A stretch of 64,000 bases of DNA from Kangiella taiwanensis (GTDB taxonomy: Bacteria; Pseudomonadota; Gammaproteobacteria; Enterobacterales; Kangiellaceae), in the NCBI RefSeq assembly GCF_020005165.1, contig NZ_JAHCLT010000003.1, positions 496,001 through 560,000 on the forward strand. Direction: 5' to 3'. The translations under genes and the position numbers were made by a program. The notes beneath the pieces are model-generated. The model ran no database searches and was not told the origin of the DNA. It was given only the letters and a program-made list of their open reading frames with translations. Shown piece by piece: positions 1 to 64,000 of this stretch. The number at the start of each line of letters is the position of its first letter. The stretch's first letter is position 1.

Positions 1-1357
1 ATGCCCAATCATATTCGTTACATGCGCGAACTCGATATGTATAGTCACCGTCTAATCTGCCAACTAACGATGCTGAAGTATATTCTGTATCCCCAACAGC
101 TTCATCATCAACTCGTGAGCCAGATAAATACTCAATAACGTCGTATTTTGTAACCGTCCCTGAAGGCTTACTCCAAGTTACGTCAATACTACCATCTAGA
201 CTTTCTGAGGGTGAGGTATCAGGGGCTGATGGGGTAGAAGGCTTTAACCTGACAGTAACATCAGAGGAATAGCTATAACCTGAGCAAGCCCAATAATAGT
301 CGTTACATGACTTGACTCTAAAATCCCAACTACCATCAGATAAACCTGAAACAGTTATACTAGTATTTGCATGGCTGTAATTAACCTTGCTCCAACTTCC
401 ACCATTTTTCCTTTTTTGAATTCTATAATGATTTATAGTTCCAGAGGGTCTGCCCCAGTTTAATACCACGCTTCCTGTACTTATATCGGATGTAGGTAAT
501 AAATTTAATGGTTTCGAAGGAACATAACGTACTTTAGCTGTATCACTATGAGAGCTGTATGCAGCGCAAGCCCAACTGAACTCATTACAAGCTCGAACTC
601 TGTAACTATAATCTCCATTGCTGCGGTTAGAAAGTGATAAACTTTTTGCGGTAGTATTATTGGCAACCACATCATAGCCACTAACTCCAGATTTATATTC
701 AATCACATCATACTCAGTTACAGTTCCAGTTGGCTTTTGCCAGCTAATAGAAATATTGCCATTAGTTATTGATGTATCTGCTACCGTCGGAGCCTGTGCT
801 TTAGAGGGTTTATGTCTTACATAGTTTACTGAACTTAACGAGCTATAATTACCACATACTGGGACACCCATTCTGTAATTAGTATTACAACCTCTAACTT
901 TGTACTTATAATTACCATCGGGGTTATTCGAAATCGACTGAGTACGAGTCGTTGGAGACGTGTGGTATGTTTTTACAAAGCTACCGTTTTTGTATTCTAG
1001 AAGCTCATATCCTTGCTGTCCTGGACCCGAAGTATCCATATTAGAAGCTGCAGACCAAGAAACTGTATATGTGCCACTCGTACTATTGGTTACTGAGACT
1101 GTAGGCGAACCTACAGTACCGGGGGTTGGCGTGGGCTCATCCGTATCACACTCACCTGAATTAGTCGTATAGTCCGAAGAAGAGCTTCCTCCTCGATTAC
1201 CACGCCTTTCTTTATTTTTTTTATTTCCTTTTGAGTCATCAGCAGTTGGCTCGTCCACACTGTATGGCTCCCAACATACAGCTGCAGCCTCTCCTGACAG
1301 TATTAAAGTAAAAAGCGCAAATGAAATTATCTTGAACAATAAAGATAGTCTACCCAC
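1..1357 (-). CDS. Secreted fibronectin type III repeat protein, 3' part cut by window edge
   Basis: The frame is open from a GTG at 1357 to the left window edge (about 452 codons), so the gene continues outside. The start follows a GGGAG ribosome binding site, and the first 26 residues form a signal peptide ending in GEAAA or similar before VCWEP. A low-complexity polar stretch follows (K/N/R/S-rich), then a Pro/Thr linker. At least four FN3 repeats of about 90 residues come next, each with a SW or TW strand, an 'EY' motif, and a YRVRACN-type strand. In most repeats that strand is followed by a second Cys (pattern C-N-x-x-x-W-A-C), suggesting one disulfide per repeat. FN3 arrays like this often form the N-terminus of large RHS-type or adhesive surface proteins; that is inference because the C-terminus is missing. 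It has its own promoter and a 239-bp leader gap. Confidence 0.8.
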   Translation of the reverse strand, partial: MGRLSLLFKIISFALFTLILSGEAAAVCWEPYSVDEPTADDSKGNKKNKERRGNRGGSSSSDYTTNSGECDTDEPTPTPGTVGSPTVSVTNSTSGTYTVSWSAASNMDTSGPGQQGYELLEYKNGSFVKTYHTSPTTRTQSISNNPDGNYKYKVRGCNTNYRMGVPVCGNYSSLSSVNYVRHKPSKAQAPTVADTSITNGNISISWQKPTGTVTEYDVIEYKSGVSGYDVVANNTTAKSLSLSNRSNGDYSYRVRACNEFSWACAAYSSHSDTAKVRYVPSKPLNLLPTSDISTGSVVLNWGRPSGTINHYRIQKRKNGGSWSKVNYSHANTSITVSGLSDGSWDFRVKSCNDYYWACSGYSYSSDVTVRLKPSTPSAPDTSPSESLDGSIDVTWSKPSGTVTKYDVIEYLSGSRVDDEAVGDTEYTSASLVGRLDGDYTYRVRACNEYDWA

Positions 1358-1423
1358 CTTAAAATCTCCCTCAATTTTTTATTTTTTCCTAATATTTTAT
1401 TTATAGGAATACTAAGCGAATAA

Positions 1424-1451
1424 ATTTTATTGATAGGTAAGTTTAAGTCAA
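1424..1451 (-). promoter_or_regulatory. Candidate sigma70 promoter of the FN3 protein
   Basis: On the minus strand a -35 box TTGACT (1451-1446) and a -10 box TAAAAT (1429-1424) are separated by 16 bp, each matching five of six consensus bases. The GTG start at 1357 lies about 60 nt downstream. The rest of the 1358-1596 gap is AT-rich and holds a 14-bp palindrome ATGCATATATGCAT at 1531-1544. Prediction from consensus only. Confidence 0.45.
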
Positions 1452-1596
1452 TTGAGAATGAACATTTAAAGCTTAAAACATACTTTTAGAAGTGATATTT
1501 TACATTTAATGCAAAAACGACTTTCAGGCAATGCATATATGCATCGCGAATCTGCAAGTGATGATTGCTATAGATACTCGCTAGACTAAAGAATAC

Positions 1597-2496
1597 TTAA
1601 GAATTAATCACACCACTCGGAACATGCCCGCTGGGGATGTGGCTTTTTGCACGGTCGATATGCCCTTCTTGGTCATCAAAGAAGACGTCGGCACCGAAAG
1701 CTTTGAGGAATTTAGTTTTGTCCATACCACCAAGGAACAGAGCTTCATCAATACGAATATCCCAGTAGCGTAATGTGCGAATCACGCGTTCATGTGCGGG
1801 GGCCGAACGCGCGGTGACAAGCGCTGTACGGATCGGACAGTTGTCTTGGGTGTATTCTTTTTGCAGTTTGTGGAGAGCCTGCAGGAAGTTTTTAAATGGC
1901 CCACCCTCTAAAGGTTTTTGTGCTGACTGCTTTTCGGAGCGAGTGAACTCTTCAAGGCCATCTTGCTGGAAAATTTGCTCAGCTTCATCAGAGAAAAGAA
2001 CCGCGTCGCCATCGAAAGCAAACTTGATAATATCGGTTTCATTATTCGACTGTGTCGGCGAAACAATGGTTGCAGCTGCGATACCCGCATTTATTGCCTG
2101 CAGGACATCTTTTGGGTTGGTCGATAAGAATAAGTGCGCGCCAAACGCTTCAGCATACAGATAAGGACTATTGCCCGATGTAAAAGCTGCACGTGTAATT
2201 TGGAGGCGGTGATTCTCGATCGAGTTAAACACGCGCAAGCCTGTATCAGCACTGTTGCGCGATAATAGAATCACTTCGACTTTTGGCGTATCTTTCTTAG
2301 TATCGTTAAGCGATAAAAGCTTCTTAACCAAGCCAAAAGCTGCGCCTGGCTTTAAAAGCTCATCTTCATGCTCGATTTGATATTGGGCGTAACTATCAAC
2401 ACCGCTTTCCATATAAATACGGTGGCTTTCAGCCAGATCAAACAGGGCCGTTGACGATATGGCGATAACTAAGGTGTCGTTAAACTCGATGGGCAT
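1597..2496 (-). CDS. Cytosolic 5'-nucleotidase (NT5C1-like family)
   Basis: The 299-residue soluble protein has no signal peptide and resembles the bacterial branch of the cytosolic 5'-nucleotidase I family (Pfam 5-nucleotidase), which dephosphorylates nucleoside 5'-monophosphates. Visible family traits are the N-terminal LVIAIS-TALFDL strand, the central FAFDGDAVLFSDEAE segment with the acidic HAD-like residues, and the C-terminal DVFFDDQEGHI block. It sits 12 bp downstream of mlaA on the same strand and is probably co-transcribed with it. Role in nucleotide recycling is inferred from the family; substrate preference cannot be read from the sequence. Confidence 0.8.
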   Translation of the reverse strand: MPIEFNDTLVIAISSTALFDLAESHRIYMESGVDSYAQYQIEHEDELLKPGAAFGLVKKLLSLNDTKKDTPKVEVILLSRNSADTGLRVFNSIENHRLQITRAAFTSGNSPYLYAEAFGAHLFLSTNPKDVLQAINAGIAAATIVSPTQSNNETDIIKFAFDGDAVLFSDEAEQIFQQDGLEEFTRSEKQSAQKPLEGGPFKNFLQALHKLQKEYTQDNCPIRTALVTARSAPAHERVIRTLRYWDIRIDEALFLGGMDKTKFLKAFGADVFFDDQEGHIDRAKSHIPSGHVPSGVINS

Positions 2497-2508
2497 AATG
2501 GTTTAGTT

Positions 2509-3234
2509 TTACCACTCTTCGCAATCTTCCTCAAACTCACACTCATCTTCAATCGGTGGGCGACCATCATAAATCAAAAACTCTCTACGTTGAAGATAGG
2601 CATCGCGGACCATCAAGTACTCATCTAACGCCTCTTCCAGTTGCTCTTCTAATGGTAACAACTCAGCGCGAGTATCAATCAACCATAAAGAACGTAATGT
2701 CCATTCCGTTTGAGAATCATTTAACGCATCGTAAGGACTGTAGACACCAAACGAATCGACCGCAAACCCAATACCATCTCTTGGGTTCGATGGCCCGATT
2801 AATGGCAACATCAGAAATGGCCCAGACTCAAAGCCCCATACGGCAAGGGTTTGACCAAAGTCTTCGTCTTGTTCTTTAATACCCATCTCAGTAGCAGGGT
2901 CAAGCAAACCTGCTAAGCCGATGGTACTGTTAATAAGGAAGCGTCCGGTGCTTTTCCCTGCATCACCAAATTTAGCTTGCAACAGGGAGTTTACGATATT
3001 TGAAATTTCACCTAAGTTATCAAAAAAGTTAGAGACACCAGCTTCAACAGGATCGGGCGTAATATACTGATAACCTTCTGCTACAGGTTTAAGAACAGCT
3101 TTATCAATCGAACGGTTAAAGTCCCAGACCGCTCTATTGCGTTCTTCATAGGGGTCTTTGGGATTGTCGCCTGTTGTGGCACAAGCGGTCAGCAGCAACG
3201 CTGACAAAAATATCATGATGTGGTTACTTTTCAT
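2509..3234 (-). CDS. mlaA: MlaA/VacJ outer-membrane lipoprotein
   Basis: This 241-residue lipoprotein has an N-terminal signal with lipobox LLTAC. The family core follows: DPYEERNRAVWDFNRSIDK, then KPVAEGYQ, a VSNFFDNLGEI helix and a GRFLINSTIGLAGLLDPA block. MlaA forms a channel in the outer membrane with porins and removes misplaced phospholipids from the outer leaflet, passing them to MlaC. None of the other mla genes lie in this window. The C-terminus is unusually acidic (multiple Glu/Asp ending EEW). The ATG at 3234 follows TGAGGA almost directly, so the ATG six codons in could be used instead. It lies 92 bp after hvfC and could be read through from that operon. Confidence 0.9.
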   Translation of the reverse strand: MKSNHIMIFLSALLLTACATTGDNPKDPYEERNRAVWDFNRSIDKAVLKPVAEGYQYITPDPVEAGVSNFFDNLGEISNIVNSLLQAKFGDAGKSTGRFLINSTIGLAGLLDPATEMGIKEQDEDFGQTLAVWGFESGPFLMLPLIGPSNPRDGIGFAVDSFGVYSPYDALNDSQTEWTLRSLWLIDTRAELLPLEEQLEEALDEYLMVRDAYLQRREFLIYDGRPPIEDECEFEEDCEEW

Positions 3235-3326
3235 TCCTCAATAACCTTGATCTTCTTAATATGCGCTAATCATAAAGCACCGGAACAGTTATGACCAGTG
3301 CAAAACCACGGATTGGCGGGGTTTAA

Positions 3327-4103
3327 TTAGGCGGTTCCTAGAATGATGTCACGTTCTAGTAAACCCGTTAAAATCTGTTGACCACCATTCAGTAATTGTT
3401 CAGGGTTTGGGAAGCCAGTCTCTTTAATCAACTGCTCTAAAGCTTGTTTGCCAGTAATTTGACGCCCCTCGTGCAAGTGCTCAATGAATATATCCAGCAG
3501 ACGATAAGTCATTGAATTACCTTCCATGAAGTCCACCTCATGCTTACGATTGCGGCTGATAAGCAAGAATGTTGGTGTCTCAGGTGGCTCATTGGGAATA
3601 AAACTGTTCCCAATTCGATGAACAGGGTATTCATAGACTAGACTGTGTGCCAATGGGGATACAACCACAGGTTCGTTAAACAAATCACCGTTTCGCTCAT
3701 GCGGAATCGTTAGAATATTTTCCTTCGCAGAAACCGTTTTGACCTCCATCCACTCCCAGTGTGCCAACTCGAGCATAAAAGGGAAATCATCAGCCTCGGA
3801 TTTACGGTGCTCCGAAAGGTAGTTAAAAAATTCTTTCGAAATCTCAATGAAATAAGGTGATTCGGCGCGGTATTCGGTGAAAAAGTCACGCACCATTCGG
3901 TGCCACTTATCATCAGAAGTGATTGAACGAAGTACTGGATAGCTGTTTTTACAGAAGTTCTCGATATTGTTATAAAACAAATCCTGATACACCTTCATCC
4001 GGCGTGACTCAATACCTGTTGGGGATTGATACTTGGCAGGGTTTCTCAGGTTCTTCGCAAACTCATACTGAAGTTGTTGAAATTTTGGTAATGATTCAGC
4101 CAT
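3327..4103 (-). CDS. hvfC: MNIO partner protein, DUF2063 family (HvfC/BufC-like)
   Basis: The 258-residue protein begins with the DUF2063 N-terminal domain: LQYEFAKNLRNP, then the SRRMKVYQDLFYNNIENF pattern, and an FF-EYR helix. A C-terminal domain of about 100 residues follows. In known DUF692 cassettes this protein binds the precursor leader and the MNIO enzyme, and is needed for cysteine modification. It lies 27 bp downstream of hvfB and two genes from the precursor hvfA, the canonical A-B-C order. No metal site or enzyme motif is evident, consistent with an accessory recognition role. Function by family and context. Confidence 0.85.
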   Translation of the reverse strand: MAESLPKFQQLQYEFAKNLRNPAKYQSPTGIESRRMKVYQDLFYNNIENFCKNSYPVLRSITSDDKWHRMVRDFFTEYRAESPYFIEISKEFFNYLSEHRKSEADDFPFMLELAHWEWMEVKTVSAKENILTIPHERNGDLFNEPVVVSPLAHSLVYEYPVHRIGNSFIPNEPPETPTFLLISRNRKHEVDFMEGNSMTYRLLDIFIEHLHEGRQITGKQALEQLIKETGFPNPEQLLNGGQQILTGLLERDIILGTA

Positions 4104-4130
4104 AGGCTCTGACTCTATGTGGTGACATCT

Positions 4131-4976
4131 CTAAGCGATTGCAGGCTGATTGTCATGCTTCACGCTGTATTTATCTTGTAACGCTTTAATTCTATCGACT
4201 TCCGATAGTAACTGAGGCATTTCAGGAATATTGAAATCACGCTCAAGTAACGTGGGGAACACACCAAAGTGCTGATAAGCCGTTTCGAGTAATGACCAAA
4301 CATCATCTTTGACATCAGCGCCATGGGTATCTACTTTTAAATCATCAGCCTCATCATAGTGACCCGCGATATGAGAATAGGCAACTCGTTCTTTCGGTAG
4401 CTCTAATAAAAACTCTTTTGGATCATAGCGATGGTTAATGCTGTTAACGTAGATATTGTTGATATCTAGCAAGATATCGCAATCCGCCTCTTTAACCACA
4501 GCTTTAAAAAATTCAAGCTCGGACATTTCTTGTCCAGGTGCAGCGTAATATGACACATTCTCCATAGCCAAACGCTGACCTATAATATCTTGGACTTGCT
4601 TGATGCGATCGGCCACGTAGTGCACCGCTTCTTCTGTAAAAGGTATTGGCATTAGGTCGTACATATGACCATCATCACTGCAATAGCTTAAATGCTCGCT
4701 GTAACAGCGGATGCTATATTTCTTGATAAACTCAGCGACTTCTTTAACAAAAGTTGTATCAAGAGGCGTTGGCCCACCAATTGATAATGATAGTCCATGG
4801 ATGACAAAGGGAAATCGTTCTGCGTACTGGGCAAACACCTGTTCTAGGTGACCACCAAATGGCAGCCAGTTTTCAGGCGCTACCTCCATGAAGTCAACGT
4901 TTGAAGCGTCTAGCGCTTCGAACTCACGCATGAAGTCACGTCTTAAACCTAGTCCTGCTCCGCTTACTGGGTACAA
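4131..4976 (-). CDS. hvfB: Multinuclear non-heme iron oxidase, DUF692 (HvfB/BufB-like)
   Basis: DUF692/MNIO TIM-barrel enzyme that modifies cysteines of a ribosomal peptide, here presumably the adjacent EGKCG protein. Family signatures are GAGLGLRRDF at the N-terminus, VDFMEVAPENW, HGLSLSIGG, SEHLSYCSDDGHMYDLMPIP, MENVSYY, LLDINNIYVN and HIAGHYD; the His, Glu, Asp and Asn residues in these blocks are the usual iron ligands. The longest frame starts at a GTG (5033), but that codon sits inside a stem-loop. I prefer the TTG at 4976, preceded by AAAGGTGA and giving the family-typical short N-terminus of 281 residues. The TTG start would make it weakly translated relative to hvfA. Confidence 0.88.
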   Translation of the reverse strand: MYPVSGAGLGLRRDFMREFEALDASNVDFMEVAPENWLPFGGHLEQVFAQYAERFPFVIHGLSLSIGGPTPLDTTFVKEVAEFIKKYSIRCYSEHLSYCSDDGHMYDLMPIPFTEEAVHYVADRIKQVQDIIGQRLAMENVSYYAAPGQEMSELEFFKAVVKEADCDILLDINNIYVNSINHRYDPKEFLLELPKERVAYSHIAGHYDEADDLKVDTHGADVKDDVWSLLETAYQHFGVFPTLLERDFNIPEMPQLLSEVDRIKALQDKYSVKHDNQPAIA

Positions 4977-5009
4977 AAAATCACCTTTGAAGAGTATGTA
5001 AGTTGGAAT

Positions 5010-5038
5010 TAAGGGTGATGGTGAAACCACCACCCTTA
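5010..5038 (-). promoter_or_regulatory. Intercistronic stem-loop between hvfA and hvfB
   Basis: On the minus strand TAAGGGTGGTGG pairs with CCATCACCCTTA across a five-base loop: 12 bp with one G-T wobble. No T-run follows, so it is not a standard terminator. Its position just after the hvfA stop suggests mRNA protection or attenuation that would keep precursor mRNA above enzyme mRNA. It also overlaps the alternative GTG start of hvfB at 5033, arguing against that start. Confidence 0.6.
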
Positions 5039-5057
5039 GGTGTCAAAGCTCAGAAAA

Positions 5058-5426
5058 TTAAGCTACGCCGCATTTACCTTCGCCGCACTTACCTTCTTTC
5101 TCGGCTTTTCCTTCACCGCATTTACCTTCGCCACACTTACCTTCTTTCTCGGCTTTTCCTTCACCGCATTTGCCTTCGCCGCACTTACCTTCTTTCTCGG
5201 CTTTGCCTTCGCCGCACTTACCTTCGTTTTCTTTGGCGTGCTCTTCACCACACTTGCCTTCGCCACATTTACCTTCACCTGCGTCGAATTTAGCAAGATC
5301 GTAGCCAGCTTGAAGATCGTTTAATGCGAATGGATTGTCGCTTGCAGCAGCTGTGCCCATAGCAGCAGAAGCTGCGATTGATGCACCAACGATGACGGCT
5401 AACTTTTTCTTGTCTTTATTTAACAT
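5058..5426 (-). CDS. hvfA: EGKCG-repeat RiPP precursor (HvfA/bufferin-like)
   Basis: A 122-residue exported low-complexity protein. Residues 1-28 are a signal peptide (basic start, hydrophobic AVIVGASIAAS core, AAA before SD). Residues 30-50 look like a recognition segment (NPFALNDLQAGYDLAKFDAG). Residues 51-120 contain nine EGKCG motifs, and the only cysteines of the protein are the nine in them. Residues 73-120 are three exact copies of a 16-residue unit. In characterised relatives the EGKCG cysteines are converted by the MNIO enzyme and its partner to copper-binding heterocycles (oxazolone/thioamide type). The ATG follows AGGAG with good spacing. It leads the hvfABC operon; unlike many relatives no DoxX gene follows. 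Confidence 0.88.
   Translation of the reverse strand: MLNKDKKKLAVIVGASIAASAAMGTAAASDNPFALNDLQAGYDLAKFDAGEGKCGEGKCGEEHAKENEGKCGEGKAEKEGKCGEGKCGEGKAEKEGKCGEGKCGEGKAEKEGKCGEGKCGVA
5067..5210 (-). repeat. Three 48-bp in-frame tandem repeats in hvfA
   Basis: Three consecutive 48-bp units encode identical 16-residue copies containing EGKAEK followed by EGKCG twice. The DNA copies differ only at a few synonymous positions, indicating recent duplication with selection on the peptide. Repeat number is likely to vary between strains. Confidence 0.85.
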
Positions 5427-5472
5427 AGAACTTACTCCTAGGTTGCTTACTTTAGTTAAGTTATTCAGAAAC

Positions 5473-5501
5473 TTAGACTTACCATATCTGAATTTGTTAC
5501 A
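5473..5501 (-). promoter_or_regulatory. Candidate ECF-sigma-type promoter of hvfABC
   Basis: On the minus strand TGTAAC (5501-5496) and GTCTAA (5478-5473) are spaced by 17 bp, and the hvfA ATG lies 47 nt downstream. The AAC -35 core with a GTC -10 is the general form of extracytoplasmic-function sigma promoters, which drive several MNIO cassettes in other bacteria. No ECF sigma gene is present in the window, so this is a motif-level guess. Confidence 0.35.
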
Positions 5502-5572
5502 GATTTTTTTTATTTAGTCTAAATTTCGCGCTTTTTGAGACAAAAGTCACGCAAAAAAGCACTTAAGCAACA

Positions 5573-6598
5573 CTATTCCACCACTTCCGTGATTTCTATG
5601 TGAAAGGTTTCGCTTGGCGTTAATGATTTCTGTAAACTGGTCTTACCAAAACGATCTCCTAGCTCAGGCTGAGCTAGACCACTTTGCGATAATCGCACCT
5701 CGACATACACGTCCTTCGCTTCCCATAAATCGACGCCAGGTAACATAACATGACTCGGAGTAAGCTTTTGTGGCTGACTCAATGTTGAGACATCAACAGA
5801 TTTAACCGCCAAAGGAGGACCGCCATTTTTATTGCGCACAAGAATAAATGCTTTCTTGTATCGTGTTAAAAGGAGTGAGTCGACGTTATCGACTACAATA
5901 CGGATGTGATTCAGTTCAGCGAGTTTTAGCAAACGCCTTGCTTGTGCAATTTGCTCATTGATTAGCTGATAAGAATCCGTGCCTTTTTCTCTGTATTGTA
6001 GTAACTCTTGCCAGTAGTCGATAGCGGCTTGATAGTCTTGCTGCTTAAAGTAATTTATACCCTGCATCAGTAAGGCGCCTTCATGGCTTGGTTCATTCAT
6101 CAACACAAGGTTTAAATAACGCTCCGCATTCTCAAAGGCTTCAGGACTTCCCTGCTCCATAAAGGAACGTGCAAATTCAATTCGGGTTTCAGCACTAGGC
6201 TTTGCAGCAACAGCCCGATTAAAGGCTTGCTCTGCTTGCGCGATTTCTCCAAACCGCAAAAAGATATTACCCAGTTCTTTCCATTTGTCGAAATTATCAG
6301 GATCACTTTCCGTTCTTAATCGAAGCTCCGCCAATAATTCTTGAATGGTAATTTCTTTTTGATCCGCCTTATTCGCTAATTCTTTTAAATCAAGTCCATT
6401 CAATCGCTGGTGTAACGCTGCGGTGTTTTCCAGTTCTTGATGAGCACCTTCAAAATAGTAAATCGCTAGCGAGCCGAAACAAGTGATTAGCAACATCGAC
6501 AGGTAAATAACGATTCTATTTTTCCCTGTAAATACCTGCCCAAACAACCAAGCAGCCCAAACTAAAGCAATTAAGATTAATACGCCCCAGACTAACAT
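5573..6598 (-). CDS. ccmI: Cytochrome c maturation protein CcmI (CycH-like)
   Basis: CcmI is the apocytochrome c chaperone of System I; it presents the CXXCH region to the CcmFH haem ligation complex. The 341-residue protein starts with two membrane helices (residues about 3-18 and 30-48) flanking a short cytoplasmic loop. A periplasmic region with several TPR repeats follows (for example WKELGNIFLRFGEIAQAEQA and the copies after it). The C-terminal domain of about 110 residues binds apocytochrome in relatives. It is the last gene of the ccm operon, 3 bp after ccmH, on the same strand. Confidence 0.92.
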   Translation of the reverse strand: MLVWGVLILIALVWAAWLFGQVFTGKNRIVIYLSMLLITCFGSLAIYYFEGAHQELENTAALHQRLNGLDLKELANKADQKEITIQELLAELRLRTESDPDNFDKWKELGNIFLRFGEIAQAEQAFNRAVAAKPSAETRIEFARSFMEQGSPEAFENAERYLNLVLMNEPSHEGALLMQGINYFKQQDYQAAIDYWQELLQYREKGTDSYQLINEQIAQARRLLKLAELNHIRIVVDNVDSLLLTRYKKAFILVRNKNGGPPLAVKSVDVSTLSQPQKLTPSHVMLPGVDLWEAKDVYVEVRLSQSGLAQPELGDRFGKTSLQKSLTPSETFHIEITEVVE

Positions 6599-6601
6599 GC
6601 G

Positions 6602-7024
6602 TTACTCTTCTCCAGACTCAGATTGCTCGCCCTTAACTCTGCGACGCCCTACTTTTGTCAATACAGCAGCTAGAATGATCAAGAACACAATAATAGGGGC
6701 AAACCATAGAAAGTAGTTAGACGGTTTAACAGGCGGATCATATAAAACAAAGTCGCCGTAACGCTCTTGCATATAAGCTAAAATTTCACGCTTTGTTTGG
6801 TTCTGACTAACTTTTTGATACACGATATAGCGCAAGTCTTCCGACAAACCCGCATTTGATTCAGCGATTGTCTGATTCTGACATTTTGGACAGCGGAGCT
6901 CATTAATGATTTCAGTGTAAAGTTGCTCTTGTTCTGGCGTTTCAAACTCGTAGGTTTCTATGACGGCTTGTAACTGAAAGCTCATCATTACGATCAAAGC
7001 TGTGAATAGTGTTTTCATCATCAT
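6602..7024 (-). CDS. ccmH: Cytochrome c maturation protein CcmH (CcmL-like)
   Basis: A 140-residue membrane-anchored thioredoxin-fold-like protein with an N-terminal signal, the invariant RCPKCQ motif (Cys45, Cys48) and one C-terminal helix (FLWFAPIIVFLIILAAVL). It keeps apocytochrome cysteines reduced for haem attachment. It contains only the short N-terminal CcmH module; the TPR part is the separate ccmI gene next door, unlike the fused E. coli CcmH. Start is uncertain between the two or three adjacent ATG codons. Confidence 0.94.
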   Translation of the reverse strand: MMMKTLFTALIVMMSFQLQAVIETYEFETPEQEQLYTEIINELRCPKCQNQTIAESNAGLSEDLRYIVYQKVSQNQTKREILAYMQERYGDFVLYDPPVKPSNYFLWFAPIIVFLIILAAVLTKVGRRRVKGEQSESGEE

Positions 7025-7039
7025 ATGTCCTAATTTGAT

Positions 7040-7612
7040 TTAAGGCGTTTGCTCTTGGACTAATTGCGTTAATGGCTTGCCCTGAATAGCCTCAACCGCC
7101 GGCTGAATTTTCGTTTCCCACACTCGGTCATCAATCACTCCCACGTACCGGAATCGTATATTACCTACAGCATCAACGATAAACGTCTCAGGAGCACCAT
7201 AAACACCGAGATCGATGCCAAACTGCCCCTCTTGATCCGCGATGATCATCGAGTAAGGATTACCTTTTGATTCAATAAACTCTAATCCATCCAACGTCTT
7301 ATCTTTGTAGTTAACGCCAACGATGGGTACTTCATACTGCTGTGCAAACTTCATTAAGTATGGATGCTCGATATGGCAAGGACCACACCACGACCCCCAG
7401 ACGTTTAGCAGAAACAGCTCATCCGGCAACGAATCAGATGTGTAAACAATTTCCGGGTTCTCTAGGGCTGGCAACTTAAACTCAGGGACTGGTTTATCGA
7501 TCAAGTTAGAGTTTAGCTTTGTTGGATCCTTGTCCAGTGCAAACCAAAAAAAGAACACTAAAATAATAAAAGTGATAATAGGCGCAATGGCCAAAACAAG
7601 CTTCTTATTCAC
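7040..7612 (-). CDS. ccmG: Thiol:disulfide interchange protein CcmG/DsbE
   Basis: Periplasmic, membrane-anchored thioredoxin-like reductase (190 residues) that reduces CcmH or apocytochrome. One N-terminal helix (about 5-25) is followed by the thioredoxin fold with active site WCGPC (Cys76, Cys79), the family insertion GVNYKDK, and a cis-Pro region GAPETFIVD. Its start overlaps the end of ccmF by 8 bp, showing translational coupling within the operon. Confidence 0.95.
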   Translation of the reverse strand: MNKKLVLAIAPIITFIILVFFFWFALDKDPTKLNSNLIDKPVPEFKLPALENPEIVYTSDSLPDELFLLNVWGSWCGPCHIEHPYLMKFAQQYEVPIVGVNYKDKTLDGLEFIESKGNPYSMIIADQEGQFGIDLGVYGAPETFIVDAVGNIRFRYVGVIDDRVWETKIQPAVEAIQGKPLTQLVQEQTP

Positions 7613-9593
7613 CAGAAACCTCCGCGCTTTGCACCTGATCTTTCTTTGCCTGTTTCTTTTCGCGACGTCTTTGGCGATAACGTTTATCTGAAATCGCTAG
7701 TAAGCCACCTAAAGCCATAAAGATCGTGCCTAACCAAATCCATCGTACAAAAGGCTTATAATGCACACTGATGGCCCAAGCACCATCATCTAGCGGCTCA
7801 CCCATTACAATATAGATATCCCTAAATAAACCGGCGTCAATATCCGCTTCAGTCATGACCATTCTGGACGCGTTGTACTTACGTTTCTCAGGATGAAGCT
7901 TGGTAATCAACTCTCCGTCTGACGACACTTTAAAGCTACCACCCGACGAGATGTAGTTAGGGCCTTCGGTATTTTTAAAGTCATAAAACTCAACACTTAA
8001 ATCTTCAACCTCAACCGTTTCTCCCAGCCGAATTTTAATGTTTTCTTCGATACTGAAGTATGAAGTAAGTACAACGCCTAATACGGTCACAGCCACACCC
8101 AAGTGCGCCACTAACATGCCCCAGTAACTGCGGCTGATTTTTTTCAAGCCAGCAGAAAAAGAGTCACTCTTTGACGCCTGAGCCAATACGTATTTGGCGC
8201 AGCCAGCCAGCACCCAAAGGCCTAAAGTTGTACCGACAATTGCCATAGGTTGTAAATCGCCCATGATAATGACAATGGCTAGACCGACGATAATGCTGCT
8301 AATAGCCCACAACCAATACTTGGTTAGAAGAGGCTTAATTGGCTCCTGTTTCCAATTAATTTGCTGCCCAATCGGCATCAAAATTAAGATCGGAATCATG
8401 AAGATAGAGAACATCAAGTTGAAATACGGAGGGCCGACGGAGGACTTACCGCCAGTAAAAGCTTCCTGAATCAGTGGGTGAAGCGTTCCCAACAAGACCA
8501 TAAAAGTGACAACCGCTAGTAACGCATTATTAAACAACAAAGCCGTTTCACGAGAGAATAATCCAAAGTTGGCTTTAGATCGTATTTTGCTGGATTGGAT
8601 CGCGTAAATCAGTAAAGAAACGCCTACTACAATGCCTAGGAACACTAAAATAAAACGTCCACGAACAGGGTCACTGGCAAACGAATGCACCGAGGTCAGG
8701 ACACCTGAGCGGACTAAGAAGGTTCCTAACAAGCTCAACGAGAAAGTTAAAATAGCGAGTAAGACAGTCCAAGACTTAAAGACGCCACGTTTTTCCGTAG
8801 CCGCCAAGGAGTGGATTAGTGCAGTACCTGCGAGCCAAGGCATAAAGGATGCATTTTCAACGGGATCCCAGAACCACCAGCCGCCCCAGCCGAGTTCGTA
8901 ATACGCCCACCAACTACCTAGGGCGATGCCTAACGACATGAAGATCCAGGCTACAGTGGTCCAAGGGCGACTCCAGCGAGCCCAGTGGTGATCCAAATCA
9001 CCCTGCAATAAACCCGCTATCGCAAAAGCGAACACCACTGAAAAGCCTACATAGCCCATATAGAGCATGGGCGGATGAACGATTAGACCAAAGTCCTGCA
9101 ATAACGGATTTAGATCAGCGCCGTCAATGGGGATAAACGGAAAGACCCGCTCAAAAGGGTTTGACGTAAATAATGTGAAAGCAATAAAACCAACGGCAAT
9201 AAAACCCATCACACCCAAGACGCGTGTCACAAGAACCTTAGGCAGAGACTTGCTAAATAGAGCAACCGCAGCCATCCAGCCGGTTAATATCAGCACCCAC
9301 AGCAACAAAGAACCTTCATGCGCACCCCACACTGCTGATATGCGGTAATAAATTGGTAACTGAGTATTGGAGTGGTTAGCCACATACTGGACGGAAAAGT
9401 CGTTAGTGATAAACGAAACCGTCAAGCAAATGTAGCTTAATAGTATGAGAACAAAACTACTGATGGATGCGCGCTTTGAAAAGCGCATCAAGCCTTTGTG
9501 TTCTTTTTGCGCGCCAACGAAGGATAAAACACCTAAAAATATGGCGTTAATAAACGCCATGATTAAGAAAAAATTACCGAGTTCAGGAATCAA
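7605..9593 (-). CDS. ccmF: Haem lyase subunit CcmF
   Basis: The large polytopic haem ligation protein (662 residues, about 15 membrane helices). It contains the tryptophan-rich WWD signature WGGWWFWDPVENASFMPW around residue 235 and the conserved periplasmic histidines that hold haem received from CcmE. With CcmH and CcmI it attaches haem to apocytochrome c on the periplasmic side. Length is typical of the family. A lysine/arginine-rich cytoplasmic tail ends the protein. It lies 9 bp downstream of ccmE. Confidence 0.96.
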   Translation of the reverse strand: MIPELGNFFLIMAFINAIFLGVLSFVGAQKEHKGLMRFSKRASISSFVLILLSYICLTVSFITNDFSVQYVANHSNTQLPIYYRISAVWGAHEGSLLLWVLILTGWMAAVALFSKSLPKVLVTRVLGVMGFIAVGFIAFTLFTSNPFERVFPFIPIDGADLNPLLQDFGLIVHPPMLYMGYVGFSVVFAFAIAGLLQGDLDHHWARWSRPWTTVAWIFMSLGIALGSWWAYYELGWGGWWFWDPVENASFMPWLAGTALIHSLAATEKRGVFKSWTVLLAILTFSLSLLGTFLVRSGVLTSVHSFASDPVRGRFILVFLGIVVGVSLLIYAIQSSKIRSKANFGLFSRETALLFNNALLAVVTFMVLLGTLHPLIQEAFTGGKSSVGPPYFNLMFSIFMIPILILMPIGQQINWKQEPIKPLLTKYWLWAISSIIVGLAIVIIMGDLQPMAIVGTTLGLWVLAGCAKYVLAQASKSDSFSAGLKKISRSYWGMLVAHLGVAVTVLGVVLTSYFSIEENIKIRLGETVEVEDLSVEFYDFKNTEGPNYISSGGSFKVSSDGELITKLHPEKRKYNASRMVMTEADIDAGLFRDIYIVMGEPLDDGAWAISVHYKPFVRWIWLGTIFMALGGLLAISDKRYRQRRREKKQAKKDQVQSAEVSGE

Positions 9594-9602
9594 GAGTCGT
9601 AC

Positions 9603-10058
9603 CTAATAGTCAGTTGATTGCTTTTTACCAGGGTGGCCATATTTCTCCAGCGACTGCTCAACCTCTGGTGGCATATACTTTTCATCGTGCTTGGCTAAGA
9701 CCTTCGATGCGACAAACTCTGTCTTAGAAACCAGCTGACCTTCAGCGATCACGCCTTGGCCCTCTTTAAACAGATCAGGCAAAATACCATGGTACTGCAC
9801 GGTTAACGAGTTTTGGTTGTCTGTTACAGTGAACTCGACATCAAGTCCATCGGCAGCACGCTTTACCGAATTATAAGCGACTAACCCACCTACTCTGATG
9901 GTTTTGTCTAACGGCGCTTTGCCTTGGCTAACTTCTGTTGGTGGATAAAAATGATTAATGTTTGAACTCAAGGCATACAAAATCAATGCAACTGCGCCAG
10001 ACAGTAATAATAAACCACCAATAATAGCGAGTAATTTATTGCGACGATGTGTTTTCAT
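9603..10058 (-). CDS. ccmE: Haem chaperone CcmE
   Basis: A 151-residue membrane-tethered periplasmic haem chaperone with an N-terminal anchor helix after MKTHRRNK and an OB-fold domain. The haem-binding motif LAKHDEKYMPPEV contains His124, the covalent haem ligand, and Tyr128. The frame can be extended 11 codons to a TTG at 10091, but the ATG at 10058 has a GTAGG site and begins with the family-typical basic segment, so I use it. It takes haem from CcmC and delivers it to CcmF. Confidence 0.95.
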   Translation of the reverse strand: MKTHRRNKLLAIIGGLLLLSGAVALILYALSSNINHFYPPTEVSQGKAPLDKTIRVGGLVAYNSVKRAADGLDVEFTVTDNQNSLTVQYHGILPDLFKEGQGVIAEGQLVSKTEFVASKVLAKHDEKYMPPEVEQSLEKYGHPGKKQSTDY

Positions 10059-10095
10059 GAAACCTACAATTTTTTGAATAAATACAAACAACGGC

Positions 10096-10305
10096 CTAAT
10101 CAGGCTGAGACACTTTCAACTTTCGTGCTTTCGGCTTTTGCGACTCAGGCGCAGCGGCCTCTGCTTGAACCTGCTTTTTTAATGATTTCAGCATCATTCT
10201 AAAACCAATAAACAAGCCCACTAATACAATCAAGCTCATCATGTAGCTCGACCAAACGTAAGCACCATGCTTACCCATAAAAATAAATTCGTGCCAACTA
10301 CTCAT
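10096..10305 (-). CDS. ccmD: Cytochrome c maturation protein CcmD
   Basis: A small single-helix protein of 69 residues. The family start MSSWHEFIFMGKHGAYVWSS precedes one helix (MSLIVLVGLFIGFRMM) and a basic, coiled C-terminal tail. CcmD stabilises the CcmABC complex and helps release haem-loaded CcmE. It overlaps the end of ccmC by 4 bp. Slightly longer than usual because of the charged tail. Confidence 0.93.
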   Translation of the reverse strand: MSSWHEFIFMGKHGAYVWSSYMMSLIVLVGLFIGFRMMLKSLKKQVQAEAAAPESQKPKARKLKVSQPD

Positions 10306-11060
10306 GACTTAACCTCGCTACCGCTCGCCCACTCTTTGACCCAACGTGACTTTTGATTGCGTAGAATAATTTCAGCGCGCAAGCGCATGAGGACCAAAGC
10401 CGCGAACAGTAAATAGATGGCACCTAACATCAAAAACAACGGCGTTTGGAACGCAGGATCAAGCGCACCTTTTTCTGTCACTGAGTAGCCCTGGTGCAAG
10501 GTATTCCACCACTTCACTGAGAAGTAAATAATCGGAATATTAATCACACCAACAATCGCCAGGATAGCTCCCGCTTTGTCCGCTTTCGAGCGATCTGAGA
10601 ACGAAGCATGCAGAGCAATGTAGCCAAGATAAAGGAACAGTAATAAAAGCTCAGACGTCATACGAGCATCCCACTCCCACCAAGTACCCCAAGTCGGCTT
10701 GCCCCATACAGAGCCTGTAAATAGCGCTAAAAAGGTCATGGCAGCGCCAACAGGTGCAATAGAGCGCACCACGGCAAATGCCATCTTCATTTTCCAAACT
10801 AAACCTACCGTAGCCGCTATCGCCATTGCAATGTAGGCGATCATAGATAAAGCGGCGGCTGGTACATGCACGTACATGATGCGGACTGTATGCCCCTGCC
10901 CCTGACGAACTTCAATCGGCGATGCCCACAGTGAGTAGTACAAACCCACGGCCAATAGAATCAAGGTCGCCGCCCATACCCATGGAAGCCATTGACCTGT
11001 TTTTTGGAATAAATATTTTGGAGAACCCAGCTGGTGAAACCAGCGCCAAGCTTTTGCCAT
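10302..11060 (-). CDS. ccmC: Haem handling membrane protein CcmC
   Basis: A 252-residue, six-helix protein of the haem handling family. It carries the tryptophan-rich segment WGKPTWGTWWEWDARMTSEL between helices and conserved histidines in the periplasmic loops (YVHVPAA; WNTLHQG). CcmC passes haem to His124 of CcmE in a complex with CcmA, CcmB and CcmD. Six bp separate it from ccmB. Confidence 0.95.
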   Translation of the reverse strand: MAKAWRWFHQLGSPKYLFQKTGQWLPWVWAATLILLAVGLYYSLWASPIEVRQGQGHTVRIMYVHVPAAALSMIAYIAMAIAATVGLVWKMKMAFAVVRSIAPVGAAMTFLALFTGSVWGKPTWGTWWEWDARMTSELLLLFLYLGYIALHASFSDRSKADKAGAILAIVGVINIPIIYFSVKWWNTLHQGYSVTEKGALDPAFQTPLFLMLGAIYLLFAALVLMRLRAEIILRNQKSRWVKEWASGSEVKS

Positions 11061-11066
11061 TAATGT

Positions 11067-11738
11067 TTAACCTACTGAAATCTTAAGTGCGCGGCCTGAT
11101 GCGAAGGGCGCAAAAACAATTGCTATCAATAAAAAAGCGCCCAAGATGGCGAGTTCGCCATTATAACGCATATTTTCTAAGGATGCTGTAACTGTCGATG
11201 CCCCAAAAATCAAAACCGGCACGTACAAAGGAATAATTAAAATCGAGACCAATAAACCGTTTCGACTCGCTGCTAGAGTTAGACTCATACCCACGGCACC
11301 CAGCAGGCACAAGGTCGGAGTGCCCAGCACCAAGGTCAGCATCAGCACCCATGTGTGATCGGCGTGTGCAAAGCCATGGTTTATCTGCATCAAAACACCC
11401 AACAATGGCGACAAAACGACCAAAGGCAGCCCTGTCAGCAGCCAGTGAGCCAAAATCTTACTCAACGCAACCGAGGTTGGCGAGCTCATTAGAAGCAACT
11501 GCTCCAACGATCCATCTTGGTAGTCACTGCGGTAAAACTGCTCTAGGGACAATAACATGGCTAACAATGCAGCGACCCAAATCACGCCTGGGGCAAGCTT
11601 TTGTAGTACCGGGGCCTCGGGACTTACTGCAAAAGGAAACAGGCTAACCACAATAATAAAAAATAATAACGGTATCGCGAGCCCAATCCAATTGCGGCGA
11701 GCGACTTTCAATTCACGCTTGAGCAGAGTCAGAATCAT
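11067..11738 (-). CDS. ccmB: Haem exporter subunit CcmB
   Basis: The 223-residue permease of the CcmAB ABC transporter, with six hydrophobic segments. Family motifs seen are LKRELKVARRN at the N-terminus, the EQFYRSDYQDGSLEQLLL segment and LGTPTLCLLGAVG. CcmAB uses ATP to release holo-CcmE from CcmC rather than exporting haem. It overlaps the ccmA stop by 4 bp. Confidence 0.95.
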   Translation of the reverse strand: MILTLLKRELKVARRNWIGLAIPLLFFIIVVSLFPFAVSPEAPVLQKLAPGVIWVAALLAMLLSLEQFYRSDYQDGSLEQLLLMSSPTSVALSKILAHWLLTGLPLVVLSPLLGVLMQINHGFAHADHTWVLMLTLVLGTPTLCLLGAVGMSLTLAASRNGLLVSILIIPLYVPVLIFGASTVTASLENMRYNGELAILGAFLLIAIVFAPFASGRALKISVG

Positions 11739-12397
11739 TCGTGCTCTACCCCAACTTTTTGATCCACAGGTAACTCATCAATGTGGTGATGCGAAGTAAA
11801 TAGCACCACCCCGCCATTATTCTTAAACTCTAAGGTTTTTGCTGCCAACCAACCGCGGGTCTTTTGATCCAAGTTAACGAAAGGCTCGTCCAGTATCCAA
11901 ATTTTCGCAGGTTCTAGTATTAAACGAGCTAGCGCAACTTTATGCTGCTGCCCTGCTGACAACTCCGCAAACATACGGTTTTCAAGGCCTCCGATACCTA
12001 ACTCCAACAGCACGTCAGAAATCTGTTTTGATAGACTTTGCTGCGAGATACCCCCTTTTAAGCGCAAGTTAGCATAAAAAGATAGGTTTTCGGCAATGGT
12101 TAGCTCGTTCTTCATCGACAAACTATGTGCTAAGAAGATGAGATCTTGAAAGTAGCTTGAATCAGGATGATTAATTGGCTGTTTATTCCAATAGATAGAA
12201 CCCTGGTCTGAAGGCAACAAGCCCGCGAGGCAGCGCATCAAGCTGGTTTTGCCTGCGCCGTTTTCGCCATAAAGATAAGTAATTGTTGATGGAGCTAGAT
12301 GCAGATCAGCATCTTCAAGAAGTATCTGCTCCGATCGAGAAACCGTTAGCTCATGGGCATAAAGTCCATCGAATTGTATGTCTTTGGATTGAGACAT
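11735..12397 (-). CDS. ccmA: Cytochrome c maturation ATPase CcmA
   Basis: First gene of the ccm operon; ABC ATPase of 220 residues. It has Walker A GENGAGKTS, a Q-loop at SYFQDLIF, signature LSAGQQHKVALARL, Walker B IWILDEP and switch His in TSHHH. Works with CcmB to power release of haem-loaded CcmE. The ATG at 12397 has only a weak Shine-Dalgarno (AGCTC). A strong promoter lies directly upstream, so ccm expression need not depend on leuB. Confidence 0.95.
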   Translation of the reverse strand: MSQSKDIQFDGLYAHELTVSRSEQILLEDADLHLAPSTITYLYGENGAGKTSLMRCLAGLLPSDQGSIYWNKQPINHPDSSYFQDLIFLAHSLSMKNELTIAENLSFYANLRLKGGISQQSLSKQISDVLLELGIGGLENRMFAELSAGQQHKVALARLILEPAKIWILDEPFVNLDQKTRGWLAAKTLEFKNNGGVVLFTSHHHIDELPVDQKVGVEHE

Positions 12398-12409
12398 TTG
12401 AGCTACGGC

Positions 12410-12462
12410 TTGGCATAAGTTGCTTTGCCCTGAATTATAGTGGGCTTAGCGCCTTATGCCAA
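12410..12462 (-). promoter_or_regulatory. ccm operon promoter with overlapping inverted repeat
   Basis: On the minus strand a -35 box TTGGCA (12462-12457) and a perfect -10 box TATAAT (12439-12434) are 17 bp apart; transcription would start about 30 nt before the ccmA ATG. The same DNA forms a dyad: TTGGCATAAG (12462-12453) is exactly complementary to CTTATGCCAA (12419-12410 on the minus strand), with inner GGGC/GCCC pairing. The -10 box falls in the loop. This could be an operator overlapping the promoter. No regulator is identified. Confidence 0.6.
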
Positions 12463-12492
12463 TGATTTTACGTATATTTACCTAAGCTCAGC

Positions 12493-13569
12493 TTATGCTA
12501 ATGCTTTCAGTACAGCGTCGCCCATCTCAACCGTCGAGACCAGCTTGTCGCCTTCTGTATGAATATCCCCAGTGCGGTAGCCTTGATCCAGCACCGTAGA
12601 AACCGCTTGATCAATTTTGTCAGCCATCGCACCTTCGCCAAAGCTATGACGTAACATCATTGATACCGACAAAATCGTCGCCAATGGGTTGGCTTTGTTC
12701 TGACCCGCGATATCAGGCGCTGAACCGTGAATCGGCTCGTACATACCTTTACCATTCGCGTCCAAGCTAGCAGACGGCAACATACCAATTGAGCCCGTTA
12801 GCATCGCCGCACAATCCGACAAAATATCACCGAACATATTGCCCGTGACCATGACGTCGAACTGCTTAGGCGCACGCACTAGCTGCATCGCTGCGTTATC
12901 GACGTACATGTGGGTCAACTCAACTTCTGGGTACTCTTTGCTCACACGATCCATCACTTCACGCCACAACTCAGTCGCTTCAAGCACGTTCGCCTTATCC
13001 ACTGAGCATACGCGCTTATCGCGTAACATCGCTGCTTTAAACGCCACGTGAGCAATACGCTCAACTTCGCTTTCCGAGTAAACGTAAGTGTTAAAACCTT
13101 GGCGCTCACCATTCTCAAGCGTACGAATACCACGCGGCTGACCGAAGTAAATACCCCCAGTTAGTTCGCGTACTATTAACACATCAAGATCAGCCACAAG
13201 CTCAGGCTTTAAGCTCGAAGCATCTGCAAGTTGCTTATACAGAATTGCTGGACGTAAGTTACCAAACAACTCCAACTCAGAACGTAATTTCAACAACGCC
13301 TTCTCAGGACGCACTGAAATATCGTACTGTTCCCACTTAGGACCGCCAACAGCGCCCAAAAGAATCGCGTCAGCCTCTTTCGCTTGAGCTAATACTTCAT
13401 CCGTTAACGGTGTTTCATGCGCATCAAAAGACGAACCACCCACCAACGCCGACTCATACGTCACGTCTAAGCCATGATTCTCAATTAACGCATCCAACAC
13501 ACGTGTCGCCTGGCCTACAATCTCTGGGCCAATACCGTCACCCGGTAATACCAATACTTTTTTAGTCAT
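12493..13569 (-). CDS. leuB: 3-isopropylmalate dehydrogenase
   Basis: LeuB oxidatively decarboxylates 3-isopropylmalate to 2-ketoisocaproate in leucine synthesis. The 358-residue form starting at 13569 begins [16 protein letters not shown], has ATTAGGAT before the ATG, and matches the usual family length. The longest frame adds 14 residues. Visible blocks are the Arg-rich substrate region ([29 protein letters not shown]), VDKANVLE and the NAD site [16 protein letters not shown]. It is separated from leuD by 275 bp containing a dispersed repeat, so it may be transcribed apart from leuCD. Confidence 0.96.
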
Positions 13570-13671
13570 ATTTAATCCTAATAAATTGTTCTGTTTCAAA
13601 TCCTGTAGCACAGGGTCTCAAGAAACTATTCTCCCCGTAATATTGAGCTAAAAGACTCGCAAGTCATAGCA

Positions 13672-13836
13672 ATTCAAAACAGGACGTTTTGAATAGTGAC
13701 ATACGGGCCATGGACGGAACGTATGTCACGGTGCGTTAAGTGACTTTAGAGTCTTTTGGGAGTCATTCTTTGAATGACCTCAATATTGGGGTGGCCTTCT
13801 TTTGGTTCCTTTTCTTGGCCATGCAAGAAAAGGAAC
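13672..13836. repeat. Multi-hairpin dispersed repeat element, copy A
   Basis: Between leuD and leuB three perfect stems follow each other: 9 bp (13672-13680 with 13686-13694, loop AGGAC), 10 bp (13696-13705 with 13720-13729, loop containing CCATGGACGG) and 13 bp (13805-13817 with 13824-13836, loop GCCATG). Between them is the segment TTGGGGTG plus a pyrimidine-rich run. The same order occurs in copy B at 21056-21210 with compensating stem changes. Short frames across it look like by-products of the repeat. Confidence 0.7.
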
Positions 13837-13844
13837 AAATACCA

Positions 13845-14486
13845 TTAACTACTAAATAACCAGGGAGCTCTTTTAGAGCGTTCAGCTTCATATTCCGCAA
13901 TCGCATCTTCTTGCTGCAACGTAATGCCAATATCGTCCAAGCCGTTATACAAGCTGTGTTTACGGTCTGGTTCAACGTCAAAGCTGATCACATCACCGTT
14001 TGGCATAGTAATGGTTTGCTTATCAAGGTCGATATCCAACTTAAAACCTTCATTCGCTTCAGTCTGCTCAAACAAAGTGTCCATAGTTGTGTGATCAAGA
14101 ATGATCGGCAAAATACCGTTCTTAAAGCAGTTGTTGAAGAAAATGTCAGCAAAGCTCGGTGCGATAACCGCTTTGATACCATAGTCTTCTAGCGCCCATG
14201 GAGCGTGCTCACGGCTTGAGCCACAACCAAAGTTTTCTCGGGCTAAAAGAATCGAAGCTCCTTGATAGCGTTCTTTATTCATCACGAAGTCAGGGTTGAG
14301 CGGACGCTTTGAGTTGTCCATACCTGGCTCACCGTGATCCAAATAACGCCACTCATCGAATAAGTTCGGGCCAAATCCAGTACGTTTAATCGACTTCAAA
14401 AATTGCTTAGGAATAATCGCGTCCGTATCGACATTCGAACGATCTAAAGGCACGACTAAACCTGTGTGTTGCGTAAAGGCTTCCAT
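13845..14486 (-). CDS. leuD: 3-isopropylmalate dehydratase small subunit
   Basis: A 213-residue swivel-domain subunit of isopropylmalate isomerase. Visible blocks are [20 protein letters not shown], the [14 protein letters not shown] motif that contacts substrate, and [13 protein letters not shown]. With LeuC it interconverts 2- and 3-isopropylmalate. Start ATG and the leuC stop share one base (TAATG), indicating translational coupling. Confidence 0.96.
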
Positions 14487-15928
14487 TAGTGCACCTCCGA
14501 AACTTTTGCTAATTCTTTATCTAATTCCAGCTCACGCACGTCAACAAAGTGACCATGAACCGCTGCTGCCGCCGCCATCGCTGGGCTGACTAGGTGTGTA
14601 CGACCACCTTGACCTTGACGACCTTCGAAGTTCCGGTTTGAGGTTGATGCACAGTGCTCGCCTGATTCTAGACGGTCAGCATTCATCGCTAGACACATCG
14701 AACAACCCGGCTCGCGCCACTCGAAACCCGCTTCAGTAAAGATGGTGTGTAAGCCTTCAGCTTCGGCTTGCTCTTTCACCAAGCCAGAACCTGGAACCAC
14801 CATCGCCTGCTTAATACTTGGTGAGACTTTACGACCTTTTGCAACCGCCGCAGCTTCACGAAGATCTTCAATGCGAGCGTTGGTACAAGAGCCAATGAAG
14901 ACTTTGTCCAATGGAATTGACGTAATCGGCGTGTCCGCTTTTAGATCCATGTACTGAAGTGCGCGCTCAATACCCTCTTTTTTAACAGGGTTGGATTCTT
15001 TTTCAGGGTTAGGAATATTGCCATTCACAGGCTTCACCATTTCTGGCGAGGTGCCCCAAGTGACTTGAGGAATAATGTCTTCAGCCTTCAACTCAACCAC
15101 TCGGTCAAACTCTGCATCAGCATCGCTGTGCAAGTCTTTCCATGCTTCAACAGCCATGTCCCACTGCTCACCTTTTGGCGCAAAAGGACGGCCTTTGACG
15201 TACTCTATAGTCTTGTCATCCACAGCCACCAAGCCAACGCGAGCGCCCGCTTCGATTGCCATGTTACAAATCGTCATGCGCCCTTCCATCGATAAGCTTT
15301 CGATAGCCGAACCAGCAAATTCAATGGCGTGACCATTACCACCAGCCGTACCGATTTCACCGATGACCGCTAAAACCACGTCTTTCGCTGTAACGCCTGT
15401 GCCCAGCTCGCCATCAACGCGAACCAGCATATTCTTCATCTTCTTCTGGCGTAAGCATTGAGTCGCTAAAACGTGCTCAACTTCTGACGTGCCCACACCA
15501 AACGCCATCGCGCCAAACGCGCCGTGCGTTGCTGTGTGCGAATCACCACAGACCATGGTCAAGCCCGGAAGCGTATAGCCTTGCTCAGGGCCAACGATGT
15601 GTACGATGCCTTGACGAATATCGTCCATCTTAAACTCTGTCACACCATAAGTATCACAGTTATCATCCAAGGTTTGCACCTGAATACGTGATACAGGATC
15701 TGCGATACCGTTAGTACGGTCAGTTGTTGGGACGTTATGATCCGGCGTTGCTAGGTTTGCTTCTAAGCGACGCGGCTTACGGCCAGCAATACGCAATCCT
15801 TCGAATGCTTGCGGTGATGTTACTTCATGTAATAATTGACGGTCGATATAGATCAATGCTGACCCATCATCATTTTCTGCGACAAGATGGTCTTCCCAAA
15901 GCTTGTCGTAAAGCGTTTTTCCAGCCAT
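14486..15928 (-). CDS. leuC: 3-isopropylmalate dehydratase large subunit
   Basis: An aconitase-family subunit with a [4Fe-4S] cluster. The cluster cysteines are visible in [11 protein letters not shown] and in CSMCLAMN, with the third in the [15 protein letters not shown] block region. The ATG at 15928 follows ATGAGGCAC and gives [11 protein letters not shown], typical of LeuC. This yields 480 residues; the longest frame adds 22. First gene of leuCD, divergent from a LysR regulator that is its likely controller. Confidence 0.96.
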
Positions 15929-16012
15929 TAACTGTGCCTCATTTGGTCTCTTCACGTAATAAAATAGCCGCACATTCGCAGCAAAGTGGAACAAGTGTAG
16001 TCCTTCTTGTAG

Positions 16013-16032
16013 AATAACTCCAATTCATTATT
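16013..16032. promoter_or_regulatory. Possible LysR-type operator between leuC and lysR
   Basis: An AATAA-N10-TTATT dyad lies midway in the 151-bp divergent gap. LysR-type regulators bind AT-rich interrupted dyads of about this size in such gaps. AT-rich dyads occur by chance, so the call is tentative. Confidence 0.25.
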
Positions 16033-16079
16033 TTTATAAAACCCATAACGACCAGGAATGACCGCTTAAAAGACTCATC

Positions 16080-16946
16080 ATGGATATCGATCTACTCAAA
16101 ACTTTTTTGACCGTCGCTCGGCTTAAATCCTTTACTCTTGCAGCGAAGGAGTTACAGTTGACGCAACCTGCCCTAAGCAAACGCATCAAGCGCTTAGAAG
16201 CTATGGTCGACAGTCAACTGTTTGACCGCGTGGGCAACCATGTAGTGGTTACAGAGGCTGGCCAACTACTGCAACAACAAGCCCCGCAAATTATTGGCGA
16301 TATTGAAGACGCGGTGCAGAACATCCGTGATCTTAGCGGCAAAGTCAGCGGTCAGCTGCATATCGGCACCAGCCACTACATCGGCCTTCATCTACTCCCG
16401 AATTACTTAGAGCAGTACGTCGATACCTTTAACCAAGTTGACGTTAACATCGAGTTTATTGACTCTGAACTCGCCTACGAGCGTGTATTGAGCGGTGATC
16501 TCGAGTTAGCCCTGTTAACATTTCCACAACAAAAAGACCCACGCCTTGTGCATGAGCTCATCTGGAAAGAGCACTTAGCCATTGTTTGCCACCAAGACTA
16601 TGCGTTAGCTCAAGAAAGTGAACCTTTGAAACAACTAGAACACTACCCTTGTATATTGCCTCCGGCCCACACCTTCCCTCGCGAACTCTTTGAAGTTCAG
16701 CTCGAAAATGCCGGCGTCACTCTGGGTAAAGTTAAAACGGCTAATTATTTAGAAGTGATTGCGAAACTTGTTGCCTGCAAAATGGGCTGGACGTTACTGC
16801 CTACAAGGCTCTTAAGTCCGCCGCTTACTAGCTTATCCTCTGAGCAGTATCTATCTGATCGTGATATGGGTATTATCTATCGAACTAATAAAACCCTTTC
16901 CAACGCCTCACAAGAACTGGTTAAATTACTCAAAAGTGAAAGTTAG
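16080..16946 (+). CDS. LysR-family transcriptional regulator, divergent to leuCD
   Basis: A 288-residue LTTR. The N-terminal winged helix-turn-helix (LLKTFLTVARLKSFTLAAKE, then LTQPALSKRIKRLE) is followed by a periplasmic-binding-like effector domain from about residue 90 (GQLHIGTSHYIG onward). The position back to back with leuC suggests that it senses a branched-chain intermediate and controls leuCD, as often seen for such arrangements. Effector and target are inferred. Confidence 0.85.
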   Translation: MDIDLLKTFLTVARLKSFTLAAKELQLTQPALSKRIKRLEAMVDSQLFDRVGNHVVVTEAGQLLQQQAPQIIGDIEDAVQNIRDLSGKVSGQLHIGTSHYIGLHLLPNYLEQYVDTFNQVDVNIEFIDSELAYERVLSGDLELALLTFPQQKDPRLVHELIWKEHLAIVCHQDYALAQESEPLKQLEHYPCILPPAHTFPRELFEVQLENAGVTLGKVKTANYLEVIAKLVACKMGWTLLPTRLLSPPLTSLSSEQYLSDRDMGIIYRTNKTLSNASQELVKLLKSES

Positions 16947-16980
16947 CAATACAAAAAAGAAGTATTTTTAAGGAGATCGA

Positions 16981-17502
16981 ATGAAACGATTAATTATGAC
17001 AGTGCTCGGTGTACTTACTCTACTAGCGAGCCATAATGCCAACGCCATTGTCAGCGCTCAAAGCAAGCAGCACTTTTCAGTTAAAATCGAAACCATGATT
17101 AAAGCACCGGCCGACGAAGTTTATCAGCAATTTATCAATATCGGCGACTGGTGGGAATCCAGTCATACGTGGTTTGGTGATGCCTCTAAAATGTATATCG
17201 AACCAAAAGCCAATGGCTGCTTTTGTGAAGTTAATGGCGACAAAGAAGCTCTGCACATGACGGTTAGCATGGTCATGCCCAACAAAAATGTACAGATGGT
17301 TGGTGGATTAGGTCCATTACAAAGCATGGGGGTGTATGGTCACATGTCTTGGAGCTTCGAAGAAAAAACTACAGGGCTGACAACTTTAACCATGACCTAC
17401 TTAGTCAAAGGCTTTGTTGGCGAAGAGTCTGAAATGATGGCCAAGGCCGTGGATAGCGTACTCAACATCCAGGTAAAAAATTTAGAGTCGAAATTTAAAT
17501 AG
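16981..17502 (+). CDS. Exported SRPBCC/START-like domain protein
   Basis: A 173-residue protein with a signal peptide (MKRLIMTVLGVLTLLASHNANA). One SRPBCC hydrophobic-ligand fold follows: IKAPADEVYQQFINIGDWW, a central beta sheet and a long C-terminal helix (AKAVDSVLNIQVKNLESKF). Such proteins bind lipidic or aromatic ligands; no specific function is known here. A strong AAGGAG site precedes the ATG, and a terminator follows at 17517. It lies 34 bp after the LysR gene and may share its transcript. Confidence 0.75.
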   Translation: MKRLIMTVLGVLTLLASHNANAIVSAQSKQHFSVKIETMIKAPADEVYQQFINIGDWWESSHTWFGDASKMYIEPKANGCFCEVNGDKEALHMTVSMVMPNKNVQMVGGLGPLQSMGVYGHMSWSFEEKTTGLTTLTMTYLVKGFVGEESEMMAKAVDSVLNIQVKNLESKFK

Positions 17503-17516
17503 GTAACTAGGAAGTC

Positions 17517-17542
17517 AAAAGCCCGCAAATGCGGGCTTTTTT
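17517..17542. terminator. Bidirectional intrinsic terminator
   Basis: AAAAGCCCGC pairs with GCGGGCTTTT across an AAAT loop, followed by TT. T-runs occur at the 3' side on both strands, so it can serve both the SRPBCC gene and the convergent DUF3185 gene. Confidence 0.9.
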
Positions 17543-17548
17543 GGCAAA

Positions 17549-17752
17549 TTACTTCTTACCAATGACCAGCTGCAATAAGCCGATAAGGCCAACTGCGCCA
17601 CCACCAATCATTAACCATGTGGCTTTATCTGAGAAAGAACCCGTAAAAGCTTCCTTCATTTCCTCACCTACTGACTGAGTCATATTATAGCCCCAGAAAA
17701 ATACAGCGATACCAACTGCCAGTAGTACAATTCCAATGATTTTCTTATTCAT
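17549..17752 (-). CDS. DUF3185 family small membrane protein
   Basis: A 67-residue protein with two membrane helices (IIGIVLLAVGIAVFFWGYNM and IGGGAVGLIGLLQLVIGK) joined by a polar loop containing the family motif S-V-G-E-E-M-K-E-A-F-T-G. Function of DUF3185 is unknown. It stands alone between a terminator and the M19 peptidase gene. Confidence 0.8.
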   Translation of the reverse strand: MNKKIIGIVLLAVGIAVFFWGYNMTQSVGEEMKEAFTGSFSDKATWLMIGGGAVGLIGLLQLVIGKK

Positions 17753-17807
17753 CTTTTTTCCTCTTTTTGGTTAGTAAACTCTTGCTAATGATTGAGCCGC
17801 GGTAGTT

Positions 17808-19046
17808 TTACTGTGCTGCGCGTCGTTCAACCTCGGTCCAAACTCGCATCAGGTTACCCGATAACATTTTTGCAATATCTTGCTCCGAATAACCTCTCTC
17901 TAGCAAACCTTTAATCAAGTTAGGATACGTTGATACGTCTTTTAAGCCCGTCGGCAAGCTGTCGCCCACACCGTCATAATCCGAACCCAGACCAACATAA
18001 TCAACGCCCACTAAATCGATAACATGCTCAATGTGGTCAAGCACATCTTCACGATCAGCAAATTCAAAAGGGTTTCTCTGACGGTAGCTTTTTCTAAAAC
18101 TTTCAATTGATGCAGCATCTGCCTCAGGGTCTAAGTTATTCGAGTCGATATAATTTTTCACCGCTTCTTTATAGGCATTATTGTTATCAATCGAGTCCTG
18201 TGAAATAAAGGTTGAGCCAAAGTTGATGAAAATAACACCACCCTTCTCAGCCATTGCTTCGATCATGTCATCGTTCATATTACGCTCAAAGCCTGGCGTA
18301 AAGTCTCGCGCAGATGAGTGACTGGCGATAACAGGGGCACTCGACACTTCCATGACATCATAAAACGCTTCGTCTGAAAGGTGCGACACATCCACCATAA
18401 TGCCAAGACGATTCATTTCACGAACGACGTCTTTACCAAAGTCACTTAAGCCACCGTTAGGGCGCGCTTCGTCATAGGACGAGTCGGATAAATGGTTACT
18501 GCGTGAATGAGCTAAAGTGATATAGCGAATACCACGGTCATAAAAGTACTGAACATTATCCAGCTTACCTTCGATTGGAGAACCGTTCTCCATACCCATT
18601 GGCAGAGAAATCAGTCCTTTTTTGTGGTTCTCACGAACCTCAGCAGGGCTCGTTGCTAACGCAAACTTATCTGGGTTGTTCGCAACAATGGCTTCAACAT
18701 TATCAATCAGTTCGTTCGCTAACTTATAGCTCTCGCCTTCCGCCTCAAACTCCAAGTTCGCAGGAATATAAATCGACATAAACGGAGCGTCTAAACCACC
18801 TTTAACCGCACGCGGATAGTCAAAGTCCCCACCATCAGTCGCTTCACTGATGTCTTCATTCGAATCATGCAAACGATGTGGCACGTCAATATGCAAGTCG
18901 GCAATAATATACTTTTTACTAATAGTTTCTGCTTGAGCCGCATAATCCGGCTCTGGAGCATCTTCATCCATGAAAGGTACGCTACTGCACGCAGCAAGCC
19001 CCAATAAAGAAGACGCCATCAAAGTAGCAATTAAGGTCTTTTTCAT
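17808..19046 (-). CDS. Lipoprotein membrane dipeptidase (peptidase M19)
   Basis: A zinc dipeptidase of the renal dipeptidase family. From the ATG at 19046 (AAGG upstream) it has 412 residues with a lipoprotein signal (LLGLAAC lipobox); the longest frame adds 13 residues that would spoil the signal. The metal-binding motif ADLHIDVPHRL lies near the N-terminus. Other ligand segments are MGMENGSPIE (bridging Glu), VDVSHLSD, IASHSSAR and VGLGSDYDG. Likely cleaves dipeptides in the periplasm or at the membrane, consistent with a peptide-feeding lifestyle. Confidence 0.92.
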   Translation of the reverse strand: MKKTLIATLMASSLLGLAACSSVPFMDEDAPEPDYAAQAETISKKYIIADLHIDVPHRLHDSNEDISEATDGGDFDYPRAVKGGLDAPFMSIYIPANLEFEAEGESYKLANELIDNVEAIVANNPDKFALATSPAEVRENHKKGLISLPMGMENGSPIEGKLDNVQYFYDRGIRYITLAHSRSNHLSDSSYDEARPNGGLSDFGKDVVREMNRLGIMVDVSHLSDEAFYDVMEVSSAPVIASHSSARDFTPGFERNMNDDMIEAMAEKGGVIFINFGSTFISQDSIDNNNAYKEAVKNYIDSNNLDPEADAASIESFRKSYRQRNPFEFADREDVLDHIEHVIDLVGVDYVGLGSDYDGVGDSLPTGLKDVSTYPNLIKGLLERGYSEQDIAKMLSGNLMRVWTEVERRAAQ

Positions 19047-19133
19047 GATACAAGCCTTGTCAGTTATAATTTGAGTTAATAGCATAATAAAGATATCAGC
19101 AGTAAATGCAAAGAAGACTGGGGCTTAAATAGC

Positions 19134-19346
19134 ATGAACCAAGAACTCCTTCTCGAATCCATCAACCAAACCATGCCCTTTGGTAAGTATAAAGGCCGCA
19201 AGCTTCTTGAGCTGCCTGAGCCCTACCTCGTATGGTTTCACAAAAACGGCTTCCCAGAAGGCAAACTCGGCCAGCAGCTAGCGCTGATGTACGAAGTGAA
19301 GCTTAACGGGCTTGAGGGAATGTTACGGCCTTTGCTTAAGAAATAG
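19134..19346 (+). CDS. DUF3820 family protein
   Basis: A 70-residue soluble protein with the family pattern MPFGKYKGRKLLELPEPYL and WFHKNGFPEGKLGQQL. DUF3820 proteins are sometimes labelled as quorum-sensing-regulated virulence factors from one member, but a general function is not known. The KYKGR motif resembles nucleic-acid-binding modules near exonucleases. Divergent from the M19 dipeptidase. Confidence 0.85.
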   Translation: MNQELLLESINQTMPFGKYKGRKLLELPEPYLVWFHKNGFPEGKLGQQLALMYEVKLNGLEGMLRPLLKK

Positions 19347-19443
19347 CGGTATGAATAGCCCGAAAGAGTAACAGTCACTTGGAGTTAGTGGTAGAATTGC
19401 CCACAGATTCGCCGTTCACATTGAGTAGAGAACCCCAAAGCAC

Positions 19444-20775
19444 ATGAGCATCTTCCAAGAATTAAACCCAAAACTCACCAAAGCTCTCGATAAGCTGAGT
19501 ATCACCGAACCTACCGATATTCAACAAGAGGCTATTCCTGCGGTGTTGGACGGCTTGGATGTGATGGCTAGCGCTGAAACCGGTTCTGGTAAAACAGCGG
19601 CCTTTGTTTTGCCCATTCTGGAACGGTTACTCGCTAAAAAAACGCCAAACTCAGGAACACGGGTTTTAATTTTAGCGCCAACGCGCGAACTGGCACGTCA
19701 AATCCATAAACAAACCATGGACTTGGCTAAGTTCACCGGTATCCAAGCGGGATTAATCACTGGTGGCGAAGAATTTAAAGTCCAACGAGCGGCCATGCGC
19801 AAAAACCCTGAAATTATTATCGGTACGCCGGGACGTATTCTGGATCACAGCCAGCAAGGCGCGACAGACTTCGATGATTTAGAGTTTTTAGTGTTGGATG
19901 AAGCAGATAAAATGCTGGATATGGGTTTCAGTGACGATGTTATTGCCATCGCCAACTATTGCTCTCAAGATCGCCAAAGCTTGTTGTTCTCAGCAACTTT
20001 GCAAGGCGCTGGGATTCGCCATATCACCAAAACTCTGCTCAAAAACCCAGAAACTATCACGCTCAACACTTACGAAGATGCGCAGGCCAATATCCATCAA
20101 TCGATCATCACGGCGGATAATTTAGAGCACAAAGAAAAACTCACTGGCCAATTACTGCAAAACGAAAAATACCGTAAAGCCGTGGTTTTCTGTAATACCA
20201 AAACTCAGGTTGAGCGCCTCAGCGGACTCCTCCGTTACCATAAACTGCGTGTTGGTCATATTCACGGCGATATCAAGCAAGACACAAGAAACCACATCAT
20301 GGTGCAGTTCCGTGATGGAAAGTTCGACGTACTGATTGCCTCAGATGTTGCTGCACGTGGTCTCGATGTCAAAGACGTCGACCTCGTCATCAACTTCGAC
20401 ATGGCACAAAACCTCGAAGACTATATCCACCGTATCGGGCGTACCGGACGCGCAGGCGCAGAAGGCGCCGCCATATCCTTGATAACCCACAAAGACTGGA
20501 ACCTCATGGTTACCATTCAAACCAAACTCGGCGCACGATTCGACATCAAAACCGTCAAAAACCTCGTCGCCAAATACCAAGGCCCACAAAAACTCAAAAA
20601 AAGTGGCAAAGCAGCCGGCACCAAAAAACGCAAACCCGCTGGCAAAAAAGGCATGACCGCCCGCGACAAAAAACGCCTGGCTAAAAAGCAAGACAAGAAA
20701 CAAGACAAAAAATCATCAAGCACAGGAACTAAGCCAAAGAAAAAATTTGGTGGTATGAAGCGAACGGATGATTGA
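19444..20775 (+). CDS. srmB: DEAD-box RNA helicase, SrmB-like
   Basis: A 443-residue ATP-dependent RNA helicase with the full motif set: Q motif (PTDIQQEAI), motif I ASAETGSGKT, Ia APTRELARQ, II VLDEADKMLD, III SAT, IV VVFCNTK, V VAARGLDV and VI HRIGRTGR. A lysine-rich tail of about 70 residues (repeated KKQDKK) should bind RNA. Length and tail fit SrmB, which acts in 50S assembly, but RhlE-type assignment cannot be ruled out. The 3' end overlaps a 57-codon frame. Confidence 0.85.
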   Translation: MSIFQELNPKLTKALDKLSITEPTDIQQEAIPAVLDGLDVMASAETGSGKTAAFVLPILERLLAKKTPNSGTRVLILAPTRELARQIHKQTMDLAKFTGIQAGLITGGEEFKVQRAAMRKNPEIIIGTPGRILDHSQQGATDFDDLEFLVLDEADKMLDMGFSDDVIAIANYCSQDRQSLLFSATLQGAGIRHITKTLLKNPETITLNTYEDAQANIHQSIITADNLEHKEKLTGQLLQNEKYRKAVVFCNTKTQVERLSGLLRYHKLRVGHIHGDIKQDTRNHIMVQFRDGKFDVLIASDVAARGLDVKDVDLVINFDMAQNLEDYIHRIGRTGRAGAEGAAISLITHKDWNLMVTIQTKLGARFDIKTVKNLVAKYQGPQKLKKSGKAAGTKKRKPAGKKGMTARDKKRLAKKQDKKQDKKSSSTGTKPKKKFGGMKRTDD

Positions 20776-20941
20776 TCTCATTCACGCCATTTTTGTGGAC
20801 TGCCCCAAATTTATTGGCAACTGGCTCTGCAAAAAATTACTCCCAGATATTGAGCAAAACAGTTTAGCCAGTCAGTGGATTGGGTTTGTCATTCTCCTAA
20901 TTATATTATCCTTTTTTCTAACTATCCCATTAATGTTTTAA
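20768..20941 (+). CDS. Hypothetical 57-residue single-helix membrane protein
   Basis: An ATG inside the last codons of the helicase gene opens a shifted frame ending TAA at 20939-20941. The product starts MIDLIHAIFVDCPKFIGNWL and ends with one strong hydrophobic helix (WIGFVILLIILSFFLTIPLM). The overlap suggests translational coupling to the helicase. No clear Shine-Dalgarno and no recognised family, so it may be chance, though a well-formed helix in a +1 frame is notable. Confidence 0.4.
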   Translation: MIDLIHAIFVDCPKFIGNWLCKKLLPDIEQNSLASQWIGFVILLIILSFFLTIPLMF

Positions 20942-20959
20942 ACACCTAAAAGACACTGG

Positions 20960-20982
20960 ATCCCGCGGTCAAGCCGCGGGAT
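20960..20982. repeat. REP-like palindrome
   Basis: ATCCCGCGG and CCGCGGGAT form a perfect 9-bp stem around TCAAG. The CTGGATCCCGC...GCGGGATGAC form is a widespread extragenic palindrome in Proteobacteria. It lies downstream of the helicase and may also work as an RNA stabiliser or weak terminator. Confidence 0.6.
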
Positions 20983-21055
20983 GACAAAATATTGGACTAA
21001 CAGGCTACACCAATTACCCATAAACATTAGCCGATGTGATTTAAAATTATAGTGT

Positions 21056-21210
21056 AAATTAGGCAGGGATAGCCTAATTTAATCAAAACGAAACAGGAAG
21101 TTTCGTTTGATGGCACGTTATAATTTTTAAATTACGAGGGCAGCCTTTAGGTCTAATGTTTGGGGTGTCTTTTCTTTTCGCCCTTTTCTTTGGACAAGCA
21201 AAGAAAAGGG
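21056..21210. repeat. Multi-hairpin dispersed repeat element, copy B
   Basis: Second copy of the element at 13672-13836. Stems: 9 bp (21056-21064 with 21072-21080), 11 bp with one bulged A (21083-21094 with 21100-21110, loop AGGAA) and 12 bp (21181-21192 with 21199-21210, loop GACAAG). TTTGGGGTG and a pyrimidine-rich run precede the last stem, as in copy A. Stem sequences differ but pairing is kept. Together with the REP-like palindrome it fills the 20942-21230 gap. Confidence 0.7.
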
Positions 21211-21230
21211 TAAATTATATAACTACAAGC

Positions 21231-21467
21231 CTAACTCTGATACAAATCAAACAAAACAATAAAAAAACCACCCATCATACTCACCAACCCAACTACAACC
21301 ACAAATATCGAAACTAATCCTAAAGTGGTTTGTAAAGCACCCGCGGCAATAAACGAAGCGAGAAACATAAGCGGTAAACCAATAAAAGCGGCGAGAATAA
21401 AGCTGAAAATAACAATTTTCCAACCGCGTTGGATTTTTGCTTTTAAAATATAATTTAACGGATTCAT
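21231..21467 (-). CDS. Hypothetical small membrane protein
   Basis: A 78-residue protein with two long hydrophobic segments (about 18-42 and 48-75) after a basic N-terminus (MNPLNYILKAKIQRGWK). No recognised family. It lies 3 bp downstream of pdxB and is probably co-transcribed with it. Confidence 0.55.
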   Translation of the reverse strand: MNPLNYILKAKIQRGWKIVIFSFILAAFIGLPLMFLASFIAAGALQTTLGLVSIFVVVVGLVSMMGGFFIVLFDLYQS

Positions 21468-21470
21468 AAG

Positions 21471-22535
21471 TTATAGCGTATCAAGAAATTCAAGGCGTTG
21501 CGGGTAGGTTTTGCGCAAAAAATCAAATTTTTGAGGGATCTCGTCCTTAACTTGGCGCATACGCTGGTCATCGGCCTCAATATCGTAATAGGGTTTAAGG
21601 CTTTGATATAAGGCTTCTAGCGAGCCACTCCATTGCCATTTCGGTGCCTCAGGCAGTAACTCGTTAATCAGAATGTCGCTTTCTAGCCCTTTCCATTGAT
21701 TAAAAGCTTGGTACAACTGATACGTACCGCGGATTTTGCCTTCTTGCGAATACCCAGCAATATGTGGTGTGGCAATTAAGGTTTGCTCGAGTAGCTCAAG
21801 GTTTACGTCAGGCTCTCCTTCCCAGACGTCGAGAATATAATCAATCGCTTTACCTGCGCGCTTAATCTCAAGCGCAGCAGTGTTATCGACCACAGCTCCT
21901 CTAGAACTGTTGATCAACAAGCTTTGCTCAGACATCCCTTCTAGAAAAGCATCATCGACCAAGTGATAAGTCGCGAACTGTCCTTCTTTTTCAAAAGGTA
22001 CGTGGCACGTCACTACATCACATTGTTGTATTTGTTGGAGGTTTACAAAGTTTCTAGTGTCGCCCTTTGCAGCTAATGGCGGATCATTAAGTACATAATC
22101 AATACCAAGACTATCAAAGACTTTAGCGACACGACTGCCGACATTTCCAGCGCCAATAATACCAACTGTAATGATGTTTAGATCCACACCTCGCTGTTCT
22201 GCCCAATAAGCAATACTGGTTAACACATATTCAGCCACACCTTGTGCGTTGCAGCCTGGAGCATTGGAAAATGCAATGCCTTGTTTCTCTAGGTAATCTA
22301 AATCAACGTGATCCGTACCAATAGTCGCGCTGCCAACAAACTGTACTTTTGAGTCTGCGAGCAACTCTTCATTAACCTGAGAAATTGACCGCACTAACAA
22401 AATATCCGTGTTTTTGAGATCGCTTGAGGTGATGCTACGCCCTGCTAATCGCTGGATCTGAGCGGGCTTGCCGTTAATGCTGGAAAACAGCTCCTCGACT
22501 AATGGCATATTTTCATCGGCGACGATATTCCACAT
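21471..22535 (-). CDS. pdxB: Erythronate-4-phosphate dehydrogenase
   Basis: PdxB oxidises 4-phosphoerythronate in the DXP-dependent pyridoxal phosphate pathway. Using the ATG at 22535 gives MWNIVADENMP, like other PdxB N-termini, and 354 residues; the longest frame adds seven. Family features are the D-hydroxyacid dehydrogenase fold with GIIGAGNVGSRVA, the catalytic Arg in INSSRGAVVD, Glu in DVWEGEPD and His in ATPHIAGYS, and a C-terminal dimerisation domain (DUF3410 type). Divergent from folE. Confidence 0.94.
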   Translation of the reverse strand: MWNIVADENMPLVEELFSSINGKPAQIQRLAGRSITSSDLKNTDILLVRSISQVNEELLADSKVQFVGSATIGTDHVDLDYLEKQGIAFSNAPGCNAQGVAEYVLTSIAYWAEQRGVDLNIITVGIIGAGNVGSRVAKVFDSLGIDYVLNDPPLAAKGDTRNFVNLQQIQQCDVVTCHVPFEKEGQFATYHLVDDAFLEGMSEQSLLINSSRGAVVDNTAALEIKRAGKAIDYILDVWEGEPDVNLELLEQTLIATPHIAGYSQEGKIRGTYQLYQAFNQWKGLESDILINELLPEAPKWQWSGSLEALYQSLKPYYDIEADDQRMRQVKDEIPQKFDFLRKTYPQRLEFLDTL

Positions 22536-22622
22536 GGGTATTGACACATTTGGCATAATTATTTGGGTATTGTAGCGATATCCATTAGAATTACGACTGA
22601 AATTGAAACGGGAAATGGCAAG

Positions 22623-23180
22623 ATGTCCGATAAGTTAGCAAATTTATACAAAGATGTGTTGGTCGAGCTGGGTGAAGATATTTCACGCAACGGTATCCTA
22701 GACACGCCTACACGCGCCGCCAAAGCGATGCAGTTTTTGACTCAGGGTTATGAGCAAGACCTAAATACCGTGGTCAATGGTGCGATATTCGATTCCGATA
22801 ACGACTCGATGGTAATCGTCAAGGATATCGAGCTTTACTCTATGTGCGAACATCACATGTTGCCATTTATCGGTAAAGCGCACGTTGGTTATTTGCCGAC
22901 GGGTAAAGTGATCGGCTTATCGAAAATTGCTCGCATTGTTGACATGTTTGCGCGCCGTTTGCAAATTCAGGAAAACTTAACCAAACAAATTGCTGAAGCG
23001 ATTCAGGACGTGACTGGCGCTGCGGGCGTTGGCGTGATTATTGAAGCGAAGCATATGTGCATGATGATGCGCGGCGTAGAGAAACAAAACTCGGTAATGA
23101 CCAGTTCTACTATGCTCGGTCAGTTCCGCTCTTCACAAAATACGCGTAACGAGTTCCTAACGCTTATCGAAAAGAAATAA
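22623..23180 (+). CDS. folE: GTP cyclohydrolase I
   Basis: FolE converts GTP to dihydroneopterin triphosphate, the first step of folate synthesis. The 185-residue form from the ATG at 22623 ([11 protein letters not shown], with GGGAAATGG upstream) matches the family; the longest frame begins at a TTG in the pdxB divergent gap. Zinc and active-site motifs seen: [37 protein letters not shown] and KHMCMMMRG. mnmC follows 6 bp later. Confidence 0.95.
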
Positions 23181-23186
23181 CCTCCT

Positions 23187-25085
23187 ATGCATAATGCTTT
23201 TCTGGGCGTAAAACCCGCTGTTATCGAGTGGCGTCAATACGACTCAGAAAAGCATCAATGGCTGGAGGCCCCAAAAGAACAGCTTCAGTCGAAAACTAGC
23301 CAAATAGCACCCTACTCCCCAGCATTCGATGATATCTACTTCAACCCTCAAGACGGCATAGCTGAAAGCACCCATGTTTTTCTTGAGGGTAACGACCTCA
23401 AGCAACGTTTTAGTCGCATTGAACAAGATTCTAAACATATTGATTTCAATATCTTTGAAACAGGGTTCGGCACGGGTTTAAACTTTTTACTGACAGCCCA
23501 ACTTTGGCAGCAAACCGTTTCGAAGGATTCACAGGCTCACCTCCACTACTGGTCGGTCGAACAATTCCCCATTAACCCCAATGACCTAAAGCAAATTTAT
23601 AGGGTTCTAGGGGTGGAATCAGACGTTTCTCAGTCAGTTATAAGGCATTACCCGGATGCACTTCCCGGTGTTCATAAAGTTCAAATAGGCGACAACATCA
23701 CACTCCACTTAGTGTTTTACGCGTTAGACAAAGCGCTCAAAGAACTAGCACTGCCGGACAACTTTAGTTTTAATGCCTGGTTCTTAGATGGCTTCGCACC
23801 GAGCAAAAACCCTGATATGTGGGTCAAAGGGCTGCTGCATTTTATGGCGCTGCACAGTGATAGAGACACGACTTTATCAACGTTTACCGTAGCTGCAGCA
23901 TTGAGAAAACCTCTCCCGCATTATGGGTTTGAGATTCAGAAACGTCCCGGGTTTGGTCGTAAACGCGAAATGTTAACCGCTCGCTTTACTGACAAAGAGC
24001 TCTCGACACCCAAACCCACTTTAGCCAGCGACTACATCAAACCACGAAAGCACCCCACAAAAGTTGCGATCATAGGCGCAGGGTTGTCTGGCTGCTCGTT
24101 AGCGCACAAGCTACACCAAGAAGGTATAGAGGCACACCTTTTCGACAGCAAAGGTGTATGCGCTGGCGCCTCTAATATGCCATCGCTGGTCGCGTTGCCC
24201 GTTATGTCCATTGATCATAACGCTTACAGCCAACTAACATTTCATGGGTTTCAGCACTTAAAAAACTATCTAAGCCAGTATCATGAGCTAACTTATAGCG
24301 AACTAGCTCATCAGCTTCATAACCAAAAGTACTCCCAACATCACCTCGAACAGTATCAAGAGGTTTATTCGGCACAAACGTGGGAGCAAGACGAAGCATG
24401 GTTCCAGTTTGAGTCACTCACAGTTGGTGACACTGACATTACAGGACTCAAGGTTCCTGCCCTTCAAGTAAACGGTAAAGCCTTTTGCCAGCAGCTCGTC
24501 CAAGAGCTTCCTAAAGATCAGTTACACCTCAACACAGAAGTCGAAAGCCTTGACTCTTTAAGTGACTTCGATCATGTTATTATCGCTAACGGTTATCAAA
24601 GTGCTCACTTTTCAGTTAATACAAGATCTCTGCCACACACAGCGCCTATGCGTGGCCAACTAACGACGTTAAAGAACCCAATCCACCACCGCACTCCAAT
24701 CAACCATGATGGGCATATTGCTCACTATAATAACCAGCTCGTCATCGGAGCAACTTTTGAAACGAGTGACGACGATTCTATCCAACGAGAAAACTCACGA
24801 CACAATATTCAAAAAGTGAATCAACGCTTTGGGTTTGAATTTACGGAGAAAGATATTGCTGCGGAACATCCTGGCATACGGGCGACCAGCTATGATCGCT
24901 TTCCGTTTTGTGGGTACTTCGAACAGGCAGGTGAACAAACGCTGTGGCTGAACTATGGATTTGGGGCTCGTGGGCTGTGCTTTTCAATATTATGCGCCGA
25001 CGTCATCGTAAGTGCCATGCTTAACCGCCCGTCGCCACTGCCGAAAACATTGCTCAGCCGGATATCTCCACTACGAGTAGCTTAG
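23187..25085 (+). CDS. mnmC: Bifunctional tRNA 5-methylaminomethyl-2-thiouridine enzyme MnmC
   Basis: A 632-residue fusion that completes mnm5s2U34 at the tRNA wobble base. The N-terminal half (to about 250) is the SAM methyltransferase with ETGFGTGLNFLL and WFLDGFAPSKNPDMW. The C-terminal half (from about 290) is the FAD-dependent oxidase with VAIIGAGLSGCSLAHKL, and IRATSYDRFPF near the end. Both parts are intact. The last four bases overlap the convergent fetB gene. Confidence 0.95.
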   Translation: MHNAFLGVKPAVIEWRQYDSEKHQWLEAPKEQLQSKTSQIAPYSPAFDDIYFNPQDGIAESTHVFLEGNDLKQRFSRIEQDSKHIDFNIFETGFGTGLNFLLTAQLWQQTVSKDSQAHLHYWSVEQFPINPNDLKQIYRVLGVESDVSQSVIRHYPDALPGVHKVQIGDNITLHLVFYALDKALKELALPDNFSFNAWFLDGFAPSKNPDMWVKGLLHFMALHSDRDTTLSTFTVAAALRKPLPHYGFEIQKRPGFGRKREMLTARFTDKELSTPKPTLASDYIKPRKHPTKVAIIGAGLSGCSLAHKLHQEGIEAHLFDSKGVCAGASNMPSLVALPVMSIDHNAYSQLTFHGFQHLKNYLSQYHELTYSELAHQLHNQKYSQHHLEQYQEVYSAQTWEQDEAWFQFESLTVGDTDITGLKVPALQVNGKAFCQQLVQELPKDQLHLNTEVESLDSLSDFDHVIIANGYQSAHFSVNTRSLPHTAPMRGQLTTLKNPIHHRTPINHDGHIAHYNNQLVIGATFETSDDDSIQRENSRHNIQKVNQRFGFEFTEKDIAAEHPGIRATSYDRFPFCGYFEQAGEQTLWLNYGFGARGLCFSILCADVIVSAMLNRPSPLPKTLLSRISPLRVA

Positions 25086-25795
25086 CTCTTTAAAGCTAAG
25101 CTTTGTTTATATCGCGACAGTAAATACCAAGCGGTTGAAAATGCCGAAGAACACAAAATCGCAATCATAATCACAATTTGATAGCGCACCGCGACTAAAG
25201 GACTAACGCCTGATAATATTTGCCCCGTCATCATGCCTGGTAGCGCCACTAGACCGACAGCAAACAAACCGTTAATTTGTGGGATCATGGCCGTGTAAAA
25301 TGCTTTGTTTCTCGCAGCTTCACCATCAGAGCCACTACTCACCTCAGTCTCGAAACGCTCACCTGACAAACTCAAGCTATTCATGGTATTGGCTAGGAGC
25401 ATTCCAGCTAAAGGAATCACAAACCGAGGTTGGTACCAAGGTGATAAATCTAGTACGAAAACAATGATAATCGCTAATATCGATCCGCAGCCTATTAATA
25501 GGGATAAAGCAAGTTGGCCGATATGGTGCCAGCTTTTATCCTTCAGCGGACGCATCGCAATCCAACCAGCAGCCACCAACATAACGGTCATGACTAACAG
25601 GCCTAACCAACTGGATGTTTCTTTAAATAAGTATACTAGAACAAAACCAATCGCAATTAATTGCCCAATCATGCGCAGAGTGGCGATGATCAGTTCCTTG
25701 CTATTGGCTTTCCAGCGGTAAAAAATAATGGCGACTAAAATTACCGGCAAACAAGTTACTACAAGCTCTAAATAGCCAATATCTGGTAACGTCAA
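25082..25795 (-). CDS. fetB: FetB-type ABC permease (UPF0014)
   Basis: A 237-residue membrane protein with about seven helices and the UPF0014 motifs ATLRMIGQLIAIGFVL, PLAGMLLANTMNSLSL, MIPQINGLFAVGLVALPGMMTGQIL. The E. coli homologue pairs with ATPase FetA to export iron under oxidative stress. No fetA lies here; instead it is 2 bp downstream of kefB, so it is probably expressed with the K+ efflux genes. The ATPase must be encoded elsewhere, or the protein acts alone. Confidence 0.88.
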   Translation of the reverse strand: MTLPDIGYLELVVTCLPVILVAIIFYRWKANSKELIIATLRMIGQLIAIGFVLVYLFKETSSWLGLLVMTVMLVAAGWIAMRPLKDKSWHHIGQLALSLLIGCGSILAIIIVFVLDLSPWYQPRFVIPLAGMLLANTMNSLSLSGERFETEVSSGSDGEAARNKAFYTAMIPQINGLFAVGLVALPGMMTGQILSGVSPLVAVRYQIVIMIAILCSSAFSTAWYLLSRYKQSLALKS

Positions 25796-25797
25796 AA

Positions 25798-27714
25798 CTA
25801 TGAGCTCTCTTTGTTAGTGATTGCGCTAGAAGAACCTTCTCGCACATCTTCTTTCTCGTCGTTTTCTTCCTCTTCAAGCGATACTGGCGTATTCCAAGCT
25901 CGGCGCATTGCCTTGGAATCTCTCTGATCGGCTTTTAATACCGCTTCCAGCATTTCAGCTCGCTCAGCAGCCTTAATCACGTACTGCTTGTCGCCCCACA
26001 ACTCGGCCAGTTCTTCTAGGTGCTGCGAGTCATAATGATAAAACGCTGTAGCAGTACGGTGAGCTTGATACTTTCGATAGCCAAGCCCCATCAACGCTTC
26101 TCGTCCTAAAATCACAGCCGAACCCAATGTTTCCCGCATCACAAAGTCAGCGCCAGCACGCTTTTGTTCATAAGCTTCACGGCGACCTTTAGCTCGCGAA
26201 TAAATTTTTAAGTGAGGGAAATGTTTGTGGCACAGATCAATCACTTTCAAAGTTTTCTCTTGATTACCCACAGCGATGACCATCATCTTGGCATCATCTG
26301 CACCAGCGGCTCGTAAGACTTCTTCGTTAGTCACGTCACCATAGTAGGCTTTAGTGCCAAACTTTTTAACTAGATCAATTTGCACAGCATCGTACTCCAA
26401 TAACGTCGTATCGAAGCCTTGAGAACGCAAAATGCGCGATACAATCTGACCAAAACGACCATAGCCTGCAACGATCACTGGAGTTTCACCGTCATCCACT
26501 TTGTCGAACTCTCGGCGCTCTTTACCAAACGATAGACGAGGAATGATCAGCTTTTCACAAACAATCAGCAACACAGGCGTCAGAGCCATTGAGAGAGCAA
26601 CCACAACCGTTAATAAAGAAATAATGTCGTTACTCAACACTCCATTCTGAGAAGCAAAGCTAAACAATACAAAAGCGAACTCACCGCCTTGTGCTAGCGC
26701 AAAAGAAAACAGCATGTTCTCAATGAGAGACATCTTGAATTGCTTCGCCAAAATCATCAAGACAATGATTTTTATCGCAATTAAAGCCACCAGTAAGAAC
26801 AAAATCAACCACGGCGACTGCATCAATACTTCCAAATTAATACTGGCACCTACCGTGATAAAAAACAGCCCTAAAAGTAAACTTTTAAACGTTACCAGCC
26901 CGACCTCAAGCTCATGGCGGTACTCACTTTCAGCTAAGACCACACCCGCTAAAAAAGCGCCCAACGCAGGCGATAAGCCGACTTTTTGCATAGCTATGGT
27001 AATACTCAAAACCAGTAGCAGTGACGTCGCGATAAAAATTTCACGAAGACCCGTTCGGGCAATCCAGTTAAAGATTGGGCGCACGAGGTAACGTCCAATT
27101 AGAATAATTCCACTGATGACGGCGAAAACCAATGCCGCCTGTTGCCATGCTTCGAGTTCAGTGTGCCCAACGGACTGTGAGCTCTCCACCGGAAGCGTTG
27201 CCAATAAAGGCAATAGCGTTAACATTGGGATCACGGCGATATCTTGAAACAACAGCACCGAGAATGCGGATTTTCCAGCATCCGTTCTGAGCAAATCCTT
27301 TTCTGACAAGGTTTGTAATACGATGGCGGTTGAAGACAAAGCTAGAATCATGCCGATAGCCAAAGCCATTTTCCAATGCAAATCAAACGCCAAGGCCAAT
27401 AGCGTTAGTAAAATCATGGTAATAACGACTTGCAAACCACCTAAGCCCAGAATAGGCATTCGCATATTCCACAGCTTTTTAGGCTGAAGTTCGAGGCCAA
27501 TCAAAAATAACATCATAACCACACCGAATTCAGCGAAATGCATGATGTCAGTAACGTCTTGGCCAACCAACCCCAGAGCAAAAGGACCAATGATAATGCC
27601 CGCAATTAAATACCCTAAAACCGAGCCCAAGCCCAACTGCTTAGCGATTGGAACACCAACAACGGCTGCTAGTAAAAAGACGAAAGCTTGATAGAGAAAC
27701 CCCGCTTCTTCCAT
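25798..27714 (-). CDS. kefB: Glutathione-gated K+/H+ antiporter, KefB/KefC type
   Basis: A CPA2 cation/proton antiporter of 638 residues. The ATG at 27714 has an excellent AGGAGG site; the longest frame adds 26 residues overlapping kefG. The first 390 residues form about 12 helices with LGSVLGYLIAGIIIGP and ALSSTAIVLQTL. The soluble part holds a TrkA-N/RCK domain (VIVAGYGRFGQIVSRIL) that binds NAD or glutathione adducts in relatives. A charged, low-complexity C-terminus follows. KefB/C excrete K+ and acidify the cytoplasm to protect from electrophiles. KefB versus KefC cannot be separated here. Confidence 0.9.
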   Translation of the reverse strand: MEEAGFLYQAFVFLLAAVVGVPIAKQLGLGSVLGYLIAGIIIGPFALGLVGQDVTDIMHFAEFGVVMMLFLIGLELQPKKLWNMRMPILGLGGLQVVITMILLTLLALAFDLHWKMALAIGMILALSSTAIVLQTLSEKDLLRTDAGKSAFSVLLFQDIAVIPMLTLLPLLATLPVESSQSVGHTELEAWQQAALVFAVISGIILIGRYLVRPIFNWIARTGLREIFIATSLLLVLSITIAMQKVGLSPALGAFLAGVVLAESEYRHELEVGLVTFKSLLLGLFFITVGASINLEVLMQSPWLILFLLVALIAIKIIVLMILAKQFKMSLIENMLFSFALAQGGEFAFVLFSFASQNGVLSNDIISLLTVVVALSMALTPVLLIVCEKLIIPRLSFGKERREFDKVDDGETPVIVAGYGRFGQIVSRILRSQGFDTTLLEYDAVQIDLVKKFGTKAYYGDVTNEEVLRAAGADDAKMMVIAVGNQEKTLKVIDLCHKHFPHLKIYSRAKGRREAYEQKRAGADFVMRETLGSAVILGREALMGLGYRKYQAHRTATAFYHYDSQHLEELAELWGDKQYVIKAAERAEMLEAVLKADQRDSKAMRRAWNTPVSLEEEENDEKEDVREGSSSAITNKESS

Positions 27715-27715
27715 G

Positions 27716-28297
27716 CTAAGCCTCCTTATCCTGGTCGTCTTGCTCGACTTCGAGTAAACCAAGCGACTGCACAACAGAGTCAACATAATCACGGTAGCGC
27801 TGGGCTTCTTTTTCTACAGCACTGTGACTGATAGTTTCAGCCTCATACATGATAAATGGTTCGACAAAGTTCATACCGCAGAAATCAGCGGTTTGTTCAA
27901 AGGGTCTCAGAAGTTCAGTGGTAGAGAAATTATTAAAACCATGCGGTGTATAACTCTCCTTTGCTGCTCCTGCCGTAATTGCATTAAGCCAGTGACGCCC
28001 CGCAAGTTGATAACCACCTTCCCCATAAGCAAAACCTTCAGCGAGGACTAAATCCTGCCACTCTTTAAGTAATGAGGGTGAGCTATACCAATAGAATGGG
28101 TGCTGGAAAATCACCAAAGAATGCTCTAATAAAAGCTTTTGTTCACGTTTAATATCGACGAAATAGTCTGGATACTCTTCATACAGATCGTTGACTTTAA
28201 CGTAATCCAGATCTTTTATAGCCTCAAGCATTGCTTGGTTGGCCCAAGACTTCTCAAAAATTGGATGAACTAAATTCAGTAAAACTTGTGTGCTCAT
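27716..28297 (-). CDS. kefG: KefF/KefG-type NAD(P)H oxidoreductase, antiporter ancillary protein
   Basis: A 193-residue flavodoxin-fold quinone reductase family protein. Seen are VNDLYEEYPDYFVDI, the FQHPFYWYSSPSLLKEW block, AYGEGGYQLAGRHWL and the GAAKESYTPHG loop. In E. coli KefG and KefF bind the antiporter and are needed for full activity. It ends one base before the kefB start, confirming the pairing. The initial strand LLNLVHPIFEKS has a shortened phosphate loop as in KefG. Confidence 0.88.
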   Translation of the reverse strand: MSTQVLLNLVHPIFEKSWANQAMLEAIKDLDYVKVNDLYEEYPDYFVDIKREQKLLLEHSLVIFQHPFYWYSSPSLLKEWQDLVLAEGFAYGEGGYQLAGRHWLNAITAGAAKESYTPHGFNNFSTTELLRPFEQTADFCGMNFVEPFIMYEAETISHSAVEKEAQRYRDYVDSVVQSLGLLEVEQDDQDKEA

Positions 28298-28489
28298 TGA
28301 ATCCCAACGTTTTCGTTATAGTATCGAACAACAAACTGAAGAGTTGTATTCACATAATTATTGAGTCTACACAAGTTCGTATTAAAAAAGAAATTAAGAT
28401 TTAAGGTTAACTTGATGAATGATATGGGAAAAGGCTGAACAGAGAGGCCTAGTTAAAATCTCTACAAGCTAAAAATAGCAGGCAAAATA

Positions 28490-28509
28490 AAAGCGGCTAA
28501 AGCCGCTTT
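28490..28509 (-). terminator. Intrinsic terminator 350 bp past the NAD-kinase-like gene
   Basis: Minus-strand AAAGCGGC pairs with GCCGCTTT around a TTTA loop and is followed by TTATTTT. It is oriented to stop transcripts coming from 28859 onward. Confidence 0.7.
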
Positions 28510-28814
28510 CAATATAGGATGAGTCCGTCCCACAGTTTTCCGTTATCCAACCTTGGATGATACGTCCGTTTAATAAGTCCTAAATTATTATTCCTTAATC
28601 TATCGTTAGATAGTCGATTTGTAGATAGTGTGTTCTCCCTGAACACGGAAGATACTTTAACAAAAACTTTAATAGGAACAATGGACAAATTCATGAGGGA
28701 AAAGAAACTACCGCCTGAGAAACCACAAAAAAACATTTCATATCAACAGCTTACAAAATAAGCATTAAAAATACAGGTTAAATCGCTGGGTCTTTTCAGA
28801 ATATGCTCAAGCCC

Positions 28815-28834
28815 TTGTGCGAGATCTCGCACAA
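28815..28834. promoter_or_regulatory. Perfect 20-bp palindrome
   Basis: TTGTGCGAGATCTCGCACAA is its own reverse complement with no spacer; flanking GCCC and GGGC can extend it with bulges. It lies 25 bp beyond the NAD-kinase-like stop codon. It could be a protein-binding site or fold as RNA; function not known. Confidence 0.45.
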
Positions 28835-28858
28835 AACAATGGGCAAATGACTTAGTTT

Positions 28859-30010
28859 TTACGAACTCTCGATGCCAACAGGATATAAAACGAAGTCTTC
28901 ATAACCCGTTATAACACGGATCACACCGGCCAAACGTTGGTTTTGCTCACTATCATCGCTATCGACTATCAACGGCTTACCATCCAACTCTTTGAGTTTG
29001 GTTTTAGTGGCAATAATGAAAATATCGTCCTTATCGAGTTGAGACAGCACTTTCGCACTGATTTGCTGGTTGCCTCGACCGATAATGTGGCCTTGACCGC
29101 CGATGACCGTAATGACTAGTTTAACCTTCCCTTGATGCCGAGACTGCAACTCTAAAATATCTGCCTCAGTCATGTCATTAGCGATAACCTCACCACCATG
29201 CACACAATCGATACCCAGTAGCGTGTTCTCTAGCCCCAGAGTCTCCATCAAAAAAGCGCAAGTAGAGCCAGAACCAATTAAGTAATAATCGTCCTGCTCC
29301 ATGTTATCAACAATGTAATCCGCGATATCTTGCAGCACCAACTCCTCTACTTCACGACCACCAGACTTGGTGGCTTGAATATAGCGGTGCTCAGCCGGTA
29401 CCTGCATTTCACCGTATTGCTTTGCCCGAACCACTCCTTCTCGGAAAGCCTCTTCATCAATATCCATGACCGAGGTTTCAAGCAGACTGACCAACTCTTT
29501 GTTGATCATTTTTTCGATCACCAGCCCCGCTGCATGCGGTGTCACAGCATAAACACCTGAGTGGATTTTGACACCTGCAGGAATTCCTAACACAGGCACA
29601 GCACCATCAACTGCCTCATAAATGTTCCTTGCCGTACCGTCACCACCGGCAAACAACAGAACATCAATGCTACTATCACCATTATGCTTTTGATCTTGCC
29701 TCAACATACTGCGCGCTGCGGCAATCGTATCCTCATGAGTTGAAGGCTCTTGGCTTTGATGTACCACGTCGAACTGAAAGCCCATCTCTTGTAATAGGTT
29801 CTCACCCATGTCTCCAGAAGCCGTTAAGATCCTTAACTCAGAGCGATATGGCTCCAAGCTTTCTAAAGCCACGCGAGCTCGCTCAACGGCTTGAGGTTTA
29901 GCGCCTCGGGCAAATGCTTCAGTGCGAATCGCTTCGCCATCACTACCTTTCAGACCGACTTTGCCGCCGATCCCAGCAAAAGGGTTAATAATGAAACCTA
30001 AAGTAAACAT
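28859..30010 (-). CDS. ATP-NAD kinase family protein (AcoX-like)
   Basis: A 383-residue member of the PpnK-like superfamily. The LGFIINPFAGIGGKVGLKGS start, the kinase motif LLFAGGDGTARNI and GIPAGVKIHSGVYA are seen; the C-terminal part (VITVIGGQGHIIGRGNQQIS) is particular to this longer branch. Whether it phosphorylates NAD or another diphosphonucleotide or lipid-like substrate is not known. Its start overlaps the end of epmC by 13 bp. Confidence 0.85.
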   Translation of the reverse strand: MFTLGFIINPFAGIGGKVGLKGSDGEAIRTEAFARGAKPQAVERARVALESLEPYRSELRILTASGDMGENLLQEMGFQFDVVHQSQEPSTHEDTIAAARSMLRQDQKHNGDSSIDVLLFAGGDGTARNIYEAVDGAVPVLGIPAGVKIHSGVYAVTPHAAGLVIEKMINKELVSLLETSVMDIDEEAFREGVVRAKQYGEMQVPAEHRYIQATKSGGREVEELVLQDIADYIVDNMEQDDYYLIGSGSTCAFLMETLGLENTLLGIDCVHGGEVIANDMTEADILELQSRHQGKVKLVITVIGGQGHIIGRGNQQISAKVLSQLDKDDIFIIATKTKLKELDGKPLIVDSDDSEQNQRLAGVIRVITGYEDFVLYPVGIESS

Positions 30011-30576
30011 GTGCTTTTGTGTGGAGTTTGAATGGGTTGGTGATTACGGTACATACAGCTTAACATCTGAATCATACCTAATGCTCGCAAAGGAAATCCA
30101 AGCGAGATGTAAGCGACTAACTGCTGATGGACGCGATCTCGGAAGTTCTCAGCATCATGGCGAGCTTCTACGCCTCCGTCAAGATTATCAACACTGATGC
30201 GGAATGGAATTCCAGCCGCCAAACTGAACGCCCATTCTAACGCTTGTGGCTTAGCCTCGACTTCAAAAAACAAGGCTTGTTGCTGCAAAGAGCGACCATC
30301 GGGCTCATACCAATAGCCATAGTCATTAAGTTTTCGTCGCTTTTCCCCAGCAATACACCAGTGAGCAATTTCATGAAGTGCGCTAGAGAAATAGTCATGC
30401 GTTGAGAATATGGTCGCAGGGTTACCGTCTTGGCTCGCCTGATAAAAAGGTTCATCAGCGCCTGGCTTGAGTATCGTATGATATTCAGCAAAAGCCTGAT
30501 TGAAGCACTCAGCTAAGTGCTGAACACAGTGAACGGGAGTCTTTGATGTTTGTAAAGGCGCGCGCTCAAATAACAT
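29998..30576 (-). CDS. epmC: Elongation factor P hydroxylase
   Basis: EpmC hydroxylates the beta-lysylated lysine of EF-P, the last step of its modification. The 192-residue protein has the metal-binding HEIAHWCIAGEKRR motif, then LNDYGYWYEPDGRS and VEAKPQALEW, all typical of the YfcM family. epmA and epmB are not in the window. It is 3 bp after prmB, placing two translation-factor modifiers together. Confidence 0.93.
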   Translation of the reverse strand: MLFERAPLQTSKTPVHCVQHLAECFNQAFAEYHTILKPGADEPFYQASQDGNPATIFSTHDYFSSALHEIAHWCIAGEKRRKLNDYGYWYEPDGRSLQQQALFFEVEAKPQALEWAFSLAAGIPFRISVDNLDGGVEARHDAENFRDRVHQQLVAYISLGFPLRALGMIQMLSCMYRNHQPIQTPHKSTCLL

Positions 30577-30579
30577 GAA

Positions 30580-31494
30580 CTAACTAAAATGTTCCAATAG
30601 TTGCTTTTTCGTCAATACAAAAACGCCGTCGCCACCCTGCTCAAACTCTATCCAGTGGAAGTCCACTTCAGGGAATGTTTCTTCTAATGCAGGCCAACTA
30701 TTGCCGACTTCGACAATCAACACACCTTGTTCTGTGAGATAGTGGCTCGCCGTTTCTAAAATCTGACGCGTAATATCCAGCCCATCATTACCTGAGCCTA
30801 AGCCAATTTCTGGTTCGTGATGATATTCTTGCGGCATGTCTGCTAGGTCTTCAGCATCAACGTAGGGTGGATTAGAGACGATAAGGTCAAACTGCTCACC
30901 TTCCAAACCATCAAACAAATCAGACTGAACCGCTCTGGCTTTGTGGTACAAGCCTAATCGTTCAATATTAATTTCGGCAACGGTTAGTGCATCTTCAGAG
31001 ATGTCTGACATCACCACCTCTGCGTCATCGATAAAAGCTGCAATTGCCAAACCGATACAGCCGCTGCCACAACATAAATCCAATATTTTAGGATTATCAG
31101 CTTCTAGCCAAGGGTAAAAATCATTATGGATAAGCTCAGCAATCGGCGAGCGAGGTACCAACACACGCTCATCGACAAAGAACTCCAACCCAGCGAAGTA
31201 CGCCTTATTAGTAATGAATGCCAATGGTTTTCGCTGTGTCACTCGAGTTTTGATAGCATGAATTAAATGCTTTTTCTCTTCAGGCAGAACCTTCGCGCCA
31301 AGCATGCTTTGCGGGTAATCTGATGGTAAATCAAGCATTTGCAACACAACTGCAACAGCTTCGTCCCACGGATTATCAGTTCCATGACCGAAATAAAGGT
31401 CTGCTTGATGGAATTGAGTCGCGGCAAAGCGTACGAAGTCAGCAATACTGCTTAATTCAAGCTCAGCCTGCTGATAAATATCTTGCTCACTCAT
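30580..31494 (-). CDS. prmB: Ribosomal protein uL3 glutamine N5-methyltransferase
   Basis: A 304-residue HemK-family SAM methyltransferase. The SAM site ILDLCCGSGCIGLA and the catalytic NPPYV tetrad (SNPPYVDAEDL) are visible, with the PrmB-type N-terminal helical domain. It methylates the side-chain amide of a glutamine in L3. Start ATG overlaps the plsC-like... stop context by 4 bp on the downstream side, so translation of the neighbours is coupled. Confidence 0.93.
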   Translation of the reverse strand: MSEQDIYQQAELELSSIADFVRFAATQFHQADLYFGHGTDNPWDEAVAVVLQMLDLPSDYPQSMLGAKVLPEEKKHLIHAIKTRVTQRKPLAFITNKAYFAGLEFFVDERVLVPRSPIAELIHNDFYPWLEADNPKILDLCCGSGCIGLAIAAFIDDAEVVMSDISEDALTVAEINIERLGLYHKARAVQSDLFDGLEGEQFDLIVSNPPYVDAEDLADMPQEYHHEPEIGLGSGNDGLDITRQILETASHYLTEQGVLIVEVGNSWPALEETFPEVDFHWIEFEQGGDGVFVLTKKQLLEHFS

Positions 31495-32309
31495 GGTGCT
31501 ACCTCGTCCTGCTGCTGGCGTAACATGCTGTATAAGGAATTATATACTAATTCTGTCAATTCGTTGCGATCGGCTACCCCAAAGTCACGACAATCAATCG
31601 CTTTTCCAACTTTAACAGTAACGCTTTGATTAAGTCGCATTTGTAACCACTTTTTATTTGGCAACACCTTATAAATATCTTCAATCGCCACTGGGATAAT
31701 CAGCGCATTGGTATCAATCGCTAAACGTATCGCGCCTTTTTTTAGCGGATAAAGCTTCCCATCGCTGGAACGTGTTCCTTCTGGGAACATGCAAATTCTG
31801 ATGCCACTTTCCATTTTATCTTTAGCAATCGACAGATCTTTAATCGCCTGTTGACGGTTTTGGCGATCAATTGACAAGATTTCCGCCGTTTTCATGGCTC
31901 TCGACAGTAAGGGTATCTTGAACAATTCTTTCTTAGAAATCATGCGGATACTGCCGGGGAGCGCTGCAAAAATAAGCGGAATATCATAAGCACTAGAGTG
32001 ATTGGCCACGATAATAACGCGTCTACCAGGCTCAGCCTCTGCCTCCAAGTCACCTTCGAGCGTCCAGCGCAACCTGACCGCTTTGACCAGGCTAGTTCCC
32101 CAGCGGTAAATAATGCGGTCAATCTTTGGCCTAACGTGTTGTTTCGCGGCTTCGCTACGATTCATTAAGGCAGTCGTTAACGTGAGCAGACTGTATTTAC
32201 CAGTTGCCGCGATAGAAGCCAGAATGACCCACCAGGCTCTTAATAAGTTTGCTTTTTTAGGTTGTTGTTGGTTCAAAGCCGATGTCACACAAATGTCATA
32301 GAACCGCAA
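31491..32309 (-). CDS. plsC: 1-acyl-sn-glycerol-3-phosphate acyltransferase
   Basis: A lysophosphatidate acyltransferase (up to 272 residues) with the HX4D catalytic motif NHSSAYDIPLIF, the glycerophosphate-binding FPEGTRSSDGK block and VPVAIEDIYKVLP. One or two hydrophobic segments at the N-terminus anchor it. No ATG exists near the start: the longest frame begins at a TTG (32309), and GTG (32288) or another TTG a few codons later are alternatives, so the N-terminus is unsure. It overlaps prmB by 4 bp. Confidence 0.88.
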   Translation of the reverse strand: MRFYDICVTSALNQQQPKKANLLRAWWVILASIAATGKYSLLTLTTALMNRSEAAKQHVRPKIDRIIYRWGTSLVKAVRLRWTLEGDLEAEAEPGRRVIIVANHSSAYDIPLIFAALPGSIRMISKKELFKIPLLSRAMKTAEILSIDRQNRQQAIKDLSIAKDKMESGIRICMFPEGTRSSDGKLYPLKKGAIRLAIDTNALIIPVAIEDIYKVLPNKKWLQMRLNQSVTVKVGKAIDCRDFGVADRNELTELVYNSLYSMLRQQQDEVAP

Positions 32310-32356
32310 TGCTAGCTATTTTTAGCAAGGACTTCCAGTTTATTATTGGGAACCAT

Positions 32357-32836
32357 CTATTCAGGACTTCTAAAAACGACTTTTTGAGTGCGGTTATGCT
32401 TGTTATCAGAAGATAATGTCAGGCAACCGATAGACGATGTCGGAAAATATTGTGACTCACCATTTAGCCAGCCCGCCCATAGGTGTGAAACCAGTGGCAT
32501 GTGACTGATTAATAGGGTTGTGCCGGTCGTCACCTCTTCCACGTAGGGAATGGTTATCTCCGGGTTCGCTTCAGACTTAAGCAACGCTTCTGTGTCACGC
32601 TGCCACGAATAATTCACCTGTTGCCTGAATGCTTCCTCAAAAGTATCTGCCGTTTGCTGGGCTCGCAATATTGGGCTCACTAACAGAGTCTCAAGCTCTA
32701 GGCCATGCTCAAGCAAATAATCCGCGTACCAGTGAGCCATCAGCTTGATCTGCTGATGGCCTAACTCGGAAATCTGACGCTCGCCATTGATGTAGGGAGC
32801 GTCGCCATGCCGCATGATACTGATGTGTCGAGTCAT
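32357..32836 (-). CDS. sixA: Phosphohistidine phosphatase SixA
   Basis: A 159-residue histidine phosphatase with the catalytic RHGDA motif (His10), SPILRAQQTAD and the second His in LLISHMPLVSHL. SixA removes phosphate from phosphohistidine in phosphorelay or PTS proteins (NPr in E. coli). It is 18 bp downstream of the adenosine kinase gene. Confidence 0.9.
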   Translation of the reverse strand: MTRHISIMRHGDAPYINGERQISELGHQQIKLMAHWYADYLLEHGLELETLLVSPILRAQQTADTFEEAFRQQVNYSWQRDTEALLKSEANPEITIPYVEEVTTGTTLLISHMPLVSHLWAGWLNGESQYFPTSSIGCLTLSSDNKHNRTQKVVFRSPE

Positions 32837-32854
32837 AATAAACAGAGGCGATGC

Positions 32855-33865
32855 CTAGAGATTAAACTCTTTCTCAACAAACTGTTGCAGCTCTTTCACT
32901 GCTCCAGGTTTTAAGCGAGGGCCGAACTGAGTGACTAAATGTGCCGAAGCGAAACTTGCCAACTTACCGGCATCAGCCCAACTCAAACCGTTAGTGATAC
33001 CGTACATAAATGCACCTGCGAACATGTCGCCTGCACCATTGGTATCAACCGCTTTTACTTCAAAAGGCTCAATGGTTTGCACGCTTTCACCATCAAAGAA
33101 TAGCGATCCTTTCTTACCCAGTGTAATCACAACTTGCTTGGCCTGCTGTGACAAAATGGTTAAAGCTTTCTCGACCGTATCAACGCCTGTATATTCAAGT
33201 GCTTCATCGTCATTACAGAATAACAGATCAACACCGCCATCAAGGATCTGCTCTATTTCTGGCTTGAAAAAGCGAACCATATTCGGATCAGACAAAGTCG
33301 TCGCCACTTTAACGCCGTTCTCTCGCGCAAAATCACGAGCTTTTATCGCGGCGAGATGCGCGTCCGGCGAGCTTACGAGATAGCCTTCGATGTATAAATA
33401 CTGACTATCGGCAAGCGCTTCATAGTTAATATCTTGTTCCTTCAATTCACTGCTGATGCCTAAGAAGGTATTCATGGTGCGATCGGCATCAGGCGTGATC
33501 ATCACCAAACACTTACCTGTTGTACCGTGATTATCTTCAAGCTTGCTCAGCGTATTAGTCACGCCCGCTTCGTCTAGGTCATCCGAATAAAAAACACCGG
33601 CTTCGTCCTTCGCTACTTTGCACGAGTGGAACGCTTTGCCACCAAGCTGTGCTAAAGCGATAACGCTATTCGCTGCAGAACCACCTGAAGCTCGTTGGTG
33701 TATATTACCTTCTAAGTGCCCCAGTAAATAATCGTGGCGTTCTTCGTCAACCAAGGTCATGACGCCTTTTTCAACGCCCAATCGCTCTAGCTCTGTCTCA
33801 TTGACTTCAATTTCCACATCAACCAATGCATTACCTAGCGCATACAAGTCATATTTTTTTGTCAT
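32855..33865 (-). CDS. Adenosine kinase, PfkB family
   Basis: A ribokinase-fold sugar/nucleoside kinase. From the ATG at 33865 (MTKKYDLYALGNALVD) it has 336 residues; the longest frame adds five from an ATG without a ribosome binding site. Seen are the GGSAANSVIALAQLGG substrate segment and the DTNGAGDMFAGAF catalytic anion-hole motif with the catalytic Asp. Adenosine is the likely substrate by similarity to bacterial adenosine kinases annotated in marine gammaproteobacteria; other nucleosides or sugars are possible. Confidence 0.85.
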   Translation of the reverse strand: MTKKYDLYALGNALVDVEIEVNETELERLGVEKGVMTLVDEERHDYLLGHLEGNIHQRASGGSAANSVIALAQLGGKAFHSCKVAKDEAGVFYSDDLDEAGVTNTLSKLEDNHGTTGKCLVMITPDADRTMNTFLGISSELKEQDINYEALADSQYLYIEGYLVSSPDAHLAAIKARDFARENGVKVATTLSDPNMVRFFKPEIEQILDGGVDLLFCNDDEALEYTGVDTVEKALTILSQQAKQVVITLGKKGSLFFDGESVQTIEPFEVKAVDTNGAGDMFAGAFMYGITNGLSWADAGKLASFASAHLVTQFGPRLKPGAVKELQQFVEKEFNL

Positions 33866-33948
33866 CGTTAAAATCTTCATTAGAGTTTGCAGTGATTATG
33901 CTATAATTCACCTCAATATTAAACGTTAACCCGCTCTTGGTTTTGGCT

Positions 33949-34800
33949 ATGCCCGCACTCTTTGTTGACCAACTCACTGTTATAGACTTTGCTTTTTTCG
34001 ATATTCACCGTGGAATCGTCGGCGAGAGCTGGATCGTTGACCTTGTTTTAGAGGGTGAACTTGACGATCAAGGTATGGTTTTCGACTTCGGTGATGTCAA
34101 AAAGCGAATCAAGCAAGCAATTGACGCCACCGTTGATCATAAATTTGTCGTGCCCGCGGGAAGTCATCACGTCAACAGTGAAACCAATGAGCAAGGCGTT
34201 AAACTGACTTTAAGCGATACCTCGAACCATCGTTATTATCACCAGTCACCCGAACAGGCAATAGTTCTGCTGGATGCAGAAGAGGTCAGTATGGAAGCTG
34301 TGATAAAGGTCTTAAATAAGGCCTGCCTAGACGTCGTCCCGGGGAACGTTGCCAAGGTTCACCTGTCGTTGAGCACCGAAGATATCCAAGGCGATTATTA
34401 CCATTACGCCCATGGCCTAAAAAAGCACTTAGGCGACTGCCAGCGAATTGCGCACGGCCACCGCTCACAGATTCATATTTATGATAACGGCCAACGCAAT
34501 AAAGAGCTCGAAGCATTGTGGTGTGAAAAGTGGGAAGATATTTATATTGGTACGGAAGAAGACTTGGTTGAGCCTGAAGTTGAGAGCAGCGCTGACTATT
34601 ACCGCTTCGCCTACACCAGTGAGCAAGGATACTTTTCACTAGAACTGCCTAAAGCACGATGTCACTTGATGAAGAGTGATTCAACCGTAGAGCTTATCGC
34701 CAGTCATATTGCAAAACAGCTGAAAATCATAGAGCCACATGCCACGCTTCAAGTGAAAGCGTTTGAAGGTGTTAACAAAGGCGCTATCGCTAACGCTTAG
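33949..34800 (+). CDS. Two-repeat 6-pyruvoyl-tetrahydropterin synthase/QueD-like protein
   Basis: About 283 residues made of two PTPS-like halves. The first half keeps the GMVFDFGDVKKRIK strand-helix and the DHKFV segment but has no His-Gly-His site. The second half holds the zinc and catalytic set (YAHGL, GDCQRIAHGHRSQIHI) but lacks a DF-xx-K helix of normal form. Each half thus carries part of the usual active site. QueD makes 6-carboxytetrahydropterin for queuosine; whether this protein does so is open. The ATG at 33949 is preferred to a TTG four codons earlier. Its stop overlaps the asmA-like stop by 4 bp. Confidence 0.8.
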   Translation: MPALFVDQLTVIDFAFFDIHRGIVGESWIVDLVLEGELDDQGMVFDFGDVKKRIKQAIDATVDHKFVVPAGSHHVNSETNEQGVKLTLSDTSNHRYYHQSPEQAIVLLDAEEVSMEAVIKVLNKACLDVVPGNVAKVHLSLSTEDIQGDYYHYAHGLKKHLGDCQRIAHGHRSQIHIYDNGQRNKELEALWCEKWEDIYIGTEEDLVEPEVESSADYYRFAYTSEQGYFSLELPKARCHLMKSDSTVELIASHIAKQLKIIEPHATLQVKAFEGVNKGAIANA

Positions 34801-37800
34801 TTATCACCCTCACCTGCGGTCTCATTTACCGAAGGCTCGTCAACTGCGTCTTCTTCAGCAGTGCCTCCTTCGGTAGCACTCGGTTCGGCATTAGGATCAA
34901 TCGTACGCTGTTGCTCTTTAGGAATAATCTCAGCACCGTCTTCAGGGTGTGGTACCACGCCTTCATAGATAGCCGAGCAGGCTCCTCCCGTAATTAGACC
35001 AACGCCTTGCTTAAACAGCCCTGTGATGGAACCTGTCACAGCGTCAAAAGCAGCAGTAAAGGTTTCAATCTCAGGCGAGGCTAAACTACCATTTAAGGTC
35101 TGCCCATATTCGCTACAGCCCTTCTCATTAATGATATCGAACTCAAAATCGTTAAACTGCTGTTCTGCTAAATTAATTTGACCATTAAATGCAAAGCGGT
35201 ACTTAAGCGTTGCAGCAGCGACATCTTTGGTGGTCATGACGCCCTTGGCAATATCCATATCCACGTTAAGGTGAGAGAAATGCGTATCCCCTTGGTCTGC
35301 TCCCAGCTGGCTTAATGTGTCTTGTATACTCACACCTTGTGATGCCAATAGCCCTAACGGCCCAGCTAGTAAGAAACCACCAACATCAAGCAACCCGAAT
35401 TTTTGACTGTCTAAGAAGCTTCTCAAAACTTTATTCACATTGAGTCGATGCAGCGTCACCGGCGTTTGATTACGAACTAAAATTTTTCCTTGTAACGTAT
35501 CCGCTATGGTTTCTGCTTCCAACCCATAGAACTCAACGTCAATATCACCCTGCAGGCTTCCTGACATTGCAATGCCGTCTTCGGTTTCTGGCTCAACCAA
35601 TTTTTCGAGGAGTAAGTTATTGAATTCAGAAATATAAGTAGAACGATACGGTTGCTGGGTGAGATCAATGACCCACTTGGCACTTAACGGTGCTTCGTTT
35701 ATGGTCATCCTTAACGGCTGAATAGTGATAGTCTGATTGTTTTGAATCGCGGTTACCGTCAGATCATTAATGTCCGTTTGCTTCTGCGCTATTTTGCCGA
35801 CTTTCAGCGCTACCAAGGTAAAAGCATTCTCAAGTTGAGAGCCGTACCACTGGTCAATGGTCTGGTGATTTTTTGCTAAAACTAACTCTGTAGCTCCTAA
35901 GTACAAGTTCTCAACTGAAATGACTTCAGCCTCGTCCTCTTGCTCTTCGCCTGGGCCTTGTTTGATTTGAGCATTGACACCGCTCAGTTTTAAATCACCT
36001 ATTTTAAGAGTCCGCAGGGCAAACTTCTCAGGTTCGCTTTGTTGTTTCTCCTTAGCATCTTTATCATCTTCTTGCTCAGTTTGGGCTTCTCCAGCTTGAG
36101 TCAAAGTGAGATCCGCCGAGCTCGTCCTGAGATAATCTAGCATTAAGTCTTTATTTCGAAGCGTGCCGCGAAGCTGCAAACCATCGACACTACCTTCGGG
36201 CACACTGAGCTTGCCAATGTTTAAGTTAATCGAATTCGCAGCATTACTAAAATGTGGCACCGGATCGCTAACCAGCTGGCCGCTTCGCACCAATGGAAAG
36301 CTATCTAATGTTAGGTTGCCACCAGACATTTGGTACTGAACATCATCGTTACGGTAGCGCAAACTTATCTGACGAAGATCAATATTGTTAAGCTCCACAT
36401 AATCAATCGGAAGTGACTCGCTTGATGGCGTGTTTTGATTCTTATCGTCAGCTGCTGCATCAATAGATAGATCTGCCGAACCTAAACCAAGCTCATTAAC
36501 CGTGACGCGATTGTCTTGATACTCCGAGTTAACTGTTAACCCACTAATATCTCCTTGTGGCATCTTGAACGACGCGGTCTCAAGATTTAACAACGATTTC
36601 TGCTGCCAGTTCTGCGGTTTTAGCGCTACCCAGTCCCCACCAGCATAAATAGGTACATTTGAGAGCTTAAGAGTAACGCCTTGAGCGGAGTAGTTTTGCT
36701 CATCCTGTTGCAATTCGATTGCACCATCGTTTATCGTTAACTCACTCAATGCAATCGTTTCGAGTGGCAGCATTGACTTCACTGCTGCCACCTCAGATTC
36801 GCTCTGGCTAGACTTATCAGTCGACTTTGATGCTTTGGTGTCTAATTGATACCGAACATTGGCTTTGTCTATACCAACACTTTTAATCTCAACGGATGAA
36901 TCAGCCAGTAACACTTCAGATGTCAGGCTCCCAACATCACCATAGCTTCCAGAATAAGCGCTACTCTTAAGCGAAACACTTGCTTGTTCTGAGCCAACGT
37001 TCAATGTATCAACCGCAAACACCGGTTTGTTATCTACCACTAACGGAGTATTTTTAAGCTCAAGAGTTATGTCGGATAACTGGTGTTCCGCATCGCTTTG
37101 GGCGTAACGAACCGTTCCTTGCTCTATACTTCCGTTAAGTAACTTGACTGTTTTAAATGGCAAGAACCATTGTTCTGCTCCTTCTGCTACCTCACCACCA
37201 CCCGAACTATCGCTACCAACGTTCAACTTAAAGATTGGCTTTGCTAACTCAAACTGTGGGATAACAAACTGTCCTTGTTTTAACTCTCCAGACATTTTTA
37301 GGCTTTCAAAGTCGACCATGTCCGATGCCATGGCTTCAGAGCTAAGGTTAAAACGGCTGTTTTGTGCGATATAAAAGCTCGGCCAATCCAACCATAAAGC
37401 TTTCTTTTTTTGAACTAACAGTAATTCCGAAAATTCCGCTTCTATTGCCTTAATTGACAATTCTTGTTTGTCTTGAATCGCAAGGTCAGTTTTACCTAAG
37501 TCGATTTTCTTTATCACGATATCATCGAAAGGTAACTCTAAATCATTAGCTTGCGGGTTTGTAGTTGTCGCTGTCTGAGCAGTCTCAGTTGTTGCTGCCG
37601 ATGCTTGAGAATGATCCAACAAGTTGATATTGATTGATGACTGCCCCGAATGGATGTCATCAATCACCAAGCGCTGCCCATCGATATGTGCACTTAAGCT
37701 AAGGTCATTTAGTTGTGTTTTATCAGACTTCAGGCTCTTTAACCGCGCCTCTAGCGTTGTATTACTTGCTTTGACTAGCCGTTGTAGATCTTCGAATAGG

Positions 37801-38327
37801 AGGAAACCATCTTCGGCGACTGGGATGTTTCGAACTTTTACTTCAGCGCCTTCTGCGAGCAGAGAAACTTCGCCGCGGTATTCGAAATCGAGATTGTTTA
37901 CATCAATTGCCGCGACATCAATAAAGTCAAACGGCAACGATGTTTCCTCGGCGCTTTGCTCGCTTTCTTTAAGCTTAAACTCAAAAGGATAGCGCACTTT
38001 TGCGTTGTTTAATTGCAGTAGCTCAACCGTAAGCTGGCTTGACCATAAGTGACTATAGTCCAGCTCGCCTTCTAACTGTTCAAATTGGATAAAAGGATCA
38101 TCTTTCGGGCCTATGATACTGGAGCTAACTTTAATCGTTCCGCTCAGTAATGAAACATCCAACTCACCAATTGTAGCCTCGACGCCAAGATTTTCCTTTA
38201 AATAATCTTCAAGGTAGGACTCAGAGTTAATAATATAGACGAAAACTGAAACAGCTAAAAACAACAGTACAAAAAGCCCTAGCAGGACCCACAATATCCT
38301 TTTTAACCATTTCCAGCTTTTCGTCAT
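34797..38327 (-). CDS. Large AsmA-family protein
   Basis: An 1176-residue protein with one N-terminal membrane helix (ILWVLLGLFVLLFLAVSVFVYII) and a long periplasmic beta-rich region typical of AsmA/TamB/YhdP-type proteins, which bridge the envelope and help move phospholipids to the outer membrane. The AsmA N-terminal block (YLKENLGVEATIGELDVSLL) and the AsmA C-terminal block (DVDMDIAKGVMTT-like, then LNGSLASPEIE) are visible. The last 60 residues are acidic and disordered. Which paralogue it matches cannot be said from this reading. Confidence 0.85.
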   Translation of the reverse strand: MTKSWKWLKRILWVLLGLFVLLFLAVSVFVYIINSESYLEDYLKENLGVEATIGELDVSLLSGTIKVSSSIIGPKDDPFIQFEQLEGELDYSHLWSSQLTVELLQLNNAKVRYPFEFKLKESEQSAEETSLPFDFIDVAAIDVNNLDFEYRGEVSLLAEGAEVKVRNIPVAEDGFLLFEDLQRLVKASNTTLEARLKSLKSDKTQLNDLSLSAHIDGQRLVIDDIHSGQSSININLLDHSQASAATTETAQTATTTNPQANDLELPFDDIVIKKIDLGKTDLAIQDKQELSIKAIEAEFSELLLVQKKKALWLDWPSFYIAQNSRFNLSSEAMASDMVDFESLKMSGELKQGQFVIPQFELAKPIFKLNVGSDSSGGGEVAEGAEQWFLPFKTVKLLNGSIEQGTVRYAQSDAEHQLSDITLELKNTPLVVDNKPVFAVDTLNVGSEQASVSLKSSAYSGSYGDVGSLTSEVLLADSSVEIKSVGIDKANVRYQLDTKASKSTDKSSQSESEVAAVKSMLPLETIALSELTINDGAIELQQDEQNYSAQGVTLKLSNVPIYAGGDWVALKPQNWQQKSLLNLETASFKMPQGDISGLTVNSEYQDNRVTVNELGLGSADLSIDAAADDKNQNTPSSESLPIDYVELNNIDLRQISLRYRNDDVQYQMSGGNLTLDSFPLVRSGQLVSDPVPHFSNAANSINLNIGKLSVPEGSVDGLQLRGTLRNKDLMLDYLRTSSADLTLTQAGEAQTEQEDDKDAKEKQQSEPEKFALRTLKIGDLKLSGVNAQIKQGPGEEQEDEAEVISVENLYLGATELVLAKNHQTIDQWYGSQLENAFTLVALKVGKIAQKQTDINDLTVTAIQNNQTITIQPLRMTINEAPLSAKWVIDLTQQPYRSTYISEFNNLLLEKLVEPETEDGIAMSGSLQGDIDVEFYGLEAETIADTLQGKILVRNQTPVTLHRLNVNKVLRSFLDSQKFGLLDVGGFLLAGPLGLLASQGVSIQDTLSQLGADQGDTHFSHLNVDMDIAKGVMTTKDVAAATLKYRFAFNGQINLAEQQFNDFEFDIINEKGCSEYGQTLNGSLASPEIETFTAAFDAVTGSITGLFKQGVGLITGGACSAIYEGVVPHPEDGAEIIPKEQQRTIDPNAEPSATEGGTAEEDAVDEPSVNETAGEGDN

Positions 38328-38336
38328 AAATAATTA

Positions 38337-39155
38337 CTACTTGTCTAAGTTAAACTCCGTCCAAACTGGCGCGTGATCAGATGGACGCTCCATACTGCGT
38401 ATTTCATAGTCGATATCCGAGGCTACCGCACGCTGATTGAGCCAATCGCAAGCGAATACAGAGTCAATACGTAGACCTCGCTTCGGATCGCGTTCAAAAC
38501 CACGGCTGCGATAATCAAACCAGCTAAACTTATCATCTTTATTCGGATTAATCGTGCGGTAAGTATCATACAAACCCGCACTTAACATGCGCTGAACCCA
38601 CTCACGTTCCTCAGGTAAGAAACTGCACTTACCCTCTCTTAACCAACGTTTGCGATTTGGTTCACCGATTCCGATGTCGATATCTAGCTGTGACACGTTA
38701 ATATCACCTAATACGATTGTCCTAACATTCTCGATATCATGCGCTTCTAAATAATCCTGTAGATCTTGATAGAACTTCTCTTTATAGGGAAATTTAGTTG
38801 GGTGTTCGCGGTTTTCTCCTTGAGGGAAATAACCATTCAACACTTTTATCGTCTCGTCACCGTATTCAAATGTCGTAATGATCATGCGACGCTGAGCATC
38901 TTCAGGATCATTAGGAAAACCCTTCTCGACAGCAATTGGCTTTTTCTTACTGAACGTGGCGACACCATAGTGAGCTTTCCCGCCATGGATTTCCATGTGA
39001 TAGCCTAAGTGCTCATATAAATCAAAAGGAAACATGTCGTCATGAACCTTAGTTTCCTGAATACAGATAATGTCAGGGTCATGTTTTTCGACCAGAGCCT
39101 CAATTTGATGAGCTCGCGTTCGGATACTATTAATGTTAAAGGTCACTATTTTCAT
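38337..39155 (-). CDS. xthA: Exodeoxyribonuclease III
   Basis: A 272-residue EEP-fold AP endonuclease/3' exonuclease. Metal and catalytic residues appear in the canonical order: MKIVTFNINSIRTRAHQ (Asn7), CIQETKVHDD (Glu), VLGDINVSQLDIDIG (Asp/Asn) and SDHAPVW (His). It repairs abasic sites and blocked 3' ends. It is 9 bp upstream of the AsmA-family gene and 3 bp after the M61 peptidase gene. Confidence 0.95.
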   Translation of the reverse strand: MKIVTFNINSIRTRAHQIEALVEKHDPDIICIQETKVHDDMFPFDLYEHLGYHMEIHGGKAHYGVATFSKKKPIAVEKGFPNDPEDAQRRMIITTFEYGDETIKVLNGYFPQGENREHPTKFPYKEKFYQDLQDYLEAHDIENVRTIVLGDINVSQLDIDIGIGEPNRKRWLREGKCSFLPEEREWVQRMLSAGLYDTYRTINPNKDDKFSWFDYRSRGFERDPKRGLRIDSVFACDWLNQRAVASDIDYEIRSMERPSDHAPVWTEFNLDK

Positions 39156-39158
39156 TGT

Positions 39159-40997
39159 TTATTGTCCAGATTCTTTTAAATTTAACCATTGTGCGAATTG
39201 TTGTTGGGCTTTTTCGCTACCCTTTTCATCGTAAGTAATATAAGCAGTATCACATTCTGCTGCTTCTAGCGCTACCTCAAACTCCATCAATTCGTCACGT
39301 CTAAAAGCTACCAAGGTTACAGTTTCCCCAACCGATATTTGCTGTACTTGTTTATCAAAATCAGAGCCACTGATACGCAGACCATCTATTGCCAGTAAGT
39401 GATCGCCAGCAGAAACGCCCGCTTCAGCAGCCACAGAGTCCGCGTAGACATTCTTGACTAGGACACCGACCGCTTTCGACTTATACTCAATACCCAAGTC
39501 CGATAACTGCTTATCTTCGGGCAAAGATGCTTTAAAACCACCTCGGTCATTACGATCTCTACGCGGCAGGTAAGCCAATGATAGCCCTACCGATGACAAT
39601 AATGAGTCTGTTGGTAATGGATCCGTTGTATACAGCGCTAAATGGAAAAACCTTTGTATCTCTTCGTGTGCACTGTCTGGTGTTTCTTCTAACACCATCG
39701 ATTGAATCGTGTCGTTTTCCACACCTTTTTTAGCTAACCCGTATTCGGACCATAAGCGACGCATAATATCTTTCAAAGACTTTTGCCAGTGGGTGCTTTT
39801 ACGAATCAACAAATCTAAGCACAAAGCGATTTCTGCACCCTTGGTGTAATAGCTCACCACTGCGTTTGGTGCATTTTCATCCTGTTTATAAAATTTTGTC
39901 CAGGCATCGAAACTGGAGTCGGTAACCGTTTGAATGAATCGACCTTTGGAACGTCTTACGGCAGTTAATGTTTTTGCTAGTCGGGTCAGGTACTCTTCTT
40001 TATCAAGAGTTTCTGTTTGCGCCAACGCTAAGTTGTCATAGTAAGAGGTAATGCCTTCAAAGGCCCATAATAGCTCAGTATAGCTTTCGCGTTGGGTATC
40101 GTAAGGTAAAAACTCAGTAGGCTTAATTTGTTTCACATTCCATGTGTGGAAGTATTCGTGTGAACAAAGGTCTAAAAAGGTCTGATACGTTTCTTTAACA
40201 CCATCGGTGTCATCTGTTTCTAGCGGCAAGTCCTCACGACTACAATGTAGCGCGGTAGAATTACGATGCTCTAGACCACCAAAGCCATTGCCTAAGACAT
40301 ACGTCATAAACAGGTACCGGTCCATCGGAGCCGGTTCGCCAAAGAATTGAAGGTGATGCTCACAAATTTTCTTGAGATCAGTTGCCAAACGCTCATCATC
40401 AACTTTGTGACGACCGGTTAAAACCATATGGTGAGGTATACCGCAAGCCTCAAAGCTGATCAGGTTAAAATCCGACATTTCGACAGGACAGTCAATTAAC
40501 TCGTCATAATCAGAAGCCTGATAACGTCCAAAGCCAAATTCTGCTGTATCTTCTATCGCCTTCAAACCTGTAGCTAACCGCCAGTGTACATACTCTTCAC
40601 CATCGGGACGGTTAATATCTACCGTACAAGTTTCCTTTTCTCTACCAGAAACGGCCAAAAAGACACAGGTGCCATTGAAGAAGCCATGAGTCTGGTCAAG
40701 GTGTGCCCCACGTACCGACAAATCCCAAGCATAGACTTGGTATGTCACAACAACCGAGGAGTCCGATGCGGGTAGATGCCAGCTCGACTTATCAATACGT
40801 CCAAGCTTCATGGGGCCTTCGCTATTTTCGGCACGGATCCACTGGATATGTTTAGAGAAGTCACGGATCATGTAACTTCCGGGTATCCAGTTTGGCATAT
40901 AAAGCGTGTGCCCCTCAGCGCCAACAGACTCTAACCGGAGAGTTACTTCAAATAAGTGCGCTTCAGGGTTTACAGGATGGATCTCATAATAAATCAT
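39159..40997 (-). CDS. M61 family glycyl aminopeptidase with PDZ domain
   Basis: A 612-residue metallopeptidase. A beta N-terminal domain (YEIHPVNPEAHLFEVTL) precedes the catalytic domain with zinc motif HEYFHTWNVKQIKP near residue 280 and the Glu helix in LLWAFEGITSYYDNL. A PDZ domain of about 90 residues ends the protein (VKNVYADSVAAEAGVSAGDHL). There is no signal peptide, so it appears cytoplasmic. It would trim peptides, again fitting a proteolytic lifestyle. Confidence 0.92.
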   Translation of the reverse strand: MIYYEIHPVNPEAHLFEVTLRLESVGAEGHTLYMPNWIPGSYMIRDFSKHIQWIRAENSEGPMKLGRIDKSSWHLPASDSSVVVTYQVYAWDLSVRGAHLDQTHGFFNGTCVFLAVSGREKETCTVDINRPDGEEYVHWRLATGLKAIEDTAEFGFGRYQASDYDELIDCPVEMSDFNLISFEACGIPHHMVLTGRHKVDDERLATDLKKICEHHLQFFGEPAPMDRYLFMTYVLGNGFGGLEHRNSTALHCSREDLPLETDDTDGVKETYQTFLDLCSHEYFHTWNVKQIKPTEFLPYDTQRESYTELLWAFEGITSYYDNLALAQTETLDKEEYLTRLAKTLTAVRRSKGRFIQTVTDSSFDAWTKFYKQDENAPNAVVSYYTKGAEIALCLDLLIRKSTHWQKSLKDIMRRLWSEYGLAKKGVENDTIQSMVLEETPDSAHEEIQRFFHLALYTTDPLPTDSLLSSVGLSLAYLPRRDRNDRGGFKASLPEDKQLSDLGIEYKSKAVGVLVKNVYADSVAAEAGVSAGDHLLAIDGLRISGSDFDKQVQQISVGETVTLVAFRRDELMEFEVALEAAECDTAYITYDEKGSEKAQQQFAQWLNLKESGQ

Positions 40998-41096
40998 AAA
41001 CTAGACTTTTGACCAATCACATTGTAGATTTCGTTGAATCAATTATAGAGATTTCAGATCTGAATTACAGGGCATTCTGCAAAAGACTGTTAAGCT

Positions 41097-41489
41097 ATGT
41101 CAAAATTTGAATTTACTGACCTCAATTTAGCCGAGCTAACCCCAGAACAACGGTTAAAAATCACACAGGGTACCGTAGATGATCTAGTGAGAGCTTTAAA
41201 TTTAGGTAATTATTCGCTCATCTGGCGCTACTTAGATCAGAAGCTTAGCGCTGAAATAGATGCTGCACACTTTGCAGAAATGCACAACAAGATAAAAGAA
41301 GGTTACGGCTCGATAAATAGTTCTGAACAAAAGAGCTCAGCTTTAATTGGTTCAACGCTAACCGAAGAATGGCTACTCAAAACAGAAGATTCGGCGGATT
41401 TAGTTCTTACCATCCGTTTGCAAACCATCAGGGAGTTTCTCGCGATTGAGCACTTTTCAATTAAACCACTCTTCTCAGAGTCATCATAA
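41097..41489 (+). CDS. Hypothetical 130-residue protein
   Basis: A soluble protein with no signal peptide. The N-terminus LTPEQRLKITQGTVDDLVRAL and a middle segment SLIWRYLDQKLSAEID suggest a small alpha+beta fold of the SnoaL/NTF2-like kind, but I cannot name a family. It is divergent from the M61 gene and ends one base before the convergent DUF6580 gene. Confidence 0.65.
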   Translation: MSKFEFTDLNLAELTPEQRLKITQGTVDDLVRALNLGNYSLIWRYLDQKLSAEIDAAHFAEMHNKIKEGYGSINSSEQKSSALIGSTLTEEWLLKTEDSADLVLTIRLQTIREFLAIEHFSIKPLFSESS

Positions 41490-41490
41490 T

Positions 41491-42030
41491 CTATCGTTGA
41501 GAAACTCGGCTAATATCAATAATGTAATGGCCAAATGATTTAGCGAAATACCAGTAACTGATAAATAACACCCCGTTGAAGAACAAGTCGCCCAATAAGG
41601 TTCGCTGAAAGAACGGTATCGCCATGGTGTAGCAAGTTACTAAGCCTTCCCATGTTTTGGGGTAATAATCACTCACAGCCCACACACCGAAGTTGGTAAT
41701 GACAAAAAAGATAATCGACCCTGCGACAGAGGCACCGATAACCTTTAAAGGGCTCACTGACTTTCTCAGAAGAAAGCCAATCGAAACAGCGATCAAAATG
41801 GCACTATAGACAAATAGCATGGTGTTATGGAAACCTAAGAAAATATCCGCCAAAAACATCGACAGCAACGGTATGGCAAATCCCAACCACTTTCTGTCAA
41901 AATAAGTCCCAGCGAACAACCCCATGGCCATCACAGGTGTAACGTTAAACGGATGTGGAAATAAGCGGTAAGCGCCTATTGCCAAAATAATAATGACTAA
42001 GGTAGCTGTTTTGACGGATAACTTACTCAT
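41491..42030 (-). CDS. DUF6580 membrane protein, candidate ECF-type cobalamin transporter
   Basis: A 179-residue protein with about six hydrophobic segments and the motifs RLFPHPFNVTPVMAMGLFAG and FLADIFLGFHNT, typical of DUF6580, which resembles S-components of ECF vitamin transporters. It is the last gene of a riboswitch-controlled B12 operon that has no btuCDF ABC transporter. That context suggests it carries cobalamin across the inner membrane, alone or with an ECF module elsewhere. Function is inference. Confidence 0.75.
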   Translation of the reverse strand: MSKLSVKTATLVIIILAIGAYRLFPHPFNVTPVMAMGLFAGTYFDRKWLGFAIPLLSMFLADIFLGFHNTMLFVYSAILIAVSIGFLLRKSVSPLKVIGASVAGSIIFFVITNFGVWAVSDYYPKTWEGLVTCYTMAIPFFQRTLLGDLFFNGVLFISYWYFAKSFGHYIIDISRVSQR

Positions 42031-42049
42031 GAATCACTCTCTTAATAAT

Positions 42050-42616
42050 TTATTTCTGCCATTGGGGTTCATCAGTTGATACCGTTCGACCTGTCAGTCG
42101 CGCCATAATAAAAAAAGCATCAGACAAACGATTTAAGTAAACTAATAATTCCGTCGACACTGTGTCATGCTCACTGAGCCTAACAACATCACGCTCAGCT
42201 CGGCGTGCAACACAACGAGCCATATGAGCATACGCTGAAGTTAGGTTCTGCCCAGGTATGACAAACTCCTTGAGCGGAGGAAGCGTTTCATTCATCCGCT
42301 CAATAAAATGCTCAACATCAGCTGTTGCGGCGCTTGAAATGAAATGGTTACTCGGTGACGCTAACTCACCACCCACATTAAACAATTCATTCTGCACCTG
42401 ATAACAAAGAGCTTCGACATCTTCGCGCGCCGCAAAGTCCTGACACTCTTTCTGCTTCAAAGTAGCCACAAACACTCCAATCGCAGCATTTAGTTCATCA
42501 ACAGCACCAATAGCCTCAATTCGAAGTGAAGACTTAGAGACTCGTTTACCATCCGCCAAACGCGTGTTGCCACCGTCTCCTGCGCCCGTTGTTATCTGAG
42601 TTAGTCGATTTGCCAT
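42050..42616 (-). CDS. Corrinoid adenosyltransferase, PduO type
   Basis: A 188-residue ATP:cob(I)alamin adenosyltransferase. Seen are the N-terminal TGAGDGGNTRLADGKRVSK ATP loop, EAIGAVDELNAAIGVF and the RCVARRAERDVV helix with the conserved Arg residues. It makes adenosylcobalamin. It is the middle gene of the btuB operon, 19 bp downstream of the receptor. Confidence 0.93.
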   Translation of the reverse strand: MANRLTQITTGAGDGGNTRLADGKRVSKSSLRIEAIGAVDELNAAIGVFVATLKQKECQDFAAREDVEALCYQVQNELFNVGGELASPSNHFISSAATADVEHFIERMNETLPPLKEFVIPGQNLTSAYAHMARCVARRAERDVVRLSEHDTVSTELLVYLNRLSDAFFIMARLTGRTVSTDEPQWQK

Positions 42617-42635
42617 AAGGATTGAACCATGACCA

Positions 42636-44627
42636 TTAAAAGCGGTAACTCAGTTTAACATAACCATAACGGCCATTCGCTGGATAATAGCCACCAAACT
42701 GTGCGTAATCGATATATTCTTTATCCAGTAAATTATCGACCCGAATGCCCAACGTCACCTGCTCCCACTGCCAATTAACCGCAGAGTTCAGCACCACATG
42801 GCTACCGACTTTAGGCTGTGCATTAGCCACATCACCCTCTTGGTATCGGTCACTGCGATAATTCGCTTCAATATACCAGTTTGAAATACTGTCTATTTGC
42901 CAGTCGAACCAAGCATTAACCGTATGTTCTGACACACCTGGGATACGGTTTCCGGCAGTCCCTGACTCGCCGCGCTTAATGTCAGCATCAACAAAATGAT
43001 AGTTCGCACCGGCGGTCAATTCCTCAGACAACTCCGTTTGGTAATCTACAATTAAGCCTAGACGCTCGGATTCACCACCGTTAACGTTAGCGCCCGGAAA
43101 AAATGCTCCCGCTGGCGGTGTTGCTGCTGGATCAAAGAAAATTTCATCATCCAACACTAATTGATAAGCCGACAACTTCAAATAGCCATGCTCAAACGAT
43201 TGCTCATAACCAACTTCAAACGAATCGCCTGTTTGTGGCTCAAGGCCGACCACACCTTCTGCGGTATACGACTGCTCATCGACTTTAGCAAAACGGTAGT
43301 TATTGCTGTAACGCGCATAACCTTTGCTATCCTCGCTGAACTGGTGACTCAAACCCAAGTCATACGCAGTCGCTGAATTTTTTAAGCGAATGCCACTTGG
43401 ATAAGCGGTTAGATCGACTAAGTCATCTTCAACTCTTGCATATCGCGCAGCAAGCTCAATGTCCGTGCGCTTTGATAGCGGAATAAAAAGTTGTGAGTAT
43501 AAACTTTTGACCACCTGTTCATTGCTTCGTCCGAGCAGCGAAAAGTCATACTCAGCATGGTCATAATCAATACCATTTATCCAATCAATCGAACCACTGC
43601 CAGCCTGCCACTCACCTTTAATTCGTGGATAAATACTCCACTGAGTTCTATCGGTAGTATTCACCGTCGTGGTTGGAAACCCAACAAAACTGTTGATGCT
43701 CTCGATATCTGAGTCTAAGTAGTTCACATCCAGCGCGTACTGCCAGTTTTCATCAATAGTTTCTTGGCCAAACACACGCAACACATCCTGCTGGCTATCC
43801 ACATAATCATTCGCAAACTCAGGGCGAGACTGAATTGGTTCACTCAAATCAAAATCCAATAAAGCGCCTGGTGTTTCTAAGTCTTCTCGGTTGGTATTCG
43901 CCTCAAATAACCAGTCTGACGTGTCGGTTAAATAATTAAACTTAACTGCCAACTGGCTTTGGTCACGCTCGTTGTGATCACGGTAATTATCGGTCTCTAA
44001 ATAATTCGCACTGAGCAAAAATGACCAATCTTGATTTAGTGTATGGTTCAAGTTGACATTGCCCTGCACAGTACCGAAGTTACCAGCAATTAGGCTCGCA
44101 TTCGATTCTTTACTATTTCCTGAGCGCGTGACTATATTAATCACGCCAGCTACAGCTTGGTCACCGTACAAAGTGCTGGCTGCTCCTTGAATAATTTCAA
44201 TCCGCTCAATATCTGAGACCAGCACAGATTCTAAATCTGGCGCTGCGATATCCGTATAATTCAGGCGACGACCATCCACTTGAATCAAAACATTGTTACC
44301 CGCCTGTTCAGCAGAAATACCACGCATACTGACGGTAGTTTTACCGCTGACAGAGGATACTTGAACTCCAGCCACACGCTTTAATAACTGGACAACTTGA
44401 GTGGCGTTGCTACGCTCAATATCGTCTTTTGAAATTATGGTAATGTTGGTTGGCAAACGAGCATTTCGCTCTTTGAAGCGTGAAGCGATAATAACAACCG
44501 TATTGTCGTCGTACACTCCCTCTTGTGAATCTGATTGCTCTGCTGCCTTAACTGTTGCGCTTAAGCTTAACGTTGCCGTAACGGCGATAGCGACGAACCT
44601 TTGAGTCGCTAATGAAGTTTGTGTCAT
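42636..44627 (-). CDS. btuB: TonB-dependent cobalamin receptor, BtuB-like
   Basis: An outer-membrane receptor of 663 residues from the ATG at 44627; the longest frame adds 14. The signal peptide ends in VKAAE. The plug domain follows (IIISKDDIERSNATQVVQLL-like helix, VSMRGI, IERIEIIQGAASTLYGDQAVAGVINI), then a 22-strand barrel closing with aromatic YVKLSYRF. Control by a cobalamin riboswitch directly upstream supports B12 as ligand. Confidence 0.93.
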   Translation of the reverse strand: MTQTSLATQRFVAIAVTATLSLSATVKAAEQSDSQEGVYDDNTVVIIASRFKERNARLPTNITIISKDDIERSNATQVVQLLKRVAGVQVSSVSGKTTVSMRGISAEQAGNNVLIQVDGRRLNYTDIAAPDLESVLVSDIERIEIIQGAASTLYGDQAVAGVINIVTRSGNSKESNASLIAGNFGTVQGNVNLNHTLNQDWSFLLSANYLETDNYRDHNERDQSQLAVKFNYLTDTSDWLFEANTNREDLETPGALLDFDLSEPIQSRPEFANDYVDSQQDVLRVFGQETIDENWQYALDVNYLDSDIESINSFVGFPTTTVNTTDRTQWSIYPRIKGEWQAGSGSIDWINGIDYDHAEYDFSLLGRSNEQVVKSLYSQLFIPLSKRTDIELAARYARVEDDLVDLTAYPSGIRLKNSATAYDLGLSHQFSEDSKGYARYSNNYRFAKVDEQSYTAEGVVGLEPQTGDSFEVGYEQSFEHGYLKLSAYQLVLDDEIFFDPAATPPAGAFFPGANVNGGESERLGLIVDYQTELSEELTAGANYHFVDADIKRGESGTAGNRIPGVSEHTVNAWFDWQIDSISNWYIEANYRSDRYQEGDVANAQPKVGSHVVLNSAVNWQWEQVTLGIRVDNLLDKEYIDYAQFGGYYPANGRYGYVKLSYRF

Positions 44628-44716
44628 TGCTAGATCTCTATATTCTAGCGGGCATAAATTTGAGTTCATTAATGTCTACCAAGCAAGAGCCCACCGTTCT
44701 GCTCAGCACCTAATAA

Positions 44717-44880
44717 GGCCGGTCTCCGGACTTAAAAGCATCCCACTCTTTCACCTTCCCAAGACGATTTTTTACTAAAACTAAGTCTCAGTGGCCCATT
44801 GTCAGAGCGCTCTTTATTACCGTTGCGGGGGCAGTACCAGAACTACACTGGTTTCCCGATTAATCACATGGAACCTTATT
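44717..44880 (-). promoter_or_regulatory. Cobalamin riboswitch (AdoCbl class) upstream of btuB
   Basis: On the minus strand the conserved cobalamin elements appear in order: AAGGTTCC (44877 region), CGGGAAACC, TGCCCCCGCAACGG, GGGCCACTG (B12 box), and AAGTCCGGAGACCGGCC near the 3' end. Spacing is normal. The leader ends about 90 nt before the btuB ATG; binding of B12 should block translation or elongation of the operon. Confidence 0.95.
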
Positions 44881-44995
44881 AGCCAATAATGAAGACGTAT
44901 GTTGTTTTAAAAGGCTATATCGTTTTTAGCTGATAAATAACCATAAATAGGTTCACCCTTCTTCAACTCGGTGGTATTATAGCTTCAAGCTATTT

Positions 44996-45011
44996 AGACG
45001 TCTATACATCT
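44996..45011 (+). promoter_or_regulatory. Candidate MetJ operator (two met boxes) upstream of metH
   Basis: AGACGTCT (perfect met box) is followed directly by ATACATCT, a match at five of eight positions, in tandem 8-bp arrangement. MetJ with S-adenosylmethionine represses met genes through such tandem boxes. It lies 85 nt before the metH ATG. No metJ gene is in the window. Confidence 0.55.
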
Positions 45012-45095
45012 TTTAGTTAATTGCATATTTCACCCAGTTCGGTGGCATCTTCTAACAACGAGTCAGGTAACAGCTTTATAGGTTTCGCAGTGACA

Positions 45096-48000
45096 ATGAC
45101 AATTCAAAATGAAAATGATCTAAATATCAAAGAGTTACTTAGGGAACGCATACTTGTTTTGGATGGTGCCATGGGCACCATGATTCAGCAATACACACTA
45201 GAAGAAGACGATTATCGCAGTGAGCGCTTTAAGGACTGGCACTGTGATGTTAAAGGTAATAATGATTTATTGAGCTTGTCTCAGCCACAAATCATTAAAG
45301 ATATCCACGAAGAATATCTTAAAGCTGGCTCGGACATCATCGAAACTAATACCTTCAACGCGACTCGTATTGCCATGGCCGATTACGACATGGAAGAGCT
45401 GTCTGCTGAGATTAACTTTGAGTCGGCCCGCCTTGCCAAAGCTATCGCCAACCAATATTCGACGCCCGAAAAGCCACGTTTTGTCGCAGGTGTGCTCGGC
45501 CCAACAAACCGCACCTGTAGCATTTCACCCGACGTCAACGATCCGGGCTTTCGAAACGTTAGCTTTGATCAGCTAGCGGATGCTTATTACGAATCAACTG
45601 ACGCGCTGTATCGTGGCGGTGCTGATTTAATCTTAATTGAAACCATTTTCGATACCTTAAACGCCAAAGCGGCAATTTATGCCGTAAAAAAATACTTTGA
45701 TGATCATGAGATCGAGCTGCCGATCATGATCTCAGGAACCATTACTGACGCCTCAGGGCGAACGCTGACCGGGCAGACCACTGAAGCCTTTTATAACTCA
45801 GTACGTCACGCAAACCCTATTTCCATAGGCTTAAACTGTGCTCTGGGGCCAAAAGATTTGCGCACTTATGTCACCGAGCTAAACCGCATTAGCGAATTTA
45901 ATATATCAGTTCACCCCAACGCTGGCTTACCTAACGAGTTTGGTGGTTACGACGAAACGCCACAAGATATGGCGCATGAAATGATGCAGTGGGTCGATGA
46001 CGGCATGATTAACATCATTGGCGGTTGTTGTGGAACTACGCCCGAGCATATCGCTCATTTCGCAGAATTAGTCAAAAACAAAAAGCCTCGTACACAAGCC
46101 AATCGAGACAAAAAATGTCGCCTGTCGGGATTAGAGCCTTTATTGATCGATGAAGATAGCCTATTTATTAATGTTGGCGAGCGAACCAACGTTACTGGGT
46201 CAAAGCGCTTCCTGCGCTTAATTAAAGAAGACGATTACGAAACAGCAATCGAAGTCGCACTACAGCAGGTAGAAAACGGTGCGCAAATTATCGATATCAA
46301 CATGGATGAAGCTATGTTGGATTCCGAAGCAGCGATGCAACGCTTTCTAAATCTCATTGCTTCCGAGCCTGATATTAGTCGCGTACCCGTCATGCTAGAT
46401 TCATCAAAGTGGGAAGTGATCGAAGCAGGCTTGAAATGCATCCAAGGCAAAGGTGTAGTCAACTCTATATCGCTTAAAGAAGGCGAAGCGATCTTCCTTG
46501 AGCAAGCTAAATTAGTCCAGCGTTATGGCGCAGCAGTTATTGTCATGGCGTTTGATGAACAAGGTCAGGCCGATACCTTTGAGCGTAAAACAGAAATTTG
46601 CTCGAGAGCTTATAAAATACTCACTGAGCAGGTTGGATTTGATCCTTGCGATATTATTTTCGACCCTAATATTTTTGCTATCGCGACGGGTATTGAAGAG
46701 CACAACAACTACGCCGTCGACTTTATTGAAGCAACGGAGTGGATCAAAAAAAATCTACCCCATGCCATGATTTCTGGTGGCGTCTCTAATGTTTCATTCT
46801 CCTTCCGCGGAAACGACAAGGTCCGTGAAGCGATTCACGCCGTATTTTTATACCATGCGATTAACGTTGGCATGGACATGGGTATCGTTAACGCAGGTCA
46901 GCTCGAAGTGTATAGCGAAGTACCAGAAAAGCTTCGTGAAGCGGTTGAGGATGTGGTGCTCAACCGTAAAGATGATGCCACCGACATCCTGCTCGAACTG
47001 GCTGAGGAGTATCGTCAAGATGGCGCCCAAGAGAAGAATAAGCAAGATCTTGAATGGCGAACCTGGGAAGTCAATAAACGTCTTCAGCATTCATTAGTCA
47101 AAGGTATTACCGAATTTATTGACGAAGATGTTGAAGAGTCACGCCAAGGGTTCGAGCGGCCACTTCATGTCATCGAAGGGCCTTTAATGGATGGTATGAA
47201 TGTGGTGGGTGATCTTTTTGGCTCTGGACAAATGTTCCTGCCTCAAGTGGTCAAATCCGCTCGCGTCATGAAAAAAGCAGTGGCTTACCTTTTCCCATTC
47301 ATGGAAGAGGAAAAGAAACGTTTAAACCTTGCAGACAAGCCCAAGGGTAAAATCCTTATGGCTACTGTAAAAGGCGACGTTCATGATATTGGGAAAAATA
47401 TTGTAGGCGTAGTATTGCAATGTAATGGTTATGAAGTGATCGACCTAGGCGTCATGGTACCAACCGATAAAATTCTAGAAACGGCAGTGAACGAAAACTG
47501 TGACATTATTGGGTTGTCTGGCTTAATCACACCATCACTAGAAGAAATGGTTAATGTGGCCAAAGAAATGCAACGTCGCGGTATGGATTTGCCGTTATTA
47601 ATTGGTGGTGCAACCACTTCAAAAATACACACTGCGGTTAAAATCGAGCCGCAATATGATCATGCAACTTTATATGTCGCCGATGCATCACGCGTCGTTG
47701 GCGTTGCCAGTAAGCTACTCGGTGATGACAAAAACGCTTTTGTTCAAGAAAACAAAGACGAATACGAAAAGCTTCGGGTTCAGCGCGAACAGCGCATGAA
47801 TAAAAAGACGCTAACGTCGATTGAAGACGCGAGACAGTTTGCACCAGATATCGACTGGAAAGAGGAAGACATTGTTAAGCCGTCATTCTTGGGCACAAAA
47901 GTATTTGATGACTACCCGCTTGAGAACCTACTCGATCGAATCGACTGGACACCTTTTTTCCGCTCTTGGCAGCTGGCTGGTAAGTTCCCCAAAATTTTAG

Positions 48001-48791
48001 ATGACGAAGTGGTTGGCGAAACAGCGACCAAACTGTACCACGATGCGAGGGCCATGTTGAAAACCATTATTGACGAAAAATGGTTAACGGCTCGTGGCGT
48101 CATAGGTTTCTTCCCAGCGAACTCAACTGGTGACGATATTGAAGTTTATGCTGATGATACGCGTCAAAACAAAACCTATACACTTCACCACCTACGCCAA
48201 CAGAAGCAAACGCGCAAAGGCAAGTTCAACCACTGCCTGTCAGATTTTATTGCGCCCAAACACAGTAAACTTAGCGATTATATTGGTGGGTTTGCAGTAA
48301 CTGCAGGTATCGGTATTGATGAGCATGTTGAACGCTTTGAAAAAGCTCACGATGATTATAACTCAATACTACTAAAGTCGCTTGCGGATCGTTTAGCTGA
48401 AGCTTTTGCTGAGAAAATGCATGAACTTGTTAGAAAACAGTACTGGGGTTATGCCAAAGATGAAAAGCTTGGCAATGAGCAACTAATTTCTGAGGAATAC
48501 CAAGGTATACGCCCTGCCCCCGGCTACCCAGCCTGCCCTGATCATACCGAAAAAGGGACACTGTGGGAGATGCTCAAACCAGATGAAACTATCGGTCTAA
48601 ATATCACTGAACACTTTGCCATGTACCCAACAGCCGCAGTTTCTGGTTGGTACTTTGCTCACCCACAATCAAAATACTTTGGCACAGGAAAAATTGAAAA
48701 AGATCAAGTTGAGGACTATGCTCAACGTAAAGGTTGGTCGCTAGACAAAGCCGAACAATGGCTGGCACCTTCGTTGAATTACGATCCTTAA
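45096..48791 (+). CDS. metH: Cobalamin-dependent methionine synthase
   Basis: MetH transfers methyl from methyltetrahydrofolate through cobalamin to homocysteine. Domains in order (1231 residues): homocysteine-binding barrel ([11 protein letters not shown] to zinc GGCCGT); pterin barrel ([13 protein letters not shown]); B12 domain with [11 protein letters not shown] supplying the axial His; and AdoMet activation domain with [15 protein letters not shown]. The longest frame starts at a TTG (45021) inside the operator region; ATG 45096, or GTG 45090 with AGG upstream, is more likely. Divergent from the B12 uptake operon. Confidence 0.96.
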
Positions 48792-48812
48792 AGTATTTTC
48801 AGGAGCTGACAA

Positions 48813-49103
48813 ATGAGTACCAATACAAAAAGAGGCGCTTGGTGGTTAACTGGCATATGCCTGATATTAGCCATTCCACTGGTTGCGATGCAGTTTACCG
48901 AAGAAGTGAGCTGGTCACTTAGTGATTTCTTAGTATTCGGAGGATTACTTGCAATCATTGGCTTTACCTATGAATTTGGGATTCGTAGACTCAAGTCTTC
49001 AACAAAAAGAGCGTTAATGACGCTTGCATTGATTGCCGTGTTTTTATTAGTTTGGGCGGAGCTTGCCGTTGGTATTTTTGGTTCACCTTTAGCCGGCTCA
49101 TAA
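48813..49103 (+). CDS. Hypothetical three-helix membrane protein
   Basis: A 96-residue protein with helices around residues 10-26, 37-52 and 67-88, preceded by a clear CAGGAG site 21 bp after metH, so it is probably co-transcribed. No family recognised. It ends in the terminator region at 49103. Confidence 0.7.
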   Translation: MSTNTKRGAWWLTGICLILAIPLVAMQFTEEVSWSLSDFLVFGGLLAIIGFTYEFGIRRLKSSTKRALMTLALIAVFLLVWAELAVGIFGSPLAGS

Positions 49104-49133
49104 AAAAGCCCCAAGCCTTTTCAAGGCTGGGGC
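49104..49133. terminator. Intrinsic terminator between metH operon and protease 1
   Basis: GCCCCAAGCCTT pairs with AAGGCTGGGGC around TTC, with one bulge. On the minus strand it ends in TTTTTT, the right orientation to stop protease 1 transcription; it can also slow plus-strand transcripts from the metH side. Confidence 0.8.
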
Positions 49134-49162
49134 CAAAAGTATAGAAGTAGGAAAGTTGGCTT

Positions 49163-52100
49163 CTACTTGCTTTTACCGTTAGCGTTACCATTGCCGCGCT
49201 TTTGTCCTTCAAGCGCTACAACGGTCACTACTGCTGAACAAGTCGTTGAGCCTTGCTCACACACTTGGTAACTGAAGTTGGTTTCGCTAGAGTTAAAACG
49301 GTCAGTGTAAGAACCATTGTTGCTCGCTTCTCTAATTTTTACACCATCACGATAAATATCAACTTTCGATGTCTTACCACCATTCCAAACTAGATCCGTT
49401 GTCACCTTACCGTTACGAGTCGTAGAGATAGCTGACAAATCAATTGCAGCACTCACCGTTACCGACTTAGTCACCGTGTGCGTTGCATCTTGGTCGTCAG
49501 TTACTGTTAACGTTACTGAATAAGTACCCGATGCGCTGTATGTGTGTGCTGGGTTCGCTAGGCTAGAACTAACACCATCGCCAAAGTTCCAATCCCAAGC
49601 AACAACAGAACCATCGGTATCACCACTCATGTCAGAGAAAGCAACATCTAGGTGGTTTACCGTATAGTTGAAGTCACTCGTTGGCACTTCATTCACTGGC
49701 GCTGGGTTAACTACTAACGACACTTGAGCTTCGCCAGTTGCACTTGCACTATCAGACGCGCTTGCCGTCACGATATGAGTACCCACGCTTAACGTATTTG
49801 TCGTCACGCTGCTACCAGAACCGATGGCGCCATCTAAGTCAGAACTCCAGACCAGAGAGCCAGTTAGGTCACCGTCTTCAGCATCGTTCGCAGAGCCTGT
49901 AAAAGTTACCGTATCACCCTCGGTGAATTCGCTACCACCTACTGGAGAGATAATCGCTACCGTTGGCGCTTCGTTACCAGGATTACCATTGCCACTGCCA
50001 TCATGGGTGAAAGTTAATACCCAACGATATAAGTTACCTGAGTTATTGGTATATTCATCAGCAATGCGTAGCTGCCACGTACCCGCTGCATTTTCACCGT
50101 TGAACTCAATAGGATAAAATGTTTTCTGTAGATCTCGGTAGTACTCGCCTTGCTCTTTTTGATCGAATATCTCTACAGTTGTACCATTCGGTGACACTAA
50201 ATGAATCAGCATGTCATTGGCAAAACTGTGTTGGATATCGACGAATAGGTTCATTTCTCCTATTTTAACTCCAAGCGGCACATCGATTTCGGCGATCACA
50301 GTTTCCAGAGAAGGAATTGGGTAACGCTGCGTATCTTCATACGACACTATCGTACCGTCAGTCACAATGTATAAGTTAAACTCTTTGACGCTCTGCAAGC
50401 CTTCGCTATCATTCGCTGTAACACTAATAATGTGAGAGCCCTGAGTTAGATCCGAGCGGCTAAAGCTAGCACCAGTACCAATGACACCATCAAGACTCGA
50501 CGTCCAAACTAATGAAGAGCGAACGTCACCATCTTCAGCATCAACTGCATCTGCAAGAAAGTTCACCATATCACCAGGTAAATACAAAGCGTTTTCCATT
50601 GGATCGTTTACGGTCACTGTTGGAGGAAGATTTGTACCTGCAGATGAACCACCCGTAACGTCTAAACTCCAGTTATTTAACGTACCTGTGTCTACGCCAA
50701 CGTTATCGCTAACATTCAAGACCCAGTCACCCATGGCATCTTCAAAGTCATAATTATCCAGCGGATAACTCGCAACGATATTATCTGAGCTACCACCTTC
50801 GCGGTTATGTAACGTCACAGTTGTACCGCTTGGAGAGGTTAACGTCACAATCAGATCACTGATGTAAGTGTGGCTAATATCAATATTTGCAGTCAGATCC
50901 GTAATGGTTAAACCGATAGGAACATTGATCACACTATCAACACCTGCGCTGCTGTTATCAGGGATAGCAACTGGCGTATTATTTTCATACGTCGTACTGT
51001 AAGTACCTTCAGGGTAAACCTGTAGCTGTACATCGGTACTCTTACTGATACTTCCGTCAACGGCTGTAACCGTAATGGTGTACTCGCCAGGCTGTGTCTG
51101 CGCGCTGGTTTGTACGGTCATGACTGTCGAACCAGTGCTTGGAATCGTGTTTGCCGAGAAAGTAATGTCCGCAACTAAGTTAGCAGAGCTCGCTGACATG
51201 GTTACGTTACCTTGATGACCACCCACTGGATTGACGTCAATATCAAAGCTAGTTGGAGAACCTTGATTGACCGTACGGCTACTTGGCGTAGGTACCATGT
51301 AATATCCAGGGCCACCGGCTCCTGCCATGTTCAAAGCGCTCTCAACATTCAAGCGCTTACCTGAGACAGTAATACCATCAAGCGCAGGCAAAGGATCGCC
51401 CGATGTCATCAACATATCTTTGACTTGAGCCGTGGTTAACGACGGATCCGCTGAAAGTACTAAGGCTGCCGCTCCAGAAACATGAGGTGTCGCCATCGAA
51501 GTACCGCTCAACGTATCGTAGCCACCTGGGACAGTTGAAAGAATGCTAGAACCTGGCGCGCCCATATCAACATTATTAGCGCCCCATTGAGAAAAGCTCG
51601 ATAGTTCATCGGTGCTTGTTGTTGAAGCAATCGACATCACATTCGGAACGTCATAGTTTGATGGGAAAGAATCAGACGTGTCATTATCACGCGCGTCATT
51701 ACCCGCAGCAGCAATAAACAACATGCCAGCGTTATCCGCTGAAGTAATTGCGTCTTTTAAGGATTGGTTAAAACCACCACCACCCCATGAATTATTTAAT
51801 ACTCGAATGTTGACGCCGCGAGTTTTTAAATCAACCATGTAGTCAATACATTGAATCCCATCAGCTAGTGTCCCGCCTTGCGAACCAAGGAAAGAGCAAC
51901 CGACCATACTGGTATTCCAGCTAACGCCTGTTACACCGACACCATTATTACCCACGGCGCCAATCGTTCCTGCGACGTGTGTTCCGTGCAAGCCAGTATC
52001 TTGTGGATCACCGTTGTCGTTAATGGCCGAAATACCATGAACGTCGTCAATGTAACCGTTACCATCATCATCAACACCGTTACCGGCAATTTCATTTGGG

Positions 52101-52636
52101 TTAACCCAGATGTTTGCTTGTAAATCAGGGTGGTTATAGTCAAAGCCCGTATCGATAACGCCCACAACGATATCTTTTGAGCCCATCTCCATTTCCCAAC
52201 CTTGTTCAGCACTGATCTTCTGCATGCCCCATAGACTGCTGTACTGAGGGTCGTTAGGTAGTACTGATGGATAATAAATCTGGTTTAATTCTGCATACTC
52301 TACATCTGGGTGATGCTTTAGCTGCTCAATCATCGCCACAGGATCTTGGCCATCTTTCAAGTTAAACTTTGACAGACGACCTTTGGCAATATGACGGAAA
52401 CGATCATCAACGCCGTCGCCGTTTTTATCTTTAAAGCTCGCGCCAAAAGCTTGGCTAAGCTGTTTTCTGCTTTTTTGATCAACATTCGACTTAAACTTCA
52501 CAATAATCGAACTTGGATCGTACTCAGGTAATTGTTTACTTTTTGCTTTTGCTGCTTCAGCAGTTTCTACGGATAATCCAGTGATTAACGTTGTAGAAAG
52601 TAAGGCGGCAACCACCTTATTTGGTTTAAATTTCAT
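49163..52636 (-). CDS. Secreted subtilisin-like protease with two P domains and a PKD domain
   Basis: S8 peptidase of 1157 residues from ATG 52636, which has GAGGAG before it (the longest frame adds 23). Order: signal peptide (to about 28), inhibitor-like propeptide (about 40-115), catalytic domain with triad Asp162 (VIDTGFDYNHPDL), His217 (HGTHVAGTIG) and Ser380 (SGTSMATPHVSGAAAL). A proprotein-convertase P domain, an Ig-like domain, a second P domain, a second Ig-like domain and a PKD domain (WDWNFGDG) follow. A short Cys-containing module and a basic tail end it. It is an extracellular protease; its leader has a large inverted repeat. Confidence 0.93.
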   Translation of the reverse strand: MKFKPNKVVAALLSTTLITGLSVETAEAAKAKSKQLPEYDPSSIIVKFKSNVDQKSRKQLSQAFGASFKDKNGDGVDDRFRHIAKGRLSKFNLKDGQDPVAMIEQLKHHPDVEYAELNQIYYPSVLPNDPQYSSLWGMQKISAEQGWEMEMGSKDIVVGVIDTGFDYNHPDLQANIWVNPNEIAGNGVDDDGNGYIDDVHGISAINDNGDPQDTGLHGTHVAGTIGAVGNNGVGVTGVSWNTSMVGCSFLGSQGGTLADGIQCIDYMVDLKTRGVNIRVLNNSWGGGGFNQSLKDAITSADNAGMLFIAAAGNDARDNDTSDSFPSNYDVPNVMSIASTTSTDELSSFSQWGANNVDMGAPGSSILSTVPGGYDTLSGTSMATPHVSGAAALVLSADPSLTTAQVKDMLMTSGDPLPALDGITVSGKRLNVESALNMAGAGGPGYYMVPTPSSRTVNQGSPTSFDIDVNPVGGHQGNVTMSASSANLVADITFSANTIPSTGSTVMTVQTSAQTQPGEYTITVTAVDGSISKSTDVQLQVYPEGTYSTTYENNTPVAIPDNSSAGVDSVINVPIGLTITDLTANIDISHTYISDLIVTLTSPSGTTVTLHNREGGSSDNIVASYPLDNYDFEDAMGDWVLNVSDNVGVDTGTLNNWSLDVTGGSSAGTNLPPTVTVNDPMENALYLPGDMVNFLADAVDAEDGDVRSSLVWTSSLDGVIGTGASFSRSDLTQGSHIISVTANDSEGLQSVKEFNLYIVTDGTIVSYEDTQRYPIPSLETVIAEIDVPLGVKIGEMNLFVDIQHSFANDMLIHLVSPNGTTVEIFDQKEQGEYYRDLQKTFYPIEFNGENAAGTWQLRIADEYTNNSGNLYRWVLTFTHDGSGNGNPGNEAPTVAIISPVGGSEFTEGDTVTFTGSANDAEDGDLTGSLVWSSDLDGAIGSGSSVTTNTLSVGTHIVTASASDSASATGEAQVSLVVNPAPVNEVPTSDFNYTVNHLDVAFSDMSGDTDGSVVAWDWNFGDGVSSSLANPAHTYSASGTYSVTLTVTDDQDATHTVTKSVTVSAAIDLSAISTTRNGKVTTDLVWNGGKTSKVDIYRDGVKIREASNNGSYTDRFNSSETNFSYQVCEQGSTTCSAVVTVVALEGQKRGNGNANGKSK

Positions 52637-52678
52637 AGTTAACTCCTCGCGCAATGCGATGTTTACCCCATTTATCAA

Positions 52679-52712
52679 GTTACAAATGTATATATTTTTA
52701 TACATTTGTAAC
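52679..52712. promoter_or_regulatory. Perfect 14-bp inverted repeat in protease 1 leader
   Basis: GTTACAAATGTATA and TATACATTTGTAAC flank a six-base loop, 43 to 76 nt before the protease ATG. Each arm also contains a smaller TACA-N2-TGTA dyad. It could be an operator or a 5' UTR hairpin. No T-run typical of a terminator follows. The rest of the 52637-52926 gap is AT-rich. Confidence 0.6.
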
Positions 52713-52926
52713 TAATAAAACATATTTGCATGGTTTTGTAAAATATAATTAATACTAAAACATACAAAACATGAGTTAAACTGATCAGAGAAAAGCTATG
52801 AAGATCGATAAAAGCCATTAAATAAATATTCAAAAACAATAACTTATCTTGCATCCTGCTTATATTAGACTTTGTTTTTATTCAAGGATAATGAAAAGAA
52901 CTTATTGTATTTTTAATTTTACAAAA

Positions 52927-55170
52927 CTACTTGAGTGGCCACTGTAAGGTGAAACGAGAGCCACCTAGGGGGCTGTCTGAAATAGAAACTTTGGCGTTAT
53001 ACAGATGGGCTAATCGTTGAACAATCGCCAAACCTAAACCAGTGCCGCCAGTTGAACGTGTTCGGCTAGGATCTAAGCGAACGAAAGGTTCGAAGACTTT
53101 ATCACGGTCATTTTTAGGAATGCCTATGCCATCATCATCCACTGATACTTTTAAGACGGAGTGTGAACTGCTGTAATGAATTTCAACTTGTGACAAACTG
53201 TAATGGGCTGCGTTACTGAGCAAGTTACTTAATATCCATGTGAAGTGTTTTTGCGGGAGTTCAAACTGTTGCTCTCCCCCACTTGATAGGAGTTTTATGG
53301 ATTTTTCAGGATACAAGGGCTGGTAAGCAAGCACTTGATCATGAATAAGATCATCCAACAGAGTCGGCTCTACCGGCTCCAACTCTTTGAGGCTTTCCAT
53401 TTTCAAGAGCTCGATGATTTCCTTCAAAAGGGAGTCCAGCTGTGAGGTTCCTTTATGAATAGTGCTAAACAACTTCTTATCATTAACATCATCACTTTCT
53501 TCCAGCATGTCTGCCGCAAGCTGCACCTTAGCCAGAGGCGCTCGAAATTCATGCGCTATAGCCTGCATCAAACTACGTTGTATGCCGAGATGATTCGATA
53601 ATGCTTTATTGACTTTACGTTGACTGAAGCGGCTATATAACAGCAAAATCACAATTAGAGTAAACAACAAGCTGGCTATCCAGACATTCCTTTCAAACCT
53701 CTGTTGCTCAATTTTGGTTTTCTGCAACGCTTTATCTCTTTCGAGGATTTCTATCTGCTTATTCCGCTTTTCAGCTTCAAACAAACTTTGCGCTTGCAAT
53801 AATTTATCCCTAGTTTCTTCGCTGAACACCTGATCATTTATCGCTTTATGTTTTCGGAAAGCTTGTAATGCTAATTGATACTGCTCCCTCGCTTGATAGA
53901 TTCGTGATAACAATTCGTAAGACTTACTTTCTTCTGCTTTATTTTTTGTCTCCTCGGAGATTTGTATGCTTTGCAGAACTTCCCTTAGCGCCTCTTCGTA
54001 GAGTCCCTGCAACAAGTAAATCTCAGCTTGATGATAGCGAGCCTGTGCTTCTGACTGCCTTAAACCTAATTCTTCTGTTAGCTCTAGGGCTTGGTCTAGA
54101 TAAGACTGTGCGGGGGCAACCTCTTCCAAGGCAAGGTGAAGCTGAGCTAGAGACAGGAGCACTCCCGCTTCGACTAAACGGTCACTGGTGCTCTTTGCAT
54201 AGCTTAACGCTTTTTCATAATGCCAAGCCGCCTTCTCATGCTCTTTTTGGTGGAAGTAGGCTAACCCAGTTGCATTCAAGGTTTGGGCGATAGCTCGACT
54301 ATCCCCCAAGGGCTCGAAGTATCGTATTGCACGAGAAAAGTAATCATGCGCCTTTTCATAATCCCCGATGAGATCGTATGTAATACCGATATTTAATAAC
54401 ATTTCAGCGATGCCAGGCTCATCGCCCAGTTCTTCCCTAACTCTAAGAACCTCAAGCTGAACTTCCAACGCTTGGCTGTAATTACTTTGTGCGGAATGTA
54501 TCCCTGCAATATTATTCATTGCCGTGGTCATGGCGTGGCGCTTACCAGCCTTCTCAAACAGCTCTTTAGCCTGATTAAAATAATCAAATGCTTTAGGGCT
54601 TGAGCCCTGCTCTATATGTATCAAACCGATATTATTCAGAGTTGCGGCTTGTCCCTTCAAATCGTCACTGCCCTTAATCACATCCAAAGCTCGGTAATAA
54701 AACTGCAACGCTTCCTCATATCGTCCCTGCCTCCAGTACAGTAAACCCGCGATATTAAGGGGCACTATCAGCGCTTTATCATCACCCCCACCTTCCGCTA
54801 ACTCCACAGCACGCTCGGCTAACACAACGCCTTTATCGTAATCCCCCACAATCATGTAGGACCAACCCATGTTGGATAAAATCAAAATTTCATTATCTCG
54901 GTGAGGGTACTTTTCTAAAAGCTCCAGAGCCTGTTCGCCATATCGAAGTGTGTCATGGGGGGTTTGACTGCGATTATTAACAGCCAATTGAAGCAAAACC
55001 TCAACTTTGTCTTGAGGCTTAGCTTGTTCCAATTGAGTCAGTAATTCTTGATCCGTTTGAGAAGTTTGCTCAGAAGCAAAAGCGGGAAAACAAAAGAAGG
55101 TAAACAAACAACATAACACCAATCTCACCTTAGTGAATAGCTTACTGTTATATCGTGTATGGCGCGTCAT
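52927..55170 (-). CDS. TPR-sensor histidine kinase
   Basis: A 747-residue kinase. Signal peptide (LVLCCLFTFFCFPAFAS) is followed by about nine or ten periplasmic TPR repeats (about 40-470), a coiled region, one membrane helix (IASLLFTLIVILLLY) and the cytoplasmic kinase. HisKA has the phospho-acceptor in AIAHEFRAPLAKVQL; the ATPase domain has NLLSNAAHYS, DDGIGIP and GGTGLGLAIV. The ATG at 55170 overlaps the regulator's stop by one base, so the two form a translationally coupled pair. Confidence 0.93.
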   Translation of the reverse strand: MTRHTRYNSKLFTKVRLVLCCLFTFFCFPAFASEQTSQTDQELLTQLEQAKPQDKVEVLLQLAVNNRSQTPHDTLRYGEQALELLEKYPHRDNEILILSNMGWSYMIVGDYDKGVVLAERAVELAEGGGDDKALIVPLNIAGLLYWRQGRYEEALQFYYRALDVIKGSDDLKGQAATLNNIGLIHIEQGSSPKAFDYFNQAKELFEKAGKRHAMTTAMNNIAGIHSAQSNYSQALEVQLEVLRVREELGDEPGIAEMLLNIGITYDLIGDYEKAHDYFSRAIRYFEPLGDSRAIAQTLNATGLAYFHQKEHEKAAWHYEKALSYAKSTSDRLVEAGVLLSLAQLHLALEEVAPAQSYLDQALELTEELGLRQSEAQARYHQAEIYLLQGLYEEALREVLQSIQISEETKNKAEESKSYELLSRIYQAREQYQLALQAFRKHKAINDQVFSEETRDKLLQAQSLFEAEKRNKQIEILERDKALQKTKIEQQRFERNVWIASLLFTLIVILLLYSRFSQRKVNKALSNHLGIQRSLMQAIAHEFRAPLAKVQLAADMLEESDDVNDKKLFSTIHKGTSQLDSLLKEIIELLKMESLKELEPVEPTLLDDLIHDQVLAYQPLYPEKSIKLLSSGGEQQFELPQKHFTWILSNLLSNAAHYSLSQVEIHYSSSHSVLKVSVDDDGIGIPKNDRDKVFEPFVRLDPSRTRSTGGTGLGLAIVQRLAHLYNAKVSISDSPLGGSRFTLQWPLK

Positions 55171-55886
55171 CACTTCAAAGCTAACTGGTAGCCTTTTCCT
55201 CTAATGGTCTTAATTAAGTTAGGCACTCGGGGATCATCACCTATCTTGCGCCTTAAGTGCGAGATGCGCAAATCAATGGTACGCGTCGTGCTGTCATACC
55301 CCATTTCTTTAAACTGTTGTGAAATAAAGTCGCGCGTGACGACGTCACCAGCGTTTTCAGCCAAAATCCATAACAACTCAAATTCCGAAGTGGTCAACTC
55401 TAGCGGTGCATTATCAATCGTTGCACTGCGAGCGACTTTATCAATCATTAAGCCGTTGACTTGGAGACGGTAATCATTGTTTGCAGACTCCGACTCTTCT
55501 TGGTACTTTGACAAAAGATTGTATCGGCGCAACAAAGCTCTAACACGAGCCAATAACACCCTTGAGCGGACCGGCTTTGCTAGGTAATCATCAGCACCAA
55601 TTTCAAGCCCAGTGACTTCGTCGACATCATCTTCAAGCGCTGTTAACATCAGTATCGGCCCTTCATAGTGATTTCGCACTTCCCGGCACACTGACAGGCC
55701 ATCAAGATCAGGCAGCATGATATCCAACACCACCAGCTTTGGCTGCTCTTCAATAATACGAGTAACCGCATCCACACCATTCGATTCAGATTTAACCGTA
55801 AAGCCGTTTTTCTCAAGGAATGCTGCGAGTAATTCGGTCAACTCAACGTCATCATCAACAATTAAGATCCAATCATTCAGTTTCAT
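55170..55886 (-). CDS. OmpR-family response regulator
   Basis: A 238-residue regulator: receiver domain with acidic pocket VDDDVE, phospho-acceptor Asp55 (VVLDIMLPDLDG), switch Thr (LMLTALEDD) and Lys in DYLAKPVR. A winged-helix DNA-binding domain follows (LELTTSEFELLWILAENAG, VDLRISHLRRKIGDDP). It is encoded with the TPR kinase. The 104-bp AT-rich upstream gap contains an interrupted ATTGTAT/ATACAAT dyad. Confidence 0.95.
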   Translation of the reverse strand: MKLNDWILIVDDDVELTELLAAFLEKNGFTVKSESNGVDAVTRIIEEQPKLVVLDIMLPDLDGLSVCREVRNHYEGPILMLTALEDDVDEVTGLEIGADDYLAKPVRSRVLLARVRALLRRYNLLSKYQEESESANNDYRLQVNGLMIDKVARSATIDNAPLELTTSEFELLWILAENAGDVVTRDFISQQFKEMGYDSTTRTIDLRISHLRRKIGDDPRVPNLIKTIRGKGYQLALK

Positions 55887-55990
55887 AAATCACTACATGT
55901 TTGTCCTAAACAGCACTGATTGTATCATAATGTATAATTACAAGTACGAAAAATACAATAATCTCACATTACCTTAATATTTCGACTATT

Positions 55991-56650
55991 TCACAGCTTG
56001 CCTTGCCCACCTTCTTTAACCCCGCTCTTTGAAACAAAACGTCGAATCATCCGCATAAAGACTTCCGCATCCAAAGAGCCTCTCGAGTCAAATGTCGCAC
56101 TATCGTTTAGGGTAAACTTGGTGGAATCCATGCTGACATTGTCCAACAAAGACGTCATGGTGATATTAGCCTGTAACTTACCTTCCACGACTAACATTTT
56201 CCCTTGCTCTTGCCCAACCGTTGCCTGAAATCCTGTTTTAGGGTCTGGAGAGTACAAAAAGGCGATAACCGTTTCGCCCTGATACCATCGAGGTAACCCC
56301 TGCGGCTCAATTGCAAACAGGCTATGTTCACCTGATTTTTTACGCGGATTAATAAAACCGAACTGGCGGAATGAATATTTTGGAAGCATGCTGACATTAT
56401 CGGTAACGCTACTATTCATCCTGACCGTGATTTCTGTAAAAGGGGTGCCATTACTTGAAATACCATCGGTTACTGACTCAACTGTCCCGTAGATAATAAT
56501 ATGGGCCTGCTCAATCAATTGTTTGAGACTCTGCATTCTAAACTGACTGGCCTCAACAGCATTTATTACTGACAGCAAAAGAAGCAACATGGTAAGAGAA
56601 AAGAATTTGGAAACGCACAGACATCGAGCTTTTGTTTTCTTATTGTTCAT
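55991..56650 (-). CDS. Exported protein of unknown function
   Basis: About 219 residues from ATG 56650; the longest frame adds 20 residues, which is less likely because the signal peptide would be displaced. Hydrophobic core LTMLLLLLSVINAVEAS is followed by SLKQLIEQAHIIIYGTVESV and a beta-rich region with Tyr-Gln-Gly-Glu-Thr in WYQGETVIAFLY. This resembles exported domains of unknown function found in marine gammaproteobacteria. It lies between the two two-component systems, 125 bp after the NarL regulator. Confidence 0.65.
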   Translation of the reverse strand: MNNKKTKARCLCVSKFFSLTMLLLLLSVINAVEASQFRMQSLKQLIEQAHIIIYGTVESVTDGISSNGTPFTEITVRMNSSVTDNVSMLPKYSFRQFGFINPRKKSGEHSLFAIEPQGLPRWYQGETVIAFLYSPDPKTGFQATVGQEQGKMLVVEGKLQANITMTSLLDNVSMDSTKFTLNDSATFDSRGSLDAEVFMRMIRRFVSKSGVKEGGQGKL

Positions 56651-56774
56651 ACGCTCTGCAGTAGCCACCAGTGTCATCCAACATTGAGTCATTATAGGTA
56701 GGGCTTGCACTAGACTAAATCAGGGTTTCCCTGATTTTTGAAGATATTAGCAGAAAATCTTGATAAACAAGACG

Positions 56775-57431
56775 CTAGCTTTCGTTATGAATCAAGCCAA
56801 TCCGAATGGCAAAGCGAACCAACCCTGGTACATCGTGAATCCCAAGCCGATCCATTAATTGAGCTCGGTGACTTTCTACAGTTTTCACACTGACACACAA
56901 TTTATCTGCAATGTCTTTGGTGCTGCTTCCTTCTGCGATCAGCTGTAATATTTGTCGCTGGCGAGGTGTTAACACATCCAGCTCGTTGTGTAAGCCAGCT
57001 TTTTCCTTAATAAAGCGTTGAACAACTTCGTCATCAATACCTTGGCTCAAGTAACGCACATTATTCATCACTGCCTTAATCGCTGTTGCCAGCTCTTCGA
57101 ATGCAGAGTCTTTAATTAAATACCCATCAGCACCAGCCTTCCAGGCTCGTGCAACATACTCTGGGCCAGCATGCATCGACAGCATTAAAATTTTTATATC
57201 GTTATTTTGTTGCTTAACTCGCTCTACGACTTCAAGGCCATTTAAACTAGGCAACGTAATGTCTAACACGATTAATGTTGGTGATAACTGTCTAGCTAAG
57301 TTCACCACGTCAAGACCATCACCCGTTTCAAAAATTTCACCCACTTCAGGCATTGCCTGCACTAGCGTTTTAATGCCTTCTCTTACTAAGGTGTGGTCGT
57401 CTGCCAGTATTAATTTTTCTATTTGCTTCAC
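56775..57431 (-). CDS. NarL/FixJ-family response regulator
   Basis: A 218-residue regulator: receiver with Asp57 (LIVLDITLPSLNG) and Lys in GYLIKDSAF; LuxR-type helix-turn-helix (LTPRQRQILQLIAEGSS, then VKTVESHRAQLMDRLG). Its start overlaps the propeller kinase stop by 4 bp, so they are a pair. Confidence 0.95.
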   Translation of the reverse strand: MKQIEKLILADDHTLVREGIKTLVQAMPEVGEIFETGDGLDVVNLARQLSPTLIVLDITLPSLNGLEVVERVKQQNNDIKILMLSMHAGPEYVARAWKAGADGYLIKDSAFEELATAIKAVMNNVRYLSQGIDDEVVQRFIKEKAGLHNELDVLTPRQRQILQLIAEGSSTKDIADKLCVSVKTVESHRAQLMDRLGIHDVPGLVRFAIRIGLIHNES

Positions 57432-60400
57432 CGTGGAATTCTCGCTTCAATTGTGCTGCCCTTCCCTAACTCAGAGTAGAGCTTAATTTCCCCCTTAGCT
57501 CCCTTTACTCGCTCCATCATACCAAGTAAGCCCAAGTGCTCACCGTGTTTAATTCGCTCATTAACTGCATCAATATCATAACCCTTTCCGTCATCCTTGA
57601 TGTACACACAAATATGCTCGTTTGCTATTGCTAACTTGATATGCAGTACAGAAGCATTTGCATGGCGTAGCACATTACTGATCGCTTCCTGAATAATCCG
57701 AAAAACTACCACTCGAACATCATGCGAGTTACCAGAAACATCCTGCGCGGCATCAAGCTTAATCGTAAGCCCAGTACGCTCCGCTATGACTTCCAAGTAA
57801 TACTCCAGTGCTGGTACAAGCCCAGCCTCATCCAACAAAGGTGGCCTTAATGACAAAGACACATTCCTTACCTGCTCAATCATGCTATCAACGACTGAAA
57901 TGCTTTGCTCAAGCCGCTCTTTTATAGCCGCTTGATCCTGCAGAGTGTCAATGACTTGTAGGTTAATCTTTGTCGCCGTTAACGTTTGTCCGAGTTCATC
58001 ATGCAACTCACGAGAAATATGTTGCCGCTCTTCTTCTTTGGCGGTTTCAATACGGTTGGTCAGGTTCCTCAAGCCTTTAAATGCAATCTTTAACTCGTGC
58101 TCTTTTTCACGTATATCCTGTAATGCCTTTTCTTTCTGTACCTGTAGCGCGACCAACTCACGGTTCCGAGCCTTTAATTTATTTAGCCTTAAGCGATGCA
58201 TACTAATAATAAATACAGTCACTACAGCTAGAACCAATAACTTAAACCAATTCTCCATCCAAAAAGGCGGTATGACATCAATCTTAAGAGGTTCAGTTTC
58301 TCCCCATACGCCAAATACATCCTGCCCTCTCACCTGAAGCTCATAACTGCCGGGAGCTAAGTTATAGAATGTCACTTCGCGTCGCCCACCAAGATCAATC
58401 CAGTCTTCTTCAGCGTTCATGCGGTACTTATAGTTATGCGGCTTTTCGGAGTAATCTAAAACTGTAAACTCAACTGAGAATACATCCCCGTAATCAACCT
58501 CCTGCTTATCCAAGCGATGGGATAACAATGTGTCAGACTGCCCACTGTCAGCACTACTTCGCAAGGTGTCTACACTGGTAATTTTTACTGTTGGCTCAGG
58601 CGGCATGATAAATGGCGTACCTTTGGGTATCGCAAGGACTCCACCTATCCCACCGAAAAACAAATACTGTTGATTTTGCGACGCCGTGGTTCGGTTAAAG
58701 TGAGTAATCAAAAGGCCTGATTCAGCTTTATAGTTTCTGACGTCACCAGTTCGACTATCGAGCTGGCTAATCCCTTCACGGCTGGCTAGCCAATACAACC
58801 CGTTGATGTCTTGCTGGATACTCATGATGACGTTAGATGCTAGTCCATCAGCCTCTCCCCATCCTTTAAACTTTACACTATGCTCATCGATTAGTTGATA
58901 CGCCCCACCGCCATTTGTTGCAACCCAGAGATCGCCATCATGTCCTTGATAGAGGTGCGTGATGTTATCGCTCAATAACCCGTGCTGTTCTTTATTGTGA
59001 CGACCAAAGCGTTGACAACTCCAAGGAGAGATTTGGCACCGGTTGAGTCCACTAGAGCGAGTGCCAACCCACAAGATGTTATCATCGGTTTTTAAGATCG
59101 TTGTAATGTAATAACCACTCAATGAATTGGGGTCATCTGTCCTGTGACTGTACGACTTAAAGGCATCTTGGGTATGCTCTTTCCAATAGAGGCCTTCAGC
59201 GCCTGTTCCGATCCAAACACCATCATCAGTAGCAACTAAACTATTAATATAGCCTTTACCAATACTCGTTTCGTCTTCAACCGAGTGTTGATAATAACGA
59301 CCGACACCATCCTTTTGAATTTGCCATAACCCTGTTGATGACCCTGCATAAACCCAGTCTTTATGCTTGGTAATAGACAATATACCTTCAGCTGCAAAGA
59401 TTTGATTGGAAGCTAGTTGCTTTGATACCAACCCTGTTTCGACATCCAACATTTGAGCACCACCACCAAAAGTGCCAACCATCTGATGTGAGTTATCGGA
59501 GTACAAAGCAGTCACATTATGATTACTCAATCGGTAATCATCGCTGTCACCATTCCCCAGAAAGTGAAAAGGAAGCTGCCCCAAGCGTGCGACATAAACA
59601 CCGCCCCCCCAAGTACCGACAAATAGCTTTCCTTTATGGTACTCCAGCGCCAACACGGGTAAAGTCGGTAGCTGGCCGCTGCTTCCTAACGGGTTTGAGT
59701 TAAAAGCATCATAACGGTTTGACTCTGGGTTATAGCGCAACACACCTCGGCTCATGGTCCCTATTAATAACTCTCCGCGAGCAGTCCACTCTAATGAAAC
59801 AATAGCAGGATGCTCTTCACCTTCTCTTAAACCGACCATTCTTGCTTCGCGCGTGCTAGGGTTGTAATTTATTAAACCTCTGCGCGTGCCTAACCAAAAG
59901 CTACCATCTTTAGCCTGCTTAATTGCAAACACTTCATCATTGAAACTATCCCCTGTAAGCCCGCTGAGGCGGTGACGAACAAAGGTATCGGAGTCTTTTT
60001 CTTTGACATTAATTCCACCACCGACCGTGGTGATCCATAAATTATGGTCTCTATCAATAAAGAGGTTGTAGATATAGTCGTTACTTATGGTGTTAGGTTG
60101 CCCCTTTACAAAGTAGTGGCGGTCAAAGTCTCCGCTAGAAAAGTGTAATTGATTAAGACCAATATCGGTGCCAACCCAGTAGCTGCCATCATCCATTTCA
60201 ACAATGTCATAAACGCTATCGTTACTCAGCGTAGACGGATCATTAGAGGTGTGGCGATATGTTTTGAACTGTCTAGTGTTAGGGTTGTAATAATTTAAAC
60301 CCGCGGTATTCGTCGATACCCAAATATTACCTTTACTATCCTCATAAAGGTTTCGAATATCTGTATCGCTGATGGTATTCGGGGTATGAATGTCAGGTTT

Positions 60401-60619
60401 GAAGTGGGTAGCAGAGTAACCATCGTAGCGAAATACCCCCTCTCTTGAGCCCACCCACAAGAAACCTTGTGTATCAACTAATAAACTCGAGACGACTTCC
60501 GCCTCCAAGCCACGGCCCTGCCCCAAGGGGTAGTAAGTGACTTCTGCTCTCAGTGTATTAATACAAAGATACACTAGAGCAACGGTAGTCATAGCAGATA
60601 TGCGCAGGATCTTAATCAT
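57428..60619 (-). CDS. Two-component propeller sensor histidine kinase (Reg_prop, Y_Y_Y, HisKA_3)
   Basis: A 1063-residue sensor from ATG 60619. A signal peptide (LCINTLRA) leads into two seven-bladed periplasmic propellers made of Reg_prop repeats (many copies of the GxxWVGT-x-G-L pattern). A Y_Y_Y domain follows (near LDYSEKPHNYKYRMN), then one membrane helix and a NarX-type kinase: HisKA_3 ISRELHDELGQTLTATK and ATPase with NVLRHANAS and DDGKGYDI. This class senses polymer-derived or cell-envelope signals in Bacteroidetes and some gammaproteobacteria; its ligand here is unknown. Confidence 0.94.
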   Translation of the reverse strand: MIKILRISAMTTVALVYLCINTLRAEVTYYPLGQGRGLEAEVVSSLLVDTQGFLWVGSREGVFRYDGYSATHFKPDIHTPNTISDTDIRNLYEDSKGNIWVSTNTAGLNYYNPNTRQFKTYRHTSNDPSTLSNDSVYDIVEMDDGSYWVGTDIGLNQLHFSSGDFDRHYFVKGQPNTISNDYIYNLFIDRDHNLWITTVGGGINVKEKDSDTFVRHRLSGLTGDSFNDEVFAIKQAKDGSFWLGTRRGLINYNPSTREARMVGLREGEEHPAIVSLEWTARGELLIGTMSRGVLRYNPESNRYDAFNSNPLGSSGQLPTLPVLALEYHKGKLFVGTWGGGVYVARLGQLPFHFLGNGDSDDYRLSNHNVTALYSDNSHQMVGTFGGGAQMLDVETGLVSKQLASNQIFAAEGILSITKHKDWVYAGSSTGLWQIQKDGVGRYYQHSVEDETSIGKGYINSLVATDDGVWIGTGAEGLYWKEHTQDAFKSYSHRTDDPNSLSGYYITTILKTDDNILWVGTRSSGLNRCQISPWSCQRFGRHNKEQHGLLSDNITHLYQGHDGDLWVATNGGGAYQLIDEHSVKFKGWGEADGLASNVIMSIQQDINGLYWLASREGISQLDSRTGDVRNYKAESGLLITHFNRTTASQNQQYLFFGGIGGVLAIPKGTPFIMPPEPTVKITSVDTLRSSADSGQSDTLLSHRLDKQEVDYGDVFSVEFTVLDYSEKPHNYKYRMNAEEDWIDLGGRREVTFYNLAPGSYELQVRGQDVFGVWGETEPLKIDVIPPFWMENWFKLLVLAVVTVFIISMHRLRLNKLKARNRELVALQVQKEKALQDIREKEHELKIAFKGLRNLTNRIETAKEEERQHISRELHDELGQTLTATKINLQVIDTLQDQAAIKERLEQSISVVDSMIEQVRNVSLSLRPPLLDEAGLVPALEYYLEVIAERTGLTIKLDAAQDVSGNSHDVRVVVFRIIQEAISNVLRHANASVLHIKLAIANEHICVYIKDDGKGYDIDAVNERIKHGEHLGLLGMMERVKGAKGEIKLYSELGKGSTIEARIPR

Positions 60620-60703
60620 GGTTTCTCGCAAAAAGGGGTTACTTTGAATATAAGTGAAGTCACTGCATAAAATCAATTAAGTCCAGAGATTATGCTACAA
60701 CGC

Positions 60704-60730
60704 AAAAAAGGCGGCCTTGGGGCCGCCTTT
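60704..60730 (-). terminator. Intrinsic terminator after protease 2
   Basis: AAAGGCGGCC and GGCCGCCTTT pair around TTGG; on the minus strand it ends in TTTTTT, so it stops protease 2 transcription before the propeller kinase promoter region. Confidence 0.92.
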
Positions 60731-60754
60731 CATATCGATATCAAAATACCGGTA

Positions 60755-63700
60755 TTATTTAAGTAAATAGGCTCGAACCATTGTTTGATCCACTGTTGAG
60801 CCATTGTAATCCGACAGAATTACACGCAAGTGAACATACTGACCTGCTTCTGAATCGTTTGGAATCGTTACAGACCAATTGTCACCAGACTGAGTAGCAT
60901 CTACTGACTGCCACTCGATACGTGGCCAATTTGTATTGCGGTGAGTTCCGTACCCATACTCAACGTGTACAGATGATAGCGGCACACTGCCAAGACCATC
61001 AACCAAACCTTCAATTGAGAATGTTATAGGCTCGCCCGCCGCTACTGTGTTATCCATGTCTAAAGGAATATCAATGCTCGGTACGATAACAGGTTGAGGA
61101 CCTTGCATAGAGCTGTCAGTCATGAAGTTCCATGTCGTGACATGGGCAACACCAATACGCTGATTAGCCGTCCCAACTTCCGCCATTCTTGTAAAACCAG
61201 AGTCAATGGTCACAAGCGCAGGAGCATCAGGTAGCGCCACCATACCGTTTGCTTGTGGTGAAACTCTTTCACCATTGACATGAATACGGCTAAGAATACG
61301 GTCACGTAATCCACTTGCAGCAACACTATCATGACCAGCAGCATCACCAAAGTGTGGAATACTGAACTTCATCTCGTTGTTAAAACGATTTGCCAGCACA
61401 GTATTATTCGTCAACTGGCTTGAACCAAACGGACCTTTATACCAAGTAGTTTCTTCGGATTGTCCACGACTAAACACTCTTGGGCCATCAAAGCTACCGC
61501 CACCATTAACACGCATTGGCATAACTTTGTTGGTCCAACCCAATGTCTCAGGCGTGAAGTACTCAACACGCTCGATAGGTGCCAAAATAGTTTGTGAAGT
61601 ACCTGTCGAATAGAAACCTGATGCGCCTGGCACGTGAGCGTAAACGTCAGCATAAATAATGCGCTCATCACCCTGTGAGAAATACTGGGCAGTGATAGAA
61701 GCTAAATCGCTTTCATCAACTTTTACTTTACCAGTTTTGATTTTGCCACTCGACTGATGCGCTAATGAGTAAGCGTATGGAGAGCTTTCAGGTGCAGTAC
61801 CTGACCAATGCAACTCCAGTGGTCCTTCTGACATTTCTTGCTTTAGAACTTCGCCCACATCCGCAGTAACCGTAATGATAGGGAAATCATAGCTACTGGA
61901 GCTAGAGTTATGTCGGCCCACCGAGTTAGGGAAGTTAGCAATCAAACCGGCAACACCAGCATTCCTAGCATATACAGCTTGTTGGCCCAACAAAGTGCTA
62001 ATGTCGATTAGCGCAATTTTGCCCTCTACATCCACTTCACTGAACGCTTGCGAGCTTCCGTCTCCAGCATAAACAACCTCAAGGCTGCCTTCGCCATTAA
62101 ACATCCGAGCTAAACTTGGCGACAAATATTCGATAGCAGTACCGTTACTGGTCGCTAACTCTGGCATCGGAGTGGTCGCGCGAGTGGTTACAGCAAAATT
62201 GAAGTTTTCATCGTAACCATGAGACCAGCCATAAACGGCCTCAACATATTTTGGCGCGTAATCGAACGCTCCAGCTTTAAGCCTATCATTTGCACTCATA
62301 TCGTAAGTGAAACCACCACTGAAACCTTGCATATCAATCGGGTTGCCAGCCTCAAACTCGATCTCACTGGCATTACGAGCATCAAGCACAACCTCAGTAC
62401 TGCCATCAATTTTACGATCTAAGTCTGCCATGAACGATACCGACTCAACCAAACCTTGATTGGTTGGCTCATCACGCGTCATGATGCTTGATACGATGCT
62501 AAAACGACCAGAAGGCACATTTAAGCGAACTTCCCCGTTAGTGTAGCCAAAGCGGTTCACAACTTGGTCTTCATGATTAAGCAACGTCACGGTTGATGGC
62601 GACTCAGCTGGATTACCAAAGCGGTCAAAAGCTGTAATGGTTAACTCAGACTTCGGCTCTTCAAACCAAACCGATACAGGAACCGTAACTTTATCGCCTT
62701 GGTTTGATGTACCCACCAGACGACCTGTAATCGTTCCATATGCACTATTACGAAGCGCAGCAGAGGCATCTACCGTAACAGGAACATTAGCTTCTCCGTG
62801 GGCTGGCACCACAACTTTTCTGGTGTTCAGTTTAACCAACTTAGCAGGAACATTCGTATCACCGTCATCGCCTATCATTTTCAACTTTAGATGCAAGGTG
62901 ATATCGCTATCACTAATATTGCTAAGCGTTATCTGCTTTTCCACAACATCATATTCGTAAGGGCTATAAAAATTACCCAAGCTTAAATTAGGCTGACCAA
63001 TAATGTTTTGCGAAACGGCACGTGCAACATCCATTGGACCAGCACCCTGCTCCATAATTGGTGCATCAGTATCAAATACTGAGGATGTTAACATTGCCTT
63101 GAGCTCTGCTGGTGATAGCTCAGGATTTGCCTGTAGAACCACGGCTGCGCCACCTGCAACATGAGGTGTAGCCATTGAAGTACCTGACAATAAACGGTAC
63201 TCATTACCACTGATACCACCCGTAGAAGCAGACACTACGTCAACGCCTTGAGATGCAATATCAGGCTTTGCAGTTTTACCATCTATCGACGGACCACGAC
63301 TTGAAAATTCAGCGGTATTACCATTTCGGTCAATAGCGCCAACGGTCAAAGCCTTTGGTGAACACCCAGGAGTGGACACGGTTTGGCGAACGTAACTATT
63401 GCCTGCGGCCACCACAAATAACGCTTGCTCACTCAATACTTCTAACATATCGACAGTAGGCCCAACACAATCAGAACCACCAGAGGCTCCGAGAGACATG
63501 TTCACAACGTTAGCGCCACTTTCTACAGCCCAGATCATACCCTGCAGAATACCACTCATTGAGCCAGAGCCATTGTCGTTTAATACTTTACCCACCAGTA
63601 GCTTTGCGCCTGGTGCAACACCGGTGTACATACCTTCAGAAGCAACACCAGTACCAGCGATCGAGCCCGCTACGTGTGTGCCGTGACCATCCAAATCTTG

Positions 63701-64000
63701 ACCTTCAGAACCCCAGACAAAAGATTGAACATCAATAACTTGACCATTCAAATCAGGGTGAGCAAAGTCATAACCAGTATCCAACACCGCGACTGTTACG
63801 CCAGTGCCATCAAAACCCGCCTGATATGCAGAGAGCGCTCCCGTTAAAGGAACCGTTGGTGAAGGTAAACCGACATCCATAGACTGATAAACCTTATCAA
63901 GCCATACAGACTTGATGCGATTGTCACTAGTCAAGTCACTGTATGATTCACCAATACCGTCCTTATCAATCGACATGGTGGCACTATCAATCACATCAAA
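60755..64000 (-). CDS. Secreted subtilisin-like protease with PA domain, 5' end cut by window edge
   Basis: S8 peptidase open to the right edge (at least 1081 residues in the window). Triad, counted from the first in-window Met at 63994: Asp72 (VAVLDTGYDFAHPDL), His104 (DGHGTHVAGSIAG), Ser273 (LSGTSMATPHVAGGAA); Asn in VVAAGNS is the oxyanion residue. An FN3-like domain follows, then a protease-associated (PA) domain (FSEVDVEGKIALIDI to NFPNSVGRH), and beta domains to the end. The propeptide start lies outside. Downstream terminator at 60704. Confidence 0.93.
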   Translation of the reverse strand, partial: FDVIDSATMSIDKDGIGESYSDLTSDNRIKSVWLDKVYQSMDVGLPSPTVPLTGALSAYQAGFDGTGVTVAVLDTGYDFAHPDLNGQVIDVQSFVWGSEGQDLDGHGTHVAGSIAGTGVASEGMYTGVAPGAKLLVGKVLNDNGSGSMSGILQGMIWAVESGANVVNMSLGASGGSDCVGPTVDMLEVLSEQALFVVAAGNSYVRQTVSTPGCSPKALTVGAIDRNGNTAEFSSRGPSIDGKTAKPDIASQGVDVVSASTGGISGNEYRLLSGTSMATPHVAGGAAVVLQANPELSPAELKAMLTSSVFDTDAPIMEQGAGPMDVARAVSQNIIGQPNLSLGNFYSPYEYDVVEKQITLSNISDSDITLHLKLKMIGDDGDTNVPAKLVKLNTRKVVVPAHGEANVPVTVDASAALRNSAYGTITGRLVGTSNQGDKVTVPVSVWFEEPKSELTITAFDRFGNPAESPSTVTLLNHEDQVVNRFGYTNGEVRLNVPSGRFSIVSSIMTRDEPTNQGLVESVSFMADLDRKIDGSTEVVLDARNASEIEFEAGNPIDMQGFSGGFTYDMSANDRLKAGAFDYAPKYVEAVYGWSHGYDENFNFAVTTRATTPMPELATSNGTAIEYLSPSLARMFNGEGSLEVVYAGDGSSQAFSEVDVEGKIALIDISTLLGQQAVYARNAGVAGLIANFPNSVGRHNSSSSSYDFPIITVTADVGEVLKQEMSEGPLELHWSGTAPESSPYAYSLAHQSSGKIKTGKVKVDESDLASITAQYFSQGDERIIYADVYAHVPGASGFYSTGTSQTILAPIERVEYFTPETLGWTNKVMPMRVNGGGSFDGPRVFSRGQSEETTWYKGPFGSSQLTNNTVLANRFNNEMKFSIPHFGDAAGHDSVAASGLRDRILSRIHVNGERVSPQANGMVALPDAPALVTIDSGFTRMAEVGTANQRIGVAHVTTWNFMTDSSMQGPQPVIVPSIDIPLDMDNTVAAGEPITFSIEGLVDGLGSVPLSSVHVEYGYGTHRNTNWPRIEWQSVDATQSGDNWSVTIPNDSEAGQYVHLRVILSDYNGSTVDQTMVRAYLLK

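Follow-up and report, generated by a model that had tools for sequence, protein, structure and literature searches.

An HvfABC-type operon of the EGKCG branch, conserved in Kangiella, and its predicted copper-sequestering peptide

The hvfABC locus and its conservation

The window, a stretch of 64,000 nucleotides from Kangiella taiwanensis, carries hvfA, hvfB and hvfC between positions 3327 and 5426, all on the minus strand and in A-B-C order, as confirmed by their open reading frames and coordinates. An initial annotation had claimed this order together with a DUF692 enzyme, a DUF2063 partner and a precursor of repeated EGKCG motifs, and the reading frames and the Pfam and NCBIfam matches confirm it. 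The features are as follows.

hvfA, 5058..5426, minus strand: precursor of 122 aa with a Sec-type signal at about residues 1-29 (by eye), the leader motif NPFALNDLQAGY and a nine-EGKCG core
Core with nine EGKCG motifs, 5067..5276, minus strand: four doublets and one unpaired motif (5225-5211)
hvfB, 4131..4976, minus strand: MNIO (DUF692) enzyme with a probable TTG start, AAAGGTGA upstream of it, RR and ERDF kept
hvfC, 3327..4103, minus strand: DUF2063 / PME1 partner of 258 aa with a RiPP recognition element
Strong hairpin at the hvfA/hvfB junction, 5010..5038 (ends approximate), minus strand: z = -4.6, no T-run
ECF-sigma-like promoter TGTAACAAATTCAGATATGGTAAGTCTAA, 5473..5501, minus strand: kept before hvfA across Kangiella

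The start of hvfB is probably the TTG at 4976, behind AAAGGTGA, rather than the GTG at 5033. The latter, taken from a mechanical list of reading frames, lies inside the intergenic hairpin and ahead of the start in the family profile. Upstream of the operon, on the same strand, are genes of the ccmF, ccmG, ccmH and ccmI type (ccmI named by Pfam, the others by reading of the sequence), and downstream are mlaA and a 5'-nucleotidase gene. The order ccm-hvfABC-mlaA-nucleotidase is identical in the Kangiella loci with flanks long enough to be read. The nearest named relatives are likewise Kangiella, with HvfB at most 94% identical, and hvfC was found above the cut-off in 20 of the 20 Kangiella genomes searched (this one included), in one copy each. 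This HvfABC operon is chromosomal and conserved across the genus, and it is of interest as an EGKCG captophorin operon that is single-copy, genus-wide and without DoxX.

The position of hvfABC between the cytochrome c maturation (ccm) genes and mlaA, at 1597-9593 of the window, is common to all readable Kangiella loci and to Pleionea (L052), which has both ccm and mlaA; mlaA follows hvfC in Microbulbifer and others too. The genes flanking mmrABC of Microbulbifer have been judged unrelated (PMC12538549).

Enzymes, precursor array and family membership

HvfB matches PF05114 (349 bits) and the NCBIfam model NF003818 'HvfB family' (443 bits, cut-off 360), and HvfC matches PF09836, PF22106 and NF050145 'HvfC family' (282 bits, cut-off 142). 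Solved relatives are the Histophilus MNIO structure 3bww for HvfB (E 6e-78) and 3dee for HvfC (alignment), and these matches fix the family of both proteins. The residues described for FonB are Arg15/Arg16, the catalytic Asp249 and Phe250 (PMC13097082). HvfB keeps the RR and the ERDF (catalytic Asp and Phe) of EGKCG-type MNIOs, a correspondence with FonB that was drawn by motif and near-equal numbering and not by a FonB alignment. When hvfB was compared with its counterpart in the nearest relative (L037), identity was 94% at first, 97.5% at second and 56% at third codon positions, which points to strong purifying selection; these figures apply to L037 only, direct base comparison with L038 and L039 being out of register. 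Values of dN/dS were saturated and were discarded as a measure of constraint.

In HvfA a lysine-rich N-terminus is followed by a hydrophobic stretch, giving a signal peptide that looks typically Sec-type when judged by eye. The EGKCG motifs start at residues 51, 56, 68, 79, 84, 95, 100, 111 and 116 and hold all of the cysteines (9/9), as had been claimed. The protein scores 76 bits against the HvfA-family KCGExKCG domain NF050137 (cut-off 19.5) and stays below the narrower HvfA equivalog NF050188 (51 bits, cut-off 95), a full-length model that the wider EGKCG family need not reach; this shortfall is probably due to the differing repeat number and spacers of HvfA. Searched against Pfam, HvfA gave no family match, hence no DUF2282 hit. 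In part the array is built from a 48-bp tandem repeat (3.3 copies, 93% match). Of the 76 precursors read, with some loci represented twice, 73 have EGKCG repeats and a leader resembling NPF...L..GY; the motifs are therefore not a product of chance.

That nine motifs might be unusual was ruled out, since the fully read Kangiella precursors carry 8-16. The MmrA precursors of Microbulbifer have 5-8 (PMC12538549), and 58 Cys have been counted in the longest published member of the family (PMC12452194). In the closest relatives of HvfA the count is nine or ten. Aligned with three ten-motif relatives, HvfA is without one EGKCG beside motif 3, so that four doublets and one single are left, and on this alignment the unpaired third motif (residue 68) is explained by the apparent loss of one EGKCG.

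Judged from its sequence, the locus is an HvfABC-type copper-RiPP cassette of the oxazolin/"captophorin" (EGKCG) branch and an ordinary member of the published family, which brings little new in kind. What is new is small: a genus-wide ECF-sigma-like promoter, a genus-wide hvfA/hvfB hairpin and the unpaired third motif. The oxazolin system HvfABC(X) of nontypeable Haemophilus influenzae likewise has an EGKCG precursor with a signal peptide (in Kangiella HvfA a putative one), an HvfB MNIO and an HvfC partner in A-B-C order, but its precursor has six motifs and its operon includes a DoxX-like HvfX, where the Kangiella locus has nine motifs and no DoxX. MmrABC of Microbulbifer is also alike, consisting of A-B-C only with an EGKCG precursor (5-8 Cys) and being conserved throughout a marine genus (PMC12538549); the genus and the spacers differ, and so does the number of motifs, 8-16 in Kangiella. 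Fontiphorin FonABC and gonophorin (captophorins) share the EGKCG-type MNIO-PME1 pair and make 5-thiooxazoles (PMC13097082), which are predicted for the Kangiella system.

Promoter, hairpin and DoxX

In the Kangiella loci that were read, the element TGTAACAAATTCAGATATGGTAAGTCTAA is kept before hvfA amid varying sequence. Among 66 precursors (some loci represented twice), 14 have such an element upstream, 13 in Kangiella, and searching the other strand of these stretches gave none. A -35/-10 pair of this kind resembles the promoters of ECF sigma factors. In H. influenzae the doxX-hvf operon depends on RpoE2, an ECF factor (PMC7907618). Several sigma factors are encoded in the present genome, across which the strict promoter pattern matched the hvfA site only; a relaxed pattern (S at -10) added two sites, of which one precedes a short, unidentified reading frame. 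A scan for sigma-70 promoters at the locus gave hits no more numerous than in shuffled sequence. The hairpin at the hvfA/hvfB junction recurs in Kangiella loci with differing stem sequences, and might partly terminate or protect the hvfA transcript.

As claimed initially, DoxX is missing beside hvfABC, and it was found in no Kangiella locus read. This genome has two DoxX genes, both unlinked to the hvf locus, and in Kangiella genomes generally DoxX genes sit elsewhere. Lack of DoxX at the locus is therefore a trait of the lineage and is shared by mmrABC, for which no DoxX has been reported (PMC12538549). DoxX is frequent, not obligatory, in HvfABC-type operons; a single-protein search placed it close to hvf in about half of the 80 related loci. 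Neither the missing DoxX nor the nine motifs thus distinguishes the locus in the way the initial annotation suggested, with DoxX missing in about half of related loci and the Kangiella range of motifs being what it is. A Kangiella operon without DoxX could nonetheless serve as a natural system for the contribution of DoxX and for repeat number versus copper loading.

One DoxX gene of this genome (G000 contig C1, L158:4731-7891) lies beside a glutamate-synthase-like gene. Divergent from it are the genes of an ECF sigma factor and of a zf-HC2 protein (78 aa) whose C-X25-H-X3-C-X2-C spacing is that of HrsE, an anti-sigma. Other Kangiella loci (L159-L162) have DoxX, glutamate-synthase and sigma genes in a similar arrangement. 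We considered whether this DoxX gene is a displaced hvfX/doxX; no TGTAAC-type promoter was found at that place in this genome, so a link to hvfA is not demonstrable. In three Kangiella genomes a second TGTAAC...GTCTAA site does lie near DoxX, and was rejected as a doxX promoter because it reads into a different gene. The identical site TGTAACAGATTGTAACTGTTCAGCGTCTAA, at L159:3558(-), L160:7223(+) and L162:3328(-), is about 100 bp before this gene, which encodes a protein of 597-600 aa, and possibly uses the same sigma factor as hvfA.

Predicted product and alternative functions

The ECF-type promoter upstream of hvfA is the probable start of transcription, and by way of the hairpin that follows hvfA the precursor may come to outnumber the enzyme. 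HvfC, through its RiPP recognition element, would probably bind the HvfA leader NPF...L..GY and offer the core to HvfB, which is predicted to oxidise the EGKCG cysteines to 5-thiooxazoles (4 H lost per site). The putative Sec signal would export the modified peptide, which could then bind and sequester copper, perhaps other soft metals as well, outside the cytoplasm. HvfA, FonA and the gonococcal precursor of other bacteria are 5-thiooxazole peptides by experiment, an earlier oxazolone/thioamide assignment having been revised (PMC13097082, PMC13419390). Large particles induced by copper have been observed, and it was suggested that copper binds stochastically within a heterogeneous network (PMC13097082). 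The idea of one peptide holding several copper ions, as a multi-site polymer, is already proposed in that work. Taken as a whole, a conserved HvfABC operon with 5-thiooxazoles made by HvfBC and an exported copper-sequestering peptide is the best explanation of the locus, with a probability of about 0.92, and we infer modification, copper binding, export and regulation from relatives.

Other readings have to be weighed. The initial annotation spoke of an HvfABC/bufferin-type cassette; the HvfABC part is upheld by the family matches, while the bufferin part is not. A bufferin (Buf1/Buf2) cassette would have in common with this locus the enzyme superfamily and the gene order, including an MNIO, a DUF2063 partner and a precursor with a signal (in HvfA a putative one), and the BufB model NF050167 does match HvfB. 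However, it does so at 269 bits, below its cut-off of 310, whereas the HvfB model reaches 443 against 360, and the precursor matches the EGKCG domain and has no DUF2282 hit. Bufferins are a sister type to the EGKCG oxazolins, with precursors of other families (DUF2282 or 6/12-Cys) and a BufB subfamily that stands apart; copper buffering is known from bufferins and predicted for HvfA. Because of the model scores a bufferin identity is already refuted at the level of the family, and we regard it as extremely improbable.

Hardly more credible is an unmodified, thiol-rich peptide resembling a metallothionein, for which HvfBC would be irrelevant. An EGKCG array of free thiols could bind Cu(I) alone, but hvfB and hvfC are adjacent to hvfA, are kept with it genus-wide and are strongly constrained. 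A role in protection from oxidants (hypochlorite, peroxide) or from soft metals in general, with copper binding secondary, is a possibility to be reckoned with, albeit an unlikely one: homologues in H. influenzae and Neisseria belong to ECF regulons that answer to oxidants (PMC7907618) and the hvfA promoter of Kangiella is ECF-like, yet the products that have been characterised are copper binders, and it is copper or gold to which related operons respond (PMC13097082).

Returning to an HvfABC operon that makes thiooxazoles, the unpaired motif at residue 68 may stay unmodified, since among minimal substrates FonBC modified a two-repeat and not a one-repeat peptide (PMC13097082). For a motif that sits in a longer array, the one-repeat result may serve as a prediction only. 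A broader proposal is that Kangiella HvfA arrays shift their number of modification sites fast through in-frame loss or gain of repeats, that the unpaired motif would make HvfA a mixed thiooxazole/thiol peptide, and that the operon may have its own ECF sigma factor; taken together, we consider this doubtful. A variation of another kind was seen by eye in two precursors (L063:3394-3967, L086:1-450), where an EF-hand-like stretch (DxDxDG) lies between EGKCG motifs, unlike the published EGKCG/EF-hand fusions, in which the EF-hands are at the C-terminus.
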